From NCBI GenBank assembly GCA_003697135.1, contig RFGC01000035.1, positions 372,001-436,000 on the forward strand: a stretch of 64,000 bases of DNA, given 5' to 3'. Positions within the stretch are counted from its first letter, which is position 1. Every line of letters begins with the position of its first letter. The stretch is from Acidobacteriota bacterium (lineage in GTDB: Bacteria; Acidobacteriota; Blastocatellia; Pyrinomonadales; Pyrinomonadaceae). A model generated the notes under the pieces. It was not told the DNA's origin. It did no database searches and saw only the letters and a program-made list of their open reading frames with translations. The position numbers and the translations under genes were made by a program. Of this stretch, positions 1-64,000 are shown piece by piece.

Positions 1-5
1 CATTT

Positions 6-914
6 TTACCAAGTTATCCTTTTACGCATTCGATAGCGTAGGTAAATGGCTGCCGCATTAAGCGCAAGTGTTACAGTTATCAAAGCAAGTCCTGCTCCTG
101 CGGCATTTACGGCAAACTCTCTATCAGGTCTTGAAACCCAGTTAAACATTTGTATTGGTAAGACTGAAAACGGCGACCAAAGCCAATCGAAAGAAATATA
201 AGGCGGCTCGCTTTGTATCGGCGAAGGCGGCAGAAACGCTATGAAAGTCAAAGCTCCGATTGTAACTAACGGAGCAGTTTCTCCAATCGCTCTAGATAAA
301 GCAATGATGACACCAGTTAAAATTCCACCTGTTGAATAAGGCAAAAGATGGTATCTTACAACCTGCCAATTCGTTGAACCCAAAGCCAAAGCGGCTTCTC
401 TGATGCCTTGTGGAATAGTTCGTAGAGCTTCGCGCGTCGCTACTATCACAATAGGCAAAATCAAAAAGGAAAGCGTTAGCCCGCCTGTCAAAACGCTCTG
501 TCCCAAATTTAGCTGATAAACCAACAACCCTAATGCCATCAATCCGTAAATTATCGAAGGCACTCCTGCCAAATTAGCAATGTTTATCTCTATCAAGTTT
601 GTCAACCAGTTTCTCCTTGCATATTCTTCCAGATAAATCCCCGCCGCCACACCAAGCGGAACAGCTATCACTGTTGTAACCATCATTATTAGCAGCGTTC
701 CAACCCATGCAGACAAAATACCAGCTTTATCAGCAAAGCGTGAAGGATATGAAGTAAGAAACTGCCAATTAAGACGCGGCAGTCCATCCATTACCAAATC
801 AACTATCAATGCTCCTAGCGTTACAATCCCAATCAAAGTGCAAATAATGCCGATAATGTTGAAGATAAAATCTTCTCTCTTGCGTTTCTTGATTATTCTT
901 GCAAAGTCACTCAT
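6..914 (-). CDS. pstA: Phosphate ABC transporter permease PstA
   Basis: Inner-membrane permease subunit of the high-affinity phosphate importer PstSCAB. The 302-residue protein has about six hydrophobic spans, the first near residues 18-42. A permease EAA-type loop (EAALALGSTNW) lies around residue 174, where the ATPase PstB docks. The length fits the family. It lies one base downstream of pstC and follows pstS, so the order pstS-pstC-pstA is the usual operon order. Its stop codon is followed after two bases by an ATG on the minus strand at positions 3-1, which is probably the start of pstB outside the window. In most bacteria such operons are induced by phosphate starvation; I saw no clear Pho box here. 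The family call is secure. Confidence 0.95.
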   Translation of the reverse strand: MSDFARIIKKRKREDFIFNIIGIICTLIGIVTLGALIVDLVMDGLPRLNWQFLTSYPSRFADKAGILSAWVGTLLIMMVTTVIAVPLGVAAGIYLEEYARRNWLTNLIEINIANLAGVPSIIYGLMALGLLVYQLNLGQSVLTGGLTLSFLILPIVIVATREALRTIPQGIREAALALGSTNWQVVRYHLLPYSTGGILTGVIIALSRAIGETAPLVTIGALTFIAFLPPSPIQSEPPYISFDWLWSPFSVLPIQMFNWVSRPDREFAVNAAGAGLALITVTLALNAAAIYLRYRMRKRITW

Positions 915-915
915 C

Positions 916-1845
916 TTAGTAAGCTTCTCTGTATTTCTTACGTAGATAAAATCCGATGACGTTGAAAATTAAGGTCATCAAGAAAAGCGTTAATCCCGCC
1001 GCGAAAATTGACTGATAGCCGATGCTTCCATGTGGCAGATCGCCAAGACTAACCTGCACGATGAAAGCCGTAATCGTTGCCGCAGGCTCTCTAGGATCAA
1101 TCGTCAAATTAGGTTGCATTCCTGCGGCAATTGCCACAATCATCGTTTCACCTAAAGCCCTGGAAACCGCCAAAATATAAGAAGCTATTATCCCAGAAAG
1201 AGCGGCTGGATAAACGACTTTAATGGCAGTTATGATTTTGTTTGCTCCCAAAGCATAAGCACTTTCCCTAAGCGACATCGGAACAGCACGCATCGCATCT
1301 TCACTCAGCGAACTCACGTAAGGAATTATCATGATGCCCATGACTATCCCGGCACTCAGCATGTTGAAAGTGGGTAGCTCAGGAATGAATTTCTGCAATA
1401 GCGGCGCAACAAATAGCAATGCAAAGTATCCGTAAACAACCGTAGGTATTGCACTAAGAAGTTCCAAAATCGGCTTAAGAGATTCTCTCACAACTCTCGG
1501 CGCAAATTCACTCAAGTAAATCGCTACAACCGAGCCTATGGGCAAAGCAACAGCTAAAGCTATTGCCGTTGTGACAAGCGTTCCCGTAACAAGCGGTAGA
1601 ATTCCAAATCTAGGTGGATAAAATAATGGTGTCCATAGCGTATCGGTTAGAAACTCAATCAAAGAAACATGACTAAAAAAGGTCAGCGATTCATAAACAA
1701 GCGTGCCGAAAATGCCAAGAGTAATGATTATTGAAAAGAAAGCCGCAAGAAAAAGCAAAGATTCAATGATTCGTTCTTTTATTCGAGTGAGTTGCTCTGA
1801 ATCCCAGAATTCGCTTGATTTAGTTCTCTCTATGGCCGGGTCCAT
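916..1845 (-). CDS. pstC: Phosphate ABC transporter permease PstC
   Basis: Second permease subunit of the Pst phosphate importer, pairing with PstA in the inner membrane. The 309-residue protein has a charged cytosolic N-terminus of about 28 residues, then a first membrane span near residues 30-55 and about five more. An EAA-type coupling loop (ESAYALGANK) sits near residue 195. It is separated from pstA by one base and from pstS by 63 bases, so the three genes are very likely cotranscribed. No unusual residues or truncation were seen. Confidence 0.95.
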   Translation of the reverse strand: MDPAIERTKSSEFWDSEQLTRIKERIIESLLFLAAFFSIIITLGIFGTLVYESLTFFSHVSLIEFLTDTLWTPLFYPPRFGILPLVTGTLVTTAIALAVALPIGSVVAIYLSEFAPRVVRESLKPILELLSAIPTVVYGYFALLFVAPLLQKFIPELPTFNMLSAGIVMGIMIIPYVSSLSEDAMRAVPMSLRESAYALGANKIITAIKVVYPAALSGIIASYILAVSRALGETMIVAIAAGMQPNLTIDPREPAATITAFIVQVSLGDLPHGSIGYQSIFAAGLTLFLMTLIFNVIGFYLRKKYREAY

Positions 1846-1908
1846 AGTGCTTTCAAAACCTCTTACAGTTCATTGTTTAACCGGCATTCGTTTTCGCTAC
1901 CCAAAGAA

Positions 1909-2931
1909 TTAAGATTTCGGTTCACGATTCATTATCTCTTCAACGCTTAATCCAACTTCTGGAATACCGCCAAATGCTGTGCCAGCTTGCATTTTTTGAA
2001 GCCTCTGGAGACAAAGTTCATAGGCACTATCGGGAAGTGGTAAATATTTAACTTCTCTTGTCAGTTTGGAAGCGTTCTTCAGATAAAATTCTACAAATTC
2101 TCGAACCTCAGGCTTCGTTTCCAAGGATTTTTTGTTGACATAAATAAACAAAGGACGTGAAAGCGGATTGTAAATGCCTTTCAAAACATTTTCCAGCGAA
2201 GGTTCAACAGGTTCTTTGACCTTGTTTTTGTCCCATTTTATCGGAACGGCTTTCATTCTGTCCTTGTGCGGTTCATAGTAAGCAAAGGGAATATAACCAA
2301 GAGCGTATTTATTCCCTTCAACCCCTTGAACCAACACATTATCGTCTTCACTGGCGGTATAGTCACCGCGGCTGGCTTTGGGTTTCCCAACAATTGCATC
2401 CGTAAAGTAATCAAAAGTCCCAGAATCAGCCCCAGCTCCGAACAAAGCTATTTTTTCATCAGGGAATTCAGGACGAATCTGATTCCACTTGATGATTTTC
2501 TCTTGAGCTTCAGGCTCCCAAACCTTCTTCAATTCTTCAACTGAAAGCCAATCAACCCAGTTGTTTTCCTTGTTAACTACAACCGTTAAAGCATCAAAAG
2601 CAACAGGAAGTTCGATATATTCAATTCCGTTTGCTCGGGCTTGTTCCATTTCTTCTTTCAAAATCGGGCGCGATGCATTCGCAATATCAATCTCGCCGCG
2701 AATAAATTTCTTGAAACCTCCTCCCGTTCCAGAAATCCCAACAGTTACCCTGATTTTACCTTGTTTTTGCCTTTGGAATTCCTCAGCAACTGCTTCCGTC
2801 ACGGGAAACAAAGTGCTTGAACCATCAACCTTTATCAACTTTACTTCTGAAAGCTGATTCTGATTACCACCGCAACCCATCAAACACACCAAAAGACATG
2901 AATAAACAATGAAAGACCAAAATTTTCGCAT
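1909..2931 (-). CDS. pstS: Phosphate-binding lipoprotein PstS
   Basis: Substrate-binding component of the phosphate ABC importer, expected to be lipid-anchored on the outer face of the inner membrane. The N-terminus is a classic lipoprotein signal: basic MRK, a hydrophobic core, then a lipobox ending in LMGC. Shortly after comes the phosphate-binding loop GSSTLFPVTEA found in PstS proteins. A second ligand region (SRPILKEEM) is also recognisable. I chose the ATG at 2931, which has a GGAG six bases upstream and gives a clean signal peptide. An ATG four codons further upstream (2943) is possible. It is the first gene of the pst operon. Confidence 0.94.
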   Translation of the reverse strand: MRKFWSFIVYSCLLVCLMGCGGNQNQLSEVKLIKVDGSSTLFPVTEAVAEEFQRQKQGKIRVTVGISGTGGGFKKFIRGEIDIANASRPILKEEMEQARANGIEYIELPVAFDALTVVVNKENNWVDWLSVEELKKVWEPEAQEKIIKWNQIRPEFPDEKIALFGAGADSGTFDYFTDAIVGKPKASRGDYTASEDDNVLVQGVEGNKYALGYIPFAYYEPHKDRMKAVPIKWDKNKVKEPVEPSLENVLKGIYNPLSRPLFIYVNKKSLETKPEVREFVEFYLKNASKLTREVKYLPLPDSAYELCLQRLQKMQAGTAFGGIPEVGLSVEEIMNREPKS

Positions 2932-3027
2932 CACAAACTCCATAATTCTTTTAGCAAAGTAAGAAGATTATGATAAGCCAAAACCTACTTTGATTTCCAA
3001 ACCTGCAAGTCTACAGTTAAGAAAAAT

Positions 3028-4203
3028 TTAACACGCTTCTAATGCCTGTTCTAAATCTTCGATTAAATCCTCTACATCTTCGATTCCAACCGACAAACGC
3101 ACAAGTCCATCTGTAATGCCTGCTTTCATACGTTCTTCTTGAGAAAGCGAAGCATGAGTCATTGAAGCAGAATGCTGAATTACAGTTTCAACCCCGCCCA
3201 GTGAAGTTGCGAGAATACAAAGTTTAACACTATCAACTAACCTTTTTCCAGCTTCGATGCTCCCGACATCAAAAGAAACCATACCACCAAATCCCGTCAT
3301 CTGTTTTCTTGCTAATTCATGTTGCGGATGCGAAGGCAAACCCGGATAATAAACAGCCTTGACCTTCGGATGTTCTGAAAGCCTTTTTGCAATGGTAAAG
3401 GCATTGCAGTTCTGCCTTTCCACACGCAAAGCTAAGGTTTTGATTCCTCGTAAAGTTAACCATGCAACATCGGGAGCTATGCTTGCGCCGTAGAGTTTAA
3501 TCCCATGAAATCGCATTCGATCAATTAAAGGCTTTCTGCCCGCAACCAATCCCGCAGTCAAATCGCTATGCCCACCAAGATACTTTGTTGCACTGTGTAT
3601 TACCAGATCAATTCCGAAATTCAAAGGTCTTTGGTTAAAAGGAGTCGCAAAAGTATTATCGGCGATTGTGATAATATCATTTCTGCTAGCTATCTCGGCA
3701 ACCTTCGATAAATCCGTTATCTTAAGCAATGGATTTGAAGGTGTTTCTATCCAGAAAATTTTTGTGTTTTCACGAATCGCTTCTTCGTAGTTTTCAGGCT
3801 TTGACGCATCAATAAATGTTGCCTCGACTTTGAATTTTTCGGCTAGTTCTTTGAAAAGAAGTGTCGTAGTTGAATACATCGAGTTAGGCGCAACAATATG
3901 ATCGCCTGATTTAACTAGGCTCAAAACTGTAGTGGCAATTGCCCCCATGCCCGATGCAAACGCAAAAGCATCTTCTGCGTCTTCAAGCTCTGCAATCGCT
4001 TTTTCAAGAGCATCTTGCGTCGGATTTCCCAAACGCCCGTAAAAATAACCATCCTTCAGATGCGAATGAACAGCCGCCGCTTCATCAGCACTGGTAAATG
4101 CAAAAATTGCTGATTTATAAATCGGAACGCTAACTGCTCCGTAGTTTTTCTCAAGCTCTTCACCGGCGCGAACAGCTTTCGTAAAAAAGGATTTTGCCTT
4201 CAT
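3028..4203 (-). CDS. Cystathionine gamma-synthase/gamma-lyase family PLP enzyme
   Basis: PLP-dependent enzyme of the Cys/Met metabolism family (fold type I), acting on cystathionine, O-acyl-homoserine or related thioethers in the cytosol. The PLP lysine is in the motif HSATKYLGGHSD, and the upstream IADNTFATP aspartate pairs with the cofactor ring. The length of about 391 residues is normal. The ATG at 4203 has AGAAGG about seven bases upstream and is preferred over a TTG five codons earlier. It stands alone between pstS and lon. Sequence reading alone cannot separate synthase (metB), beta-lyase (metC) and gamma-lyase, so no symbol is given. Confidence 0.9.
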   Translation of the reverse strand: MKAKSFFTKAVRAGEELEKNYGAVSVPIYKSAIFAFTSADEAAAVHSHLKDGYFYGRLGNPTQDALEKAIAELEDAEDAFAFASGMGAIATTVLSLVKSGDHIVAPNSMYSTTTLLFKELAEKFKVEATFIDASKPENYEEAIRENTKIFWIETPSNPLLKITDLSKVAEIASRNDIITIADNTFATPFNQRPLNFGIDLVIHSATKYLGGHSDLTAGLVAGRKPLIDRMRFHGIKLYGASIAPDVAWLTLRGIKTLALRVERQNCNAFTIAKRLSEHPKVKAVYYPGLPSHPQHELARKQMTGFGGMVSFDVGSIEAGKRLVDSVKLCILATSLGGVETVIQHSASMTHASLSQEERMKAGITDGLVRLSVGIEDVEDLIEDLEQALEAC

Positions 4204-4280
4204 AAAATGCCTTCTCAAGGCAACTTGCAGTTACAAACCAAAATCAGGTTTTGCACCTAATTTTTACCGAGAGAATAAAC

Positions 4281-6722
4281 TTACTCCACAGACAAAGAGA
4301 CATCGGTAGAATCTGCTTCTTCGCCCCACACCAAATCGCCAACGCCAAGAATATCTTCGGTTTTCTCCTGTAATTTCTCTTCGGCTTCTAAAGCCAAATC
4401 TAAAACCTCGTCAATGTCTTCTACTAAATGGATTACCAGCTCTTCGCTAACTTCTTCTGGTATTTCCGACAAGTCTTTTTCGTTATCTTTTGGCAAGATT
4501 ATGGTTCTTATGCCAAGCCGATGAGCGGCTAATAGTTTTTCTTTGACACCACCGATAGGTAGAACTTTTCCGCGCAAGGTAATCTCGCCCGTCATTGCTA
4601 CATCATGTCGAACCTTTTTATTTGTAAAAACTGAAACCATGGCTGTAGCCATAGCAATCCCAGCACTAGGACCGTCTTTGGGAATAGCTCCTTCGGGAAC
4701 GTGAATGTGAAGGTCTTTTTCGCTGAATTCTTTTTCATCAATACCCAATTTCTCAGCTCTTGTGCGAACACAAGTCAAAGCCGCCTTTGCAGACTCTTTC
4801 ATAATGTCGCCGAGCTGTCCTGTTAAGATCAACTCGCCTTTGCCCTTCACCAACGTCGCTTCAACTTGCAAAACTTCGCCACCAACTTCTGTCCATGCTA
4901 AACCATTCACCAAGCCAACTTCACTTTGCTTAGCAATATCCTGCTTGCGATAGCGAATTTTTCCAAGTAGCTTCCGGACCTTCTCTGCATCTATTGTTTC
5001 ACAGAAATCCTTTTTATTCTTTGAAGTAACGTATTCGCGCGCAACTTTTCTCATGCAAGAAGAGATTTCTCTCTCAAGATTCCTAACCCCAGCTTCGCGC
5101 GTGTAGTGACGTATAATTTCAAGAATTCCATCTTCGGTGAATTTGACTTTTTCTGTATCCAAACCGTTCGATTCTGCTTGCTTTGGAATGAGATGACGTT
5201 TTGCGATCTCCACCTTTTCCCTCTCTGTATAACCAGAAAGTCTCAAGATCTCCAATCTATCTTGAAGAGCAGGCGGGATCGTATGAAGCACGTTTGCAGT
5301 GGCTATGAAGAAAACCTGTGAAAGATCGTAATCAACATCGAGGTAATGATCGCGAAAAGTGCAGTTCTGTTCTGGATCGAGAACTTCAAGGAGTGCCGCT
5401 GCTGGATCGCCACGAAAATCACGCCCGATTTTATCAATCTCATCTAAAAGCATCACAGGATTTATCGTTCCGGCTCTTCTCAAAAGTTGAATTATTTGAC
5501 CTGGCATCGAGCCGATGTATGTTCTACGATGCCCACGAATTTCAGCTTCATCATGGACACCGCCTAAACTTAACCGAACAAATCTTCGTCCCGTAGCTCT
5601 TGCGATTGACTTTCCTAAACTTGTCTTTCCAACACCGGGCGCACCAACAAAGCAAAGAATCGTTCCTTTGGGTTTTTTGACTAACTGACGAACCGCTAGA
5701 TATTCGAGTATTCGCTCTTTGATCTTTTCTAATCCGTAATGGTCTTCATTTAGAATTCTTTCAGCCTCTTCTAAGTCTTCGATTTCCTCGCTTCTTTTGT
5801 TCCAAGGCACGCTGATTAACCATTCGATGTAAGTTCTGCAAACGGTGCTTTCTGCAGACATTGGCGGCATCGTTTCTAAACGTGCCAGTTCCTGCAGAGC
5901 TTTTTCCTTGGCTTCTTCAGTCATGCCAGCTTCTTCTATTTTCTTTTTCAACTCTTCAAATTCAGCTCGCTCATCCTTTCGTCCTAATTCTTTTTGAATT
6001 GCCTTTAGTTGCTCATTGAGATAGTACTCACGTTGATTCTTGTCCATTTGCTTTTTGACGCGAGTTTGTATAACTCGGTCAAGCTGTTTTTTGTCTATCT
6101 CTATCTCCAGAATCTCGATTAGCTTCATCAATCTTTCTTGAACCGAAAATGTTTCGAGAAGCTTTTGCTTTTCCTCGACCGGGATGCGAAGATGTGAGGA
6201 CATAACGTCGGCAATCTGCGCCGCTGAAAAGCCCCGCAGTGAAGCCTGCAAAGCCTCAGTTGCTGCGTCTGGAGATAGACGATGCAGTTGATCGACTAAA
6301 TCATGTAGCTTTTGCAAAAAACCATCTGTTCTGTAACCCGACTCATCCACTGAAGAAATACGACGAACAATTGCAAAGAAAACTCCTTCATCATTTCTCT
6401 CGATACGAATCGTTTTCGCCCTTTCTCTTCCTTCCACTATAACTTTGATTTGGCCATTATCTTGCCTTTGAGCCTGTAAAATCTTTCCTAAAGTCCCAAC
6501 AGTATAGATTTGATCAGGTTCCGGCTCCTCGACAGAGGCATCGTGTTGAGTAGCTAAAAAAATCATTTTGTCACCCTGCATTGCATGTTCGAGCGCCATT
6601 ACAGAAGTAGGGCGACCAATTTTGAAAGCTACCTTTGTGAATGGGAAAATTACAACATCACGAATTGGAACCATCGGAAATCTACCGATGTCTTCTGGCA
6701 TTTTGTCTGTGAACTCTTGCAT
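4281..6722 (-). CDS. lon: ATP-dependent protease Lon
   Basis: Cytosolic AAA+ serine protease that degrades misfolded and regulatory proteins. The 813 residues show the standard order: N-terminal substrate domain (about 15-210), coiled-coil region, AAA+ module with Walker [10 protein letters not shown] and Walker [11 protein letters not shown], then a protease domain. The catalytic serine is in [12 protein letters not shown], and the dyad lysine is in the following [16 protein letters not shown] segment. The C-terminus has a short acidic tail of about 45 residues. An AAGGGG lies just before the ATG. It diverges from pntA across a 186-base gap. Fully intact. Confidence 0.97.
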
Positions 6723-6908
6723 AACCCCTTCTCGGAAATAAACAAAGGTGAAAATTCCATCTTCGATAATCTCATAATCTCGAAAACTTTACAAGGCTTT
6801 TTGTTCGGAACCCTTACTGAAATCGAAAACTAACGGCTCAACAAGTTATTGATGCTCATTTCCCTAAATAATATGGTTTCTGCTAAATTTTAGTTTTGTA
6901 TTAAAGCG

Positions 6909-8477
6909 ATGATCAAGGTTGGAATACCGAGAGAAGTGCATCTCGAAGAAAAGAGAGTTGCAGCAACTCCGCAAACAGTGATGCGACTTCGCAAATTAGG
7001 CTTTGAAGTTGGAGTTGAAAGTAACGCTGGGGACGAAATTTGGTGTTCTGATGGAGCATACAAAGAAGCCGGAGCAATAGTTTTTGATAACGTAAAAGAA
7101 CTTTGGTCATGGGCGGACGTGATTTTGAAAGTTCGTCCACCAGAACAACACCCAAAACTCGGAATTCATGAAGCCGATCTCTTGCGCGAAGGTGGTTGGT
7201 TAATTAGCTTCATTTTTCCTTCGCAAAACAAAAGACTTCTTGAGCATCTTGCATCAAGAAAAGCCACCGTTTTTGCAATGGACGGTGTGCCTCGCATAAC
7301 AAGAGCGCAGAAAATGGACGCCTTAAGCGCAATGGCAAACATTGCAGGTTACCGTGCTGTAATCGAAGCGGCGAGCCATTTTCCGAGATTCTTTGGCGGA
7401 CAGATGACAGCCGCAGGAAAGATAGAACCCGCAAAAGTTCTCGTAGTTGGTGCAGGAGTAGCAGGGCTTTCAGCCATAGGAACTGCCCGCTCTTTGGGAG
7501 CAATCGTTAGGGCTTTCGATCCACGCTCGGCAACTAGAGATCAAGTCAGAAGCCTCGGTGCAGAGTTTTTGGAAATAAGCATCAAGGAAGAAGGCGAAGG
7601 CATCGGCGGATATGCTAAAGAAATGAGCGAAGCATTCTTGCAAGCTGAAATGGCACTATTTGCCCAACAAGCCATGGAAGTTGATATAATCATCACAACC
7701 GCGCTAATACCCGGAAAACCTGCACCGAAACTTATCACAAAAGGCATGGTCGAAAGCATGAAACCCGGTTCCGTAATTGTTGATCTTGCGGCTGAACAGG
7801 GTGGAAACTGCGCTATGACGGAACCGGGCAAAATAGTAACACACAAAGGCGTAACTATCATCGGTTATACTGATATGCCAAGCCGAATGGCAAGCCTTGC
7901 AAGCCAATTATACGGCTCAACCCTTGTCGCAATGCTTGAAGAGCTTTTCGATAAGGAATCTGGCACTTTGAAAGTTGACTACGAAGATCAAGTTATCCGT
8001 GGTGCTTTGGTCGTTCATGAAGGCAAAATAACTTATCCACCACCGGTAACCCCACCTTCTCCAGAACCCGGAATCCCAGCTAAAGCGATTCCAGCAATCG
8101 CACAAGCAAATCAAGTCACATCGCACGAAACAAAGCAAAACGTCAATCCTGTATGGCTTTTGCTTGCAGGTTTGGTGCTTTTTCTCATCGGAATAGTTGC
8201 GCCTTCATCTAAACTCAGTCATTTCACGGTCTTTGTGCTTGCTTGCTTTGTCGGTTGGCAAGTTATATGGAATGTCAAACCTGCTCTTCATACACCATTG
8301 ATGAGCGTAACAAACGCAATCAGCGGAATCATAATCGTCGGTGGAATGTTACAGCTTTCGGGTTTTGAATTCAATGTTACTACAATTCTGGGAGCAATAG
8401 CTGTTTTCGTCGCCACAATAAACATCGCAGGCGGCTTCTTGGTTACCAACAGAATGCTTGCAATGTTCAGAAAATAA
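6909..8477 (+). CDS. pntA: NAD(P) transhydrogenase subunit alpha
   Basis: Subunit of the proton-translocating transhydrogenase, which uses the proton gradient to drive hydride transfer from NADH to NADP+. The 522-residue protein is the full-length alpha form. The N-terminal NAD(H)-binding dI domain includes the Rossmann motif [15 protein letters not shown] near residue 178. A proline-rich linker at about 378-400 follows, then about four C-terminal membrane spans. In some bacteria this protein is split into two genes; here it is fused. It starts ATG-ATC with only a weak ribosome site. pntB follows after 30 bases, so the two form an operon. Confidence 0.96.
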
Positions 8478-8507
8478 GATTTCGGAAATATCGCATAAGA
8501 AGAAACG

Positions 8508-9899
8508 ATGAAAGAAGGACTGATTACAATTGCTTACATAATAGCCAGCATTTTGTTTATTTTGAGTCTTGGCGGATTGTCGAACCAAGAAACAGCGCGC
8601 AGAGGAAATCTCTACGGCATTTTGGGCATGATTATCGCTCTTTTAGCAACAGCGGCACAGATGAGTTCGGAAAGCTATCCAGTATTAGCGGCTGTTTTAA
8701 TTCCGGGAGCAATGATTGGGGCTTTTGTTGCATCGAGAGTTCAGATGACCGCAATGCCCCAACTCGTAGCCATACTTCACAGTTTCGTCGGATTAGCGGC
8801 TGTGCTTGTAGGATTCGCAACTTATCTTGGAAAACAGCAGGTCCAAGAAGCCGAGAAGCTGATTCATTTAGCAGAAATCTACATTGGCGTTTGCGTTGGC
8901 TCCGTCACTTTCACAGGTTCTGTTATCGCTTTCGGAAAACTTCAAGGATTGATTACCGGAAAACCTCTCTTAATTCCCGGCAGGCACTTGATAAACCTTC
9001 TGATGCTGATCGTAACAGTCGTTCTCGGTGTTTTCTTCTTACGAATGAATGCTCCTGAAGGACAAAACGTTCTTCTGTTTGCAACTATCTTAACAGGCAT
9101 TTTAGGTATTCATCTTGTAATGGCAATCGGCGGAGCCGATATGCCGGTCGTCGTCTCAATGCTAAATAGCTATTCTGGCTGGGCAGCAGCGGCGGCGGGA
9201 TTTATGCTCAGTAACGATCTTCTCATCATAACGGGAGCGCTTGTGGGTAGTAGCGGTGCAATCTTGAGCTACATAATGTGCCGCGGAATGAATCGTTCAT
9301 TCATCAGCGTTATACTCGGCGGATTCGGAACAGAAGGTTCAGCTGCTGTCTCGACGACACAAGCAGGTCAAGTCAATTCGATAACATCAGAACAAGCGGC
9401 AGAGATAATTTCTAATTCCCGCTCGATTATCATAGTTCCGGGCTATGGAATGGCCGTGGCTCAAGCGCAGTATTCGCTCGCAGAAGTCGTGAGAATTTTA
9501 CGAGAAAAAGGCACAGACGTTCGCTTTGCAATCCACCCAGTTGCGGGCAGACTTCCCGGACACATGAACGTATTGCTTGCAGAAGCTAATATTCCTTATG
9601 ACATCGTGTTTGAAATGGAAGAGATTAACGATAGCTTCAAACAAACCGACACAGTTTTGGTTATAGGCGCTAATGACATTGTAAATCCCAGTGCTTTGGA
9701 AGACCCTAACAGCCCGATAGCAGGAATGCCTGTTTTGCGAGTTTGGGAAGCCAGAAACGTTATAGTGATGAAGCGAAGCATGGCAAGCGGTTACGCAGGT
9801 GTCGAAAATCCTCTGTTTTTCAAAGAAAATACTCTGATGCTCTTTGGCGATGCTAAAAAGGTCGTTGACGAAATTGTGACGGAACTTAGAAAATCATGA
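8508..9899 (+). CDS. pntB: NAD(P) transhydrogenase subunit beta
   Basis: Beta subunit of the membrane transhydrogenase. The first 280 residues or so are mostly hydrophobic spans forming the proton channel. The C-terminal third is the NADP(H)-binding dIII domain, with the fingerprint [12 protein letters not shown] near residue 312 and the [10 protein letters not shown] loop near residue 387. The length of 463 residues matches the family. An AGAAG-type ribosome site precedes the ATG. It converges on a small minus-strand gene eight bases beyond its stop, with no obvious terminator between them. Confidence 0.96.
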
Positions 9900-9907
9900 T
9901 TGATACA

Positions 9908-10339
9908 TTAGCCGAGTCTAAGCCTGCAAAACGGACAAACCAAAATAGTTTCTCTAATCAGAAGACCAATCCAGAAAAGAGGTAAGCAAAAAAGAAGTAG
10001 CAAAACAAAAACTACCCACCCAGCATCAGCAACTTTGCTACTAATGATCGGATCAACGTGAATTCGGCATCTAGGGCAATAGTAATGAGGTTTCCCAGGA
10101 TGCGGAAAAGCCATTTGAGATGCTAGCGGTTGAGTTTGTGGCCGAGTTAGTGGTTGGGTTAACGGTTGGGTTAATGGGTGAGTTTGTGGCTGTTCAAAGT
10201 TTTCTTCCGTTCTCTTCCAAGCGTAAGGTTTAGGCGGCTTTAGCTCAGAAGAAGTGTGTTCACGTAAACGAGAGCCACAGTGAATACAAAATCTTAGTCC
10301 TGGTTCATTGAATTTTTGACAATAATCACATTTAATCAT
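9908..10339 (-). CDS. Zinc-ribbon protein with LITAF-like membrane-inserted C-terminus
   Basis: A 143-residue protein of three parts. Residues 4-21 form a zinc ribbon with paired CxxC knuckles (CDYC, CIHC). Residues about 50-75 are a low-complexity segment with repeated TQPL units. Residues about 86-143 have a CPRC knuckle, a hydrophobic stretch of about 22 residues, and a second knuckle CPFCRLRLG. That last arrangement is the layout of the LITAF-like domain, in which a split zinc ribbon brackets a membrane-inserted helix. The family match is inferred from layout, without a database search. Function is unknown. It is convergent with pntB and probably monocistronic. Confidence 0.75.
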   Translation of the reverse strand: MIKCDYCQKFNEPGLRFCIHCGSRLREHTSSELKPPKPYAWKRTEENFEQPQTHPLTQPLTQPLTRPQTQPLASQMAFPHPGKPHYYCPRCRIHVDPIISSKVADAGWVVFVLLLLFCLPLFWIGLLIRETILVCPFCRLRLG

Positions 10340-10446
10340 TCCTGTTCAACAAAAAAATGACCAACAAAATTCTAGTTACCAAATACGAGCCTTTTTTGAT
10401 ATTAGTTCCAGCGTAAAAACTCTGCTCTGATATTATGGGAAAAATC

Positions 10447-11418
10447 TCAGTAAAAAACAATCTTTTCTCCTAAGCGAATAGCCTTGTAAACGGACTCAAC
10501 TATTTCGACCGACTTATAACCGTCAAATGCAGTAACCGGCGGTTCTTTGTCTTCCAAAATTGCATCTATGAAAGCTTTATCCTCTTGAGCATAACCCCAT
10601 TTTTCTTCCTTTTCCAACATTGCCCAAGAAAAAGTTTCAAAGTTAGCATCCATCCCGTTTGAATCAATCAAATGCTCCATCTCTTGCGTTAAAACGGTTC
10701 GATGGTGAAAGAAGACTTCCATTCTCTCGAATGGAAAAAGCCAACTCGCATCAGATGATGAAGCAAACGTGCAATGAAAGCCATTTTTGAATTTGAAAAT
10801 AATCGAAAACTCGTCCAGTTCGGGATATTCATGTTGCGAACCGTAAGCGACTAGTTCTGATATTTCACCGAACTGGAATCTTATCATGTCGAAAAGATGG
10901 ATTGTCGTCTCGTAAAGAAAACCACCTGTTATGCTGGGATCGCCTGTCCATGCGGGATTTTTAAGCTCACCGCGGTTCATCTTTATATGAGCGGAATGAG
11001 GTTTGTCGGACTGCAAGATTTCTTTCAATTTTACATACACGGGCGCATAACGGCGATTGTGACCAACTTGAAACTTACACTTTGAATTTTGTGCCTTTTC
11101 CAGCAAAACTTTGGCGCTTTCTAATCCAACAGCGAAAGGCTTTTCGCAAAATACATGCTTTTCATGACCGAGTGCATCAACAGCAATTTCAACGTGAGTT
11201 TTATTTGGAGTGCAAACGAGAACAGCATCGCAGTTCTCAAAAAGCTCTTCCCTTGAACGGCAAACCTTTCCGCCTACAGCTCTAGAAGTCTTTTCAGCCT
11301 TCTCGTGAATTATGTCGTAAAGAGCTGATATTTCTGCACGTTCATCTTTTGCAAAAATCCTTGCATGAACATTGCCAATGTAACCAGTCCCAATAATCCC
11401 AATTCTGACTTTTCCCAT
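10447..11418 (-). CDS. Gfo/Idh/MocA family oxidoreductase
   Basis: NAD(P)-dependent oxidoreductase of the glucose-fructose oxidoreductase/inositol dehydrogenase family. The N-terminal Rossmann fold opens with RIGIIGTGYIGNVHA. The family signature CEKPFAV follows near residue 100, and the catalytic-type segment GGFLYETTIHLFDMIRF near residue 173 has the conserved histidine. The ATG at 11418 is preserved with GGAG about ten bases upstream; an upstream TTG at 11442 is less likely. It lies downstream of the ATP-grasp gene in the same direction, 36 bases away, so the two probably act together. The substrate cannot be told from sequence. Confidence 0.88.
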   Translation of the reverse strand: MGKVRIGIIGTGYIGNVHARIFAKDERAEISALYDIIHEKAEKTSRAVGGKVCRSREELFENCDAVLVCTPNKTHVEIAVDALGHEKHVFCEKPFAVGLESAKVLLEKAQNSKCKFQVGHNRRYAPVYVKLKEILQSDKPHSAHIKMNRGELKNPAWTGDPSITGGFLYETTIHLFDMIRFQFGEISELVAYGSQHEYPELDEFSIIFKFKNGFHCTFASSSDASWLFPFERMEVFFHHRTVLTQEMEHLIDSNGMDANFETFSWAMLEKEEKWGYAQEDKAFIDAILEDKEPPVTAFDGYKSVEIVESVYKAIRLGEKIVFY

Positions 11419-11454
11419 GACTAGATCACTCCGAGTTTCCAAAAGGTATCAGAC

Positions 11455-12810
11455 TTATCTTTCTTTTATGATAAAGGTTGGCACCATTCCGCCGCCGCTT
11501 GTGACGTTTGCCAGTTCGCTTGAAGAAAGTCTCGTGAAAGCTGATTCTGCCTCGCCGAAAAACAAAAGCGGATCGAGATCAACTAGTTGTTCTAACATTT
11601 TGACTTCACCCGTTTCACCAAACAGCATTGGAAAGATTTCTTTTGAAGTCTTAACACGCTCTTGAACCAAATAGTCTCCGTCAACTAACGCAACTTTCAT
11701 TGCCTCTTCCCATTCAGCATCGCTACTCGTCCAACCAATGTAAATCCCATGCCCGCCGTATTCATCGTTTGGTTTTAGAACTAACTTCGACTTGTTTTTT
11801 CTAGTCCATTCAATCAAATCTATCCTTTCGCCCTTATATGTAGTTTCACCTTCAATGAATTGACGCGTCCATGGAACATGGTTTCTTATGGCTTCAAGTT
11901 CTTCCTCGTTGAAAAGATTTGAGTATTTTTCATTGGTCAAGACCGCAAAAACAGCCTTTTTGTGAATGAGTTTCGACTGAAAGCTATTTACCATGCATAT
12001 TGCACCAGCTTTGTAGGCTTCCAAAAGTGCAGGATATTCTTCCATAAGCGGAAGATACTCGTTAACAAGAAGTCTTTTGTAAACAATGTCAATAGCAACG
12101 CCTTTGTAGTAAAGCTTTCCGTCAGCAAATTCCAGCTCTTCTGGCGAACAAATAAATGAATCGAAACCTTGCGATTCAAAATACTCGCAGAAAAGCTCAA
12201 ACTCTTTTTGCGTTGGTAATCCCTTCAAATCAACAATCGCTATGACGGGCTTTCGGTCAGGCTCTCGACCCAGAAACTCTTCGTAAGCATCAAGCAAAAC
12301 TTTCAAAAGCTTAGACCGACCTTCAAATGGAATGACCTCATACTTCTCAGAAAACTTCTGCATTACAGGAAGTTTTCTGAAAATTTCTGTAGCCGAATCA
12401 GCGTATGCAATCCCTGCAGGGCTTTCACCGTTTAGTTCGACAAAAGAATATGCATCTTCCGTCAGAAACGAATCCAATCGCGCCGTAGGAGAAATCCGTT
12501 TATAACCCGGATTTATCGAAACCAAATCTTTCTCAATCGGCGTGATTCCCAAATCTTTCAAGACCTGATCATTTCCGATGGCAATATCTTTGACTTTTTG
12601 GAGTGCTGACCAAATCTTACTACAAACACTTCGGACTCTTTGCCAGTCATCTTCGGTTATGAAATGCGGACGCAAATACGGTGATAAACGCCTCCCACCA
12701 AAAATCAACTTTGCTTTTTCCAAACCCTCGTCTAGAGCTTCGATAGATTCTCTTTTCAAACGCTCATCTTCCAAAAGCTCGTGGTAATACAAAACAGCAT
12801 CTTTCAACAT
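11455..12810 (-). CDS. Circularly permuted ATP-grasp family protein
   Basis: About 451 residues resembling the circularly permuted ATP-grasp/glutathionylspermidine-synthase-like group, which form amide bonds using ATP. Visible signatures are FVELNGESPAGIAY near residue 130, MVNSFQSKLIHKKAVF near residue 280, the nucleotide-binding KLVLKPNDEYGGHGIYIG near residue 345, and a C-terminal segment ANVTSGGGMVPTF. The start at 12810 has AGGAG nine bases upstream; a TTG overlapping the upstream stop would add seven residues. It sits between an EVE gene and the Gfo/Idh gene in one direction. Its product is unknown: it could make a peptide, a polyamine conjugate or a peptide-like natural product. The ATP-grasp assignment is fairly sure, the reaction is not. 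Confidence 0.75.
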   Translation of the reverse strand: MLKDAVLYYHELLEDERLKRESIEALDEGLEKAKLIFGGRRLSPYLRPHFITEDDWQRVRSVCSKIWSALQKVKDIAIGNDQVLKDLGITPIEKDLVSINPGYKRISPTARLDSFLTEDAYSFVELNGESPAGIAYADSATEIFRKLPVMQKFSEKYEVIPFEGRSKLLKVLLDAYEEFLGREPDRKPVIAIVDLKGLPTQKEFELFCEYFESQGFDSFICSPEELEFADGKLYYKGVAIDIVYKRLLVNEYLPLMEEYPALLEAYKAGAICMVNSFQSKLIHKKAVFAVLTNEKYSNLFNEEELEAIRNHVPWTRQFIEGETTYKGERIDLIEWTRKNKSKLVLKPNDEYGGHGIYIGWTSSDAEWEEAMKVALVDGDYLVQERVKTSKEIFPMLFGETGEVKMLEQLVDLDPLLFFGEAESAFTRLSSSELANVTSGGGMVPTFIIKER

Positions 12811-12827
12811 AACTCGCTCTCCTGCAT

Positions 12828-13235
12828 TCAAATTTTAGAGTTAGCTAACTCGAGTATCTTTTCAAATTCTTCTTCTGAAAGTGGCATAACGCTTAAGCGC
12901 GGCTGTCGAATCAAGGCAATGTTTTGTAGCAACTTTTCGGATTTTATCTTTTCAAGACTTACAGGGCAAGCAAGTTTTTCGATTGGCTTCAATTCAACCG
13001 CAACCCATTTTTCATCAGTCGGATCGGGAAAACTCTCACGCGAAACCTCTGCAAGTCCTACAACTGCCTTTTCCGAAACCGAATGATAAAACAAAACCTT
13101 GTCGCCTTTTTTCATCTGCCGCAAATTGTTTCTAGCCTGATAATTTCTCACACCAGTCCATTTCGTCTTCCCATCACGGAGCAAATCATCGAAAGAGTAT
13201 TCTTCAGGTTCTTGTTTTACAAGCCAATATCTCAT
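12828..13235 (-). CDS. EVE domain-containing protein
   Basis: A 135-residue single-domain protein of the EVE family, a PUA-like fold implicated in recognising modified bases in nucleic acids. The N-terminus MRYWLVKQEPEEYSFDDL and the core NYQARNNLRQMKKGDKVLFYHS are typical. The length equals one EVE domain and nothing is missing. Its stop lies 17 bases before the ATP-grasp start, suggesting cotranscription. The stand-alone EVE form is a common housekeeping protein. Whether it relates functionally to its neighbours is unclear. Confidence 0.92.
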   Translation of the reverse strand: MRYWLVKQEPEEYSFDDLLRDGKTKWTGVRNYQARNNLRQMKKGDKVLFYHSVSEKAVVGLAEVSRESFPDPTDEKWVAVELKPIEKLACPVSLEKIKSEKLLQNIALIRQPRLSVMPLSEEEFEKILELANSKI

Positions 13236-13275
13236 TTTCAGTTGTCTTGCAAGTTACACAGAAACTCCTAAAAAT

Positions 13276-13881
13276 TCAACGATCTTTCGATTTGCTTTTC
13301 TTCTGAAGTTCAATAGCCTTTTTGCTGAGCCATCTTGACAAACGTTCAAGATAAGGTCTCAATGGTTTGAAAAGCCGCCCGCGAATAGTCTTCGATTGTT
13401 GAAGTTCGCCCCACTCTCTCAAGTTTTTTTCGGTGTATTGCCTCACTTGAGATTCAAGGCTTTGCTTTTTTACAGAATGTTTCATGGTCAAAAAATAATG
13501 TTGCCCCGCTAATGAAAACAATAGTGCGGCAAGGTTGCCCTTGAAAGTGCTCTTTGCCATCCAACGCTTTGCGAAACTCTCTGTCGGCTGAAGCAAAGCT
13601 CCCATCGAAACTTCAAACCATGCCGCTTGCCCACCAACCTTCGGATGATAAAGCCCAGGTAAATCGCCCTTGATGGGCAAATCAACTTTGACCTGAGGCG
13701 GCTTTATGAAATCAACAAGTCGGACCTTTTCAACTCCGCGAATATGCTCCGAAGGCAAAAACTCCAATACGTCTTTGATTATTTTTTCCGTATCTTTTGG
13801 CAACTCTAAACTCGATTGATTCTCTATTCGTATTTCGGGTCTTTGCCTATTGTCCTTGAGACCTGCTAGTTTTAGAGCCAT
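13276..13881 (-). CDS. Hypothetical protein, 201 aa
   Basis: No family recognised with confidence. The protein is soluble, with a very basic C-terminus (KKAIELQKKSKSKDR). A central segment carries AGQHYFLTMKHSVKK at about residues 125-139, in a hydrophobic-to-amphipathic context. It loosely recalls a metal-binding helix but has no HExxH motif. The N-terminus MALKLAGLKDNRQRP has no signal peptide. The ATG lies only 14 bases after a TACGAT-like element, so the transcript may have almost no leader. It is 40 bases upstream of the EVE gene, in the same orientation, so it is probably the first gene of that cluster. Confidence 0.6.
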   Translation of the reverse strand: MALKLAGLKDNRQRPEIRIENQSSLELPKDTEKIIKDVLEFLPSEHIRGVEKVRLVDFIKPPQVKVDLPIKGDLPGLYHPKVGGQAAWFEVSMGALLQPTESFAKRWMAKSTFKGNLAALLFSLAGQHYFLTMKHSVKKQSLESQVRQYTEKNLREWGELQQSKTIRGRLFKPLRPYLERLSRWLSKKAIELQKKSKSKDR

Positions 13882-13954
13882 AAATTTTTATCGTAGATTC
13901 TCCAACCTACAGAAAGCAAATCATATTCTCATTCAAGCAAAAGATGCAAGTAGG

Positions 13955-14590
13955 TTATTCCGATTTGACTTTTGCAGAAGGGCAAAGATCGCACAAAAAA
14001 CATTCATCGCACTTTGGCTTTCTGGCATTGCATATTTTCCTGCCGTGATTGATAAGCCAGTGTGAGAAAATTATCCAGTATTTTTTCGGAACTAACTCTT
14101 GCAAGTCTTTTTCTATTTTTTCGGGCTTTTCATTTGCAGTAAGCCCAAGTCTTTTTGCGACTCTGGCTACGTGAGTATCAACAACTATCCCTTCAGCGAT
14201 TCCGAAAGCATCGCCCAGCACAACATTTGCCGTCTTTCGTGCCACACCGTCCAGCGTCAAAAGTTCTTCCATCGTTTTTGGAACTTCGCCACCAAAGTTT
14301 TCTATAAGTTTTCTTGCCATGTTTTGAATGTTTCGCGCCTTATTCCTGAAAAAATTTATCGAACGAATGTCATTCGCAAGTTCTTCATGAGACACTTTCA
14401 GATAATCTTCTGGGCTACGATATTTGCGAAACAGATTAGCGGTTACTATGTTTACGCGCTCGTCCGTGCATTGAGCCGATAGAATCGTAGCAACCAAAAG
14501 CTCAAAAGGATTTGAATGATTCAGCCCACATCGAACATTCGGATAAGCTTCTTTGAGACGCTTTATGATTTCCTTCAACCTCTTGTCCAC
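13955..14590 (-). CDS. nth: Endonuclease III
   Basis: DNA glycosylase/AP lyase that removes oxidised pyrimidines in base excision repair. The helix-hairpin-helix is visible (LLTLDGVARKTANVVLGDAFG), with the catalytic lysine in GVARKTA and the catalytic aspartate in IVVDTHVARVA. The C-terminal 4Fe-4S cluster has the exact spacing C-x6-C-x2-C-x5-C. I chose the GTG at 14590, which reproduces the normal family N-terminus (VDKRLKEIIKRLKEAYP). The frame stays open to an ATG at 14653, but that extra segment is not family-like and would nearly abut the divergent gene at 14657. Confidence 0.94.
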   Translation of the reverse strand: MDKRLKEIIKRLKEAYPNVRCGLNHSNPFELLVATILSAQCTDERVNIVTANLFRKYRSPEDYLKVSHEELANDIRSINFFRNKARNIQNMARKLIENFGGEVPKTMEELLTLDGVARKTANVVLGDAFGIAEGIVVDTHVARVAKRLGLTANEKPEKIEKDLQELVPKKYWIIFSHWLINHGRKICNARKPKCDECFLCDLCPSAKVKSE

Positions 14591-14656
14591 GAAAAATAGC
14601 CTAAATCGGCAAATCCTAAAAGGCAAATTCGGTTCGCTTTGTGGTAATCTCAAAAT

Positions 14657-15577
14657 ATGCGGAAATTAGCGATTGTCTTGATTCTGTTCATATCAAGTTT
14701 TAACTATGCTCAAATGAGTGAAGAAAACTATAAAATCTTCGATTCCACAGGAAACCCACAAACACTTGATAAAGTCATCGAGAAAATCCAGTCGGTTGAC
14801 GTGGTTTTCTTAGGCGAACAACATGACGACGCAGTAGCTCATTATCTTCAAGAGAAAATCTTTCGACTGGCATTTGAAAAGTATGGCTCTCAAAGGCAAT
14901 TAGTGCTTTCTATGGAAATGTTCGAGCGCGACGTTCAGGTGATTTTAGATGAGTATTTAATTGGTTTGATAACAGAAGGGCGGTTTCTTTCCGACGCTCG
15001 CCCTTGGGGAAATTACAAAACCGATTACCGACCTCTCGTAGAATTTGCAAAAACAAACAAAATCCCTGTGATTGCCTCGAACGCACCAAGACGCTACGTG
15101 AACATGGTTTCTCGCCAAGGTAGAGATGTTTTAACCAAGCTCTCTGAACAAGCCAAAAAATGGATTGCACCTTTGCCTTACCAACCACCATCGCAAGCTT
15201 ATGCCGAAAAATTCTTATCGCTCATGGGAAAATCGCATCCTTCAGAAAACGAATCAGTAAAAGCAGGTATGAAAAGAATGCTTGATGCTCAAACTCTCTG
15301 GGATGCAACTATGGCTTTTTCAATAGCTGAAGTCTTAAAACAAGCCAAAACTTCAAAGCAAGAAAAGAAACCCTTGGTGATTCATCTAAACGGCTCTTTC
15401 CACTCGGAAAACGGACTTGGGATTCCAGAACATCTCACCAAATACTTCTCTGATGCTAAATATCTTGTTGTGACTTTCCGCAAGGAAGAAGATTTCAACA
15501 ACTTCGACAAAGAAAAACACGAAAACTTAGGCGATTTCGTTATTTTGACAAACTCTAAAGCCTCTCGCAAGGAGTAG
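14657..15577 (+). CDS. ChaN-like (Tiki-superfamily) secreted protein
   Basis: The 306-residue protein begins with a signal peptide (MRKLAIVLILFISSFNYAQ). Its mature part carries LGEQHDDAVAHYLQ near residue 52 and ISNAPRRYVNMVS near residue 140, the two signatures of the ChaN/DUF399 family. Known members include the heme-binding lipoprotein ChaN; the wider fold includes metalloproteases, with GEQHD as the putative metal site. The C-terminal HLNGSFHSENGLGIPEHL fits the same family. Here no lipobox cysteine is seen, so it is probably periplasmic or released. Heme binding is plausible but not proven from sequence. Confidence 0.82.
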   Translation: MRKLAIVLILFISSFNYAQMSEENYKIFDSTGNPQTLDKVIEKIQSVDVVFLGEQHDDAVAHYLQEKIFRLAFEKYGSQRQLVLSMEMFERDVQVILDEYLIGLITEGRFLSDARPWGNYKTDYRPLVEFAKTNKIPVIASNAPRRYVNMVSRQGRDVLTKLSEQAKKWIAPLPYQPPSQAYAEKFLSLMGKSHPSENESVKAGMKRMLDAQTLWDATMAFSIAEVLKQAKTSKQEKKPLVIHLNGSFHSENGLGIPEHLTKYFSDAKYLVVTFRKEEDFNNFDKEKHENLGDFVILTNSKASRKE

Positions 15578-15662
15578 CGAATCGCAGTTCCTTGCTTCAA
15601 AAGCAAAAACTCTCGTTAACCCTAAAACTAACAAAGTGTTTGAGATAGCCTTACAACCAAGG

Positions 15663-16406
15663 CTATGCAGAAGACACGAAAGCCGTTATTACTTTGAGAG
15701 ACGATGTTATTACAAACAGAATCGCAGTTATTGTCCACGCAGAAGCTGAAGAAAGTCTCGCTATTTTTTGGAGTCCAATAGCAAACAAAACCCAACCCCA
15801 GAGAATAAACAAGTCGAAAGATGCGACTAAAGTTGCCAGTGCTGGGCTATTTCCCCCAATCAAAAAGCTCAAGTTTGCTCCTACCAATCCGCGCTGTTGA
15901 TCTATGACGCTGACTTCTGATGACTTTTTGAAGAAAAGAACTATGAGGTTTGCAATCATAAAAACAATACTCGGCGGTAAAGACGAATAAAGCCAAAGGG
16001 AAAAACTTTGAAGATAACTCGCATCGCTACCCATGGCTCGTGCAATTGCCCAAGCTATCAAGCCTCCTAAAGCTAGGTAAACTACAAGAACAACTGGTGA
16101 GATATAGTTGATCCATTTTGTACTTCTCACCTGAGCCTCCAAAATCTCATTTCTCTGCTCAGCCGTATAGGTTGAAAACTGCGGATTTTTTTCATTTTGC
16201 TCAATGAAAAATCTTCTGTAACCTTCTTCGCCAATTTTTTGAGCAAAGCTGATTGAATAGACAAGAGTAAAAAAACAAAGAATTATCGTGCCTATGATGA
16301 AAAAAGGTTTCTCACGAAGACTTTCAAAGGTTTTTCCCGGCTCAAAAAATATATTGCCTATCGTAGCAATCTCGCTCATCTGCTCAATTTGAGTTTCTTG
16401 TTGCAT
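15663..16406 (-). CDS. Yip1-family multi-pass membrane protein
   Basis: A 247-residue membrane protein with about five hydrophobic spans after a cytosolic N-terminus. The motif IFFEPGKTFESLREKP directly before the first span is typical of bacterial Yip1-domain proteins, whose function is unknown. Later segments GLIAWAIARAMGSDASYLQ and SLWLYSSLPPSIVFMI match the family pattern. It is probably monocistronic: the upstream gap holds nothing recognisable, and the next minus-strand gene is 120 bases away. Confidence 0.75.
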   Translation of the reverse strand: MQQETQIEQMSEIATIGNIFFEPGKTFESLREKPFFIIGTIILCFFTLVYSISFAQKIGEEGYRRFFIEQNEKNPQFSTYTAEQRNEILEAQVRSTKWINYISPVVLVVYLALGGLIAWAIARAMGSDASYLQSFSLWLYSSLPPSIVFMIANLIVLFFKKSSEVSVIDQQRGLVGANLSFLIGGNSPALATLVASFDLFILWGWVLFAIGLQKIARLSSASAWTITAILFVITSSLKVITAFVSSA

Positions 16407-16526
16407 TTTCTCTTTTCCTTTCCTTTTGGAATTTTTGAAATAGACACAAGCAAAATACGAAGAAAAAGTCTGCTTGGTTCAAACCAAAGCTCAAAAATTG
16501 AGATAAAAATCAGAGTCTATCGAAAA

Positions 16527-17486
16527 CTAAAGATTTCTCGCAATATCCGTGTGTATGCAGGCTACAAAGTGTTTTTCTTCAATTTCCTTGAGTTCTGGCG
16601 TAACTTCGGCACATTCTTTTGTTGCTATAGGACAACGAGTTCGGAAACGACAGCCCGAAGGCGGATTTATCGGTGTCGGAACATCACCTTGCAAAATTAT
16701 TCTTTTACGTTCGATTTTTGGATCGGGAATGGGAATCGCTGATAGCAAAGCCTTTGTGTAAGGATGAATCGGATTTCCATAAAGTTTCGCAGCGGATGCA
16801 ATTTCGACCACTTTCCCCAAATACATAACTGCAACTCGGTTTGATATATGTTGAACAACGGCAAGCCCATGAGATATGAAAAGATAAGTCAAGCCAAACT
16901 CTTCTTGCAAGTCTTGTAGCAGATTGATGACTTGTGCCTGAACAGAAACATCAAGCGCAGAAACAGGTTCATCACAAATTATCAGCTTAGGACGCAAAGC
17001 AAGCGCTCTTGCTATGCCGATTCTTTGGCGTTGTCCACCTGAAAATTCATGCGGATAGCGCCACATGTATTCTGGATCAAGCCCGACTTTCTTAAGCAAA
17101 TCCGCAACCATTTCTTTTCTCTCTTTTTCTGTTCCGATACCGTGAATCTTCAAAGGCTCACTTATGATTGAATAAACGTTTAATCTCGGATTTAGGCTTG
17201 AATATGGGTCTTGAAAAATTATTTGCATCTGACGGCGCAAATTTCTTAGTTCCTTTTTGTCCAGAGCAAAAACATTTTTATCTTCAAACCAGACCTCTCC
17301 GCTGGTTGGCTCTATGAGTCTCAAAATGCATTTTCCTACGGTTGATTTTCCACAACCCGACTCACCAACCAACCCCAAGGTTTCACCTTCGAGTATATCG
17401 AAAGAAACACCGTCAACGGCTCTAACAACGTTGTCGGAATTTTCTATCGGGAAATACTTGACTAAATTCTTGACCTGAAGTAGCAC
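16527..17486 (-). CDS. Oligopeptide/dipeptide ABC transporter ATP-binding protein (OppF/DppF type)
   Basis: Cytosolic ATPase of a peptide ABC importer. It has Walker [10 protein letters not shown] near residue 41, signature [15 protein letters not shown] near residue 150, Walker [13 protein letters not shown], and the switch histidine in [11 protein letters not shown]. The C-terminal peptide-transporter extension with [16 protein letters not shown] (residues about 277-293) is present, so it is the F-type subunit. It starts with GTG and runs 319 residues. The permeases, solute-binding protein and D-type ATPase are not in the window, so it is an orphan here. The other subunits may be elsewhere. 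Confidence 0.92.
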
Positions 17487-17596
17487 GATTCCCTAGTTCC
17501 TTTAATAGTTTTCAAGTAATCGAATTTCCTATTCCACGCTTTTTTGTCTTATCATGTATTTTACAAACTTTTGCAAAAGCAATCAGGAGCAAGATT

Positions 17597-19489
17597 ATGA
17601 AGAATTTGAATATACCATCTTACGTAAAAAACCAAGAACTTATAGAATGGGTATCAAAAACAGCCGAACACTGTAAACCAGAAGAAGTTTATTGGTGTGA
17701 TGGCTCTCAAGAAGAATACGACCGTCTATGCGAAGAGATGGTCGAAAAAGGCACTTTTATTCGCTTAAATCCGGAAAAGCGCCCGAATTCCTTTCTAGCC
17801 CGTTCGCATCCGAGCGATGTTGCAAGAGTCGAAGATAGAACTTTTATCTGCTCTTTGAGCAAAAGCGACGCTGGTCCTACGAATAACTGGATGAATCCAA
17901 AAGAAATGAAAGCCATTTTGAACGCAAAATTTGACGGATGCATGCGCGGGCGAACAATGTATGTAATTCCGTTTTGCATGGGGCCGATCGGTTCGCCTAT
18001 CTCACAATTCGGCGTTCAAATAACTGATTCACCTTATGTTGTTGTCAACATGCGAATCATGACACGCATGGGCAGGAAAGCTCTTGAAGCTCTCGGCGAA
18101 GGTGAATTCGTTCACTGCTTGCATTCTGTAGGAATGCCGCTTGCACCGGGACAAAAGGACGTTCCATGGCCATGCGCTCCCGATCCGAAAGATAAATACA
18201 TCGTGCATTTCCCAGAAGAGCGCTCGATTGTAAGCTACGGTTCAGGTTATGGCGGTAACGCACTATTAGGCAAGAAATGCCTTGCGTTGAGAATTGCTTC
18301 TGTAATAGGACGCGACGAAGGCTGGCTCGCTGAACACATGCTTATTCTAGGCGTTCAATCGCCAGATGGACAAAAAGATTATGTTTGTGCCGCATTCCCA
18401 AGCGCTTGTGGGAAAACAAATTTTGCAATGATGATTCCACCGAAACCTTTTTTGGAAGAAGGCTGGAAAATTACCACCGTCGGCGACGATATTGCATGGA
18501 TCAAGCCCGACAGTGAAGGAAGACTCAGAGCGATAAACCCAGAAGCAGGCTTTTTCGGAGTCGCCCCCGGCACAAATTATGCTACGAATCCCAACGCAAT
18601 GGAAACCATCAAAGCCAATACCATTTTTACCAATGTTGCCTTGACCGATGATGGTGACGTTTGGTGGGAAGGAATGGACGGTGAGGTTCCCTCACACCTA
18701 ATTGATTGGCAAGGAAACGATTGGACACCAGATTGCGGACGCAAAGCCGCCCATCCAAACGCAAGATTCACCGCACCGATAACTCAATGCCCTTCGGTTG
18801 ATGAAAACTTCGACAACCCCGAAGGAGTCCCCATATCAGCTTTCATATTTGGAGGGCGCAGAAGTAGCGTCGCTCCATTGGTTCTGCAATCGTTTAACTG
18901 GGCTTTCGGCGTTTATATGGCCGCAACTATGAGTTCAGAGATGACCGCTGCCGCCTTCGGTAACATCGGTGAAGTCAGACGCGATCCATTTGCAATGCTT
19001 CCTTTCGCAGGCTATCACATGGGCGATTATTTCTCACATTGGCTTAATTTCGGACGTAGTATCCCAGAACCGCCACGAATCTTCTCAGTTAATTGGTTTA
19101 GAAAAGATGAAAACGGTAACTTCATCTGGAAAGGTTTCGGAGAAAACATGCGCGTTCTGAAATGGATAATAGAGCGTGCACGCGGCAAGTCCATCGGTGT
19201 CGAAACCCCATTAGGATGGCAACCTCGCTACGAAGACATTGACTGGCGCGGTATGGAAGATTTCACAAGAGAAGATTTTGAAAAAATCATGAGCATTGAC
19301 CGTGACGCTTGGCTTAAGGAAATCGCTGCACATGATGACCTTTTCTTCAAGTTATACGACCGCTTGCCAAAAGAAATGACTTTTATTCGCGAGCTTCTGG
19401 TCTCAAATCTTTGGCGAGCACCGGAAAAAGGAAAGGCTTATCCAGAAAGACCTGACGCCCAGAAAGCCGCTACAACAAAAGCTGAGTAG
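17597..19489 (+). CDS. pckG: Phosphoenolpyruvate carboxykinase (GTP)
   Basis: Converts oxaloacetate plus GTP to PEP, CO2 and GDP in gluconeogenesis. The 630 residues match the GTP-dependent class. Visible are the P-loop-like [13 protein letters not shown] near residue 262, the metal-binding VGDDIAWIK near residue 296, and [15 protein letters not shown] near residue 420. The class-specific [26 protein letters not shown] is near residue 500. A good AGGAG site lies eight bases before the ATG. It is followed by an intrinsic terminator hairpin about 68 bases past the stop. Monocistronic. Confidence 0.97.
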
Positions 19490-19556
19490 AAAAGAGAAAG
19501 TGCCGAGACCACAAGGCTTTCTGGAGATTTCACAAATTAAGAAAACTACCAAAACA

Positions 19557-19594
19557 AAAAGGCGCCTCTGGATTAACGGCGCCTTTTGAATTTT

Positions 19595-19595
<1 letters not shown>
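19557..19595. terminator. Bidirectional intrinsic terminator between pckG and tRNA-Leu
   Basis: A perfect ten-pair stem (AAAAGGCGCC with GGCGCCTTTT) with an 11-base loop, arms at 19557-19566 and 19578-19587. T-rich sequence follows on the plus side and A-rich sequence precedes it, so it can stop both pckG (plus) and tRNA-Leu (minus) transcripts. Confidence 0.85.
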
Positions 19596-19679
<84 letters not shown>

Positions 19680-19733
19680 TTGAATCTTTCTAAAAATTTT
19701 TCAAATAACTGCAATGCCTGCTCTCACAACAAA

Positions 19734-20153
19734 TCAGTTGCCGGAATTTCCTTGTTGCTCAGTTTTCGTTTCCTGAGTTTGACCGTTCTCAGCTTGCTTC
19801 TGATCAGTTTGGTTATTTTCAACCTGACTGTTCTCGCTCTTTGTCTCTTCAGCCTTTTGCTCTTCTTTCTTTTCAGTTGTTTGACTCGATTCCGATGCAG
19901 CTTTCTGCAAAACTGAAACTTCGCCTGTTATAGCAGGTATTGACAAAAGCAAAGCTGACAGAAAGAAAACTATAGCTGTTCCGATTGTAATTTTTGCTAG
20001 AATCGTCGTAGTACCTCTTGGGCCAAATGCTGTGCTCGCTATGTTGCTTGTAAAAAGTGCTCCAGCATCAGTTTTGCCCGGCTGTAACAAGATTGAAACA
20101 ACCAAAATTATGCATGACAGAAAAAATATTGTGTAAAGCACGTAAACCAACAT
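19734..20153 (-). CDS. secG: Preprotein translocase subunit SecG with low-complexity tail
   Basis: Small membrane subunit of the SecYEG translocon. Residues about 1-72 are the whole family domain: two hydrophobic spans around the cytosolic loop containing LLQPGKTDAGALFTSN and AFGPRGTTTILAK. The remaining 65 residues or so are a hydrophilic tail rich in Glu, Gln, Asn, Thr and Lys, which is longer than in most SecG proteins and probably disordered. It lies 11 bases downstream of tpiA, a common genomic pairing, so the two are cotranscribed. Confidence 0.93.
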   Translation of the reverse strand: MLVYVLYTIFFLSCIILVVSILLQPGKTDAGALFTSNIASTAFGPRGTTTILAKITIGTAIVFFLSALLLSIPAITGEVSVLQKAASESSQTTEKKEEQKAEETKSENSQVENNQTDQKQAENGQTQETKTEQQGNSGN

Positions 20154-20164
20154 CTTTTTCTATT

Positions 20165-20923
20165 TTACCTGTAATTGATTATTTGAGCAAAGCTAGATGC
20201 TTCTAAACTAGCTCCACCAACTAAAGCTCCGTCAATATCAGGCTCTTCCATCAAATCTTTTATGTTTTCTGGTTTAACCGAACCACCATAGAGAATCTTC
20301 GTGCTTTCTGCAGTTTCTATTCCATGCGTTTCGGCAAGATTTTTTCTTATAAATTCATGCATTTGTTGAGCTTGATCGGGAGTTGCTGTTTTCCCGGTGC
20401 CAATTGCCCAAACAGGTTCGTAAGCGATTATAATACGCTCCATGTCGTTTTTTGTCAATCCCTCAAGCCCAAACTTTAGTTGCCTACCAACAACTTCAAA
20501 TAACTTTCCTTCCTCACGCTCCGAAAGAGTTTCGCCAACACAAACTATAGCTTTCAGACCTGCCGCTAAAGCCGCTTTTATCTTTTTGTTTACCATCTCA
20601 TCAGTTTCGCAGTAATACTGCCTTCGCTCCGAATGCCCGATGATGACGTATGAAACGCCAATGTCCTTGAGCATGTCAGCGGCAACTTCGCCCGTATGCG
20701 CTGAATGTTTTGTTTCTGTTGAACAATTCTGAGCCGCAATCTTGATGTTCGACCCTTCAAGACGCTCCGCCAAAGTCTTCAAATGCACGAAAACTGGCGC
20801 TATCGCTATATCGCAATGAGTTACATTAGCAACTAAACTTTTTAGCTCTAAAGCCGTGCTAACAGCATCAGCAAGAAGTTTGTGCATTTTCCAGTTTCCC
20901 GCAATTAAAGGTTTTCTCGTCAT
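20165..20923 (-). CDS. tpiA: Triosephosphate isomerase
   Basis: Interconverts dihydroxyacetone phosphate and glyceraldehyde 3-phosphate in glycolysis and gluconeogenesis. All catalytic positions are visible: the lysine in NWKMHK near residue 11, the histidine in IIGHSERRQ near residue 97, and the glutamate in [14 protein letters not shown] near residue 169. The phosphate-binding [11 protein letters not shown] is near residue 208. At 252 residues it is full length. It leads the tpiA-secG pair. Confidence 0.97.
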
Positions 20924-21435
20924 AACCCTCTAACCTTAAGAGTTCTTTGAAAAACCGAATTAAGTATTTTCAACGAAACTAAAACCAACTTTCAAATGCC
21001 GAAAATATGATTTTCAGACGAACAAGCTCAAACAACAATCAATTCTCTTCAAAGCGTCATAACGTTTGAATCCTCATAAGACTAAAGCCCGCTTGAGTTT
21101 CAGCTCAAACGGGCTTTTTGAAGGGAGGTGTTGTGAGGTCTGTATTCTGTGCGTCTAGCGGTTGCCCTTTGCTTTCATCGGTTCATACCGAAGAGATGAA
21201 TCCTTGAACAAACAAGTTGTAAATCAAATTTTCAAAACCCAACCCCGATCTGCAATCAGACTTAAATCCTATATGTTTCTGATTGAGAGTTCTTAGAACT
21301 TTTGCAGAAAAAATTACCAAAATTGAAGACCAAGTTTTTATAGAAAGTTAACCTCCTTGCAACATACTTTTCAGCCCACCGTCACAGTATCTTCAGAAAA
21401 GTCAATTAAAGTGCGAAAGTGAGGAGAAAAGCGAA
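20924..21435. other. 512-base gene-free region with hairpins
   Basis: No convincing protein gene was found. It contains a strong plus-strand terminator (21084-21119) with no plus-strand gene before it. After this come a Shine-Dalgarno-like GGGAGGTG (21123-21130), a nested hairpin around CGGT-TCAT-ACCG flanked by TTCAT and ATGAA (about 21175-21201), and an anti-Shine-Dalgarno stretch ACCTCCTT (about 21351-21358). It ends at the small gene at 21436. Structured RNA on either strand is possible. I could not match it to a known RNA family. Confidence 0.4.
21084..21119 (+). terminator. Intrinsic terminator, plus orientation
   Basis: A 14-position stem with one C-A mismatch (AAAGCCCGCTTGAG with CTCAAACGGGCTTT) and a five-base loop, followed by TTTTT. 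No recognised plus-strand gene lies upstream, since tpiA is on the minus strand. It may end an unannotated small RNA from about 20930-21080. Confidence 0.7.
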
Positions 21436-21555
21436 ATGTCAAAAGATTCTTCGGTTTTGCTAGTTCTACTGCTTGTTGTTATAGGGAATCTAGTTTGTCT
21501 CGATTACAACATCAACACCCAAAATGCTTTCGATCCGGAAGAAAAAGGTCTCTAA
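21436..21555 (+). CDS. Small predicted membrane protein, 39 aa
   Basis: A short reading frame with a strong ribosome site (GAGGAG, nine bases before the ATG). It encodes a charged N-terminus (MSKDS), one hydrophobic span (residues about 6-22, mostly Leu and Val), then a hydrophilic tail ending NAFDPEEKGL. This single-pass layout with a good ribosome site supports a real gene, but no homology is recognised. A longer overlapping frame in another phase (from 21495) has no ribosome site and was rejected. Function is unknown. Confidence 0.5.
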   Translation: MSKDSSVLLVLLLVVIGNLVCLDYNINTQNAFDPEEKGL

Positions 21556-21788
21556 TACTTTTTTTGCAAGTGATTTTTATGATGATTTGCTCTTACAAAG
21601 CAATCTCTATAGCTAGAAGAATTTACTTAAAAACAAATCTACAAAAGGTTTCACAAAGATTCCTCTCGATTTTTAGCGAAAATTTTTCAAACTCGCAAAC
21701 TAAACCATAAATCACAAACAGCTAACGAACAATTGACCTCGGTTAATTTTATGCGAAAATATCAAACTCCAGAAGTCGTCGAGACAAA

Positions 21789-22376
21789 CTAACGCAAAAA
21801 CACGCCTGCAACGGTTATTTGGAGGAACCACAGGAGAAAAAGAACGACTATCGGTGATATATCAATAAATCCGACAGGCGGAATTATACGCCTAAAAGGC
21901 TCTAAAATCGGATCAGTGATTCGTCTTAGAAACCGCAAGAATGGATTTGTCCAACTCATGAACCAAGAAAAAACTACGCGCATCACAATCAGTAGCGAGT
22001 AAATTCCTAGAAAACCGTAAAGCGAGAATCCAATTAAACGAACCAAGTTTCCCTCAGTAATGCTCAAAGCTATCCCATCAATTGTAAGAAAAGTTCTATG
22101 AAGGAGTTCCAAGAAAAAGTAACCCAAAACGCAAAAGGCAAATATCGTCACTAAAGGTGCTATTCTTGTGTCAATTCCTAATCCTGCGAGAAAATTTGCA
22201 GACGGACTAACGAGCCTATCGGTTCTCTTCTTTAGAAAATACTCAAATCGCCCGATTGCTCCGAAAGGATTTGGATCAACATAATTGAGAATCAGCCTTA
22301 TCAGCATCAACAAAGCTACTATCGTGACTATGGCAACCACAATAGCTTGAAAGACTGGATAAACTGAATGGAGCAT
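21789..22376 (-). CDS. yggT: YggT family membrane protein
   Basis: A 195-residue integral membrane protein with about four to five hydrophobic spans. The YggT repeat hallmark is clear in the second half: the sequence WTNPFLRFLRRITDP, then ILEPFRRIIPPVGFIDISP. A related, degenerate first copy with RFEYFLKKRTDRLVSP is near residue 45. The ATG at 22376 gives the family length and avoids overlapping yggS. The frame stays open to an ATG at 22511, which would overlap yggS by 77 bases. It sits downstream of yggS, a widespread pairing, so they probably form an operon. Confidence 0.85.
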   Translation of the reverse strand: MLHSVYPVFQAIVVAIVTIVALLMLIRLILNYVDPNPFGAIGRFEYFLKKRTDRLVSPSANFLAGLGIDTRIAPLVTIFAFCVLGYFFLELLHRTFLTIDGIALSITEGNLVRLIGFSLYGFLGIYSLLIVMRVVFSWFMSWTNPFLRFLRRITDPILEPFRRIIPPVGFIDISPIVVLFLLWFLQITVAGVFLR

Positions 22377-22434
22377 GATTTTATTTTGAGCGTCCCTTAT
22401 GGAAACTGTCAATCTTCTATTTTCGCTTTCTAGT

Positions 22435-23121
22435 TTAGCTTCTTTGCCCAAAGATTCTTGTCCCGATTCTGACGTGAGTAGCTCCTTCCTCGATTGCGAT
22501 TCTAAAGTCATGACTCATGCCCATGGAAAGCCAACCGTTGGGCAAATGCTTATCACGCAACTCACGAAGTCGCCTAAAATACGGGCGGACTTTCTCTACA
22601 TCTTCAAAAAATGGCGGTAAAGTCATTAGTCCTTTAAGCTCCAGTTTTTCACAACTCTGAACAAACTCTATCAATTCAGGAAGCCTCTCTTCGACAATAC
22701 CAGATTTAGTTTCTTCATCTGAAAGTTTGACCTGAATAAAAATTGGCAATCTATCGCTTTTGAAACCGTTACGTCCCTCCTCCTTGCAAATTCGTTCTAA
22801 GCTAGATGCAAGTTTTATCGAATCAACGCTATGAATAACATCAAATAGTTTTACAGCTTTTTTGGCTTTGTTCGACTGCAAATGCCCAATCAGATGCCAT
22901 TCTACATCTCGATGCCCAAGCTCAAGAATCTTTCTTTCTGCCTCTTGAACACGATTTTCGCCGAAAACCGTCAGCCCACATTCAATAGCTTCTTCTATTA
23001 GCGAAGTCGGATGCGATTTGCTAACCGCAATCAATGTTATCTCATCAGGATTTCTACCTACTTTGATAGCCGCTTCTTCTATCTCCTTCTTGACTGTTTC
23101 AATCGCTTGTTTTAACTGCAT
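22435..23121 (-). CDS. yggS: YggS family PLP homeostasis protein
   Basis: A cytosolic PLP-binding protein of alanine-racemase-like fold that buffers pyridoxal phosphate. The lysine that binds PLP is in LIAVSKSHPTSLIEEAI, followed by GLTVFGENRVQEA. WHLIGHLQSNKAKKAV and LSMGMSHDFRIAIEEGATHVRIGTRIFG complete the family pattern. The ATG at 23121 gives the usual N-terminus; an upstream TTG would add ten residues. yggT follows. Confidence 0.94.
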   Translation of the reverse strand: MQLKQAIETVKKEIEEAAIKVGRNPDEITLIAVSKSHPTSLIEEAIECGLTVFGENRVQEAERKILELGHRDVEWHLIGHLQSNKAKKAVKLFDVIHSVDSIKLASSLERICKEEGRNGFKSDRLPIFIQVKLSDEETKSGIVEERLPELIEFVQSCEKLELKGLMTLPPFFEDVEKVRPYFRRLRELRDKHLPNGWLSMGMSHDFRIAIEEGATHVRIGTRIFGQRS

Positions 23122-23175
23122 ATAAAGGTAAGGTCTCGAAATAAACAGCAATCAGAGAACGAAAGGAAAATTCTA

Positions 23176-23658
23176 TCAAGGAACTTTCTCCAATGCATCT
23201 ATAACCTGCTGGCAATACTCTATCGAAGAAAGAACTGCACCTTGTTCTTTTCTATCAGGAAACCGTTTTTGATAATTTTCAAGGCGTGGCATAAAGCCTT
23301 TGCAAGCGGTAGCCAAAGCTTTTACAGACTTCGGAATCAGTTTGTTTTTTGCATCTCTTTCAGCGACATCTTCAATTTTTTGAATGGCTTCAAACAGAAT
23401 TTTCGATATATCACTTAGCAATTCTAGGTTGCCACCAGTCGGAGTACCGAATTTCTCTACATCTTTTTGACTAAGAATTTTCCCTTCAAGAATCAACATT
23501 CGCCTCTCAATTGCTTGAACATAAATCTCTATTCTCTTATCAAGTTCTTGATTAAAACGTATGAGATCAATCTCTTTCTCGGTAAGGTGATCTCTTTTCT
23601 GTGCGAAAATGCTGAGCGAAAGCACGAAAATCATCAAAAGCCAAGGTTTTCTCTTCAT
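23176..23658 (-). CDS. Hypothetical secreted protein, 160 aa
   Basis: The N-terminus MKRKPWLLMIFVLSLSIFAQ is a signal peptide. The mature part is charged and largely helical in character, with cysteines at CKGFMP and EYCQQV near the C-terminus. No known family is recognised. The ATG at 23658 gives a clean signal; the frame extends 14 codons upstream. It is 54 bases upstream of yggS, so it may share its transcript. Function is unknown. Confidence 0.65.
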   Translation of the reverse strand: MKRKPWLLMIFVLSLSIFAQKRDHLTEKEIDLIRFNQELDKRIEIYVQAIERRMLILEGKILSQKDVEKFGTPTGGNLELLSDISKILFEAIQKIEDVAERDAKNKLIPKSVKALATACKGFMPRLENYQKRFPDRKEQGAVLSSIEYCQQVIDALEKVP

Positions 23659-23847
23659 ACGTTTAGCATAATCAAGACGAAGCCTCATCTCCAATATCAC
23701 TTGTTGATAATTCGGCTTCAGCTACCGATGAGATACGAAATAGCTTTGTCTTAGACTTTACGCGCTTATATTTGCCCAATACTTAAAAAGTGCTGCGATA
23801 AAAATCTCTGCCTTTTAGGTTAAAAACTCGATTTTTCCATAAAAACT

Positions 23848-24234
23848 TTATGAATTCTTATCAGCCAACTCTCCAATAATCGGAAGTCTGTATATTTCAC
23901 CTTGGTAAGCCTTTACTGCCAAGAAGATTTCCAAAGCTATTGCCGCCAAACCTACAATCATAGGCAGCCAGCTAATTATCATGATAAGAGTATAAGCACC
24001 TGCCGAAATCAAAAGAGTAGACAAAATAAGGTACAAAATCGCAAGCAAGATAAAAACAACCGAAAGAGAAATAGACTGCCAAGCATGAAAACGAGCAAGT
24101 TTGTTGGTCTTATCCTGAACCAAAGTGATTATGCTCAACACCAATCCCAATATACAAACAAAGTTCAAAAGATAACACAGCATCGCAACGATGTTGGCGT
24201 CTAGGTCAAAAACAGATTTTCCATAGTTTCTCAT
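23848..24234 (-). CDS. DUF4870-like small membrane protein
   Basis: A 128-residue protein with about three hydrophobic spans. The pattern NIVAMLCYLLNFVCILGLVLS, then KLARFHAWQSISL, then a span and a short C-terminal IPIIGELADKNS-like end, matches the DUF4870/Tic20-like group, in which FHAxQS is characteristic. These proteins have no established function. It is separate from its neighbours and probably monocistronic. Confidence 0.8.
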   Translation of the reverse strand: MRNYGKSVFDLDANIVAMLCYLLNFVCILGLVLSIITLVQDKTNKLARFHAWQSISLSVVFILLAILYLILSTLLISAGAYTLIMIISWLPMIVGLAAIALEIFLAVKAYQGEIYRLPIIGELADKNS

Positions 24235-24334
24235 TTTTCTCTCCTCCTAGCGTAAAAGTCAAAAAATACGACCTGATATTATATCAAAACTCACGTAGCT
24301 ACAATTTGTTAGGCTTTGTTAGTGGTCTTGTATT

Positions 24335-25552
24335 ATGGTTTTTTTGAAAGAGTTTTGTTGTAATAAAGATATGCTGGTTGAGTGTTCGGCGAAAGAATTA
24401 ACGACCTTCTACTCAGAAGTGCGCCATTACACCGAAAGAATTTGTAAACCTCTTGAGATCGAAGATTATGTTCCCCAGCCCGTCGTGGACGTTTCACCGC
24501 CTAAATGGCATCTAGCCCACACAACATGGTTTTTTGAAGAATTTGTTCTGAGGAAGTTTCTAAAAGACTATCGTCCTTTTGATGAAAAATACCGTTACCT
24601 TTTCAATAGTTACTACAATTCCGTTGGAGATAAAACACCACGCAATCAACGTGGTTTTTTGTCACGTCCAACCGTAGCTGAAGTCTTTCGCTACCGAAGC
24701 TATGTTGATGAAAAAATGCTAAGGTTTCTCGAAAAGGAGTTACCTGATGAAGCCAAAGAACTTGTTATTCTAGGCATAAACCATGAGCAACAACATCAGG
24801 AGCTTTTACTGACCGACTTAAAATACATTTTGCACCAAAATCCTCTTTTTCCAGCTTACAAAGAAGATTTCGCTCCTGAAGAAATAACAGAGTCCCAAAA
24901 ACCCGATTTCGTTGTGATTGAACAGGGAGTTTATGAAATCGGTTTTTCGGGCAAAGGCTTTTGTTTCGATAATGAACTCGGACGGCACAAAGTTTTCTTA
25001 CACGACTTTTCAATCCGCAACACCTTGGTAACAAACGCCGAATATCTTGAGTTTATGGAAGATGGTGGCTACCGAAACTTTAATCTGTGGCATTCGGAAG
25101 GCTGGGATTGGATCAACCAAAATCGAATCGAAGCACCACTTTACTGGCATAAGATAGACGGAGAGTGGTTTAATTTCACGCTTTCGGGACTGAGAAAAAT
25201 CAAGCCAGAAGCCCCTATAACGCACGTTTCATTCTATGAAGCATCGGCTTTTGCTGAATGGAAGGGAATGCGACTGCCAACTGAATTTGAATGGGAAGTC
25301 GCCTCTGATTTGTTCAATTGGGGACTCCGCTGGGAATGGACAAATTCGGCTTATTTACCATATCCGTTCTTCAAAAAATTGCCCGGAGCGGTCGGTGAAT
25401 ACAATGGAAAATTCATGGTCAATCAGATGGTCTTGCGTGGTGCAAGTATAGCAACGCCTACAGACCACAGCAGAAAAACATATAGAAACTTTTTCCATCC
25501 GCACTTGCGATGGCAGTTTACCGGAATTCGATTGGCTAGGTCTATTGAGTGA
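24335..25552 (+). CDS. egtB: Ergothioneine biosynthesis sulfoxide synthase EgtB
   Basis: Non-heme iron enzyme that couples trimethylhistidine (hercynine) to a thiol donor, cysteine or gamma-glutamylcysteine, with oxygen. The N-terminal DinB-like domain carries the iron ligands: a histidine in KWHLAHTTWFFEEF and the HxxxHxE motif in NHEQQHQELL. The C-terminal half (about residues 195-405) is the formylglycine-generating-enzyme-like domain, ending RNFFHPHLRWQFTGIRLA. The end overlaps egtD by four bases. The start is ambiguous: an ATG 12 codons downstream (24371) also fits. Confidence 0.94.
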   Translation: MVFLKEFCCNKDMLVECSAKELTTFYSEVRHYTERICKPLEIEDYVPQPVVDVSPPKWHLAHTTWFFEEFVLRKFLKDYRPFDEKYRYLFNSYYNSVGDKTPRNQRGFLSRPTVAEVFRYRSYVDEKMLRFLEKELPDEAKELVILGINHEQQHQELLLTDLKYILHQNPLFPAYKEDFAPEEITESQKPDFVVIEQGVYEIGFSGKGFCFDNELGRHKVFLHDFSIRNTLVTNAEYLEFMEDGGYRNFNLWHSEGWDWINQNRIEAPLYWHKIDGEWFNFTLSGLRKIKPEAPITHVSFYEASAFAEWKGMRLPTEFEWEVASDLFNWGLRWEWTNSAYLPYPFFKKLPGAVGEYNGKFMVNQMVLRGASIATPTDHSRKTYRNFFHPHLRWQFTGIRLARSIE

Positions 25553-26565
25553 GTTTCTCAACACATCAAGCTGATTTTCAACAAAAGATGCAAAATTATT
25601 CTGAAATTGAGAAAAATACTTTTGCCGAAGACATTTTGAAAGGCTTATCTTCAAATCCGAAGTTTATTCCTTCAAAATACTTCTACGACGACGAAGGTGC
25701 GCGCCTTTTTCAAAAGATTACGGAACTTCCAGAGTATTACTTGACCAGGGCAGAAACGGAAATCATCTCGACACAGACCGAGCAAATTTTCAATGTCTTC
25801 AAGCAAAAATCTAAAGATGCTGAAACTTTTGATCTAATCGAACTTGGCACGGGTGATGGCAGAAAAACCGCTATTTTGATTGATTTTTTCCTGAAACAAA
25901 ACACAAACCTTTTCTATTTTCCAATTGATATTTCACCGAGAACTCTTTCAACGCTTGCCGAAAACTTCCGAAGAAAATTTCCAAAACTTCAAATTGAACC
26001 AAAATTCGGTGATTACTTTCAGGTCTTGAAAGATTTCAAACCTAACCCAACAAGGCGAAAAATCCTCTTGTTTCTTGGCTCAAACATTGGGAATTTTTCC
26101 TATGAGCAATCAATCGAGTTTTTGAAAAAATTGCGTCGGCTTATGAGAAAAGGAGATTTTCTTTTCATAGGTTTCGACTTGCAAAAAGACCCGCGCCTAA
26201 TTTTGCGGGCTTACGATGATTCTCAAGGCATAACTGCTGAATTTAACTTGAATCTTTTGCGCCGAATTAACAAAGAACTTGGTGGAAATTTCGACATCAA
26301 AAAATTCTCTCATTACGCAACTTATTCTCCAATTGATTGTGCCGTCCGTTCGTTTTTGATAAGTCTTGAAAACCAAAGCGTATTCATTGAGTATCTGCAA
26401 AGATCGTTTGATTTTGCTAAATGGGAAGCTATTTTTACTGAAATTTCACAAAAATACTCACTCCAACTAATCGAACAACTGGCAACAAGAAGCAAATTCG
26501 AGATTCAACAAAATTTTTTCGATAGTAAGCGATACTTCGTTGATTCGCTCTGGCAAGCAGTTTAG
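25549..26565 (+). CDS. egtD: L-histidine N-alpha-methyltransferase EgtD
   Basis: SAM-dependent enzyme that trimethylates histidine to hercynine, the first step of ergothioneine synthesis. The N-terminal hallmark FIPSKYFYDDEGARLFQKI and YYLTRAE segment are present. The SAM-binding motif IELGTGDGRKTAILI is near residue 96, and FLGSNIGNFSY near residue 170. It starts with GTG inside the egtB stop (GTGA overlap); an ATG at 25588 is an alternative. The coupling with egtB indicates a two-gene ergothioneine operon. No egtA or egtC is nearby. Confidence 0.95.
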   Translation: MSFSTHQADFQQKMQNYSEIEKNTFAEDILKGLSSNPKFIPSKYFYDDEGARLFQKITELPEYYLTRAETEIISTQTEQIFNVFKQKSKDAETFDLIELGTGDGRKTAILIDFFLKQNTNLFYFPIDISPRTLSTLAENFRRKFPKLQIEPKFGDYFQVLKDFKPNPTRRKILLFLGSNIGNFSYEQSIEFLKKLRRLMRKGDFLFIGFDLQKDPRLILRAYDDSQGITAEFNLNLLRRINKELGGNFDIKKFSHYATYSPIDCAVRSFLISLENQSVFIEYLQRSFDFAKWEAIFTEISQKYSLQLIEQLATRSKFEIQQNFFDSKRYFVDSLWQAV

Positions 26566-26568
26566 GTT

Positions 26569-27999
26569 TTAATGCGACGCTTTGAGCATTTCTCTTTTCG
26601 ATTTAAGCTCAGGTTTGTCCAAATTTGGCAAGCCTAGATAAGTAAAAACAAGCAAAAGACCAATAAAAGCGCCAAGAAGAAAACGCTTCGGTCTTCGCGC
26701 ATAGCGCCATACAACATGAAAAACTAGTCCCAGCAAGATCAACGTCGGGATCAAAAGCCAAAAATTATTCTCAACCCCGAAAAACCTAAGTAAAGTATGC
26801 GAAGCAAACTTTTCTTCAATCAAGAGCTTAAACCAAAAGTTATTGTGAGGATATTTGAATTCTGCCGTTATCAGCGGAAAACTCATCGCCGGAATCGTGC
26901 AAAACACGAAAGAAACGAAAAAAAGCAAACCTAGCCAGATATTGGAAAAATCATACAATTCACCATCAAAAAAAGAATCCATCAAAAAAGGCAACAAAAT
27001 CGCAAACTCTCCGGCGGCAAATCTCTTTTCATTCCTGATGAAAAGGGCAAAGCAAAAAGTTGACACAACTACCAATGCTAATTTGACTTTATGACGAATG
27101 GTTTTTCTTTCGCGCGACGTAAAAAGTAGCACAACGGATAAGAGCAAAATCGGCGCATAAAAGAAAAGCCCATACGTTGGTGAAATCAAAAACAGATAGA
27201 GTTTATAAGGAACTGAAGACAAATTTTGGACTGATAAGATTTCGTCAAATTTGACAGCACCGAAAAACGACCCGAAAAGCGAATAGTTGTAAATTGCAAG
27301 AAAAACACCACAAGGTAACAAACCAGTAAGAAACGAGAAGACACATGGCAATCTTTCTTGTTTTTCCACGACTGGCAAGCTAATCGCCATGATTGCAATG
27401 CAAATCAAAGCGTAAAAATCACAAAGCAAGGCAAATCCCGAAAGTAACCCTGCCAAAAAACAATTTCTCAGAAAAATCCTCTGTGGGTCGTAAAGCAAAC
27501 GAAAAGAAAAGTAAAGCAAAATGCCTGTGAGAACATAACCATAGAGCAAAAGCGAGTAAATGAAAAGCGGACTTGCAAAAAGCAGAATAGCCATCGAAAT
27601 TTCATCAACATCGTAGAAATAAAGCCACAGAGCTAACAAAATCAACGGCAAGGTTGAAAGAAAAAAACGCAGTGCAAGCCAGCTTAAGAAAACATTTGAT
27701 TTATTCGGATTTTGAATAATTTTTCCTGTAAAAAGGCTTGTAATCGAATGAATAGCTGAACCTATAAGCGCAAGTCCCGGCGCGCCAGTAGCATAAAGTT
27801 TTTGTTCTCGTTCAATAGTTTCGCTCCCATCTTGAGCTACGAAATCTTTAGCCCATGAAATATCAAATGAACGTTGCTCTGACAGTGAAACGCTTGTCGC
27901 CCACGTCGCCATTTCTTTTGGTGATGATGGAAATGGCAACAAATAGATCGAGAGGATCAGATAAATTGTGATGAGCCACGAACCCTTATTTTCTTGCAC
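26569..27999 (-). CDS. Large multi-pass membrane protein, GT-C glycosyltransferase-like
   Basis: A 476-residue protein with about ten or more hydrophobic spans. A large periplasmic loop follows the first span (residues about 25-75). An aspartate-containing motif, RSFDISWAKDF, is in that loop, at the place where GT-C lipid-linked-sugar transferases carry catalytic acids. The GT-C call rests on this layout, not on a specific family match. It ends three bases from the egtD stop and starts within the next gene, overlapping it by 14 bases, so it is probably translated together with that gene. Confidence 0.55.
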   Translation of the reverse strand: MQENKGSWLITIYLILSIYLLPFPSSPKEMATWATSVSLSEQRSFDISWAKDFVAQDGSETIEREQKLYATGAPGLALIGSAIHSITSLFTGKIIQNPNKSNVFLSWLALRFFLSTLPLILLALWLYFYDVDEISMAILLFASPLFIYSLLLYGYVLTGILLYFSFRLLYDPQRIFLRNCFLAGLLSGFALLCDFYALICIAIMAISLPVVEKQERLPCVFSFLTGLLPCGVFLAIYNYSLFGSFFGAVKFDEILSVQNLSSVPYKLYLFLISPTYGLFFYAPILLLSVVLLFTSRERKTIRHKVKLALVVVSTFCFALFIRNEKRFAAGEFAILLPFLMDSFFDGELYDFSNIWLGLLFFVSFVFCTIPAMSFPLITAEFKYPHNNFWFKLLIEEKFASHTLLRFFGVENNFWLLIPTLILLGLVFHVVWRYARRPKRFLLGAFIGLLLVFTYLGLPNLDKPELKSKREMLKASH

Positions 28000-28807
28000 G
28001 GTTTTGTTTTTCCACGAGTTCTATCATGTTCTCAATCGGCTTAGCATCTTTGTCAATCAAAGAGAATGTCAATCTTTTGCCCTGCAAAGCAAAGTATTTG
28101 CCGTTCCATTTGTAGTATGACTTTGTAAAATGCGTTGGACAGCATATTTGCTCTTCGTCGTTCATTATCCTCGCAGTTTCCACCTCTCCTACAACGTAAC
28201 GGTCTTGTCCATAAAGTTCGATTACTAGCTTCCCATCTTGAGAGTAAATGTTTTTCAAACCTCCATCAGCTCTGTCGCCTGTTCTAAAATACCAGAGCAA
28301 TTTAGGTGCGTCCTTTTCCCAAGTAAAGATGTAAACCAAATGCGGAATCGAAGCTCCACCAGTTTCTACTTGCAGGATAACAATTGCTTCATCTTCCTCA
28401 TCACCCGTGACATCAAAAAACTTTGTTGTAAGATAAGAAAGCCCAATCTTTCTTTCTCTTTTGTTGTCGCTTTCCATAAAAATCGGGCGTTTGCCGTCAA
28501 CGAGTTCAGCTTCTTTCGAGTCAAAATCTTGCCAGCCACGCGGTAAAGGATATTTGAAATTCTTAAAATCGAAGTTCGCTATAGGAAAGCCACTCGATTT
28601 ATTTTCATCACTCAGTATTTCTGCTTGAAGGTTTGGAGTTCTAGAAGCTTCTGGTGTAGGGATTTCCACTGGTGTTAAAGCAGGTGCTACAGGCAGGCTA
28701 TTCAATGCCTTATCCTGCGACTTCGCAGATTCTTCATATTTCCAACAAGCAAACGCAAAAAAAGCGTAGAAAAACAGCAAAAGGGCTAGGAAAATACGAA
28801 AATCCAT
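27986..28807 (-). CDS. Hypothetical membrane-anchored protein, 273 aa
   Basis: Residues about 4-20 are a hydrophobic anchor or signal (IFLALLLFFYAFFAFAC); the cysteine just after it could make it a lipoprotein. A Pro/Thr-rich linker follows, then a C-terminal domain of about 190 residues. That domain has a repeated beta pattern with acidic turns (FDVTGDEEDEAIVIL). Two cysteines (QICCPTHF) lie near residue 222. No family recognised. The last 14 bases overlap the start of the downstream membrane protein, implying translational coupling and possibly a shared envelope role. Confidence 0.65.
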   Translation of the reverse strand: MDFRIFLALLLFFYAFFAFACWKYEESAKSQDKALNSLPVAPALTPVEIPTPEASRTPNLQAEILSDENKSSGFPIANFDFKNFKYPLPRGWQDFDSKEAELVDGKRPIFMESDNKRERKIGLSYLTTKFFDVTGDEEDEAIVILQVETGGASIPHLVYIFTWEKDAPKLLWYFRTGDRADGGLKNIYSQDGKLVIELYGQDRYVVGEVETARIMNDEEQICCPTHFTKSYYKWNGKYFALQGKRLTFSLIDKDAKPIENMIELVEKQNRARK

Positions 28808-28949
28808 TTTACGCTACCCTAAGTCTTATATCGCCAAACATATAACGGCATGAAAATACTTTTGAAAATCAACTCAGCCCTTCTGTTTGAATTTATATGT
28901 TCAAGTTTTTACTGAATCTTAGAAATCATCAATTTTTCAAATTTCGCTT

Positions 28950-31121
28950 TTAGTATTTCACCACCTCCAAAACTGCCTTTTCCACATCTTCGATTTGCGG
29001 TAAGATGAAATCCTCGACTTGAGGAGCGTATGCCACAAAAGTATCGGTTGCGGCGACTCGTTTGACAGGAGCATCAAGCCACTCGAAAAGCTCATCTGCG
29101 ATTCGCGCGGCTATTTCGGCTCCGTATCCAAACGAAAGCGGGTCTTCGTGAGCAACAATTACGCGCGAGGTTTTCTTGACCGATTCGGCAATTCTTTCCC
29201 AGTCATAAGGCACTAGCGAACGCAAATCAATGACCTCAACCGAAATGTTTTCCTTTTCAAGTCTCTTCGCCGCTTCTAAACTCTTCTGAACCAAAGCACC
29301 AAAGGTCACGATTGTAACGTCTGTGCCTTCACGCACGACCTTTGCCTTGCCGAACGGAATCATGAAATCTCTGCCCGGATACTGAGATTTGTTATAAACT
29401 TGACGATACAAATGCTTGTGTTCGAGAAAGAGAACCGGGTCATCGCATCTGATAGCGGTTCTCAGTAAGCCGTTTGCATCGAGAGCATTCGACGGATAAG
29501 CAATCAAAAGACCGGGTGTGTGAGCAAAAAGTGTTGTGCCTGATTGTGAATGGTAAATAGCACCGCCTTTCAAGTATCCGCCAACGGGAACGCGTATGAC
29601 AACAGGGCATTTCCATTCGCCGTCACTACGCCACCTCATCAATGCAAGCTCATTACGTATTTGGTGAAATGCTGGAAATATGTAGTCGAAGAATTGGATT
29701 TCAACGACTGGTTTCAAGCCCCTAGTCGCCATTCCTATTGCTCTTCCGACTATGTTTGCTTCAGCAAGAGGAGAGTTGAAAACTCTCGCCGAACCGAATC
29801 TTCTTTGCAAATTTGCGGTAACCTTGAAAACACCGCCCTTTCCTTTAACTCTGTCGAGATATTGCTCTCTTGAACAATCGGCAACATCTTCACCAAAAAC
29901 CACTATTCTGACATCTCGCTCCATTTCTTCATGGAGACAGCGATTGATCAAATCAACCATGGTTCCGAGCGGACCAGACAACTCCGCTCCTTCTTCCGTG
30001 TCGAATTCTTTTGAAGTCGGGTCAACGTCGGGAGAGAAAACATTTCTTAAAGCACTTTCCGGTGGTGGCTGTGGAGTATTCAAAGCTATCTCAGCTGCCT
30101 CGTTTACTTCTGCATCAACTTCTTGGCGAATTCGCTCTAAGTCTTCGGCTGTCGCCAAGCCTTCATTTATCAAAAATTCCGCATAGGTTTTCAATGGATC
30201 AATAGCCGCTTCTTGCTGTCTTTCTTCTTCGGGCCGATAAAGCCTCTCGTCATCTGAAAGCGAATGCGAATAAGGACGAATCACTTTGGCATGTATCAAT
30301 GCCGCACCTTTTCGGGCGCGGGTGAATTCAACAGCCTTTTTGAAAGCGGCGTAACTTTCCAGCGGTTTCGTGCCATCACATTTCTGAATGAGAAGATTTG
30401 GAAATCCCTGCACTAACTTTGAAATATCGCCGCCTGCTGTTTGAACCTCAACAGGCACGCTGATTGCGTAGCCATTGTCTTCAATCAAGAAAATCACAGG
30501 CAGTTTCAGGTTGCATGCGGTGTTGAGAGCTTCCCAAAATTCACCTTCCGAAGTCGTTCCGTCCCCCAAAGAAACATAAACGACTTCGTCACCTTTGAAC
30601 CCCTTAACTTTATCCTGTAGCTCCTTAACCAGCGAAGCTCTGTAGCTCGCTTCTGCGGCACCGACAGCTTGCAAGGCTTGAGTTCCCGTTGGAGAAGATT
30701 GAGAAGGCACGTTTAGTCTCACACATCCCCAATGTGATGGCATTTGCCTTCCGTGAGAATTCGGGTCCTTTTCGGCTCCAACAGAAGAATAAAACATCTC
30801 AAGCGGAGTCATGCCTAGCTGAAGCATCAAAGCTCGGTCTCGATAGTAAGGATAGAACCAGTCGTATCCAGCCTTCAAAGCCAAACCTGCTGCTACGGTG
30901 ACTGCCTCGTGACCAGCACCTGAAATCTGAAAAAAGACACGATTTTGACTCTTTAGCTGAATCTCTTTGTCATCAATCCGACGCGACAAATACATTGTTC
31001 GGTAGATTCCGACAAGCGTTTCCTTGTCCAACCCATAATAATCTTTCGTTGCTACCGCGCTTTTTTTGTTTTTATTATTGCTTTTATTACCTGCTTTCAG
31101 TTTTTTAGACGCTGTTGCCAT
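28950..31121 (-). CDS. Fused alpha-beta E1 component of a 2-oxoacid dehydrogenase complex
   Basis: Thiamin-diphosphate decarboxylase of the branched-chain/2-oxoacid type. The N-terminal half (to about residue 350) is the alpha part, with [10 protein letters not shown], a ThDP-binding [15 protein letters not shown] motif, and [10 protein letters not shown]. The C-terminal half is the beta part, with [24 protein letters not shown] and [15 protein letters not shown]. In many bacteria these are separate genes; here one 723-residue chain carries both. A basic Asn/Lys-rich leader of about 25 residues precedes the catalytic part. No E2 or E3 gene is in the window. Substrate, branched-chain 2-oxo acids versus pyruvate, is not resolvable here. 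Confidence 0.92.
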
Positions 31122-31276
31122 CTCGATAAGTCCTTGTATAAAGGATTTTTGATATTCGGAAAGCTAAATTATAACCTTTCAAACTTCGGTTTCACAAATC
31201 GGGAGCAAAACAGGCTTCTATAATCCCCTAAAAGCCAGTTCGGGAAGCGCTGTTAGCTTGGGATTGTTATCGGTTG

Positions 31277-31305
31277 TTGAATAATACCTTTTGTTATGGT
31301 ATAAA
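31277..31305 (+). promoter_or_regulatory. Putative sigma-70 promoter of the SRP RNA/dnaX unit
   Basis: TTGAAT at 31277-31282, then 17 bases, then TATAAA at 31300-31305. Transcription would start near 31312, about 55 bases before the SRP RNA stem. Confidence 0.45.
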
Positions 31306-31365
31306 AAAGTTTCAATTCTGCTGAGGCGAAAGGTTTTTGGTTGATAATTTTTGATTTAAGTTTTA

Positions 31366-31467
31366 TGGCTTCAGACTCCGCACAAGGCACGGGATTGTGA
31401 ACCCCGCTAGGCGAGGAATCGAGCAACGGTAGCAATTCCACCTGTGTTGCGGTAAGGTCTGAAGCCG
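31366..31467 (+). ncRNA. ffs: Small SRP RNA (4.5S RNA)
   Basis: The RNA of the signal recognition particle, the Ffh partner for cotranslational targeting. The ends form a perfect ten-pair stem (GGCTTCAGAC at 31367-31376 with GTCTGAAGCC at 31457-31466). The conserved apical domain is present: AACCCCGCTAGGC, a GGAA tetraloop in GAGGAATC, then GAGCAACGGTAGC on the return side. The total is about 100 bases, the eubacterial small form. It lies 112 bases upstream of dnaX, in the same direction. This ffs-dnaX order is a known bacterial arrangement. Confidence 0.9.
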
Positions 31468-31547
31468 CCCTTTGAAACTAAGATTTTTGAGTCACAGCAA
31501 GATTAGCAATCCTGAATTTCAATAGCAGATTTTATTGGAGACGCTTT

Positions 31548-31573
31548 TAGCTACTTCGGGTAGCTAGCAGGAG
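31548..31573 (+). promoter_or_regulatory. Hairpin adjoining the dnaX ribosome site
   Basis: A seven-pair stem (TAGCTAC with GTAGCTA) closed by a TTCGG loop, ending one base before the AGCAGGAG ribosome site of dnaX. It could limit translation or stabilise the mRNA. Confidence 0.45.
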
Positions 31574-31579
31574 AATTCA

Positions 31580-33397
31580 ATGTCCTACAATAGTTTAGCC
31601 AGACGGTGGCGCCCCCAAACCTTCTCAGAAGTAGTAGGTCAAGAAATCATAGTCCAAACACTACAAAATGCTCTAAAACTGCAGAGAATTCATCCAGCCT
31701 ATCTTTTTGCGGGTCCTCGTGGTGTTGGGAAAACAACTCTTGCTAGAATTTTCGCAAAAGGTCTCAATTGTCATAAATTCAGTAGCCCTACGCCTGAACC
31801 ATGTGGTTTTGATTGTCCTTCTTGCATCGAGATTGCAAATGCAAGGTCAATAGACGTAATGGAGTTTGACGCGGCATCGAATACTCAAGTCGAAAAAATA
31901 CGTGAGCTTATAATCGAAAAGATTGATATTCAGCCTGCTCGCGACCGCTTTCGGGTGTTTATCATTGACGAAGTGCACATGCTATCAATATCCTCTTTCA
32001 ACGCCCTTTTGAAAACATTGGAAGAACCCCCTCCCAAAGTAGTGTTTATCATGGCTACAACTGAAATCCATCGCTTACCTGCAACTATTCTTTCCAGATG
32101 CCAGAAATTCTACTTCCAGTTAGTTTCACCACAAAAAATTTTTCAAAAACTAAAAGAAATAGTCTCTAAGGAAGGAATCCGAATCACCGACGAAGCGCTT
32201 TGGGAAGTAGCACGCGCAGGCGAAGGGTCAATCAGAGATTCCTTGAGTGCATTAGATCAAGTTATAAACTTTAGAGTCAGTATCGCAGAAGCAGAGAATC
32301 TCAGTCTAGAGACATCTCAAAAAACTGCTTCTGCCGATACAATCAGCATAGAAGAAGTTCGTCTTGCTTTGGGAAGAGCAAGTTCTGAGGTCTTGAAACT
32401 AACGATAGAAGCGATTGCATCTAATAAGCCGCTCCGACTAATTGAAATTGTTGACGAGCTTGCCCAAAAGGGACATAGTTTAATCGCTTTCTCAAACGAT
32501 TTGATGTATTTCGTTCGTTCGCTTCTTGTAGCTCGTCTTGAAGGCGCTGAAAGACTACTTGATGGCTCATCGTTTTCAATTCAAGAATTAAAATCGCTTA
32601 GCTCAAAATTTACGGAAACGGAGTTGATAAGAATTTTCAATCAATTAGCAAAACTGAATCTAGTTTTAAGACAAGCAAAACAGCCCCGCTACTATCTCGA
32701 AATAGGACTCATTCGGCTTGCCGAAATGAAACGGCTCACACCTATCGAGCAAATACTGGAAAGAATTGTGCAGATCGAAAATGAACTAAAAACAAACAAT
32801 TCCGAACTCACAAGCCTCAAACCCCAAGAAATCTCTCAAACACCTAAAACTTTGAGCAACACTGAAAGCCTCATTGAAGCGTCGGAAAAAAAAACCTTTG
32901 AATCTGACTTAAAAACAACGAATAAAAGCTCCGAAAGTAAACCTAAAACAACTGTAACCACTAGCGTTTCAGAAGAAAAAAAAGGTTCAAAGTTAATCAA
33001 AACATTAGGGCTAGCAGAACATGCAAAACTTCCCCCGATTGATCAGGAATTTGAAGAAAGAATTTTTGAAATCCTAAACCAACCACACAAGCGAGTTTCT
33101 TCGGCAGTAGAATGGAAAAAACTACTCAGCAACGTTAGGCCATTTTTACCAAACGAGCACATAGAAAGTGAAAAGAGCGTAAGCCAAAGCACTGTTGGCA
33201 ACCTCAAAAAGAAAATCAGCAACCCCAATACCGCTATCAGCGATAAAATTGCCGAGACTATACCTTTACCCGAAAACCTATCGCAAGAATCTTTACGAAG
33301 TTGGGTATTAGCACATCCTGCAACAAAGGCAGTAGTTGACTTCATGAACGCAAGAATCAGAAACTTTGGAAAAGTCGGTTCTGAGGAAAAACGTTGA
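31580..33397 (+). CDS. dnaX: DNA polymerase III subunit tau/gamma
   Basis: Clamp-loader ATPase that loads the sliding clamp and couples the replicase to the helicase. The 605 residues show Walker A GPRGVGKTTLAR near residue 46, a zinc module (CHK...CGFDCPSC), Walker B IIDEVHML, and the sensor LSRCQKFYF. Domain III follows to about residue 385. The C-terminal third is hydrophilic and ends in a family-like tau domain. Codons 436-439 hold a run of nine A (32886-32894): adding one A gives a stop after codon 440, removing one gives a stop after codon 443. A shorter gamma protein by slippage is likely. A run of eight A follows near 32976. A good AGGAG site precedes the ATG. Confidence 0.96.
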   Translation: MSYNSLARRWRPQTFSEVVGQEIIVQTLQNALKLQRIHPAYLFAGPRGVGKTTLARIFAKGLNCHKFSSPTPEPCGFDCPSCIEIANARSIDVMEFDAASNTQVEKIRELIIEKIDIQPARDRFRVFIIDEVHMLSISSFNALLKTLEEPPPKVVFIMATTEIHRLPATILSRCQKFYFQLVSPQKIFQKLKEIVSKEGIRITDEALWEVARAGEGSIRDSLSALDQVINFRVSIAEAENLSLETSQKTASADTISIEEVRLALGRASSEVLKLTIEAIASNKPLRLIEIVDELAQKGHSLIAFSNDLMYFVRSLLVARLEGAERLLDGSSFSIQELKSLSSKFTETELIRIFNQLAKLNLVLRQAKQPRYYLEIGLIRLAEMKRLTPIEQILERIVQIENELKTNNSELTSLKPQEISQTPKTLSNTESLIEASEKKTFESDLKTTNKSSESKPKTTVTTSVSEEKKGSKLIKTLGLAEHAKLPPIDQEFEERIFEILNQPHKRVSSAVEWKKLLSNVRPFLPNEHIESEKSVSQSTVGNLKKKISNPNTAISDKIAETIPLPENLSQESLRSWVLAHPATKAVVDFMNARIRNFGKVGSEEKR

Positions 33398-33413
33398 TTT
33401 TAGGATTACCAAA

Positions 33414-34271
33414 ATGCTTCATGATTTGATGAAAAATCAAAAAGCAAACGACTTGGCATTGTATTTGTCGAGTTTCGATCTTTTTAATCCTGTTAGTCTA
33501 GCTGTGCCGCTTTGGTTTGAAGGTCCACAACCTAATTTTTACGGTGTTCCGAAAGCATCTGCTCTTCCGTTTCAGATAGGGAAACTTGTGGGAGATACGA
33601 GAAAAGGCGGTAGTTGCAATTTCAGTCAGGTTACGTTGATTCCACATTGCAACGGCACTCATACTGAATGCGTCGGCCATATCACACATGAACGAATTTC
33701 TCTAAACAAATGCTTGAAAGATGTCTTTATCAAAGCCATTCTCATCTCTGTTTTTCCTGAAAAAGCGAGCGAAATAAAAGAAACATACCCTGTGCTAGAA
33801 AAGGAAGATAGTTTAATTACGAAAAGTTCTTTGAAAAATGCATTGGAAAAACTGTCTTTGGATGAAAAATCAAACGAACTACCGCTGGCAAAAGCTTTGA
33901 TAATTCGGACGCTACCAAATGATTCGAGCAAGCAATCGCAAATTTACCTTGAAGAAACACCGCCTTTCTTCTCAATCGAGGCAATCAGTTACATTCGTGA
34001 ACAAGGCTTTAATCACCTGATCGTAGATTTGCCTTCAATTGACAGAATGCGCGATGAAGGAAAGCTACTCAATCACAGAATCTTTTGGAATGTTGAGGAA
34101 GGAAGTTTTGAAATATCTCCGAAAACTCAAATTCACAACACAATTACCGAACTTGCATACATAAGTGATGAAGTCGAAGACGGAGAGTATCTCCTGAATT
34201 TACAAATAACTGCATTTGAGCTTGAAGCAAGTCCTAGCCGCCCGATAATTTTCAGGAAAATTCAAGCTTAA
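33414..34271 (+). CDS. Cyclase family protein (kynurenine formamidase-like)
   Basis: A 285-residue metal-dependent hydrolase of the cyclase/KynB superfamily. The metal motif is readable as IPHCNGTHTECVGHITHE near residue 80, equivalent to the family HxGTHxDxPxH but with Glu, Cys and Gly replacing the usual Asp-x-Pro. Upstream is VTLIPH. The ATG at 33414 has AGGA nine bases upstream; an ATG at 33366 within dnaX is in frame but lacks support. It follows dnaX closely and is probably cotranscribed. Natural substrate unknown. Confidence 0.8.
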   Translation: MLHDLMKNQKANDLALYLSSFDLFNPVSLAVPLWFEGPQPNFYGVPKASALPFQIGKLVGDTRKGGSCNFSQVTLIPHCNGTHTECVGHITHERISLNKCLKDVFIKAILISVFPEKASEIKETYPVLEKEDSLITKSSLKNALEKLSLDEKSNELPLAKALIIRTLPNDSSKQSQIYLEETPPFFSIEAISYIREQGFNHLIVDLPSIDRMRDEGKLLNHRIFWNVEEGSFEISPKTQIHNTITELAYISDEVEDGEYLLNLQITAFELEASPSRPIIFRKIQA

Positions 34272-34298
34272 AAAGTTTTTCAAGGGTTTTTGCAAATC

Positions 34299-35219
34299 TC
34301 AAGCGATTTTCTTTTCAGCTAAGAAACTCGCCGTAAGCAAAACAAACGAAATCCAGATTAAGTCAGCAAGAAGAAGGTGAGTAACTTGCATCAGTATCGG
34401 AGAAAGCGTAAGTAACGTTATAGCGCCTGAGAAGAGTTGGACGATTGTCAGAACTGAAAGCGCCTTTGCCCAATAAGCTACGTTCTTTGCGTTATTAGCC
34501 ATTCTCTTAACTAACTCTGCAAAAAAGATTAAGTAAACACTAACGAATATAGAAACTATGGGGTGGCTAATTCTAAGGCGCACCAAAGGATGAGAAGTAG
34601 CTGAAAAATCTTTCGCTAAGCCTTCCATCAGGGATCCAGAGGGAAAAACCAGGTTGCTCAAAGCGGCGATTGAGCCTGTCAAACTCACAAAAAGAATGCC
34701 TAGAAGCGCTACTAAGATTAAAAGAAGAGCCTTAGGCGATACCTTGAAACTAAACTCTTTACCGCCAGAAGCAAACCATGCCGTTAAGCTGAGAAATGCA
34801 AGCAAAATAAAAGTGTTTATCAAATGTCCTGCCATCCAAAATGGCCTAGTTGGTGTTAAGTTTTCTGCAGTGTTTCCTGTTAAAACTAAGCCAGCGCCTA
34901 CCAGGGCTTCTGTAACAATAAATATAAAAGCACCCAATGACGTTTTGCGAATTACATTTCCCTTTTCAAACTTGCGAAAAGCCCATATAAGCAATCCCAA
35001 AACCGCAAAAAATGCTAAGGCACTTGTAACCCGATGAGAAAATTCAATTAAAGTTTTTAGCTCTGGAGCAGAGGGAATTATCTCACCATGACAGGTTAGC
35101 CAATGCTGACCGCATCCATCACCTGATTTCGAAGCACGCAAGAAAACGCCCCAAAGTATAACGACAATGTTATATGCGAGAACCAGCCAGGCGTATCTTG
35201 AAAAATTTAGAAAACTCAT
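34299..35219 (-). CDS. ctaA: Heme A synthase CtaA/Cox15
   Basis: Inner-membrane enzyme that oxidises heme O to heme A for cytochrome oxidases. The 306-residue protein has about eight hydrophobic spans. Heme-ligand histidines are visible in EFSHRVTSALAF, MAGHLINTFIL, LRISHPIVS and QVTHLLLADL. A cysteine pair with six residues between (CGQHWLTC) is in the first outer loop, as in the disulfide type of CtaA. It stands alone, facing the cyclase gene. Confidence 0.93.
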   Translation of the reverse strand: MSFLNFSRYAWLVLAYNIVVILWGVFLRASKSGDGCGQHWLTCHGEIIPSAPELKTLIEFSHRVTSALAFFAVLGLLIWAFRKFEKGNVIRKTSLGAFIFIVTEALVGAGLVLTGNTAENLTPTRPFWMAGHLINTFILLAFLSLTAWFASGGKEFSFKVSPKALLLILVALLGILFVSLTGSIAALSNLVFPSGSLMEGLAKDFSATSHPLVRLRISHPIVSIFVSVYLIFFAELVKRMANNAKNVAYWAKALSVLTIVQLFSGAITLLTLSPILMQVTHLLLADLIWISFVLLTASFLAEKKIA

Positions 35220-35403
35220 AAGGCAATTTTTGGCAGTATAAATCCGATCTACAACTAAATTCTAACTTAACCAACCGAAGGAACCGAAATTACAAAGTAA
35301 AACCTAACCCTTCAACAACATAGATTTGCCAAGCCTGCACAAGCTCAGAAGTCAATCTCAACCAAAGGTTGAAGGTCTTTTGCAAACCTAAAAAGTTGAA
35401 GCA

Positions 35404-35427
35404 AAAAATTCAGCCCGCTCTAGGGCT
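35404..35427 (-). terminator. Intrinsic terminator of the pseudokinase gene
   Basis: A five-pair stem (AGCCC with GGGCT, 35412-35416 and 35423-35427) with loop, then a T-rich tract on the minus strand (35404-35409). It overlaps the stop codon of the gene it follows. Confidence 0.6.
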
Positions 35428-36865
35428 TTTTGTTTGAAGAGGCTGGCGTAGGCGATTGATTAGGTCTTGGTGTAGAGTTAGGTAGATTTTGTAGTTCCTG
35501 TGTTTTTTGCTTCGTTGAGTCTAACTTTGGATTTTCTGTTTTCAGGTTATCTGTTTGCTGCGAGTTCGAGTTAGAAGGTAATGATTTCGGTTTTTGAACA
35601 TTTGAATTAGCCGATACATTGGAGTTTTTGGGAACGAGAACATAAATGTTCCCATCTGGGGCCATGAAAGGGCTATTAGGATTAACGTTGCCATCATAAA
35701 ACTGCCCTGTCGGCGGCACAAAACTTCCAGTTGCCCAAGGATTTGCATTACTGCCTTTGCTCTGTCTTACAACCTCAGGATTGATCTTGCTATTTGACAG
35801 GCTCAACGTCCCAAAATCTTTCATGTTAGAAAGCACTCTCTCTTCAGCACCTGTCGCCGGGCCTATCGGCTGAACGGGTGTTGCATCTGCATCAGTCGGG
35901 AGTTTCGTAGGCGGCTCAATCTGCTTGGTCCACGTTAGGTAAATAAAAAATCCACCCAAAAGCAAAATTCCTGCGAGAGTGATGAACGCCGTTTTCCACA
36001 GGTTACTGCTTGATTGAAACTCTTGCTCGCTCTTAATCTGAAAAGCATCTTTCTTTGGAAGGCTTCCCACAACAGCAAAATCGAAGCTTTCCGCAAAGCC
36101 TTTAACGCTTTGAAAGCGACTGTCTGGATTTTTGGCTAAAGCGCGTCGGACTACGGCTTCGAGTTCCTCTGAAACGTCATTACGAAAATCTGAGATTGGC
36201 CGGGGCAAATCTTTAAGATGTTTTGAGTGTAAGTCTTCAAGGCTCGTTGAAGAAAAAGGGACTTGCCCAGTCAGCATTTCATAAGCAACAATGCCAAGAG
36301 CGTATATGTCGCATCTTTCATCTTTCAAACGGAAATTGGAAAATTGCTCAGGTGCCAGATATTGTGCCTCTTCGACGCTAGGAGATTCCGAATATGAATA
36401 ACTGGCAAAGCCGAAAACCTTAATCAAGTTTTCTCGTTCGTCCAAAGGGCAAACGAATATATTTTCAGAACTTAAACGTCCGTGGACGATATTGTTTAAG
36501 TGGGCAGTTTGAAGGACAGATGCAATTTGATTTATTATTCGGCATGATTCTTCAAGAGACAAGATGCCCTTGCGCTTTATTGTCTCCTTCAATGTTTCAC
36601 CTTCGGGCATCTCAAACACGAGAAACGATTCTCCTTCAGTCTCTCCGTAATCTATGAGATCCAACAAATTAGGATGAGAAAGTTTTGTTAAAGCAAAAAA
36701 ATCTTCCAACTTGAGAGATTCTCCGATCTCAAGAGGAAAAATCTCCACTAAAACCTTTTTCTGAAGCGGAAGTTGTGTGCCTTGATAGATTTCAGCCCGC
36801 CCAACGTTTTTAATCAAGGCATCAATTCGATATTTCCCAACCAACAACTGCCCTACACGCGTCAT
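35420..36865 (-). CDS. Transmembrane protein-kinase-fold protein, predicted pseudokinase
   Basis: A 481-residue protein with a Hanks-type kinase fold at residues about 10-275, one membrane span near 298-320, and a Pro/Ser/Asn-rich outer tail. The fold is clear: LSHPNLLDLIDYGE, YLAPEQF and CDIYALGIVAYEMLTGQVPF are normal. The catalytic sites are not. The nucleotide lysine position reads VLVEIFP (Glu for Lys). The HRD loop reads VHGRLSSENIF (no Asp, and Ser for the Lys). The DFG motif reads VFGFAS (Gly for Asp). The glycine loop also lacks its glycines. A signalling scaffold is more likely than an active kinase. It stands alone. Confidence 0.85.
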   Translation of the reverse strand: MTRVGQLLVGKYRIDALIKNVGRAEIYQGTQLPLQKKVLVEIFPLEIGESLKLEDFFALTKLSHPNLLDLIDYGETEGESFLVFEMPEGETLKETIKRKGILSLEESCRIINQIASVLQTAHLNNIVHGRLSSENIFVCPLDERENLIKVFGFASYSYSESPSVEEAQYLAPEQFSNFRLKDERCDIYALGIVAYEMLTGQVPFSSTSLEDLHSKHLKDLPRPISDFRNDVSEELEAVVRRALAKNPDSRFQSVKGFAESFDFAVVGSLPKKDAFQIKSEQEFQSSSNLWKTAFITLAGILLLGGFFIYLTWTKQIEPPTKLPTDADATPVQPIGPATGAEERVLSNMKDFGTLSLSNSKINPEVVRQSKGSNANPWATGSFVPPTGQFYDGNVNPNSPFMAPDGNIYVLVPKNSNVSANSNVQKPKSLPSNSNSQQTDNLKTENPKLDSTKQKTQELQNLPNSTPRPNQSPTPASSNKKP

Positions 36866-36943
36866 AGAAGTTCTGCACTTTCAGCTAAGACTTCACGAAA
36901 AATACTATAACACCACAAGAAATCTGACTCTACCAGAAACAAC

Positions 36944-37654
36944 TTACTTTGCAAATGCGAATTCTGCAGGAATCTTTGCATAAGGGATTGGATCAATTAC
37001 TCCTGCCATCTTGAATCCCCGCAACCTTAAAAGGCAAGAATCACATTCACCACAAGCTAATTCCTCCGACTTATAACAAGACCAGGTTAAGTGAAGCGGT
37101 GCATTCAGTTTCACACCACGCTTCACAATTTCCGCTTTCGTAAGATGAATCACAGGAGTTTTAATCTTCACAAAAGTTTCTGGACGGGTGCCAATTTCAA
37201 TTACCTTCTCGAAGGCTTCATAAAATTCCGGCCTGCAATCAGGGTAACCTGATGAATCTTCAGCTACAGCGCCTATGAAAATTGCTTTTGCCTGAAGAGT
37301 TTCAGCCCAAGAAGTAGCTATGCTCAAGAGATTCGCATTTCGGAAAGGCACATAGGTCGGCGGTATTCCCTGCCGCTGAACATCTCCTTTCGGCACTTCA
37401 ATTTTTCTATCAGTAAGTGCTGAACCACCAATTTTTAGAAGAAAATCAACATTCAATACGAGCCTATGCTGAACCGAGTAAAAGTCTGCTATATCTTCAA
37501 ATGCTTTTCTTTCGCGCTTTTCTGTAAGCTGTCCGTAAGAAAGATGTAAAAATGCAAGCTCGAATCCTTCATCTCTGGCAATTGCTGCCGTAACGCAACT
37601 ATCCATTCCACCTGAAACTAGACAAACTGCTATAGGCTTTTCCTTAAACTCCAT
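36944..37654 (-). CDS. queC: 7-cyano-7-deazaguanine synthase QueC
   Basis: Converts 7-carboxy-7-deazaguanine to preQ0 with ATP and ammonia on the queuosine path. The PP-loop motif is VSGGMDSC near residue 12. Four zinc cysteines are at the C-terminus (CYKSEELACGECDSCLLR). The ATG at 37654 gives the normal N-terminus. A TATAAT sits 12 bases before that ATG, inside a longer open frame, so the transcript may be almost leaderless. No other queuosine genes are close. Divergent from a small membrane protein gene. Confidence 0.94.
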   Translation of the reverse strand: MEFKEKPIAVCLVSGGMDSCVTAAIARDEGFELAFLHLSYGQLTEKRERKAFEDIADFYSVQHRLVLNVDFLLKIGGSALTDRKIEVPKGDVQRQGIPPTYVPFRNANLLSIATSWAETLQAKAIFIGAVAEDSSGYPDCRPEFYEAFEKVIEIGTRPETFVKIKTPVIHLTKAEIVKRGVKLNAPLHLTWSCYKSEELACGECDSCLLRLRGFKMAGVIDPIPYAKIPAEFAFAK

Positions 37655-37703
37655 AATGAAAGTTGCATTATAACACTTTCTCAAAAAATTCTCCTCAAAC
37701 TTC

Positions 37704-37732
37704 TTGCTCTTCCGTCTAAAGACGCTTATTAT
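37704..37732 (+). promoter_or_regulatory. Putative sigma-70 promoter for the small membrane protein gene
   Basis: TTGCTC at 37704-37709, 17 bases, TATTAT at 37727-37732. The predicted start near 37739 leaves a leader of about 49 bases. That leader holds a six-pair hairpin (37753-37768), just before the ribosome site. Confidence 0.5.
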
Positions 37733-37787
37733 ATTTCTGCAATTTATTTTTTAGAGTTAGACAACTCTACAACCGGAGGTGATCAAA

Positions 37788-37985
37788 GTGAAAGATTGGA
37801 TTATAGGAATTTTGGCACTGATCTTTGCCGTGGTTGCCTTTTTTAGCTTCAGGCAGTATCAAGAAAGCGGAGATGCAACGATGTTTTGGGTCACAATTGT
37901 CTTTGTGGTGTTAACCATAGTTTCAGCTGGAATTTTCCTGGCAAAGAAATTTAGCAAGAGAGAAGAAATTCACATAACTCAATAG
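37788..37985 (+). CDS. Small two-span membrane protein, 65 aa
   Basis: Encodes two hydrophobic spans (residues about 4-20 and 31-52) around a short polar loop (RQYQESGDATMF), with a basic C-terminus (AKKFSKREE). I chose the GTG at 37788: a strong ribosome site GGAGGTGAT (37775-37783) ends four bases before it. An earlier GTG lies inside that ribosome site. It has its own promoter and a terminator 48 bases past the stop, so it is monocistronic. No family or function recognised; stress-related small membrane proteins look like this. Confidence 0.7.
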   Translation: MKDWIIGILALIFAVVAFFSFRQYQESGDATMFWVTIVFVVLTIVSAGIFLAKKFSKREEIHITQ

Positions 37986-38032
37986 TTTTTTAAGAGTTTA
38001 AGACCAACAAAACTGGAAAGCGCTCTGATTTG

Positions 38033-38075
38033 AAAGCGGTTTTGTGGGTATTCTGTCACAAAACCGCTTTTTTTA
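38033..38075 (+). terminator. Intrinsic terminator after the small membrane protein
   Basis: A perfect 14-pair stem (AAAGCGGTTTTGTG with CACAAAACCGCTTT) and ten-base loop, followed by a T run. Confidence 0.9.
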
Positions 38076-38183
38076 ATGGCCTTCAGTTTCCAAAGAACTC
38101 GGAATCCCTTCTAAAAATTTAGCAAAGCATTCGTCACAAGCTCGATAAATCGCAACCATCAGAGTTTTTTCTAAATTCAGCAA

Positions 38184-38214
38184 AAAAGGCAGGTCTTAAG
38201 AAAACCTGCCTTTT
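38184..38214. terminator. Intrinsic terminator downstream of tRNA-Cys
   Basis: An 11-pair stem (AAAAGGCAGGT with ACCTGCCTTTT) around a nine-base loop. T-rich on both strands, so it can work in both directions. It most likely ends the minus-strand tRNA transcript. Confidence 0.8.
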
Positions 38215-38227
38215 AATTCGTCGAGTT

Positions 38228-38302
<75 letters not shown>

Positions 38303-38372
38303 TCTTGTGTTTCCCAAGCTTCTCAATCGGCGTTCACTCTCAAACTGTCATTTATCAAAGCCCTAAGGAATT

Positions 38373-38401
38373 GAAGCGACGCTTTCAAAAGGCGTCGCTT
38401 C
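38373..38401. other. Hairpin between tRNA-Gly and tRNA-Cys
   Basis: A ten-pair stem (GAAGCGACGC with GCGTCGCTTC), arms 38373-38382 and 38392-38401. No T tract follows on the minus strand, so it is more likely a processing signal than a strong terminator. Confidence 0.5.
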
Positions 38402-38410
38402 CAAAACTTT

Positions 38411-38486
<76 letters not shown>

Positions 38487-38502
38487 TTGTCACAAATTCA
38501 TT

Positions 38503-38530
38503 TTATTACAAATCAAATTTCCTTTGTCAA
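38503..38530 (-). promoter_or_regulatory. Sigma-70 promoter of the tRNA-Gly/tRNA-Cys unit
   Basis: On the minus strand, consensus TTGACA (38530-38525), 16 bases, TAATAA (38508-38503). It ends 16 bases before the tRNA-Gly start. Confidence 0.75.
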
Positions 38531-38591
38531 GTATCACAAAAGCCATCAACAACAAAAAACTGACAAATTCAGTAAAATTCCTCCTGAAAAG

Positions 38592-40367
38592 CTACTTTTC
38601 CTTCTTACCAGAAACGTTTATCGGTATAGGAATCAAAGAAGACGTGAAACTGCCTTCCATTGAATCTCCATTAACAGAAGCGTTTAGATTTATTTCAAGA
38701 CTTTGTCCTTGAAACGAAATGGTTGCAACAGCGCTAATTTTGTTACCCTTGACCTTACCACTTACTTCACCTTTGCCGAAAGCAGATTCTAACGTCCCAC
38801 TAACATTTTCCTTGTCCTGCTTCAAAATCAATGTAAACGGCAACTCCTGCCCTTGCGCCTCAGCTTTGAGATTCCATCTACCCGTAACATCAACGGTCGG
38901 AGCTTCAGAAGGTTTGAGATAATCAGCTAGATTCTGCTGGTTACCTGACGTATCAAACACCTCAATTTTTGACGAATACGATTTGACTTGTTTTATAATT
39001 TCTTCAGCATCTCCAACAATTACAATGGCAAATTTATCAGGCAGGATATACTTTTGTGCCACTCTTTGAACGTCTTCTGCCGTAACCTGTTTTACCTTGT
39101 CTCTGTAGGTTTGCAGGTAATCCGACGGCAGGTCAAATAACTGTTGTTGAGTTATTAGGTTAGTCAAACCTTCTTGGGTCTCCAGTCTTATGGGGAAAAC
39201 ACCAGTTAGGAAGTTTTTTGCATCTTGTAATTCTTCGGCAGAGACTTTCTCATTTCGTATTCGATTAAGCTCATAGAAGAATTCTTTCAGGGAATCGCCA
39301 ACTACAGCGGTTCTGACCTCAGCAGTAGCTTCAAATGCACCCGCTAATCTTCTCATGTCAAAGCTCGAATAAGCCCCATACGTGTAACCTTTCGATTCTC
39401 GCAAATTCATAAAAAGCCTCGAAGAAGCTCCTGCGCCGAGAATCTGATTCATCACTATAACAGGAAAATAATCGGGATGATTGCGTGGTATTGCTAGGTT
39501 TGAAATAACTATATTCGCCTGTGCCGATCCTTTGCGGTCAACAATTGTAATCGTTAACTCATTGCGAACAGGCGGACTCTCAAATTTATTTTGCTCAACA
39601 GTCCCTTTTTCCCATTCCCCAAAAAACTTTTCTATTTTCTTTTTTATGTCCTGAAAATCAACATCACCAACGACTATGAAAACAGCATTATTTGGTATTA
39701 GGATTTTTTTATGGAACTCAATGAGTTTCTGGCGTGTTATTTTTTCAATATCCTGCTCTTTCGGGCTGATTATCGAATAAGGATGTTTGCCATAAATCAA
39801 TCTAGCTACCTGTTCATCAGCTAGAAAGCTCGGTTGAGAACGTTGGAATTTTAGTGCCTCTATCGCATTCTGCTTTTGAAGATTGAGTTCTTTTTCTGGG
39901 AAGATCGGATTCAAAACCATGTCGGACATCAACTCAAGAAGTTTCTCAGAATAAATGTTCAAAGCTGAACCAGAGATTATGAAATTATCAGACGTTGCAC
40001 TTGCAGATAGCGTGGCACCAATGGTTTCAACTTCTTCGGCAAACTGCTTGCTTGTTCTGCTTTTCGTCCCTTGATTTAGCATCTGTGCTAGTCCTGAAGT
40101 CAAACCTATAGAATCGGGTGGATCGTTTATCTCGCCAGAACGAAAACAAAGTCTGAAATTAACAATCGGTAATCTTTTGTTTTCAAAAACCACAATCTTC
40201 AAGCCGTTTTTTAGAACCGTTTCAGTTGGTTGCCCGATAGAGAAAGGACGTTCTGCAAGCGGCTCTGGTGGTCTTTTGCGAAATTCTTCGTTCATATTTT
40301 TCTCCTGCGAATTCGATCTCGTGAAAACAAGAAGGCTAAACACAATTAGCAAGAAAATCTTTTTCAT
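38592..40367 (-). CDS. M16 family peptidase, non-zinc partner subunit
   Basis: A secreted 591-residue M16-fold protein with a signal peptide (MKKIFLLIVFSLLVFTRSNSQ). It lacks the HxxEH zinc motif: the corresponding region reads IGLTSGLAQMLNQG. It retains the Arg/Tyr pair of the second subunit type (MNLRESKGYTYGAYSSF near residue 325). From about residue 490 it has an extra beta-rich domain (VTGRWNLKAEAQGQELPF to the end). It lies 12 bases downstream of the zinc-bearing M16 gene. M16B enzymes of this kind work as pairs, so the two probably form one protease. Confidence 0.9.
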   Translation of the reverse strand: MKKIFLLIVFSLLVFTRSNSQEKNMNEEFRKRPPEPLAERPFSIGQPTETVLKNGLKIVVFENKRLPIVNFRLCFRSGEINDPPDSIGLTSGLAQMLNQGTKSRTSKQFAEEVETIGATLSASATSDNFIISGSALNIYSEKLLELMSDMVLNPIFPEKELNLQKQNAIEALKFQRSQPSFLADEQVARLIYGKHPYSIISPKEQDIEKITRQKLIEFHKKILIPNNAVFIVVGDVDFQDIKKKIEKFFGEWEKGTVEQNKFESPPVRNELTITIVDRKGSAQANIVISNLAIPRNHPDYFPVIVMNQILGAGASSRLFMNLRESKGYTYGAYSSFDMRRLAGAFEATAEVRTAVVGDSLKEFFYELNRIRNEKVSAEELQDAKNFLTGVFPIRLETQEGLTNLITQQQLFDLPSDYLQTYRDKVKQVTAEDVQRVAQKYILPDKFAIVIVGDAEEIIKQVKSYSSKIEVFDTSGNQQNLADYLKPSEAPTVDVTGRWNLKAEAQGQELPFTLILKQDKENVSGTLESAFGKGEVSGKVKGNKISAVATISFQGQSLEINLNASVNGDSMEGSFTSSLIPIPINVSGKKEK

Positions 40368-40379
40368 CGCATCACCTCT

Positions 40380-41744
40380 TTACTGCTTTTTTGCTGGGAG
40401 CACATCTAATTGAGAGCGATTTTCAGTGTTGAGATATTTATTGACAGCGCGACGAATTTGCTCAGGCGTTATATTCAATAACCCTTCAAGCTCTTTGTTC
40501 GCAAGAAACGGGTCGCCATCATAAAGCGCATATTCACCAAGCCTTAACGCTCTTGATAAGGAAGACTGACGCAAGCGGATTTCATCGTTTATCAATTGAT
40601 TGTGAAGTTTCCGCATCTCTTCAGGTGTAGGACCTTCCGTAGCAAGCTGTTTTATCTCTGCATATATTTGACTGCGGATTTGCTGGACATCTTTCCCTGG
40701 TTTTGGCAGAGCACCTATTAGTATTGCTGAAGGTCCACGCCGTTCGTCTGTAATACCGAAAATTTGTATTACCGACTCATCACCCTTAACTAGCTTCTGA
40801 TAAAGTCTTGAGCTTTCGCCATCGTATAGCAACTTTCCTGCGAGAAACAATGCCTTGAATTCAGGTGTATTTCTCGGCGGAATTTTCCAACCGTCTATGA
40901 AAGCAGGCAAAGGCGCAAGTTTATCTTCATAAACCTTCGCTTTCACGGCTACTTCCTCAGGTTCACTGACATCAACAGATGGCGGCGCCGGTTGGCTTGG
41001 AATCGTTGCAAAATACTTCTCTACAAGTTTTTTCGTTTCCTCTACATCGAAAGAACCCGAAATTACTAAAACAGCGTTATTTGGTGCATAGTAAATTCGG
41101 AAGAATTCTTTCACATCTTCAACGGTCGCAGCGTCTAAATCCTCCATTGAACCGATGGTTGAATGCGCATTTGCGAAATTTTTGTATATCATCGAGTTAA
41201 TCAAATCGAAGACCTGCCCATAAGGCTGATTATCGTAACGCAATCTTTTTTCCTCTTTCACAGTTTCACGCTGATTATCAAGATTTTCCTTCGTAACCGC
41301 TAGTGAACGCATTCGATCAGACTCTAACCAAAGAGCCAGCGGTAATTGATTTGCAGGCAGAGTCTCAAAATAGTTTGTTCTCTCAGACGAGGTTGTCCCA
41401 TTCATCGTGCCGCCAGCTTTTGAAATGTATTGAAAATGCTCGCCTTTTTTTACATTTTCAGAGCCTTGAAACATCATGTGCTCAAAAAGATGTGCAAAGC
41501 CTGTTTTTCCGGGTTTTTCATTACGCGAACCCACATCGTAAAATACTGCAACCGAAACCACAGGCACGGAATCATCGGGGTTCAAAACTACCCGCAAACC
41601 ATTTTGCAGTGTGTAATACTCAATTTTCAATGGCTGTAATTTTACCAACACCTTCGTATTTCCTCCTTGATCAGCTTTTTGTGAAACTACGTCCAAAGTC
41701 GCAAAAGAAAGGATAAGCAGCAAAAGGAAAATTCTCAAACTCAT
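40380..41744 (-). CDS. M16 family zinc peptidase, catalytic subunit
   Basis: A secreted 454-residue insulinase/processing-peptidase-type protease. It starts with a signal peptide (MSLRIFLLLLILSFATLDVVSQ). The inverted zinc motif HLFEH is near residue 88 (GFAHLFEHMMFQGS), with the distal glutamate in the following ETVKEEKRLRYDNQ segment. The C-terminal half is the second M16 lobe. Upstream of the non-zinc M16 gene in the same operon, it provides the active site of the presumed heterodimer. Confidence 0.93.
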   Translation of the reverse strand: MSLRIFLLLLILSFATLDVVSQKADQGGNTKVLVKLQPLKIEYYTLQNGLRVVLNPDDSVPVVSVAVFYDVGSRNEKPGKTGFAHLFEHMMFQGSENVKKGEHFQYISKAGGTMNGTTSSERTNYFETLPANQLPLALWLESDRMRSLAVTKENLDNQRETVKEEKRLRYDNQPYGQVFDLINSMIYKNFANAHSTIGSMEDLDAATVEDVKEFFRIYYAPNNAVLVISGSFDVEETKKLVEKYFATIPSQPAPPSVDVSEPEEVAVKAKVYEDKLAPLPAFIDGWKIPPRNTPEFKALFLAGKLLYDGESSRLYQKLVKGDESVIQIFGITDERRGPSAILIGALPKPGKDVQQIRSQIYAEIKQLATEGPTPEEMRKLHNQLINDEIRLRQSSLSRALRLGEYALYDGDPFLANKELEGLLNITPEQIRRAVNKYLNTENRSQLDVLPAKKQ

Positions 41745-41951
41745 AAAGTCCTCGAAAAAGCCGTTTAGTTTTATGAAATCATTTCACCAAAGAAATTGCA
41801 AAAGCGTATTTGAAAAACCTCATATCTCTTGCTTAAATTCGGACTTGATACTTGAAAAATCAGGCAAATACGAAAAGCTTAACCTTCAAGATTTGCATTT
41901 TATCTTTGACTCAGAAACAAAAAGAAAGTTACTCTTTTGTTGTATCAGAAA

Positions 41952-42698
41952 ATGGATCAAATTACGCAGTTAATAGAGACTTACGGGATTTATGCAGTTT
42001 TCGTTCTATCAGCAGTTGAGGGCGATATAACTCTACTACTTTCGGGCGTGATGGCTCACAGTGGATTTTTCGGCAATTATAGCTTCTTAAAGGTCTTTCT
42101 AGCAGGCACTTTGGGTGGAATAAGCGGCGATCTCATTGGATATATCACGGGAAGATTCTTCGGTCGTGCTGTGAAAAATTTCAAATTTTACCAAACAACC
42201 CAGCCTAGAATTAGAAAGCTAACGGAAAAATTCGGCGGCTCGGCGCTAATTTTATCAAAATATGTTTACGGCATAAGAATGGCAATGTGTATCTCACTTG
42301 GAACTTGTCGAATGCCATTTTACAAGTTTTTGATAATGGATTCCATAAGCTGTGGGCTTTGGGTGTTGATACTTGCAGGATGCGGCTATTTTTTCAGCGG
42401 TGCCATAACAAAGATAATCGGCGACTTCCATCAAATCGGAGCAACGCTTGTCGTAATAGTCATTATCGGAATAATCGCTTTCTACCTAACAGAAAGATTC
42501 TGGCTCGGGCGCAAGGTTGAAGAAGCTGAACCTGAGCTGATTCACAAAATCGAAGAGAAAATACATGTTGTCGAAGAAGTCGCTCAAGAAAAGTTACATA
42601 GCCTTACGGAAAAACTACACTTAACATCAGACGGGACTTCCCCGAAAGAACTCAAAGAAGAAACCACAGAAAAAGAAAAAGCCGCATTCAAAAAGTAG
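41952..42698 (+). CDS. DedA family membrane protein
   Basis: A 248-residue integral membrane protein of the DedA/VTT family, linked to lipid scrambling or flipping and proton-dependent transport. The N-terminal EGDITLLLSGVMAHSG acidic motif and the GTLGGISGDLIGYITGRFFGR signature are present. About 50 C-terminal residues are charged and helical (KIEEKIHVVEEVAQEKLHSL), probably cytosolic coiled coil, an unusual addition. The ATG at 41952 is used; an in-frame TTG lies five codons earlier. Monocistronic. Confidence 0.9.
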   Translation: MDQITQLIETYGIYAVFVLSAVEGDITLLLSGVMAHSGFFGNYSFLKVFLAGTLGGISGDLIGYITGRFFGRAVKNFKFYQTTQPRIRKLTEKFGGSALILSKYVYGIRMAMCISLGTCRMPFYKFLIMDSISCGLWVLILAGCGYFFSGAITKIIGDFHQIGATLVVIVIIGIIAFYLTERFWLGRKVEEAEPELIHKIEEKIHVVEEVAQEKLHSLTEKLHLTSDGTSPKELKEETTEKEKAAFKK

Positions 42699-42773
42699 TT
42701 TTTCTTTGTTAGAAAAGTTTTTGATATGATTTTGCCTTCGTAGGAACACCAACCAAAAACAAGACGAGATTTT

Positions 42774-44141
42774 ATGTTAAGAAAAATTATTCTTAATCTG
42801 GCAGTAATTTTAGTTGCGATAAATTCAGCATACCCGATTAATTATCTTCAAAGCTTTCAAAGTGCAAGGAAAGATCGAACGAAATCAAATCAGGTCAAAT
42901 CCACCTCAAATAAGTCTGTAAAGACGAAGACAGGCGAGATCGTTAAAGAAAATAAGCGTCGTGGCAGTAGCGGCAAAAACGAGAAAAGGAATCAATCAGC
43001 AAAAAACGCCTCTCGCAACCAGAAGAATAAAGAATCAGCAAAACAAAACCTGAAAACAAAAAACCTTGATAAGGCAAAAAGCCAAAATTCTTCAAAGAGT
43101 CGTAATCGGGCAAGAGAGCAAACTCGACTGGCAAATCAGGCAAAAAATCAGGTGAAAAGTCAAGTGAAAAATCAAGCGGAAATTATGCCCAGAAGAAGCC
43201 ACGCTCCTCTGAAATTCAAAAGTAGCGAAAATTCTAAAGAAGATTTGAAAACAAATCAGACAAATAAAACCTTCATAGTCAAAAACTTTTCAGAACCTCT
43301 CAGAAACAATCCAAATCCCAATGCCCAAATAAAAAACAAAGTCAAACTTGGAACCGTCTTGAATGCTTCTCAGAAAAATGCTGATTGGTATCTTGTTGGG
43401 CAATCTGACGAATTGAAGGGCTGGATTTCAGCCAGAGCAGTTGACGCTTTCGACGAAATTTCAGCAGAAAAAATTTACCTTCAGATTGCAGAAGAAAGCT
43501 ACCGTCAAGACATGAATTTCGAGAAAGCCTCTGAATTGGCCGATTTTCTTAACCGAGCGATAAGAGAAACCAAAACGACCACTACCAAAGCCAGACTTGA
43601 ATTCTTACGTCTTTTGACCGTGAAACAGGCATTGAAGGCTTTTCCGTTGGATAAGAGAGAAAGCTCTCCTTACAGTGACTTTTTGAGAGTCAACAAAGAA
43701 ATCATTATTTACAATCAACCCAATGCGGAGTGGATTATTACATCAAAGGCTTTTTGGGATTTACAGAGAAAGTATTCAAGCCTGCCTATAGCCGAAGAGA
43801 TTGCATGGGAAGCATCGCAAAATCCTCTGCCCGGCGAATGTGGCTCCGATCTCGTTTGCATGATTTTTTACGTTCGTATGACAAAAGCCGAATACTTGAG
43901 ACTTTATCCTGATGGAAGAAAGTCAGTCGAAGCTCTAGAAGAAATGGCTGATCTTCTCGAGAAAATATTCAATAACAGCAAGGCTTCCTTTTACGATCAA
44001 AAAGATTCATCATACAAAACGGAATTTTTTGAATTGATTGTTGAGTTAGAAAAAATTGTAGCGAGGTCAAATTCAGCCAAGAAAGAAAAAGTCCTGCAAC
44101 AGTTAAAGAAAATCTCAGAAAGATTCACTATGGCAAATTAG
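42774..44141 (+). CDS. Secreted SH3-domain protein with long basic Lys/Asn/Gln-rich segment
   Basis: 455 residues. A signal-like N-terminus (MLRKIILNLAVILVAINSAYP) precedes about 125 residues of very basic low-complexity sequence rich in Lys, Asn, Gln, Ser and Arg. An SH3b-like domain follows at residues about 163-225 (NFSEPLRNNPNPNAQIK ... WYLVGQSDELKGWISARAV). The last 230 residues are mostly helical; a CGSDLVC pair is near residue 365. Such SH3b domains often bind peptidoglycan, and a basic segment could bind anionic wall or outer-membrane polymers. Function is inferred, not known. Confidence 0.65.
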   Translation: MLRKIILNLAVILVAINSAYPINYLQSFQSARKDRTKSNQVKSTSNKSVKTKTGEIVKENKRRGSSGKNEKRNQSAKNASRNQKNKESAKQNLKTKNLDKAKSQNSSKSRNRAREQTRLANQAKNQVKSQVKNQAEIMPRRSHAPLKFKSSENSKEDLKTNQTNKTFIVKNFSEPLRNNPNPNAQIKNKVKLGTVLNASQKNADWYLVGQSDELKGWISARAVDAFDEISAEKIYLQIAEESYRQDMNFEKASELADFLNRAIRETKTTTTKARLEFLRLLTVKQALKAFPLDKRESSPYSDFLRVNKEIIIYNQPNAEWIITSKAFWDLQRKYSSLPIAEEIAWEASQNPLPGECGSDLVCMIFYVRMTKAEYLRLYPDGRKSVEALEEMADLLEKIFNNSKASFYDQKDSSYKTEFFELIVELEKIVARSNSAKKEKVLQQLKKISERFTMAN

Positions 44142-44169
44142 CCAAGTGACAATTAAACTCGCTCTTAAA

Positions 44170-46827
44170 CTAACCTTTTATCACAATGTTTACAAGTCTT
44201 TTCGGCACCACGATTACTTTAACAATCTCTTTGCCGTTTATGTATTCTTTAATCTTAGCATCTGCAAAAGCCAGCGCTTTTAGGTCTTCGTCAGATGCAT
44301 CTGCCGAAGCTACAACTTTGGATCGAAGTTTTCCGTTTATCTGTATTGGTATTTCGATCTCATCAGCTTTCGCTAATTCTTCATCGTATTCTGGGAATCT
44401 CACACCATTTGCCAAAAGTCCTTTTTCGTTGCCGACGATTTGAGAATACAACTCTTCCGCCACATGCGGAGCAAAAGGAGCAAGCATCACGATTAGGCTT
44501 GTAACTGCTTCACGAATGGCGAATAAATCGCCGGGACTTGCGTTTTCAGGCTCAACCTTGAAATCATAAATCGCATTCAAAAGCTCCATTAAAGCGGCAA
44601 TAGGTGTGTTGAATTGTAGAGATTCCAAGTTTTCCGTAACTCGCTTGATTGTCTGATGAGTTTTCCTGCGCAATTTTCGAGCTTCAGCTGAAAACTCAAT
44701 TTTGTCAATTTCGCAAGTCGTAGAATCCGATATTTTCTCTTGCCACTTCCAAACAAATCTCCAAACTCTTTGCAAAAATCTAACTGCACCTTCGATGCCC
44801 GTTTCATTCCAAACTAACTCGTTTTCGACAGGGGCGGCAAATAATGTGAAAATGCGCGTTGCGTCAGCACCGTAGATTTCAACCATTTCGTCCGGGTCAA
44901 CGCCATTTCCCTTCGATTTAGACATTCTTTCAATCGCCCACTGCAAAGGCTTCCCATCAGCCGATTTTGCCGAAATTATTCTGCCCTTTTGATCGCGTTC
45001 TACTTGAACCGTGTCTGGTGGATAGTAAATTCGCTTGCCCTTACCGCTTGGATCGTCCGGATTCGGTATAACCTCAAAAAAAGTCTCGCCAACTACCATT
45101 CCTTGAGTTAAAAGTCGCTTAACAGGTTCGTTAAAATTCACTAGTCCGATGTCGCGCATGACTTTAGTCCAAAACCGCGTGTAAATCAGATGCATAACAG
45201 CGTGATCATCGCCGCCAATGTATTGATCTACAGGTGTCCAATAATGAACGATTTTTGGATCGAAAGGAAGATCAGGATTGTGCGGATCACAATAACGGAA
45301 ATAATACCAGCATGAATCAACAAAAGTGTCCATTGTGTCGGTTTCGCGCTTTGCAGGTTTACCACATTGCGGGCAGCTACAATTTACAAACTCTGCTACT
45401 TTTGCTAGTGGCGATTCTCCCATTCCTGTGATTTCAACATTTTTCGGTAGTTCAATCGGGAGATTTTCATACTTTTCAGGCACAATCCCACAATCGTCGC
45501 AATAAACAATCGGAATCGGTGCGCCCCAATATCTTTGCCGTGAGATTCCCCAATCCCGAAGTCTGTAAGTTACAGCAGGTTCTCCAAATCCATTTCTTCG
45601 GGCATATTCAGCCATTTCCTTTATGGCTTCTTCAGAAGTCTTCCCAGTCCATTCACCTGAATTGATCAAGATTCCGTATTCGGTAAATGCTTCTTGTCCG
45701 AATTTATCGAAAGATTGATGCGGACTGCTTATGACCTGCCGAATTGGTAAACCATATTTTTTCGCAAACTCAAAGTCTCTTTCATCATGCGCAGGAACAC
45801 TCATGACGGCACCTGTGCCGTATTCCATCATCACATAGTTTCCAACCCAAATTGGAAGTTCTTCGCCTGAGAAAGGATTTATCGCCTTCAACCCTGTGTC
45901 AATGCCTTCTTTTTCTTGTTCTGCCTCGTAGTCGGTGATTTTTCTTTTTTCAAGTCTGATTTTTTCGATTGTTTTCTTGACTTCCTCGGTGAAGCACTCA
46001 AAATAAGCATCAATCAAAGGATGCTCGGCGGCAACTACTACGGCATTTGCGCCGAATATCGTATCAATTCTGGTGGTAAAAATCCTAATCTTCTCGATTT
46101 CTCCGACTGGTTGCGTAAGTTTGAAATCAACGTAAGCTCCTTCTGAGCGCCCGATCCAATCACGCTGTCGCTTCAAAACTTTCTGAGGCCAACCAGCTTC
46201 TATTTCACTCATATCTTCAAGAAGCTGATCGGCATAATTTGTTATTCTCAAAAACCACTGCTCCAAATCCTTCTTTGTTACAAGATTTCCACAGCGCCAA
46301 CAAAGTCCTCCGCTTGCTTGCTCGTTCGACAGAGTGGCTTGACAATTCGGACACCAATTGACTTGTGTCATTTTTTTGTAAGCCAAGCCTTTTTCATACA
46401 TTTTCAGGAAAAACCACTGATCAAATTTGTAGTAATCAGGACGGTGAGCAAAGATTTCGCGTCGCCAGTCATAGCTGAGTCCTAAGCGCTTTAGTTGATT
46501 GCGCATGTGATTGATGTTGTCTTCCGTCCAATCAAGCGGATTCACACCGCGCTTTATTGCCGCATCTTCAGCAGGTTGTCCAAACGAATCCCAACCTATA
46601 GGGTGCAAAACGTTGAAACCCTTTAGCCTTTTATACCAAGCTAAGGCATCTCCAATCGAGTAGTTGCGCACATGCCCCATGTGAAGGTTTCCCGAAGGAT
46701 AAGGTAGCATCTCAAGTGCATAAAACTTCGGTTTTTCCGAATCAATCTCTACCTCAAAAGTCTTATTTTCACTCCAAATTTTTTGCCACTTCTGCTCAAC
46801 TTTCTTTGCAAAGTATTTCTCATCCAT
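44170..46827 (-). CDS. leuS: Leucyl-tRNA synthetase
   Basis: Class I synthetase that charges tRNA-Leu. The HIGH motif is HMGH in GNLHMGHVRNYSIGD. The zinc module includes CPNCQATLSNEQASGGLCWRC. The editing domain carries TTRIDTIFGANAV and YGTGAVMSVPAHDERDFEFA, and the KMSKS loop reads RMSKSKGNG. The C-terminal tRNA-binding domain ends KEIVKVIVVPKRLVNIVIKG. The ATG at 46827 gives the normal N-terminus (MDEKYFAKKVEQKWQKIW) and 885 residues; the frame extends 18 codons further upstream. It diverges from cdaA. Confidence 0.97.
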   Translation of the reverse strand: MDEKYFAKKVEQKWQKIWSENKTFEVEIDSEKPKFYALEMLPYPSGNLHMGHVRNYSIGDALAWYKRLKGFNVLHPIGWDSFGQPAEDAAIKRGVNPLDWTEDNINHMRNQLKRLGLSYDWRREIFAHRPDYYKFDQWFFLKMYEKGLAYKKMTQVNWCPNCQATLSNEQASGGLCWRCGNLVTKKDLEQWFLRITNYADQLLEDMSEIEAGWPQKVLKRQRDWIGRSEGAYVDFKLTQPVGEIEKIRIFTTRIDTIFGANAVVVAAEHPLIDAYFECFTEEVKKTIEKIRLEKRKITDYEAEQEKEGIDTGLKAINPFSGEELPIWVGNYVMMEYGTGAVMSVPAHDERDFEFAKKYGLPIRQVISSPHQSFDKFGQEAFTEYGILINSGEWTGKTSEEAIKEMAEYARRNGFGEPAVTYRLRDWGISRQRYWGAPIPIVYCDDCGIVPEKYENLPIELPKNVEITGMGESPLAKVAEFVNCSCPQCGKPAKRETDTMDTFVDSCWYYFRYCDPHNPDLPFDPKIVHYWTPVDQYIGGDDHAVMHLIYTRFWTKVMRDIGLVNFNEPVKRLLTQGMVVGETFFEVIPNPDDPSGKGKRIYYPPDTVQVERDQKGRIISAKSADGKPLQWAIERMSKSKGNGVDPDEMVEIYGADATRIFTLFAAPVENELVWNETGIEGAVRFLQRVWRFVWKWQEKISDSTTCEIDKIEFSAEARKLRRKTHQTIKRVTENLESLQFNTPIAALMELLNAIYDFKVEPENASPGDLFAIREAVTSLIVMLAPFAPHVAEELYSQIVGNEKGLLANGVRFPEYDEELAKADEIEIPIQINGKLRSKVVASADASDEDLKALAFADAKIKEYINGKEIVKVIVVPKRLVNIVIKG

Positions 46828-47001
46828 AATCATCAAACGCCAATGAAAAAATAAGTTTACTTCATGGGATAACTTAAGCAAAATTTATCAACCTCAACTA
46901 TTTTGGCAATTTCAGCATTCATTGATAGGTCTTGATTTTCGAGCAACAAAAACAAATGGAAAAGATGATTTTCAACAACGATTTTCGTAAAGTTAATTCA
47001 G

Positions 47002-47814
47002 ATGCAGTATTTTGGGATTGAACAAAACGGCTTCATTTCTGGTGTTCGGAGTGTAATAGACATTACGCTTGTCTTTATTATCTGCTACGGATTGCTGAAA
47101 TTACTACAGCGAACACGTAGCGTTCCCGTATTAGTTGGGATTCTAGTTTTCGGAGTTCTGTATTGGCTATCAGTTGCACAGGAATTAGCAACGCTAGAGT
47201 TTGTCCTAAGAAGCGCTTTACCTTATGTAGGATTTGCAATTATAGTGCTTTTTCAGTCAGAAATTAGACAGGCATTGATTTATTTCGGTAATAGGCTGGC
47301 ACTTCCAACGATGCGTAGCAAAAGCAGACACTTAGGACAAACCGTCTATGATGAAATAGTTCTAGCCGTAACTACGCTATCAACAGAAAAAATCGGCGCT
47401 TTGATAGTTCTAGAGCGAGACGTTAGTTTGAGTTCGTTAGCGGAAACTGGCGTGCAGCTAGACGCCAAACTTTCGTATGATCTACTAATAACAATTTTCA
47501 ATCCTGCAGTGCCGCTACACGATGGTGCAGTCATTATCAAAGATGAGAAAATAATTGCCGCTTCAGTCTTTCTACCATTAACGAAAAATCCTGTTGTTTC
47601 GAGAGAGCTAGGCACTCGGCACCGTGCCGCAATTGGCATTACTGAAGACACAGACGCCGTCGCCATTGTGGTTTCCGAAGAAACTGGAATAATCAGCTTT
47701 GTCGAAAGAGGAGATGTTTCTCGAAATCTAAACACTAATCAACTCAGAGAAATGCTTTTGAAAGCAATGAAACTCCCAAAACAACAATTAAAAACCGAAG
47801 TTTCACTAAACTGA
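47002..47814 (+). CDS. cdaA: Diadenylate cyclase CdaA
   Basis: Membrane-anchored enzyme that makes cyclic di-AMP from two ATP. The 270-residue protein has three N-terminal membrane spans (to about residue 95), then a DAC domain with the catalytic DGA (PLHDGAVII) and RHR (GTRHRAAIGI) motifs. Four bases separate it from the YbbR-domain gene, the usual cdaA-cdaR pairing. No glmM follows, unlike in Firmicutes. c-di-AMP controls osmolyte and potassium balance and wall synthesis in other bacteria. Confidence 0.96.
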   Translation: MQYFGIEQNGFISGVRSVIDITLVFIICYGLLKLLQRTRSVPVLVGILVFGVLYWLSVAQELATLEFVLRSALPYVGFAIIVLFQSEIRQALIYFGNRLALPTMRSKSRHLGQTVYDEIVLAVTTLSTEKIGALIVLERDVSLSSLAETGVQLDAKLSYDLLITIFNPAVPLHDGAVIIKDEKIIAASVFLPLTKNPVVSRELGTRHRAAIGITEDTDAVAIVVSEETGIISFVERGDVSRNLNTNQLREMLLKAMKLPKQQLKTEVSLN

Positions 47815-47817
47815 CTT

Positions 47818-48714
47818 ATGGGGAATTCGACATTTGAAATCACGGAACTAATTCGACACATTTTCTTTCATGATTGGAAGATAAAGCTGGTGGCATTGAT
47901 TGTGGCTATAAGTCTTTGGTTGAGTGTAGGTGGTTTGAGGTCGCCAGTATCGAAAAGGTTTTCCGGTATTCCACTCAATCTAAACTATCCGAGTGATCTT
48001 GAGATAATAAATTCCCCTGTTACAGAAGTCGATTTGATAGTTATAGGCGACAAGAACAAACTCGAACGACTAAAACGCGAAGATTTAGTTGTGCTAGTTG
48101 ACTTGAGTGACTCAAAAGCAGGCGAAAAAACTGTGCCATTAACACCTGAAACGGTTAGTGTAGAACTTCCAAGCGGTGTAAAAATCGTAGAGATTCTACC
48201 TAGTAAGATCGTGGTGCGACTAGACAAAATTGTAGAAAAAGAAGTGCCGGTAAAACCTCAAATGGAAGGAAATCTAGCAAAAGATTTTGAGATTTATAGT
48301 TATCAAGTTTCACCTACGAAAGTGCATGTTCGAGGTCCGGAAAGCTATATTCGCACGCTAGAATATGTTTCAACAGAAAAAATAGACATAGAAAATCGAA
48401 AAGAAAGCTTTACAGCAAATCAGGTTCAGTTGAACATCCTTAATCCCAAAATCAGAGTCTTCGAGCCTTTTGTTGATGTTTCCTTTACCATCGGTGAAAG
48501 AAGAATAGAAAAAATCATTTCATTTCAAGATGAAGAAAAGAAAAAGTTTGTTTCTATCACAATGCTCGCTCCGAAATCGGTTCTGGAACGAATAAGAATT
48601 ACCGATCTAAAACTTGTTGAAAGAAGCGATAAAAGCGATGAGCATTCAGTAGTTTTGCCTGAGGAATTTCAAAGCCAGATAGAAATCAAAAAAATCAAGG
48701 TTTCACCACTTTGA
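47818..48714 (+). CDS. cdaR: YbbR/CdaR-like regulator of diadenylate cyclase
   Basis: A 298-residue protein with one N-terminal membrane anchor (IKLVALIVAISLWLSVGG) and several extracytoplasmic YbbR repeats of about 80 residues. Repeat signatures include FSGIPLNLNYPSDLEI, VSVELPSGVKIVEILPSKIVVRLD and YSYQVSPTKVHVRGPESYI. In Firmicutes the equivalent protein modulates CdaA. It is directly downstream of cdaA, so a shared transcript and regulatory partnership are likely. Confidence 0.85.
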   Translation: MGNSTFEITELIRHIFFHDWKIKLVALIVAISLWLSVGGLRSPVSKRFSGIPLNLNYPSDLEIINSPVTEVDLIVIGDKNKLERLKREDLVVLVDLSDSKAGEKTVPLTPETVSVELPSGVKIVEILPSKIVVRLDKIVEKEVPVKPQMEGNLAKDFEIYSYQVSPTKVHVRGPESYIRTLEYVSTEKIDIENRKESFTANQVQLNILNPKIRVFEPFVDVSFTIGERRIEKIISFQDEEKKKFVSITMLAPKSVLERIRITDLKLVERSDKSDEHSVVLPEEFQSQIEIKKIKVSPL

Positions 48715-48829
48715 TTCTGCCTCGAAAAATGCTACAGAAACACAAATGCTAACCAACCTGAAATAAGGCGCTTCGTGAAACCGATTTCAGTTAAGCTTGA
48801 AATTTCTGCTATCATAGGCTTTTGAATTT

Positions 48830-49477
48830 ATGTATCCGAAGGGAAATCTTTTCATACCTGCACCTCACGGAAAGCTAGAAGCTATTTTGAAAGAACCATC
48901 TGTTACGCCAAAAGGCAAAAGCTTGGTAGCGCATCCTCATCCTCTAGGTGGTGGGACAATGCACAACAAAGTTGTTTTCCGAACGGCGGCTGGTCTAACA
49001 GATGCTGGGTTCATCACACTTAGGTTCAATTTTCGTGGAGTCGGACTTTCCACAGGCACACACGACGAAGGAAGAGGCGAAAAGGAAGATGTAATCACTG
49101 CATTGAATTATCTGACTGAAAAATACCCAGAAGGCGAAACGATCTTTGCGGGATTTTCTTTCGGCTCAAGATTTGGACTGGAGGCAGTTCTCGAAGATAA
49201 AAGGGTTTCAAGGTTAATCAGCATTGGTAGCCCCGTTGATAAATACGACTACTCCTTTCTTTACAATTGCAAGAAGCCTATTCTCTTCATACATGGAGAC
49301 AAAGATGAATTCGGCTCTTTAGAAAACCTACGAAAACTATACGATCGTCTGGATTGCGGAAAAGAGTTGGTCGTATTTGAGAATTGCGGTCATTTTTTCG
49401 ATAATCACCTGCAACAACTGAAGAAAGTGGTTCAAGATTGGGCATCGAAGGAGATTGGAGTTCTGAAAGGATTTTAG
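48830..49477 (+). CDS. Alpha/beta hydrolase, dienelactone-hydrolase-like
   Basis: A 215-residue cytosolic alpha/beta hydrolase of the compact bacterial class often annotated as CIB-domain or KANL3-like. Diagnostic [15 protein letters not shown] is near residue 40, followed by FNFRGVGLS, the nucleophile elbow GFSFGSR, and a C-terminal acid-histidine arrangement [10 protein letters not shown] and CGHFFD. The serine, aspartate and histidine triad is intact. The thioesterase gene starts four bases after the stop, so they are cotranscribed. Substrate unknown. Confidence 0.85.
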
Positions 49478-49481
49478 AGCT

Positions 49482-49883
49482 ATGGAAGAAAAATTAAGAA
49501 ATGCAGCGATAAGAGTGACAATGATGCCCCGCGATACTAACGCACATGGGACTATATTTGGAGGTGTAATTCTAAGCTACATTGACATTGCAGGTGGCAT
49601 CGAAGCCGTTCGCCATACCGGCCATGACAGATTCGTTACAGTCGCAATGAAGGAAGTGGTTTTCCATGAACCTGTTTTTGTCGGCGATCTGGTTAGTTTC
49701 TACGCTAGAACAATCAAAGTCGGAAATACCTCAATAACCGTTAAAGTCATAGTTGAAGCAGAAAGATTTGGCTCTCAAGGGCAAATTGTAAGAGTTACAG
49801 AAGCCGAAGTAGTCTATGTTGCAATCAATCAACATCGCGAAAAAGTAGTTATCGGCAAATCTCAATCGAAACCCCAGTCCTAA
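49482..49883 (+). CDS. Hotdog-fold acyl-CoA thioesterase
   Basis: A 133-residue YciA/BACH-type acyl-CoA thioesterase. The sequence [27 protein letters not shown] carries the conserved NxxGTxFGG motif with the catalytic aspartate in [29 protein letters not shown] follows. The length is one hotdog domain. It is four bases downstream of the alpha/beta hydrolase gene and likely acts in acyl-group turnover. The exact chain length preference cannot be read. Confidence 0.9.
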
Positions 49884-50011
49884 GTTTTGGCTGTTTGAAT
49901 CAAAGCTTTCTCTTAAAATTTTGACATTAGCATCTTGGCTAAAATAGAATCAAAATAGCCGACGAGCGAATACTAACTTTTAAGGCTCTAAATAAAAAGG
50001 AGATTGAAAAA

Positions 50012-52621
50012 ATGGTTTCTACATCAAGAAGGTTGGTTTTGTCTTTGATTGTTCTGGTTTTGATACTGCTTTCTTCTCAGTCTAGTTCTTTTCGTGTCGA
50101 AGCCGAAGAACAAATGAAACTAGATGCCTACTCAGAAGGCAATGGTGTTTGGCTAGAGTGGCAAACCACAAATGAAACTGGCATTCTTGGTTTTCGCATT
50201 TATAGATTGGAATTCAGAAAAAAACCAGAACTTGTAACTCCTGCAACAATTCCGGGAACGAATTTGATCGCAGGTGAAGACCCGAATTTGGGACGAAACT
50301 ATAATTATTTCGATCCAAAAGGCTCCCTCAGAACGAGGTATTTTATTGAAATCGTTCACGAAGACGGAACCACCAGCCGAACCAGAATATTTAGTCCCAA
50401 AAGAGTAAAAAGTCTTGAAGATATTGCAGGCGTTTCAAATGAAGAATTACTTCGACGAACTTCAGTTGAATCGAACCCTTTTGTTCAAAAAGAAAGTCTC
50501 GAAGTGCCGCCCGATCTTGATTTACCGAGTAACGATAGTTTCCTAGAATCAGAAACTGATTCCCAAACCCAAAAGTGGGTAGCGGCTCAACCGGGAGTAA
50601 AAATCGGTGTTAAACAAGACGGCATTTATCGTGTTTCCCGAAGCGATTTGCAAAATGCAGGATTTGACGTCAATGCTCCTGTAGAAAAATGGCAACTTTA
50701 TACAAATGGCATAGAACAAGCCATTTATGTCTCACCAAAAGGCAACTACATAGAATTTTACGGACGCGGAATTGATTTAGATGAAACTGATACCAGAATT
50801 TATTACCTAGTCGTCGGCAATCAGAATGGAAAGCGAATGACCTCAAAGGTTTTGCGAACTACTAGAGGGAAAGTCCTTGCTAAATCCTTCCAGCAAACCA
50901 TCGTAAAGAGAGACTATATTTACTACATAAACCAGATTCTTAACGGAAGCCGTTACAATTTCTTCGGTGCATTGGTTTCGACAAGCGGCGGAACAACAAC
51001 AATCAATATTCCAAGCATTGATTCAGATTCACCTACAGTTGATATACAAGTCAAAGTTCATGGTTTTACATTTACGCCTCACGATATAACGGTCCTTTTG
51101 AATAACAATCAGATTGGCACGATACAAGGCTCTTACCGTGAATTGATGGTCAAAGATTTTACTATCCCAACATCAATGCTGAATGAAGGTTCAAATACTA
51201 TTAAGCTGATCTCAAACATATCGAACAGCACAAGCTTCACTGATGAAATAAAAGTTAGCTACAAGCGTAAATACGAAGCAATCCAAGATAAGCTATTCTT
51301 CTACACACCAAACTATCGTGTTACGAGAGTTCGCAACTTTTCTTCAGGCGATATAAAGCTTTATGACCTCTCCGACCCGAACAATCCAAAAATTGTTGTC
51401 AATCCAACGATTGAAAGCGAAGAAGGTTCATACAACTTAGTCTTGCCAAGCTCAAGAGGTAGCGTTTACTATGCGACAACAAGCAGTTCAATCCTGAACC
51501 CGACATTCATCACTCCGAACGTCCCATCAACTCTCTCAAATCCTCAAAATCAAGGTAGAATGGTGATAATCTCTCATGCCAACTGGATGGACGAAGCCGA
51601 AAATTGGGCAAACTTTCGTCGTAATCAGGGTTTCTCTGTCAAAGTTGTCAATGTTGAAGATGTATTCGATGAATTTAACTACGGCTTACCTACAAGCGAA
51701 GCTGTAAAGAACTTCCTTGAATTTGCTAAAAACAATTGGCAAACACCACCTGATTATGTTTTACTAATGGGAGATTCAACCTACGATCCTCGAAACTTCT
51801 TCGGCTACGGATTTCTTAACTTTGTGCCGACCATGATGGTTGACACGCTCTTTATGGAAACTGGAAGCGACGAAGCATTGGCTGATTTTGATTACGATGG
51901 TTTAGCTGAAATTCCGATTGGCAGAATCCCCGCACGCAACCCAGCAAATGTAAGCAATGCTTTGGCAAAAACAATAGCATTTGAACAAGGACTTTCAAAC
52001 GCCTACTCTAGAGGTGGACTTTTTCCTTCAGACTTACCGCAAGGCTATGATTTCGAGGCTATGAATAATCGCCTAATAGTTGAACTTCCATCTTCTATAC
52101 CCGTAACAACTGTCAACCGCTCGGCTTCGGATGCTAGAAATAGAGTTTTGAATGGATTCAACAATGGGCCTTATCTAGTTAACTATGCAGGACATGGAAC
52201 TTTCGCCGCATGGGCAGGTAATTTATTTTCGAGAAGTGACGTGCCTTCTCTAACAAACACCAACTCGAATTTGATAATTGCAAACATGCTTACTTGTCTA
52301 AACGGCTACTTCATCGAACCTTCAGGAGAAAGTCTTTCTGAAGCTCTGCTGAATAAAGCTCAAGGTGGTGCGGTTGCCTCTTGGTCTTCAACAGGCTTGA
52401 CAACTCCAGATGTCCAAGAAATTATGGCTAAAGAATTCTATAAGAAACTGAGAATAGCTCCTGAAAACAGGATTGGCGATCTAATCAGACAGGCTAAACT
52501 TGTAATTCCCAGTGGCAGAGATGTCCGTCTTTCGTGGGCTTTGCTGGGTGATCCTACATTAAAAATCAAGCCTGACTCTTCACTAACTGAATCAGCTACA
52601 AAATTTGAGAAAACAAATTAA
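50012..52621 (+). CDS. C25 family (gingipain-like) cysteine peptidase, secreted
   Basis: An 869-residue secreted protein. A signal peptide (residues about 8-30) is followed by an FnIII-like segment (WLEWQTTNETGILGFRIYR). A central beta region of about 350 residues precedes the C25 peptidase domain at about residues 520-840. The catalytic pair is readable: histidine in VNYAGHGTFAAW and cysteine in NMLTCLNGYF. A DYDGLAEIPIGRIPARN motif with calcium-like acids lies between. I see no type IX sorting tail of the Bacteroidota form. An AGGAG site precedes the ATG. Probably digests proteins outside the cell. Confidence 0.87.
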   Translation: MVSTSRRLVLSLIVLVLILLSSQSSSFRVEAEEQMKLDAYSEGNGVWLEWQTTNETGILGFRIYRLEFRKKPELVTPATIPGTNLIAGEDPNLGRNYNYFDPKGSLRTRYFIEIVHEDGTTSRTRIFSPKRVKSLEDIAGVSNEELLRRTSVESNPFVQKESLEVPPDLDLPSNDSFLESETDSQTQKWVAAQPGVKIGVKQDGIYRVSRSDLQNAGFDVNAPVEKWQLYTNGIEQAIYVSPKGNYIEFYGRGIDLDETDTRIYYLVVGNQNGKRMTSKVLRTTRGKVLAKSFQQTIVKRDYIYYINQILNGSRYNFFGALVSTSGGTTTINIPSIDSDSPTVDIQVKVHGFTFTPHDITVLLNNNQIGTIQGSYRELMVKDFTIPTSMLNEGSNTIKLISNISNSTSFTDEIKVSYKRKYEAIQDKLFFYTPNYRVTRVRNFSSGDIKLYDLSDPNNPKIVVNPTIESEEGSYNLVLPSSRGSVYYATTSSSILNPTFITPNVPSTLSNPQNQGRMVIISHANWMDEAENWANFRRNQGFSVKVVNVEDVFDEFNYGLPTSEAVKNFLEFAKNNWQTPPDYVLLMGDSTYDPRNFFGYGFLNFVPTMMVDTLFMETGSDEALADFDYDGLAEIPIGRIPARNPANVSNALAKTIAFEQGLSNAYSRGGLFPSDLPQGYDFEAMNNRLIVELPSSIPVTTVNRSASDARNRVLNGFNNGPYLVNYAGHGTFAAWAGNLFSRSDVPSLTNTNSNLIIANMLTCLNGYFIEPSGESLSEALLNKAQGGAVASWSSTGLTTPDVQEIMAKEFYKKLRIAPENRIGDLIRQAKLVIPSGRDVRLSWALLGDPTLKIKPDSSLTESATKFEKTN

Positions 52622-52653
52622 GCAGAGACTCTAAGTTTTTGTCAAAAAATGAG

Positions 52654-52690
52654 AAGCTGTGGATAGGTAAAATTTTCACCCACAGCTTCC
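52654..52690 (-). terminator. Intrinsic terminator after the nitrilase-like gene
   Basis: A ten-pair stem (GAAGCTGTGG with CCACAGCTTC). On the minus strand a T6 run follows four bases after it. It lies between convergent genes. Confidence 0.7.
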
Positions 52691-52699
52691 CGAGATTCT

Positions 52700-53865
52700 T
52701 TACCTTCTCCACCTTGACTTTTCATTCAGATAACGCTTGGCATCAATGAGGTCTTCCGGTTGATATTGCAGGAAAAGATTAGGTGGATAGTTGCTTTTGT
52801 ATCTCTCAAAAACAGGCATATAAAGCTCGCTATGAATAATCGGCTGGCGGTGTGTTTCTCTGAAACTCGCAATTGGAATTCGCGCTGTAATCATCGTTTC
52901 AAACTTAGTGTTCGCCACTGCTAAAGGTTTGCCATCAGGGCCGTAAATTGCACTTCCACCTGAACCTGCATCATCGAAAAACCCTGGATTTTCGGGTGAG
53001 TATGCATTGTTAGCCACGGCAACATAAACTTGGTTATACATCGCAGAAACTTGCATATCCAACTCATTAAAACCACCAGAAGCAGTTCTGAAAACTATCT
53101 CAGCACCTTTGATAGCCATAGCGCGAATAAGTTCTGGTTCATTTTGAGTTGAAGTTGCCGCAAAGTTACCGTATGGTGTTCGTGTAACGGGAATAACGGC
53201 ATCAGCCCCATACATTTCAATATAGCGATCCAGAACATCATAAACGGTAGTAGTGAAAAGCTCAAATCCCGGAAAAACGCCCTTGATGTTTCTTGCCTTC
53301 CAGTGCTTACCGATAATCTCACCTTTTGAATTCATTATAACTGTGATGCTAAGAACATGCCCTGGCCAGTCTTTGTCTTTTGCGTATGTCCCGAAAATTA
53401 TGTAGCAACCATATTGCCTTGCCTTTTTCGCAATTTCCTCTGTTTCTTCACCGGGTAGCTCAAGAGCAAAAGAGAGAATCTCCTTTCGCGTCCATTTTCG
53501 CCAACCTGTTATCGGGAATTCATGAAAGAACAAAACATCGGGACGTAGTCCATAATAAAAGGCTTTGTCAATCAAATCTAAAAGTGCTTCAGGTTTTCCT
53601 TTATTCCCTGTTTTGCGTTTGATGCTTCAAATGAACGAACTCTCGATTGAACTACTCCAAGAGTTATAACACTCTTCTCAAGCGGCACAGTATCGTATGT
53701 GCCATCTTGTCTTACAGAAATAGAATCATTTTTGCTCGCCTTGTTGGCTAAACTGTCTCTAGCAAATCCTTGCAAAGATTGCCCTGCCAAAAGTCCCGCA
53801 GCAGCTGTCGCTGATGCAAAACTGTTTATAAATCTGCGTCTGGAAGTCTTTTTTCCTAAAGCCAT
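52700..53865 (-). pseudogene. Tat-exported nitrilase-fold protein, disrupted by a frameshift
   Basis: Two minus-strand frames together make one carbon-nitrogen hydrolase. The first (53865-53578) begins with a twin-arginine signal (KKTSRRRFINSF) and the first nitrilase strand, then stops after NLKHF. The second (53575-52700), one base out of phase, continues with the rest, including LFFHEFPITGW. At the junction is a run of four T; a fifth T would give one open frame reading NLKHFLDLIDK. The catalytic Glu (FFHEFP) and Lys (GKHWKARN) are kept, but the cysteine position of the family motif (xC-x5-PE) reads TSTQNEPE, with Thr. So it is broken in frame and degenerate at the nucleophile. A sequencing error could explain the frame break, but not the missing Cys. 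Confidence 0.8.
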
Positions 53866-54057
53866 AACAGTCCTCCTTGAGCCCGTGAAAAATCATAAAT
53901 CAAATACAAATATCGTTGCAAGTTACGGAATGATAAATCTTTTAGCCAAAATCTAATCGCAAACGTTTTGTATTAACTTTAATACCTTTAATTCACAAGA
54001 AATTTTTGTCTAAAGCGAGGGTTTTGCTGACAAGTGACAAATTGGGTAGCTTTGTGT

Positions 54058-54086
54058 TTGACTTGCAGAGATTGAATCAATAAAAT
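54058..54086 (+). promoter_or_regulatory. Sigma-70 promoter of the tRNA-Arg/tRNA-His unit
   Basis: TTGACT at 54058-54063, exactly 17 bases, TAAAAT at 54081-54086, twenty bases before tRNA-Arg. Confidence 0.75.
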
Positions 54087-54106
54087 CTTAATTTGCTTGT
54101 AGAGAT

Positions 54107-54180
54107 GCTCCCGTAGCTCAGTTGGATAGAGCAACAGCCTTCTAAGCTGTGGGTCGCACGTTCGAGTCGTGCCGGGAGCG
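54107..54180 (+). tRNA. tRNA-Arg (anticodon TCT)
   Basis: A 74-base tRNA with acceptor GCTCCCG/CGGGAGC, anticodon loop CTTCTAA reading TCT (AGA/AGG codons), T-loop TTCGAGT, discriminator G. The CCA end is not encoded. Confidence 0.95.
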
Positions 54181-54185
54181 CTTGT

Positions 54186-54263
54186 GGCGGCTATAGCTCA
54201 GTTGGTTAGAGCGCGAGATTGTGGCTCTCGAGGTCGTTGGTTCGAGTCCGACTAGCCGCCCCA
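54186..54263 (+). tRNA. tRNA-His (anticodon GTG)
   Basis: A 78-base tRNA with the extra 5-prime G of tRNA-His, acceptor GCGGCTA/TAGCCGC, anticodon loop TTGTGGC reading GTG, T-loop TTCGAGT and encoded CCA. Five bases after tRNA-Arg, so on one transcript. Confidence 0.96.
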
Positions 54264-54450
54264 CTTTTATGCCCTTGCAAAAAACCTTCCTAAAAACCCT
54301 GTTTTCAACTTTTCGCCTTATTATCGAAGGTTCGATAAAACAGTTTAATATAAATAGTTTCTTGGTCTGTGCTACCACTTCAAGACGCCTACCTTAAAAC
54401 GAATTTGAAATGTTATCATTAAAACTGATAAATCTTTCTTGGAGTAAGCA

Positions 54451-55389
54451 ATGAAGTTGAAAAAAATACTCCTTTTCTTGTTTCTTTTCTCTGTTTCTTC
54501 TTTTGTCTTTTCTCAGGAATCATCAGAGAGAAAAAGACAGAAAGTTCGTGTTGTAACAATCCCAATCACAATCCTCACAAAAAAAGAACGCAAAGAAAAG
54601 CGCTTGGAAGAGATGGTAGAAGCTGGGGAAATAATCGTTAAAGAAAATGGAATTCAACAAACGATTCTTTCCATAAGAAGTATTAACGAATCTCCGCTAT
54701 CATTGGCGATACTAATCCAAGACGATTTATCTTCGGCTGTAAATTTGGAATTAGAAGAACTTGCTAAATTCATAAAAACTCTTCCTAGTAACTCTCGTGT
54801 GATGGTCGCATACATACGTGGTGGTGTCCTTGTAGTTGAACAGAAATTCACCGATGATTTAGACAAAGCGATCAAAGCGCTTAGGATTCTATCGGGAAGT
54901 TCATCACCGACAGTCGGCAACACTTATGATGCTGTAGGTGACGCATTGAAAAGGTTCGATGCGCTTCCTGCTGGGAGAAGAGCAATGCTTTTAATCTCTG
55001 ATGGTCTGGACCCATCAGCCTTAAATTTCTCTCTGCAAAATCTTGCTCTCGATAGAGCAATATCAAGAGCGCAACAAAAAGGCACCGCAGTTTATTCTTT
55101 TTACGCATCAAGTAACCTAAGCAGTGGAGTTGATCGCAGAGTAACCTTAACAGCACAAGGTTTCTTGGAAAAACTCTCCGAAGAAACAGGTGGACGCGCC
55201 TTTTTCTTTGGCACTTCAACTCCTGTCAGCTTCAAACCCTTTTTGCGTGAATTAGGTATAAACCTGCAAAGACAATTTCTTTTGACCTATCTTTCAACAA
55301 ACATGAAAAAGGGCTTTTACAAAATTGAAGTCCAAAGCACAAATCCTGAGATCACGATTCAATACCCCAAAGGTTATCGCTACAAGTAA
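54451..55389 (+). CDS. Secreted von Willebrand factor A-like protein
   Basis: A 312-residue protein with a signal peptide (MKLKKILLFLFLFSVSSFVFSQ) and one VWA fold at about residues 80-300. The family feature is the acidic strand SLAILIQDDLSS with later AMLLISDGLDPSALN. The canonical MIDAS motif DxSxS is read as DDLSS, weaker than standard, so metal binding is uncertain. This resembles the secreted VWA proteins abundant in Acidobacteriota. TTGGAG serves as ribosome site seven bases before the ATG. Role probably surface adhesion or assembly; not proven. Confidence 0.8.
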   Translation: MKLKKILLFLFLFSVSSFVFSQESSERKRQKVRVVTIPITILTKKERKEKRLEEMVEAGEIIVKENGIQQTILSIRSINESPLSLAILIQDDLSSAVNLELEELAKFIKTLPSNSRVMVAYIRGGVLVVEQKFTDDLDKAIKALRILSGSSSPTVGNTYDAVGDALKRFDALPAGRRAMLLISDGLDPSALNFSLQNLALDRAISRAQQKGTAVYSFYASSNLSSGVDRRVTLTAQGFLEKLSEETGGRAFFFGTSTPVSFKPFLRELGINLQRQFLLTYLSTNMKKGFYKIEVQSTNPEITIQYPKGYRYK

Positions 55390-55395
55390 CTTTGA

Positions 55396-56016
55396 CTAAT
55401 ACCTAACTACCTCCGCTTCAGCATCTTCGCTAGCATTTTTAGATTTGCGCCATTCCTCTTCTGTATCGTAAAAGTTCACATCAAATGTTAGGAGCGTTTT
55501 CACCGGGATACCATCGAATTCGTTTGGTGCATCTTCAAATTTAACGATTGTCCCAATAGCAATAACATCTGTCTTCAGTTCTCTCAGAAGATCAATGGTT
55601 TCCCTGATTGCTTTTCCTGTTCTCAAAATATCATCAACAATTATTGCCGGATAGATGTCACCCTCGCTAATGTATTGACGAAACTGACGCTTGCCTTGCT
55701 CCATCTCTGCCCAGTATATCTGCTCTGCATTCAAAGCCTCACGAACAGCAAATGCAACTACGATTCCACCGGGACTTGGGCTAATAATTGCAACCTTTGG
55801 CAATCGGCTTGAAACAGCTTTGTCCATTCTGAAAAGTCTGCTGAGTCCAACGGCAAGAAAACGTGCGTTGTCGTAGTATCTAAACGCAAGCGGCATCTGG
55901 AAATAATGCGAAGCATGTTTTCCCGATGGATAAATGAAATGACCTTTCCGATAAGCACCAGTCTTCTTCAAAATCTCCATCACTGTTTCAGGCGAAGGAA
56001 CTAAATTAACAGGCAT
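55396..56016 (-). CDS. pyrE: Orotate phosphoribosyltransferase-like protein
   Basis: A 206-residue type I phosphoribosyltransferase. The PRPP loop reads AIIVDDILRTGKAIRET near residue 120, and the N-terminal KTGAYRKGHFIYPSGKHASHYFQ region is typical of OPRT and its close relatives. OPRTs usually have Thr-Thr-Gly in the loop; here Arg-Thr-Gly is seen, so another phosphoribosyltransferase is possible. The stop is next to the convergent VWA stop. Function in UMP synthesis is inferred, and no other pyr gene is near. Confidence 0.75.
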   Translation of the reverse strand: MPVNLVPSPETVMEILKKTGAYRKGHFIYPSGKHASHYFQMPLAFRYYDNARFLAVGLSRLFRMDKAVSSRLPKVAIISPSPGGIVVAFAVREALNAEQIYWAEMEQGKRQFRQYISEGDIYPAIIVDDILRTGKAIRETIDLLRELKTDVIAIGTIVKFEDAPNEFDGIPVKTLLTFDVNFYDTEEEWRKSKNASEDAEAEVVRY

Positions 56017-56194
56017 AAACTCTCTCCTTTCATCAAAACTCGAATCTAAAAGATTAACTAAAATTGTAGCAAAATAGCAAGTTCACATAGCTGCTAAAGA
56101 GGTTCCTATACAAAAGTGCTCTCTAAACACTCATTTGCGCTACATATCCTTATGCTATATCTTCGTCATTCTGGCTTTTCGGGAGGCTTTTGAG

Positions 56195-56281
56195 ATGAAC
56201 TTCCAAAAAGTTCTTGCAGTTTTTTTCTTATGCTATAAAATTTACATTCTTAAAAATCTAAGAAAAGGTGGTAAAACATGA
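56195..56281 (+). CDS. Possible 28-aa small protein coupled to the next gene
   Basis: A short frame with GGGAGG nine bases before its ATG, encoding MNFQKVLAVFFLCYK and ending KNLRKGGKT. Its stop overlaps the ATG of the next gene (ATGA). The coupling suggests a leader or translational starter for that gene. Part of it is also an AT-rich stretch that could be a promoter instead. No homology recognised. Confidence 0.25.
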   Translation: MNFQKVLAVFFLCYKIYILKNLRKGGKT

Positions 56282-56895
56282 AAACACGTAAGTTCTTGAA
56301 AGTCTTGATGTTTTTAGTTCTGGTTGTAGTTGCTGATACAGAAGCCCAGCAAAAACCAAGAAGAGATTATCAAGTAGTTCTAGAAACAGACTGCAAACAC
56401 CTTAGAGTAAAACTAGTTACTCACTGCCTCGTAGAGGTATTAAACTCATCTTACAGAAGTTGTCTAGCAGATAGCCAGTATGTCATCTTGACAAACAAAG
56501 ATAGAAACTTAGAAGTTCAGATACATTCATCGTCACCCAAATTTAATTTCGATAGGTATTCTGATTTTCTACTAGAAGAAGGTAGGAAAATGGATGAGTC
56601 TGCTAACAGTAAAGTACTGGATTACGAAATTACAGATGTTGTCTGTTACATAGACGGAAAACAAACTCCATACATAGGTCTTGAATATTACAAAGGTGGA
56701 AATTGTTCACAATGCGAATATCAGGAAATTTACGATCAAATAGGCAATGTAATTGTCTCGGACAGGAAAAAAATAGATGAACGACTTAGAGAACCCCAAA
56801 TAGGAAAAATTTTCAAAGATGCAAATCGCAAGATAAAACAACTAGGTTTAGTAGAAAACAGCAGAAAAAGGAGAAGTATAAACTATGCTCAATGA
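56278..56895 (+). CDS. Hypothetical secreted protein, 205 aa
   Basis: A signal peptide (MKTRKFLKVLMFLVLVVVADTEAQ) precedes a mature domain of about 180 residues with seven cysteines, two in a CSQC motif near residue 143 within YYKGGNCSQCEY. Basic and Lys/Asn/Glu-rich near the C-terminus. No known family recognised. Codon use looks more AT-rich than in the neighbouring housekeeping genes. The end overlaps the next reading frame by 11 bases, so the product is translated together with the lysozyme-like protein. Could be its partner, exporter-linked factor or inhibitor; this is only inference. Confidence 0.55.
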   Translation: MKTRKFLKVLMFLVLVVVADTEAQQKPRRDYQVVLETDCKHLRVKLVTHCLVEVLNSSYRSCLADSQYVILTNKDRNLEVQIHSSSPKFNFDRYSDFLLEEGRKMDESANSKVLDYEITDVVCYIDGKQTPYIGLEYYKGGNCSQCEYQEIYDQIGNVIVSDRKKIDERLREPQIGKIFKDANRKIKQLGLVENSRKRRSINYAQ

Positions 56896-57349
56896 CGGCT
56901 ACATAATAAAACAGATGATAAGAAAAATGGCTGCTGAAAGAGGCCTATCCAAGATAGAAATTGATATGTTGCTTGCTATAGCAGAAGTAGAACAAACTTT
57001 AATCCAAATACGAAAAATCCACGAAGCTCTGCTACTGGTGTATTTCAATACCTCAAAAAGACATGGGAAAACACAGGAAAGTTAGGCTACAGAACTAACC
57101 CGACAGCTTCTCCAACTGAACCAGAAGCATATAGAGACGATGATAAATCAATACCCAAAAGAAATAAAACCTCAAGTCACAATAAACCTTAAAAAACAGG
57201 GATTAGGCTATTATCAACAACCATACACAACTCTCAAGTTAATATACAAATATCACCACGACGGTAGCTTACAGTCACCCGATACTGAAGAATACAAAAA
57301 AACCTTACCAAAGCTGGAAAGTGTGTTCAAAAAATACTCTGGACACTAG
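56885..57349 (+). pseudogene. Lysozyme/SLT-transglycosylase-like gene, double frameshift
   Basis: One peptidoglycan-lytic protein split over two frames. The first frame encodes MLNDGYIIKQMIRKM and then IDMLLAIAEVEQT, where the Glu of AEVE is the expected catalytic acid. At TTT (56998-57000) a one-base shift continues FNPNTKNPRSSATGVFQYL and KKTWENTGKLGYRTN, the SSATGxFQ and TW motifs of lytic transglycosylase-like folds. At CCC (57099-57101) a second shift returns to the first frame (RQLLQLNQKHIETMINQYP to the end, YSGH). Both joins restore 154 residues. Without shifting, the first frame meets TAG at 57083. No signal peptide is present. Either a decaying gene or base-calling errors. It overlaps the upstream secreted protein gene by 11 bases. 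Confidence 0.65.
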
Positions 57350-58470
57350 ATAGTGTAAGAAGTCTTGTTTCTAGTCTTATCCTTGTGTCTTTGGAAAGCT
57401 AGGTCTATAAGTTTGTCAATAACCTCTGGAAACTTCAAGCCGCTGGCTTCCCACATTTTTGGAAAACCTGATGCATCAGTCAGGCCGGGAAGCGTGTTTA
57501 TTTCATTTACTAAAATTTCGCCAGTGTCGTTTCTAAGGAAAAAATCAACTCTTGCAAGCCCCGCACCGTCAATTGCCTTAAAAGCTCTTATCGCCATCTC
57601 TTGCACTTTTTGCGTTAGCTCATCTGAGATCAAAGCAGGTGTGATGAATTCGTTATTACCCGTTCCGGCATATTTTTCCGTGTAGTCTAGGAATCTTTTC
57701 TCTTCATTTCTGATAACATATTCACCCGGAAGGCTTGCTTGCGGATACTCGTTTCCGATAATACCACATTCGATTTCACGCATGTTCAAGGCTTCTTCGA
57801 CGATTATCTTTCGATCATACTCTGCCGCAAGTTCAATAGCCTTTTTTAGTGATTCGTCGTTATCAGCGCGAGAAACACCAACAGAAGAGCCTAAATTTGC
57901 TGGTTTTACGAAACAAGGGAAACCGATCTTTGCCTTTACTAGGTCCATAATTTTGACTGGGTTTTTCTCAAAGTCACATCTCAAAAACCAAACATATCGG
58001 CATATCGGCAAGCCGACACTGCGGAAAAGACTCTTCATTGTGACCTTGTCCATACCGCAAGCAGAAGCTAAAACTCCGCAACCAACGTAAGGCACATTCG
58101 CCATCTCGAAAAGCCCTTGTATCGTGCCATCCTCACCGTAAGTTCCGTGAAGAACTGGGAAAAAAACATCTATCGGCATCAGATCGTGAGAGTTAAGCTT
58201 TAGCAAACCTCTGTGAGATGTGTCAGGCGGAAAAACAACTGGTGAGTCGAATAGTTTATCAGAAGTTTCATGCAAAACTTTCTGGGTCTCTGCGGGTAGC
58301 ATCAATGCGGATTCCTTCGGATTGAGCCACTTTCCATCTTTCGTTATTCCGATAGGAACAATCTCATATTTTTCTTTGTCAATCTTCTCGATAACTGATT
58401 TTGCCGAACGTATTGAAATTTCATGTTCTCCCGAACGTCCACCAAAAATTATTCCTACTCTGATTTTCAT
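57346..58470 (-). CDS. ddl: D-alanine-D-alanine ligase
   Basis: ATP-grasp ligase that makes D-Ala-D-Ala for peptidoglycan. The N-terminal GIIFGGRSGEHEISIRSAKSV and the later PCFVKPANLGSSVGVS, EIECGIIGNE and LVNEINTLPGLTDAS motifs are all canonical. The ATG at 58470 has GGGGG five bases upstream; an earlier in-frame start adds four residues. The length of 374 residues is normal. It follows the arginase gene, separated by a probable terminator, and faces the lysozyme-like gene. Confidence 0.96.
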   Translation of the reverse strand: MKIRVGIIFGGRSGEHEISIRSAKSVIEKIDKEKYEIVPIGITKDGKWLNPKESALMLPAETQKVLHETSDKLFDSPVVFPPDTSHRGLLKLNSHDLMPIDVFFPVLHGTYGEDGTIQGLFEMANVPYVGCGVLASACGMDKVTMKSLFRSVGLPICRYVWFLRCDFEKNPVKIMDLVKAKIGFPCFVKPANLGSSVGVSRADNDESLKKAIELAAEYDRKIIVEEALNMREIECGIIGNEYPQASLPGEYVIRNEEKRFLDYTEKYAGTGNNEFITPALISDELTQKVQEMAIRAFKAIDGAGLARVDFFLRNDTGEILVNEINTLPGLTDASGFPKMWEASGLKFPEVIDKLIDLAFQRHKDKTRNKTSYTI

Positions 58471-58488
58471 AATAACCCCCAAATACAG

Positions 58489-58526
58489 AAAAACCCGATT
58501 TGCAAGACCAAGACCTTCATCGGGCT
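58489..58526 (-). terminator. Probable terminator between arginase and ddl
   Basis: On the minus strand a stem CCCGAT/ATCGGG (58524-58519 and 58499-58494) with a 19-base loop, followed by a T5 run. The loop is long, so strength is uncertain. Confidence 0.5.
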
Positions 58527-58544
58527 TGGAGTCAATTAGAACAT

Positions 58545-59471
58545 TTATAAAATCGTCTTTCCAAGAGCCGAAAGGATCAGTTCTCCTGCGACTTCGACGG
58601 TTATATTTTCGCGGTCAAGAGTTGGATTGACCTCGACAATTTCAAAGGATCGCATTCCACCCATTTCAGCTATGATTTCCAATGCAAGATGTGCCTCTCT
58701 GTAAGTTATTCCACCACGCACAAGCGTTCCCGAACCGGGCGCAAAGCGCGGATCAATGATGTCAATATCAAACGTAACAGCGAACCCACCGCTTGCTTGT
58801 GAGGCTATTTCAACCGCCTTTTCAACGCAATAAGCCATTCCGCACCTGTCAATATCGCTCATCGTAAAAAATTGTTGTCTTAAGCCAAGCCGATGAATTG
58901 TTTCTCTCTCGCCGCTATCGAAATCACGTCCGCCGATATGTGCTAAGAATTTGTGATTCAACTTGGGAGCAAAGCCGCAAATATCTGTAAGTTTCTGCTC
59001 ACCCATTCCTAAAAGCACTGCTAAAGGCATACCGTGAATGTTTCCCGAAGGTGAAGTTTCAGGAGTGTTGATGTCGGCGTGCGCGTCAAACCAGATTAAA
59101 CCTATTTCTTCATTTCGCTGACGAGCATGAGAAGCCAGTGCTGAAAAGGTCCCGATTGCAATTGAATGATCGCCGCCTAGAATCACGGGAAAACTTCCTT
59201 CCTGCAGAATCGGCTTGAGAGAATTGACTATGCGACTACATGATTCTACCATTTCATTCAAATATTTCGGATTTTCATTTTCCGAAGCTACGTAATCAGG
59301 GTTTTCTATCTCTATGTCACCGTAATCCGTAACTTCGTAGCCTAAATCGCGTATGTGGTCTATCAAGCGTTTGCCTCGAATATCTGCACGACGTATAGCC
59401 ATCGGGCCTAACTCACTGCCTATTTTGCTTGCCCCAAATCCAAGAGGTATTCCTACAATTGCAACTTGCAT
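58545..59471 (-). CDS. rocF: Arginase family hydrolase
   Basis: Dimanganese enzyme of the ureohydrolase family, most like arginase (arginine to ornithine and urea). Metal ligands are readable in GGDHSIAIG, WFDAHADINTPETS and VTFDIDIIDPRFAPG; the arginase-type GNIHGMPLAVLLG follows the second. The C-terminal SFEIVEVNPTLD is typical. It starts by ATG overlapping the HPr stop by one base (TGATG), so it is translationally coupled to HPr. Arginase fits best, but related ureohydrolases cannot be fully excluded. Confidence 0.88.
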   Translation of the reverse strand: MQVAIVGIPLGFGASKIGSELGPMAIRRADIRGKRLIDHIRDLGYEVTDYGDIEIENPDYVASENENPKYLNEMVESCSRIVNSLKPILQEGSFPVILGGDHSIAIGTFSALASHARQRNEEIGLIWFDAHADINTPETSPSGNIHGMPLAVLLGMGEQKLTDICGFAPKLNHKFLAHIGGRDFDSGERETIHRLGLRQQFFTMSDIDRCGMAYCVEKAVEIASQASGGFAVTFDIDIIDPRFAPGSGTLVRGGITYREAHLALEIIAEMGGMRSFEIVEVNPTLDRENITVEVAGELILSALGKTIL

Positions 59472-59743
59472 CAGATCTCTCCAAAACCATTCTCGAAAAT
59501 TCCTTTTATTGCTTGAAAAGCCTCTTCTTCATCTGCACCTTCAACGGTTAATTTTAACTCAACACCCTTACCAGCCGCTAAGGTCAAAACACTTAAGATT
59601 GACTTTGCATCGGCGATCACCATGTTATCGGTTCTCAGCAGCTTTATATCGCTTTTGAATTGACCTGCTAGCTTAACAAGTTGTGCCGCCGCTCTAGCAT
59701 GAAGTCCCAATGGATTTACGATTTTCAGAGTAGCTTCAAGCAT
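59471..59743 (-). CDS. ptsH: Phosphocarrier protein HPr
   Basis: A 90-residue PTS phosphocarrier. The phospho-accepting histidine is in NPLGLHARAAAQLV near residue 15, and the regulatory serine site is in DAKSILSVLTLAA near residue 46. It overlaps the EIIA gene upstream by eight bases and the arginase downstream by one. No PTS permease, EI or HPr kinase is in the window, so a regulatory rather than sugar-transport role is likely. Confidence 0.94.
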   Translation of the reverse strand: MLEATLKIVNPLGLHARAAAQLVKLAGQFKSDIKLLRTDNMVIADAKSILSVLTLAAGKGVELKLTVEGADEEEAFQAIKGIFENGFGEI

Positions 59744-60167
59744 CTTTTTTCGACTTCAAAGCCGGAGTTAAAAGGTCTCTAGCACGACAAATAGAGTCTT
59801 TACCTTGTTTTTCTGCTTGCTTTGCAATCTCAGCAAGTTTGAGTTCTCCTTTTTGTGAAGCAAGCTTTATAACCATCGGGAGATTGACTCCTGTGATAAC
59901 CTCTACTTTTTCATCACCAAGAAACATCGCCGAAATGTTTGTCGGAGTTCCACCAAACATGTCTGTTAAAATCAAAACTCCCTCTTCTCCTGATACTTTC
60001 TTAATTGCCCGCGAAATCTCCTCCCTAGCTTTCTCCACATCATCATTCCAACCGATAGAAACAGCCGCAAAGTGGCTAAGAGTGCCAACTATAGTTTCAG
60101 CCGCCGCTAAAAGCTCACTTGCCAAACGTCCATGTGAAACTATTACTACTCCAATTTTTTCCTTCAT
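59736..60167 (-). CDS. PTS EIIA component, mannose-fructose-sorbose type
   Basis: A 143-residue EIIA domain. The phosphorylatable histidine is in VVIVSHGRLASELL near residue 10, and the second signature VLILTDMFGGTPTNIS is near residue 66. Stand-alone EIIA-Man proteins receive phosphate from HPr and often act as regulators. It heads the EIIA-HPr-arginase operon. The C-terminus is short and basic. Confidence 0.9.
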   Translation of the reverse strand: MKEKIGVVIVSHGRLASELLAAAETIVGTLSHFAAVSIGWNDDVEKAREEISRAIKKVSGEEGVLILTDMFGGTPTNISAMFLGDEKVEVITGVNLPMVIKLASQKGELKLAEIAKQAEKQGKDSICRARDLLTPALKSKKDA

Positions 60168-60266
60168 TTCGACCGTCCAAACGGATTAAGTTTAATTCGG
60201 ATAGGTAACAGGATCAAATCCCAAAAGACGTTCGGGGCATATTGAAATCTTTGAAGCCGCAATTGT

Positions 60267-62012
60267 ATGCTTGAAACTATGAGCTTTCGCAAGATTCTGA
60301 TTATTCTCCTACTTTTCGTTTATCTCGTAGAGATTCAAGCACAAGACTCTACGAAACAAAGGAACCAACTTACGGCACGAGATTTTAATCGTGAAAGGTC
60401 TTATGATGTTCAGCACTACATAATCCGCACCGAATTCGATAGACAAAACAAAACTGTTTTCGGTGACACTACAGTTATATTGAAACCATTGAGAGATGGA
60501 TTTTCTACCGTAGAACTTGACGCCGCTGAACTCAATTATGAATTTGTTGGAATTGTTGACGGCAAAAAGCTAACATACACACAGCTAGGCGAAAAGCTAA
60601 CTGTATTTTTAGATAAGGCATATTCAAAAGACGAAGCAATTTCGCTTCGTTTTGTATATTCTTGTCGTCCGAAGAAAGGTGTCTATTTCGTTGATGGCGC
60701 GAGGCAGGGAGACGGACAAGTATTGTGGCCAGATCAAATCTGGACGCAAAACGAACCAGAGGAAGCGCATTATTGGTTTCCTTCATACGATTTTCCCGAC
60801 GACAAAGCTACAAGCGAACAATTTATAACCGTAGAACCAGAAGAAGTAGCGATTGCAAATGGAGAATTGGTTGAAATAATCCAGCAAGCAAACGGTAAAA
60901 AAACCTTTCACTACAAAATGAACGTGCCCCATTCTGTTTATTTGATTTCATTTGTTATCGGCAAATATTCAAAAATTGAAGACAAATACCGCAACATCCC
61001 GTTAGGTTTTTATGTTTATCCGGGCAAAGAACCGATAGTGCCAAAAGCATTTGGGAAAACAAAAGACATGATGCGAATTTTTGAGGAGCTAACGGGCATC
61101 GAATATCCCTTCAATAAATACGATCAAACAATGGTAGCAAGGTTTAGATTTGGCGGAATGGAAAACATCACTGCAACCACACTAGCAGACACGGAGGTTC
61201 TAGCAGCAGAATTCATGCCCGAACTCGTTGAAGATTTGGTTTCCCACGAACTTGCTCACTCTTGGTTTGGGAATTTAGTTACTTGTCGGAATTGGGCCGA
61301 GCTTTGGCTAAATGAAGCCTTCGCAAGTTACATGGAAGCAGCTTACAGGGAGAAAATGTATGGACGCGAGGAATACACGAAAAAAATAGAAAACGATGCA
61401 AGAGAGTATTTCGCCTATGAAATTATAAACAAACGAAAACACGGACTTTTCAATCATCTGGCTCAACCTGATGACTCTATCTTTAATCCAATACCTTACA
61501 AAAAAGGAAGTGCTTTAATACATACCTTACGAGAGGAAATAGGAGACGAGGCATTTTGGAAAAGTGTCAACATTTACTTGAAAAGACATAGTTTCGGCAA
61601 TGTCGAAACTACTGACCTAAAAAATGCAATGGAAGAAGCATCAGGAAAAAAACTCGACTGGTTTTTCGATCAATGGGTTTATAAAGCTGGCTATCCTCAA
61701 ATACAAATCAAACCCACCTTCTACCCAAGATCGAAGCGCCTAACTATAACTTTTCAACAAACACAGCCCATTGAACCGCTTGTCCCCGCCGCTTTTGTTT
61801 TACCTATGGAAATTCACATTTCCTTTCCCGACGGAGAAGAAAGACTCGAAAAAGTGATGATTAGAAAAAGAGTTCAAACCGTCTCATTCAAATTCGATAA
61901 AGCCGTTCAAGAAGTTGGGTTCGATAAAAATATGAAATTACCTTTGGTTGTGATGAATATAAGCCCACTAAAAATCTCAGAAGAACGCTCTACAAAACGT
62001 CGAAAAAGATAA
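60267..62012 (+). CDS. M1 family aminopeptidase, secreted
   Basis: A zinc aminopeptidase of 581 residues with a signal peptide (MSFRKILIILLLFVYLVEIQAQ). The substrate-binding GGMENITATTL is the GAMEN-type motif near residue 295. The zinc site HELAH with the downstream glutamate in LWLNEAFASY is near residue 328. The N-terminal beta domain and C-terminal part end at KRRKR. It is shorter than four-domain M1 enzymes, matching the compact bacterial form. Monocistronic. It probably trims peptides in the periplasm. Confidence 0.93.
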   Translation: MLETMSFRKILIILLLFVYLVEIQAQDSTKQRNQLTARDFNRERSYDVQHYIIRTEFDRQNKTVFGDTTVILKPLRDGFSTVELDAAELNYEFVGIVDGKKLTYTQLGEKLTVFLDKAYSKDEAISLRFVYSCRPKKGVYFVDGARQGDGQVLWPDQIWTQNEPEEAHYWFPSYDFPDDKATSEQFITVEPEEVAIANGELVEIIQQANGKKTFHYKMNVPHSVYLISFVIGKYSKIEDKYRNIPLGFYVYPGKEPIVPKAFGKTKDMMRIFEELTGIEYPFNKYDQTMVARFRFGGMENITATTLADTEVLAAEFMPELVEDLVSHELAHSWFGNLVTCRNWAELWLNEAFASYMEAAYREKMYGREEYTKKIENDAREYFAYEIINKRKHGLFNHLAQPDDSIFNPIPYKKGSALIHTLREEIGDEAFWKSVNIYLKRHSFGNVETTDLKNAMEEASGKKLDWFFDQWVYKAGYPQIQIKPTFYPRSKRLTITFQQTQPIEPLVPAAFVLPMEIHISFPDGEERLEKVMIRKRVQTVSFKFDKAVQEVGFDKNMKLPLVVMNISPLKISEERSTKRRKR

Positions 62013-62047
62013 AAACAAACCAACGCTATCAAAATCTGTCCTAATAC

Positions 62048-63433
62048 TCAAAGTTTATTGATTGCTTCTAGGAGTCTCGACGCTAAAGCAGGATTAAGCT
62101 CGAGTAGAGCGCTGTATTGTTCACGGGCTAGCTGCTTATTACCCGTTGCGGCATAGACATAACCTAGATTATATCGAGCCTTGGCGAATTTCGGCGCTAA
62201 TTCAATGCATTTTTTGTAGGCTTCTATCGCCTTGAGAGGTTGATCAACTGCGAAATAAGCATTTCCAAGTAAATAGAATCCATCGGAGTTGTAAGGATTT
62301 TTTTGTGTGTATTCTAACAATCTTTCAACAGCTTTCCGATAGGAAATATCTGCTAGAGCTTTGTTCTTCAAGGAATCATATGCTCTTGCGAGATAAAAGT
62401 GGGTTTCACCATCGTCTGGTTTAATTTCAAGTGCCTTTTTGCAAGCTTCTACTGCCTGGTTGTATTGCCTTAGATCATTGTATGCACGGCAAAGATTGGT
62501 ATAGCCCATCTGTTCATTAGGCAAAAGTCTGGTTGCCATCTGAGCTGCGGCTACTGCATCTTGATGCCTGTCTGAAAGGCTATAAATCCAGCTCAAATTG
62601 ATGTAAAAATCTCCGTCATTTGGATAAAGATTCTGCCCGCGCTTGAGCGTCGCTATTGCTCGATCATAATCAGCTAAAATCCGATAGCACTCGGCAAGAT
62701 TAAAGTAAACTATCTTTAGATCGGGCTTTTCTTGCAGCGCTCTTTCATAAGCTTGGGACGCTTCCTCATATTTACGAAGCACTTGAGCCGCTTGACCAAC
62801 ATAAAACCACGATTCTGCCCTGTATTTAGTTCCACTTTTGAGCGCCTGAAGTGCTGCGATGCCTTGTTGAATATAATCACCTAGCTCGTTATAGCAAAGT
62901 GCGATATAGAAATAAATGTCCGGATTAGTGTTATCAAGCTCTGCGGCACGCATATAATACTGCAAAGCATTTTGGAAATCCCGTTTCTCCCGGTAAATAT
63001 CAGCCGCTGCCAGATTAAAATAAGCGCTAGAAGGCTGTATCTGCAACGCCGCTTGAACATCTTTTAGTGCTGAATCATAATCTTTACGCCAATAATATGC
63101 CTGCCATCGAGCAACATAAACATCAATCGGTCTGTAACCTTGCTCCAATGCAGTGGAAAAGTCAATTATAGCCTGTTCATATTCACCTAAATAGTAGTGT
63201 GAATAAGCTTTTGAGTAATAAGCATAAGGATTATTCGGAAGAACAGCTATCGCTTCAGAATACTTTTTTATAGCTTCACGATAATTTTTTTCCCTAAAGA
63301 ACTTGTCACCTTCCACTACAAGCTTTCTAGATGCTTCTATTTTTCGCCTCTCTTTCCTAGTTTGAGATGAAACAGTAATAGAAGCACCAGAAATTAAGCA
63401 GACAATTAAAAAGAACAAAACTATGTTTCTCAT
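62048..63433 (-). CDS. Secreted TPR-repeat protein
   Basis: A 461-residue protein with a signal peptide (MRNIVLFFLIVCLISGASITVSS) and about eleven TPR motifs from residue 40 to the end, each near 34 residues with the usual Ala/Gly and Tyr positions (as in LGEYEQAIIDFSTALEQGY). TPR proteins are scaffolds; there is no enzymatic domain. The upstream gene at 63449 has its stop 16 bases before this start, so the two are probably cotranscribed. Role likely in assembling envelope complexes. Confidence 0.9.
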   Translation of the reverse strand: MRNIVLFFLIVCLISGASITVSSQTRKERRKIEASRKLVVEGDKFFREKNYREAIKKYSEAIAVLPNNPYAYYSKAYSHYYLGEYEQAIIDFSTALEQGYRPIDVYVARWQAYYWRKDYDSALKDVQAALQIQPSSAYFNLAAADIYREKRDFQNALQYYMRAAELDNTNPDIYFYIALCYNELGDYIQQGIAALQALKSGTKYRAESWFYVGQAAQVLRKYEEASQAYERALQEKPDLKIVYFNLAECYRILADYDRAIATLKRGQNLYPNDGDFYINLSWIYSLSDRHQDAVAAAQMATRLLPNEQMGYTNLCRAYNDLRQYNQAVEACKKALEIKPDDGETHFYLARAYDSLKNKALADISYRKAVERLLEYTQKNPYNSDGFYLLGNAYFAVDQPLKAIEAYKKCIELAPKFAKARYNLGYVYAATGNKQLAREQYSALLELNPALASRLLEAINKL

Positions 63434-63448
63434 AATCCTTCCTCCAAG

Positions 63449-64000
63449 CTACTGTAGAATCTCAAGTCTTCTTTCAGGTGTTCTTTTAGGTTCTTGAGCA
63501 GCCTCAGTTTTTGACTTTCTAGGAGTTTGTCTTGTGGTTGGAGTAGTCGCTTTTTCCTGTTCAGCCACTTTTCTTCGAGAAGGCTCAGTAGAAGTTCTTT
63601 CTTTGCTAGGTGAAACATTTGAGTTCGCTTTTAAATCTGTTATCTCAGTGGTTTGCTCTGTTGTATCAATAGTATCAGGTGTAGGCGATGTCTGAACGAT
63701 AACCTCTGGGGTTTCCTCTATTAAGACCTGAGGCGTTGTTGTCGGTGTTGGTTCTGGTGTGGTTCTGACAAATGGAGTTGGTGTCGGCGTTGGCTTAGCC
63801 GTTGAAAACAAAGCATCCCTAAAAACATAAGCTCCAGCAGCGATTAAAGCGACTCCAAAAATGAAACCCAAGATAACTACAACCGCAACCAAAGGCTTCT
63901 TGCTTTTTGAAGGTGCGACTCTTTGTGGAGGAACAGGCGGTGCAGGTGGTGCAGGTTGTGGAGCCGCCTGCACCAAGTTCGTTGTTCTTTCATAAATAGC
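63449..64000 (-). CDS. Partial Pro/Thr-rich transmembrane protein, N-terminus outside the window
   Basis: The frame is open through position 64000, so the true start lies outside. Visible: AIYERTTNLVQ, a Pro/Ala-rich segment, one membrane span (LVAVVVILGFIFGVALIAAGAYVF), then a Pro/Thr/Glu-rich low-complexity outer tail rich in TPTPTP-like units and ending with basic Arg/Lys clusters. The layout, cytosolic part plus one span plus Pro/Thr tail, resembles the C-terminal part of membrane Ser/Thr kinases or zinc-ribbon proteins. It is followed by the TPR gene, which it probably cotranscribes. Confidence 0.6.
   Translation of the reverse strand, partial: AIYERTTNLVQAAPQPAPPAPPVPPQRVAPSKSKKPLVAVVVILGFIFGVALIAAGAYVFRDALFSTAKPTPTPTPFVRTTPEPTPTTTPQVLIEETPEVIVQTSPTPDTIDTTEQTTEITDLKANSNVSPSKERTSTEPSRRKVAEQEKATTPTTRQTPRKSKTEAAQEPKRTPERRLEILQ

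Follow-up and report, generated by a model that had tools for sequence, protein, structure and literature searches.

We found that a gene in the window, the 64,000-nucleotide stretch of DNA that was analysed, encodes a transmembrane pseudokinase, and that its lineage was converted from a transmembrane kinase of intact type, most simply once, as shown by the sequences, the gene neighbourhood, and the trees. After this conversion, the protein was probably retained as a membrane-tethered, non-catalytic scaffold or adaptor.

Fold, motifs, and parts of the window protein

The Pfam Pkinase model matched residues 58-252 of the protein (E 8.9e-28, 97.8 bits; cut-off 31.7), and the nearest solved structures for residues 1-257 were StkP (E 4.8e-30), PknA (2e-29), and PknB (5.6e-26). 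The places of the motifs were read from an alignment that also contained 63 further pseudokinase orthologs and 32 intact ones. The features of the gene are as follows.

35420..36865, minus strand: pseudokinase gene, 481 amino acids, ATG start (open reading frame; 66 genomes carry the ortholog)
36095..36841, minus strand: domain with the kinase fold, about residues 9-257 (matched by Pfam Pkinase and by StkP/PknB)
36743..36745, minus strand: E41, at the place of the VAIK Lys (ortholog alignment)
36470..36484, minus strand: HGRLS, H128-S132, at the place of HRDLK (ortholog alignment)
36404..36412, minus strand: GFA, G152-A154, at the place of DFG (ortholog alignment)
36356..36403, minus strand: activation segment, shortened to 16 residues and lacking the Gly-Thr found in the intact orthologs (alignment)
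36347..36355, minus strand: conserved APE, residues 171-173 (ortholog alignment)
35933..35992, minus strand: transmembrane helix, residues about 292-311, with a conserved W290-K-T-A-F just before it (alignment, hydrophobicity)
35840..35893, minus strand: outer motif 1, D325-E342 (DADATPVQPIGPATGAEE), a pattern common to the intact orthologs (DPNSQPVQPxxPPTGxxE) (alignment)
35630..35746, minus strand: outer motif 2, residues about 374-412 (NPW...GQFYDGN...SPFMAPDGNIYVLVP) (pseudokinase alignment)
35423..35629, minus strand: variable end, residues 413-481, rich in Pro, Ser, Asn, and Lys (sequence, alignment)

A sequence-only reading of this DNA had proposed a kinase fold with E41, HGRLS, and GFA at the VAIK, HRD, and DFG places, and the alignment, Pfam, and the StkP, PknA, and PknB matches bore this out. 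The VAIK Lys is E41, the HRD Asp is R130, the Lys two places after it (HRD+2) is S132, and the DFG Asp is G152; APE (171-173) and DIYALG are retained. Several features go beyond that reading: the HRD Arg is changed to Gly and the DFG Gly to Ala, two of the three Gly places of the glycine loop differ, the alpha-C Glu place is an alignment gap, the activation segment has 16 residues versus 25-31 in the 32 intact orthologs, and the outer tail of the pseudokinases holds strongly conserved motifs in the ortholog alignment. As it combines a kinase fold by profile with lost catalytic residues (E41, R130, G152), the protein classifies as a pseudokinase, and from these replacements we infer that it would be catalytically inactive.

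The peak hydrophobic stretch begins at residue 292-293, giving one transmembrane helix. Pro, Asn, and Ser are abundant in the outer tail, which, as had been claimed, is without PASTA repeats, no PASTA match having been found in the protein by the Pfam scan. At an E threshold of 0.001, the protein matched only Pkinase and PK_Tyr_Ser-Thr in Pfam; no YukC-type, MurJ-type, or other domain was matched. A role in peptidoglycan sensing had also been put forward; this was not upheld, as the tail is conserved but no binding domain in it rose above the Pfam cut-off among the matches listed. Outer motif 2, present in the pseudokinase alignment, was absent from the intact-ortholog tails compared.

Two further results on the protein were set aside. 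Nine of 24 tails weakly matched Pfam VirB8 (best E 0.00037); we read this as a resemblance of transmembrane helices and rejected the link, because the four matches that were detailed lay below the cut-off and spanned the helix plus about 30 residues. An AlphaFold2 model of the window kinase fold, made with one distant actinobacterial relative, had a mean pLDDT of 30.8 and was discarded.

Distribution of the two forms and the order of the losses

A protein search that covered 97 genomes, among them the genome of the window, found a further 23 full-length pseudokinases, 33-48% identical with the tail included. A tail-only profile (A1, 24 rows) run on 162 genomes of the class matched 74 of them, 66 strongly (E 8.9e-31 or better) and 8 weakly. 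The 66 genomes all belong to ten genera of one family and have one strong match each; in an even draw across the phylum, 15 of 297 genomes were matched by the tail profile, all in the same family. Seven of the eight weak matches were in genomes with a kinase whose motifs are intact and whose outer motif follows the pattern DPNSQPVQPxxPPTGxxE; in the eighth genome (G158), the weak match was without a kinase open reading frame, and the active-type tail is located elsewhere. A scan of genome contigs gave one distant Glycomyces kinase only. No description of this pseudokinase family was found in the literature searched, beyond whose reach most subscription papers lay.

A second profile, made from 31 active-type tails (A3), gave 44 active-type matches in the same family at E 3.5e-14 or better, including its own 31 members. 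The two forms were not found together in one genome: in each of the 66 pseudokinase genomes, the best A3 match was the pseudokinase itself, and no second match was better than 1e-5. A hidden intact copy in these genomes was thus considered and rejected, on the A3 result and on the position of 21 further kinases, the nearest ones in ten pseudokinase genomes, which fell outside the group in a tree holding part of the kinases of those ten genomes. A long match in G017, considered in this connection, is a different intact kinase.

The intact-type kinase of sister genera (for example L095 and L096) is the ortholog of the window gene, with outer motif 1 in common and, for most of the pseudokinase loci, the same neighbourhood. 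It differs in having intact VAIK, HRDLK, DFG, and Gly-Thr and an N-terminal Cys motif, and outer motif 2 was not seen in it. Orthologs with intact motifs had been named beforehand as grounds for giving up the pseudokinase assignment. They do exist in these sister genera, but they show the ancestor and do not refute the assignment, which stands. The window gene fits the ortholog group of the intact kinase, as the two forms are sister groups in the kinase tree and have an outer motif in common.

Both forms share a neighbourhood near atpI-atpB-atpE and lpxK. With neighbours named by Pfam, AtpB was found in 13 of 18 pseudokinase loci (the window included) versus 14 of 16 active loci, and LpxK in 7 of 18 versus 15 of 16. 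One or the other lies near the gene in 14 of the 18 pseudokinase loci; neither adjoins the window gene or the copy in the other genome of its genus (G001), and AtpB of the window's own genome (G000) lies elsewhere on the contig (C12:119602). AtpE was called as the next gene upstream on the same strand at 15 loci (9 of the 18 with a pseudokinase and 6 of the 16 with an active type), and in 13 of these the gap measured 143-304 bp. Antisense open reading frames or other genes lie between AtpE and the kinase gene in the remaining loci, and two pseudokinase loci end at contig ends.

Motifs were scored in 64 of the 66 pseudokinases (two fragments were left out) and in 32 of the 44 active types. In the active types, every motif residue was invariant (32/32), except for the HRD+3 place, which is Ser. 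The sequence-only reading had asked whether the substitutions are conserved in orthologs, and they are so in part: the HRD+2 Lys is lost in all 64 pseudokinases and the HRD Asp in 59, with ten different replacements and Asp present in five, but the VAIK Lys is kept in 38 and the DFG Asp in 31. Loss at all three catalytic places together, which it had stressed, does not hold as a family rule, being found in only 19 of the 64, the window gene included. The pseudokinases keep the HRD His (63/64), the APE Glu (64/64), the F-helix Asp (63/64), and the C-lobe Arg (64/64). All 64 lack the Gly of the P+1 Gly-Thr, which all 32 active types have. As 27 of the 64 have the VAIK Lys and the DFG Asp together, without the HRD Asp, many of these orthologs may still bind ATP. 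The congener in G001 has the VAIK Lys. A single case, L130 (G135), has the VAIK Lys, HRD Asp, and DFG Asp all present, without the HRD+2 Lys and the DFG Gly, and is possibly a reversion; L126, a close relative of it, has Glu at the HRD Asp place.

Of 18 distinct intact genes checked, 17 had an N-terminal CxxC...C motif, which the Pfam scan left unnamed and for which 'zinc ribbon' is our own label; the remaining gene starts at a contig end. For 23 of 24 pseudokinases, no more than 26 codons of open frame precede the match, which is too few for this motif. Before the transmembrane helix, intact orthologs such as L059 and L095-L098 have a recurrent cytosolic NRIVVPT followed by DEATVV or similar, and the Thr residues of this stretch are possible sites of phosphorylation. 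Several pseudokinases, for example L016 and L019, still have similar stretches of the form ETxVxP. The pseudokinase gene L140 (G113 C28) is split over frames in the tail.

In a quick marker tree (AtpB, KdtA, LpxK, and EF-P; 51 genomes, 12 rows at or under half filled), one branch separated 21 pseudokinase from 30 active genomes with an SH-aLRT of 100, three of the four markers being near the gene in many genomes, so that the tree is not wholly independent of the locus. In the kinase tree, the 32 active rows grouped together (support 95), and the 47 pseudokinase rows grouped with L010, a long-branched paralog from the window's genome (97). When the 21 nearest other kinases were included, the pseudokinases (96) and the active types (98) were sisters (96) and the others lay outside. 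Since these 21 are mostly intact (DFG matched in 21 and the HRD pattern in 19), the intact state is ancestral. The fewest changes on the kinase tree were one for the HRD+2 Lys, three for the HRD Asp (kept or lost), five for the VAIK Lys, and ten for the DFG Asp.

The course of events can be read from these results. The intact ortholog, encoded near the F0 ATP-synthase genes in sister genera, is a transmembrane Ser/Thr kinase made up of an N-terminal Cys motif, a kinase of PknB type, a transmembrane helix, and an outer motif. On the stem of one ten-genus clade, the HRD Asp, the HRD+2 Lys, the P+1 Gly-Thr, and the N-terminal Cys motif were lost, apparently once. Nucleotide binding would then have been dispensable; the residues for it eroded repeatedly, all of them in the lineage of the window.

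Other kinase genes of the genus also look altered. Both of its genomes have a second pseudokinase (L182/L010, G000 C40:21201-22025; L181, G001 C11), with HRN in both, MEF for DFG in L010, an N-terminal Cys motif, and another Cys-motif kinase nearby. Just past the end of the window, L008 (G000 C12:436607-437299) keeps HRD and has GFP near the DFG place, and the degenerate kinase-like L011 reads HMN. In all, 4 of 11 Hanks-type genes of the window's genome look impaired (the window gene, L010, L008, and L011).

Constraint on the fold and the tail, and the possible role

We calculated dN/dS from pairs at least 66% identical (32 pseudokinase and 19 active pairs). In the pseudokinases, it did not exceed 0.313 in the kinase part (defined in 30 of the 32 pairs) or 0.279 in the tail (all 32 pairs). 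The median ratio of dN in the kinase part to dN in the tail was 1.48 (0.56-8.0) in the pseudokinase pairs and 0.45 (0.24-0.75) in the active pairs, a shift of constraint to be read as a direction and not as a measurement, because the pairs are non-independent and many dS values are saturated. With reduced lists, the medians were 1.25 (13 pseudokinase pairs) versus 0.44 (8 active pairs, one locus twice; Mann-Whitney p 1e-5). In the active pairs, the tail thus changes at about double the rate of the kinase fold; in the pseudokinase pairs it changes, by median, no faster than the fold, and in at least 11 of these 32 pairs its rate still equals or exceeds that of the kinase part.

A conserved pseudokinase with a mainly non-catalytic role is supported by the core residues kept and the low dN/dS. 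Selection for such a role had been argued from the triple loss; the role itself stood on these other grounds, and the triple loss as a family rule did not. The retention of the gene and the shift of constraint suggest a scaffold in which the outer segment would matter most. As the comparison shows, the protein, which spans the membrane once, kept the kinase fold as its non-catalytic cytosolic part, and the outer segment became relatively more conserved. In such an adaptor, the outer motifs would serve to bind a partner in the envelope, and the inactive fold would dock a cytosolic one.

Other explanations were weighed against this scaffold. The pseudokinase domain might pair with and switch an intact kinase of the cell, the outer tail serving as the signal. 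PknB-type kinases activate through dimers, the genome has seven other Hanks-type kinases with an HRD- or YRD-type loop and DFG (L001-L007), and the fold is under purifying selection; we nevertheless consider this unlikely, although the lack of a second kinase beside the gene in most loci read says little. That the fold uses ATP for another transfer or for weak phosphorylation seems very improbable. A review names SelO and SidJ as pseudokinases with other chemistry (PMC12599244), and the 27 orthologs with both the VAIK Lys and the DFG Asp would suit such a reaction; however, 19 of the 64 orthologs, the window protein among them, have none of the three residues, and the HRD Asp place takes eleven letters, Asp included, which is unlike a new active site.

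A role in the assembly or regulation of the F0 ATP synthase is suggested by the presence of AtpB at 14 of the 16 active loci and at 13 of the 18 with a pseudokinase. We hold it to be highly unlikely, as AtpE is next upstream in only 9 of 18 and 6 of 16 loci, mostly across the gaps of 143-304 bp, other genes intervene in several active loci, and both genomes of the window's genus retain the gene without atp linkage. Nor is the gene at all likely to be decaying and on its way out: the VAIK Lys and DFG Asp were lost repeatedly, three genomes of the same genera (G108, G119, and G138) have no match, and the G113 copy is split, but the gene is present in 66 genomes of ten genera, with dN/dS at most 0.32 where defined and invariant residues in both the fold and the tail.

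Relation to known kinases and pseudokinases

By sequence, the PknB/StkP/PknA-type kinases have the closest fold, and like the window protein they combine a kinase, a single transmembrane helix, and an outer segment. The window protein differs in having neither intact catalytic motifs nor outer PASTA repeats, and it scored 180 bits with the NCBIfam PASTA-kinase model NF033483, below the cut-off of 450.

In two papers (PMC12599244, PMC13037476), EssB/YukC of type VII secretion and TraF of pIP501 are described as transmembrane pseudokinases that act as interaction hubs. On that description, they are the closest functional parallels, having an inner pseudokinase and an outer part as in the window protein. 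Unlike EssB/YukC, the window protein matches only general kinase families in Pfam, which holds a YukC-type family model, and derives from an intact ortholog at the same locus. No secretion family was found by Pfam among the neighbours scanned. By these comparisons, the protein falls outside the EssB/YukC and TraF families.

The pseudokinase domain of ActPs3/MviN of M. tuberculosis is described with three degraded motifs, a shortened activation loop, and a transmembrane region nearby (PMC12599244). It resembles the window protein in these three respects. MviN is a multi-span MurJ-type protein, whereas the window protein has one transmembrane helix and no MurJ-type domain. The CP1 pseudokinases, as given in the same review, lack a transmembrane region and are fused to a COG3899 domain (PMC12599244); the window protein has a transmembrane helix and no further Pfam domain. 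The ActPs1, ActPs2, GLW, DYD, and DLHK families are presented there with family-specific motif logos, and the word stem 'acidobact' does not occur in the text of that review (PMC12599244).

Bacterial pseudokinases have mostly been described as separate families of unknown function. As an intact-looking ortholog lies in the same neighbourhood of sister genera, the order of the losses can be read here: the catalytic loop first, and the nucleotide-binding residues later and repeatedly. Somewhat tentatively, we take the locus as a before-and-after record of a receptor kinase becoming an outward-acting scaffold, in which the catalytic loop, the P+1 Gly-Thr, and the Cys motif were lost once, the ATP-site residues drifted later, and selection shifted to an outer motif found nowhere else in the genomes searched. 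The paired intact and degenerate orthologs allow ATP binding, dimerisation, and partner binding to be compared side by side, and the conserved outer motifs point to where the function may be sought. The family thus offers a clean natural comparison of a kinase turning non-catalytic.
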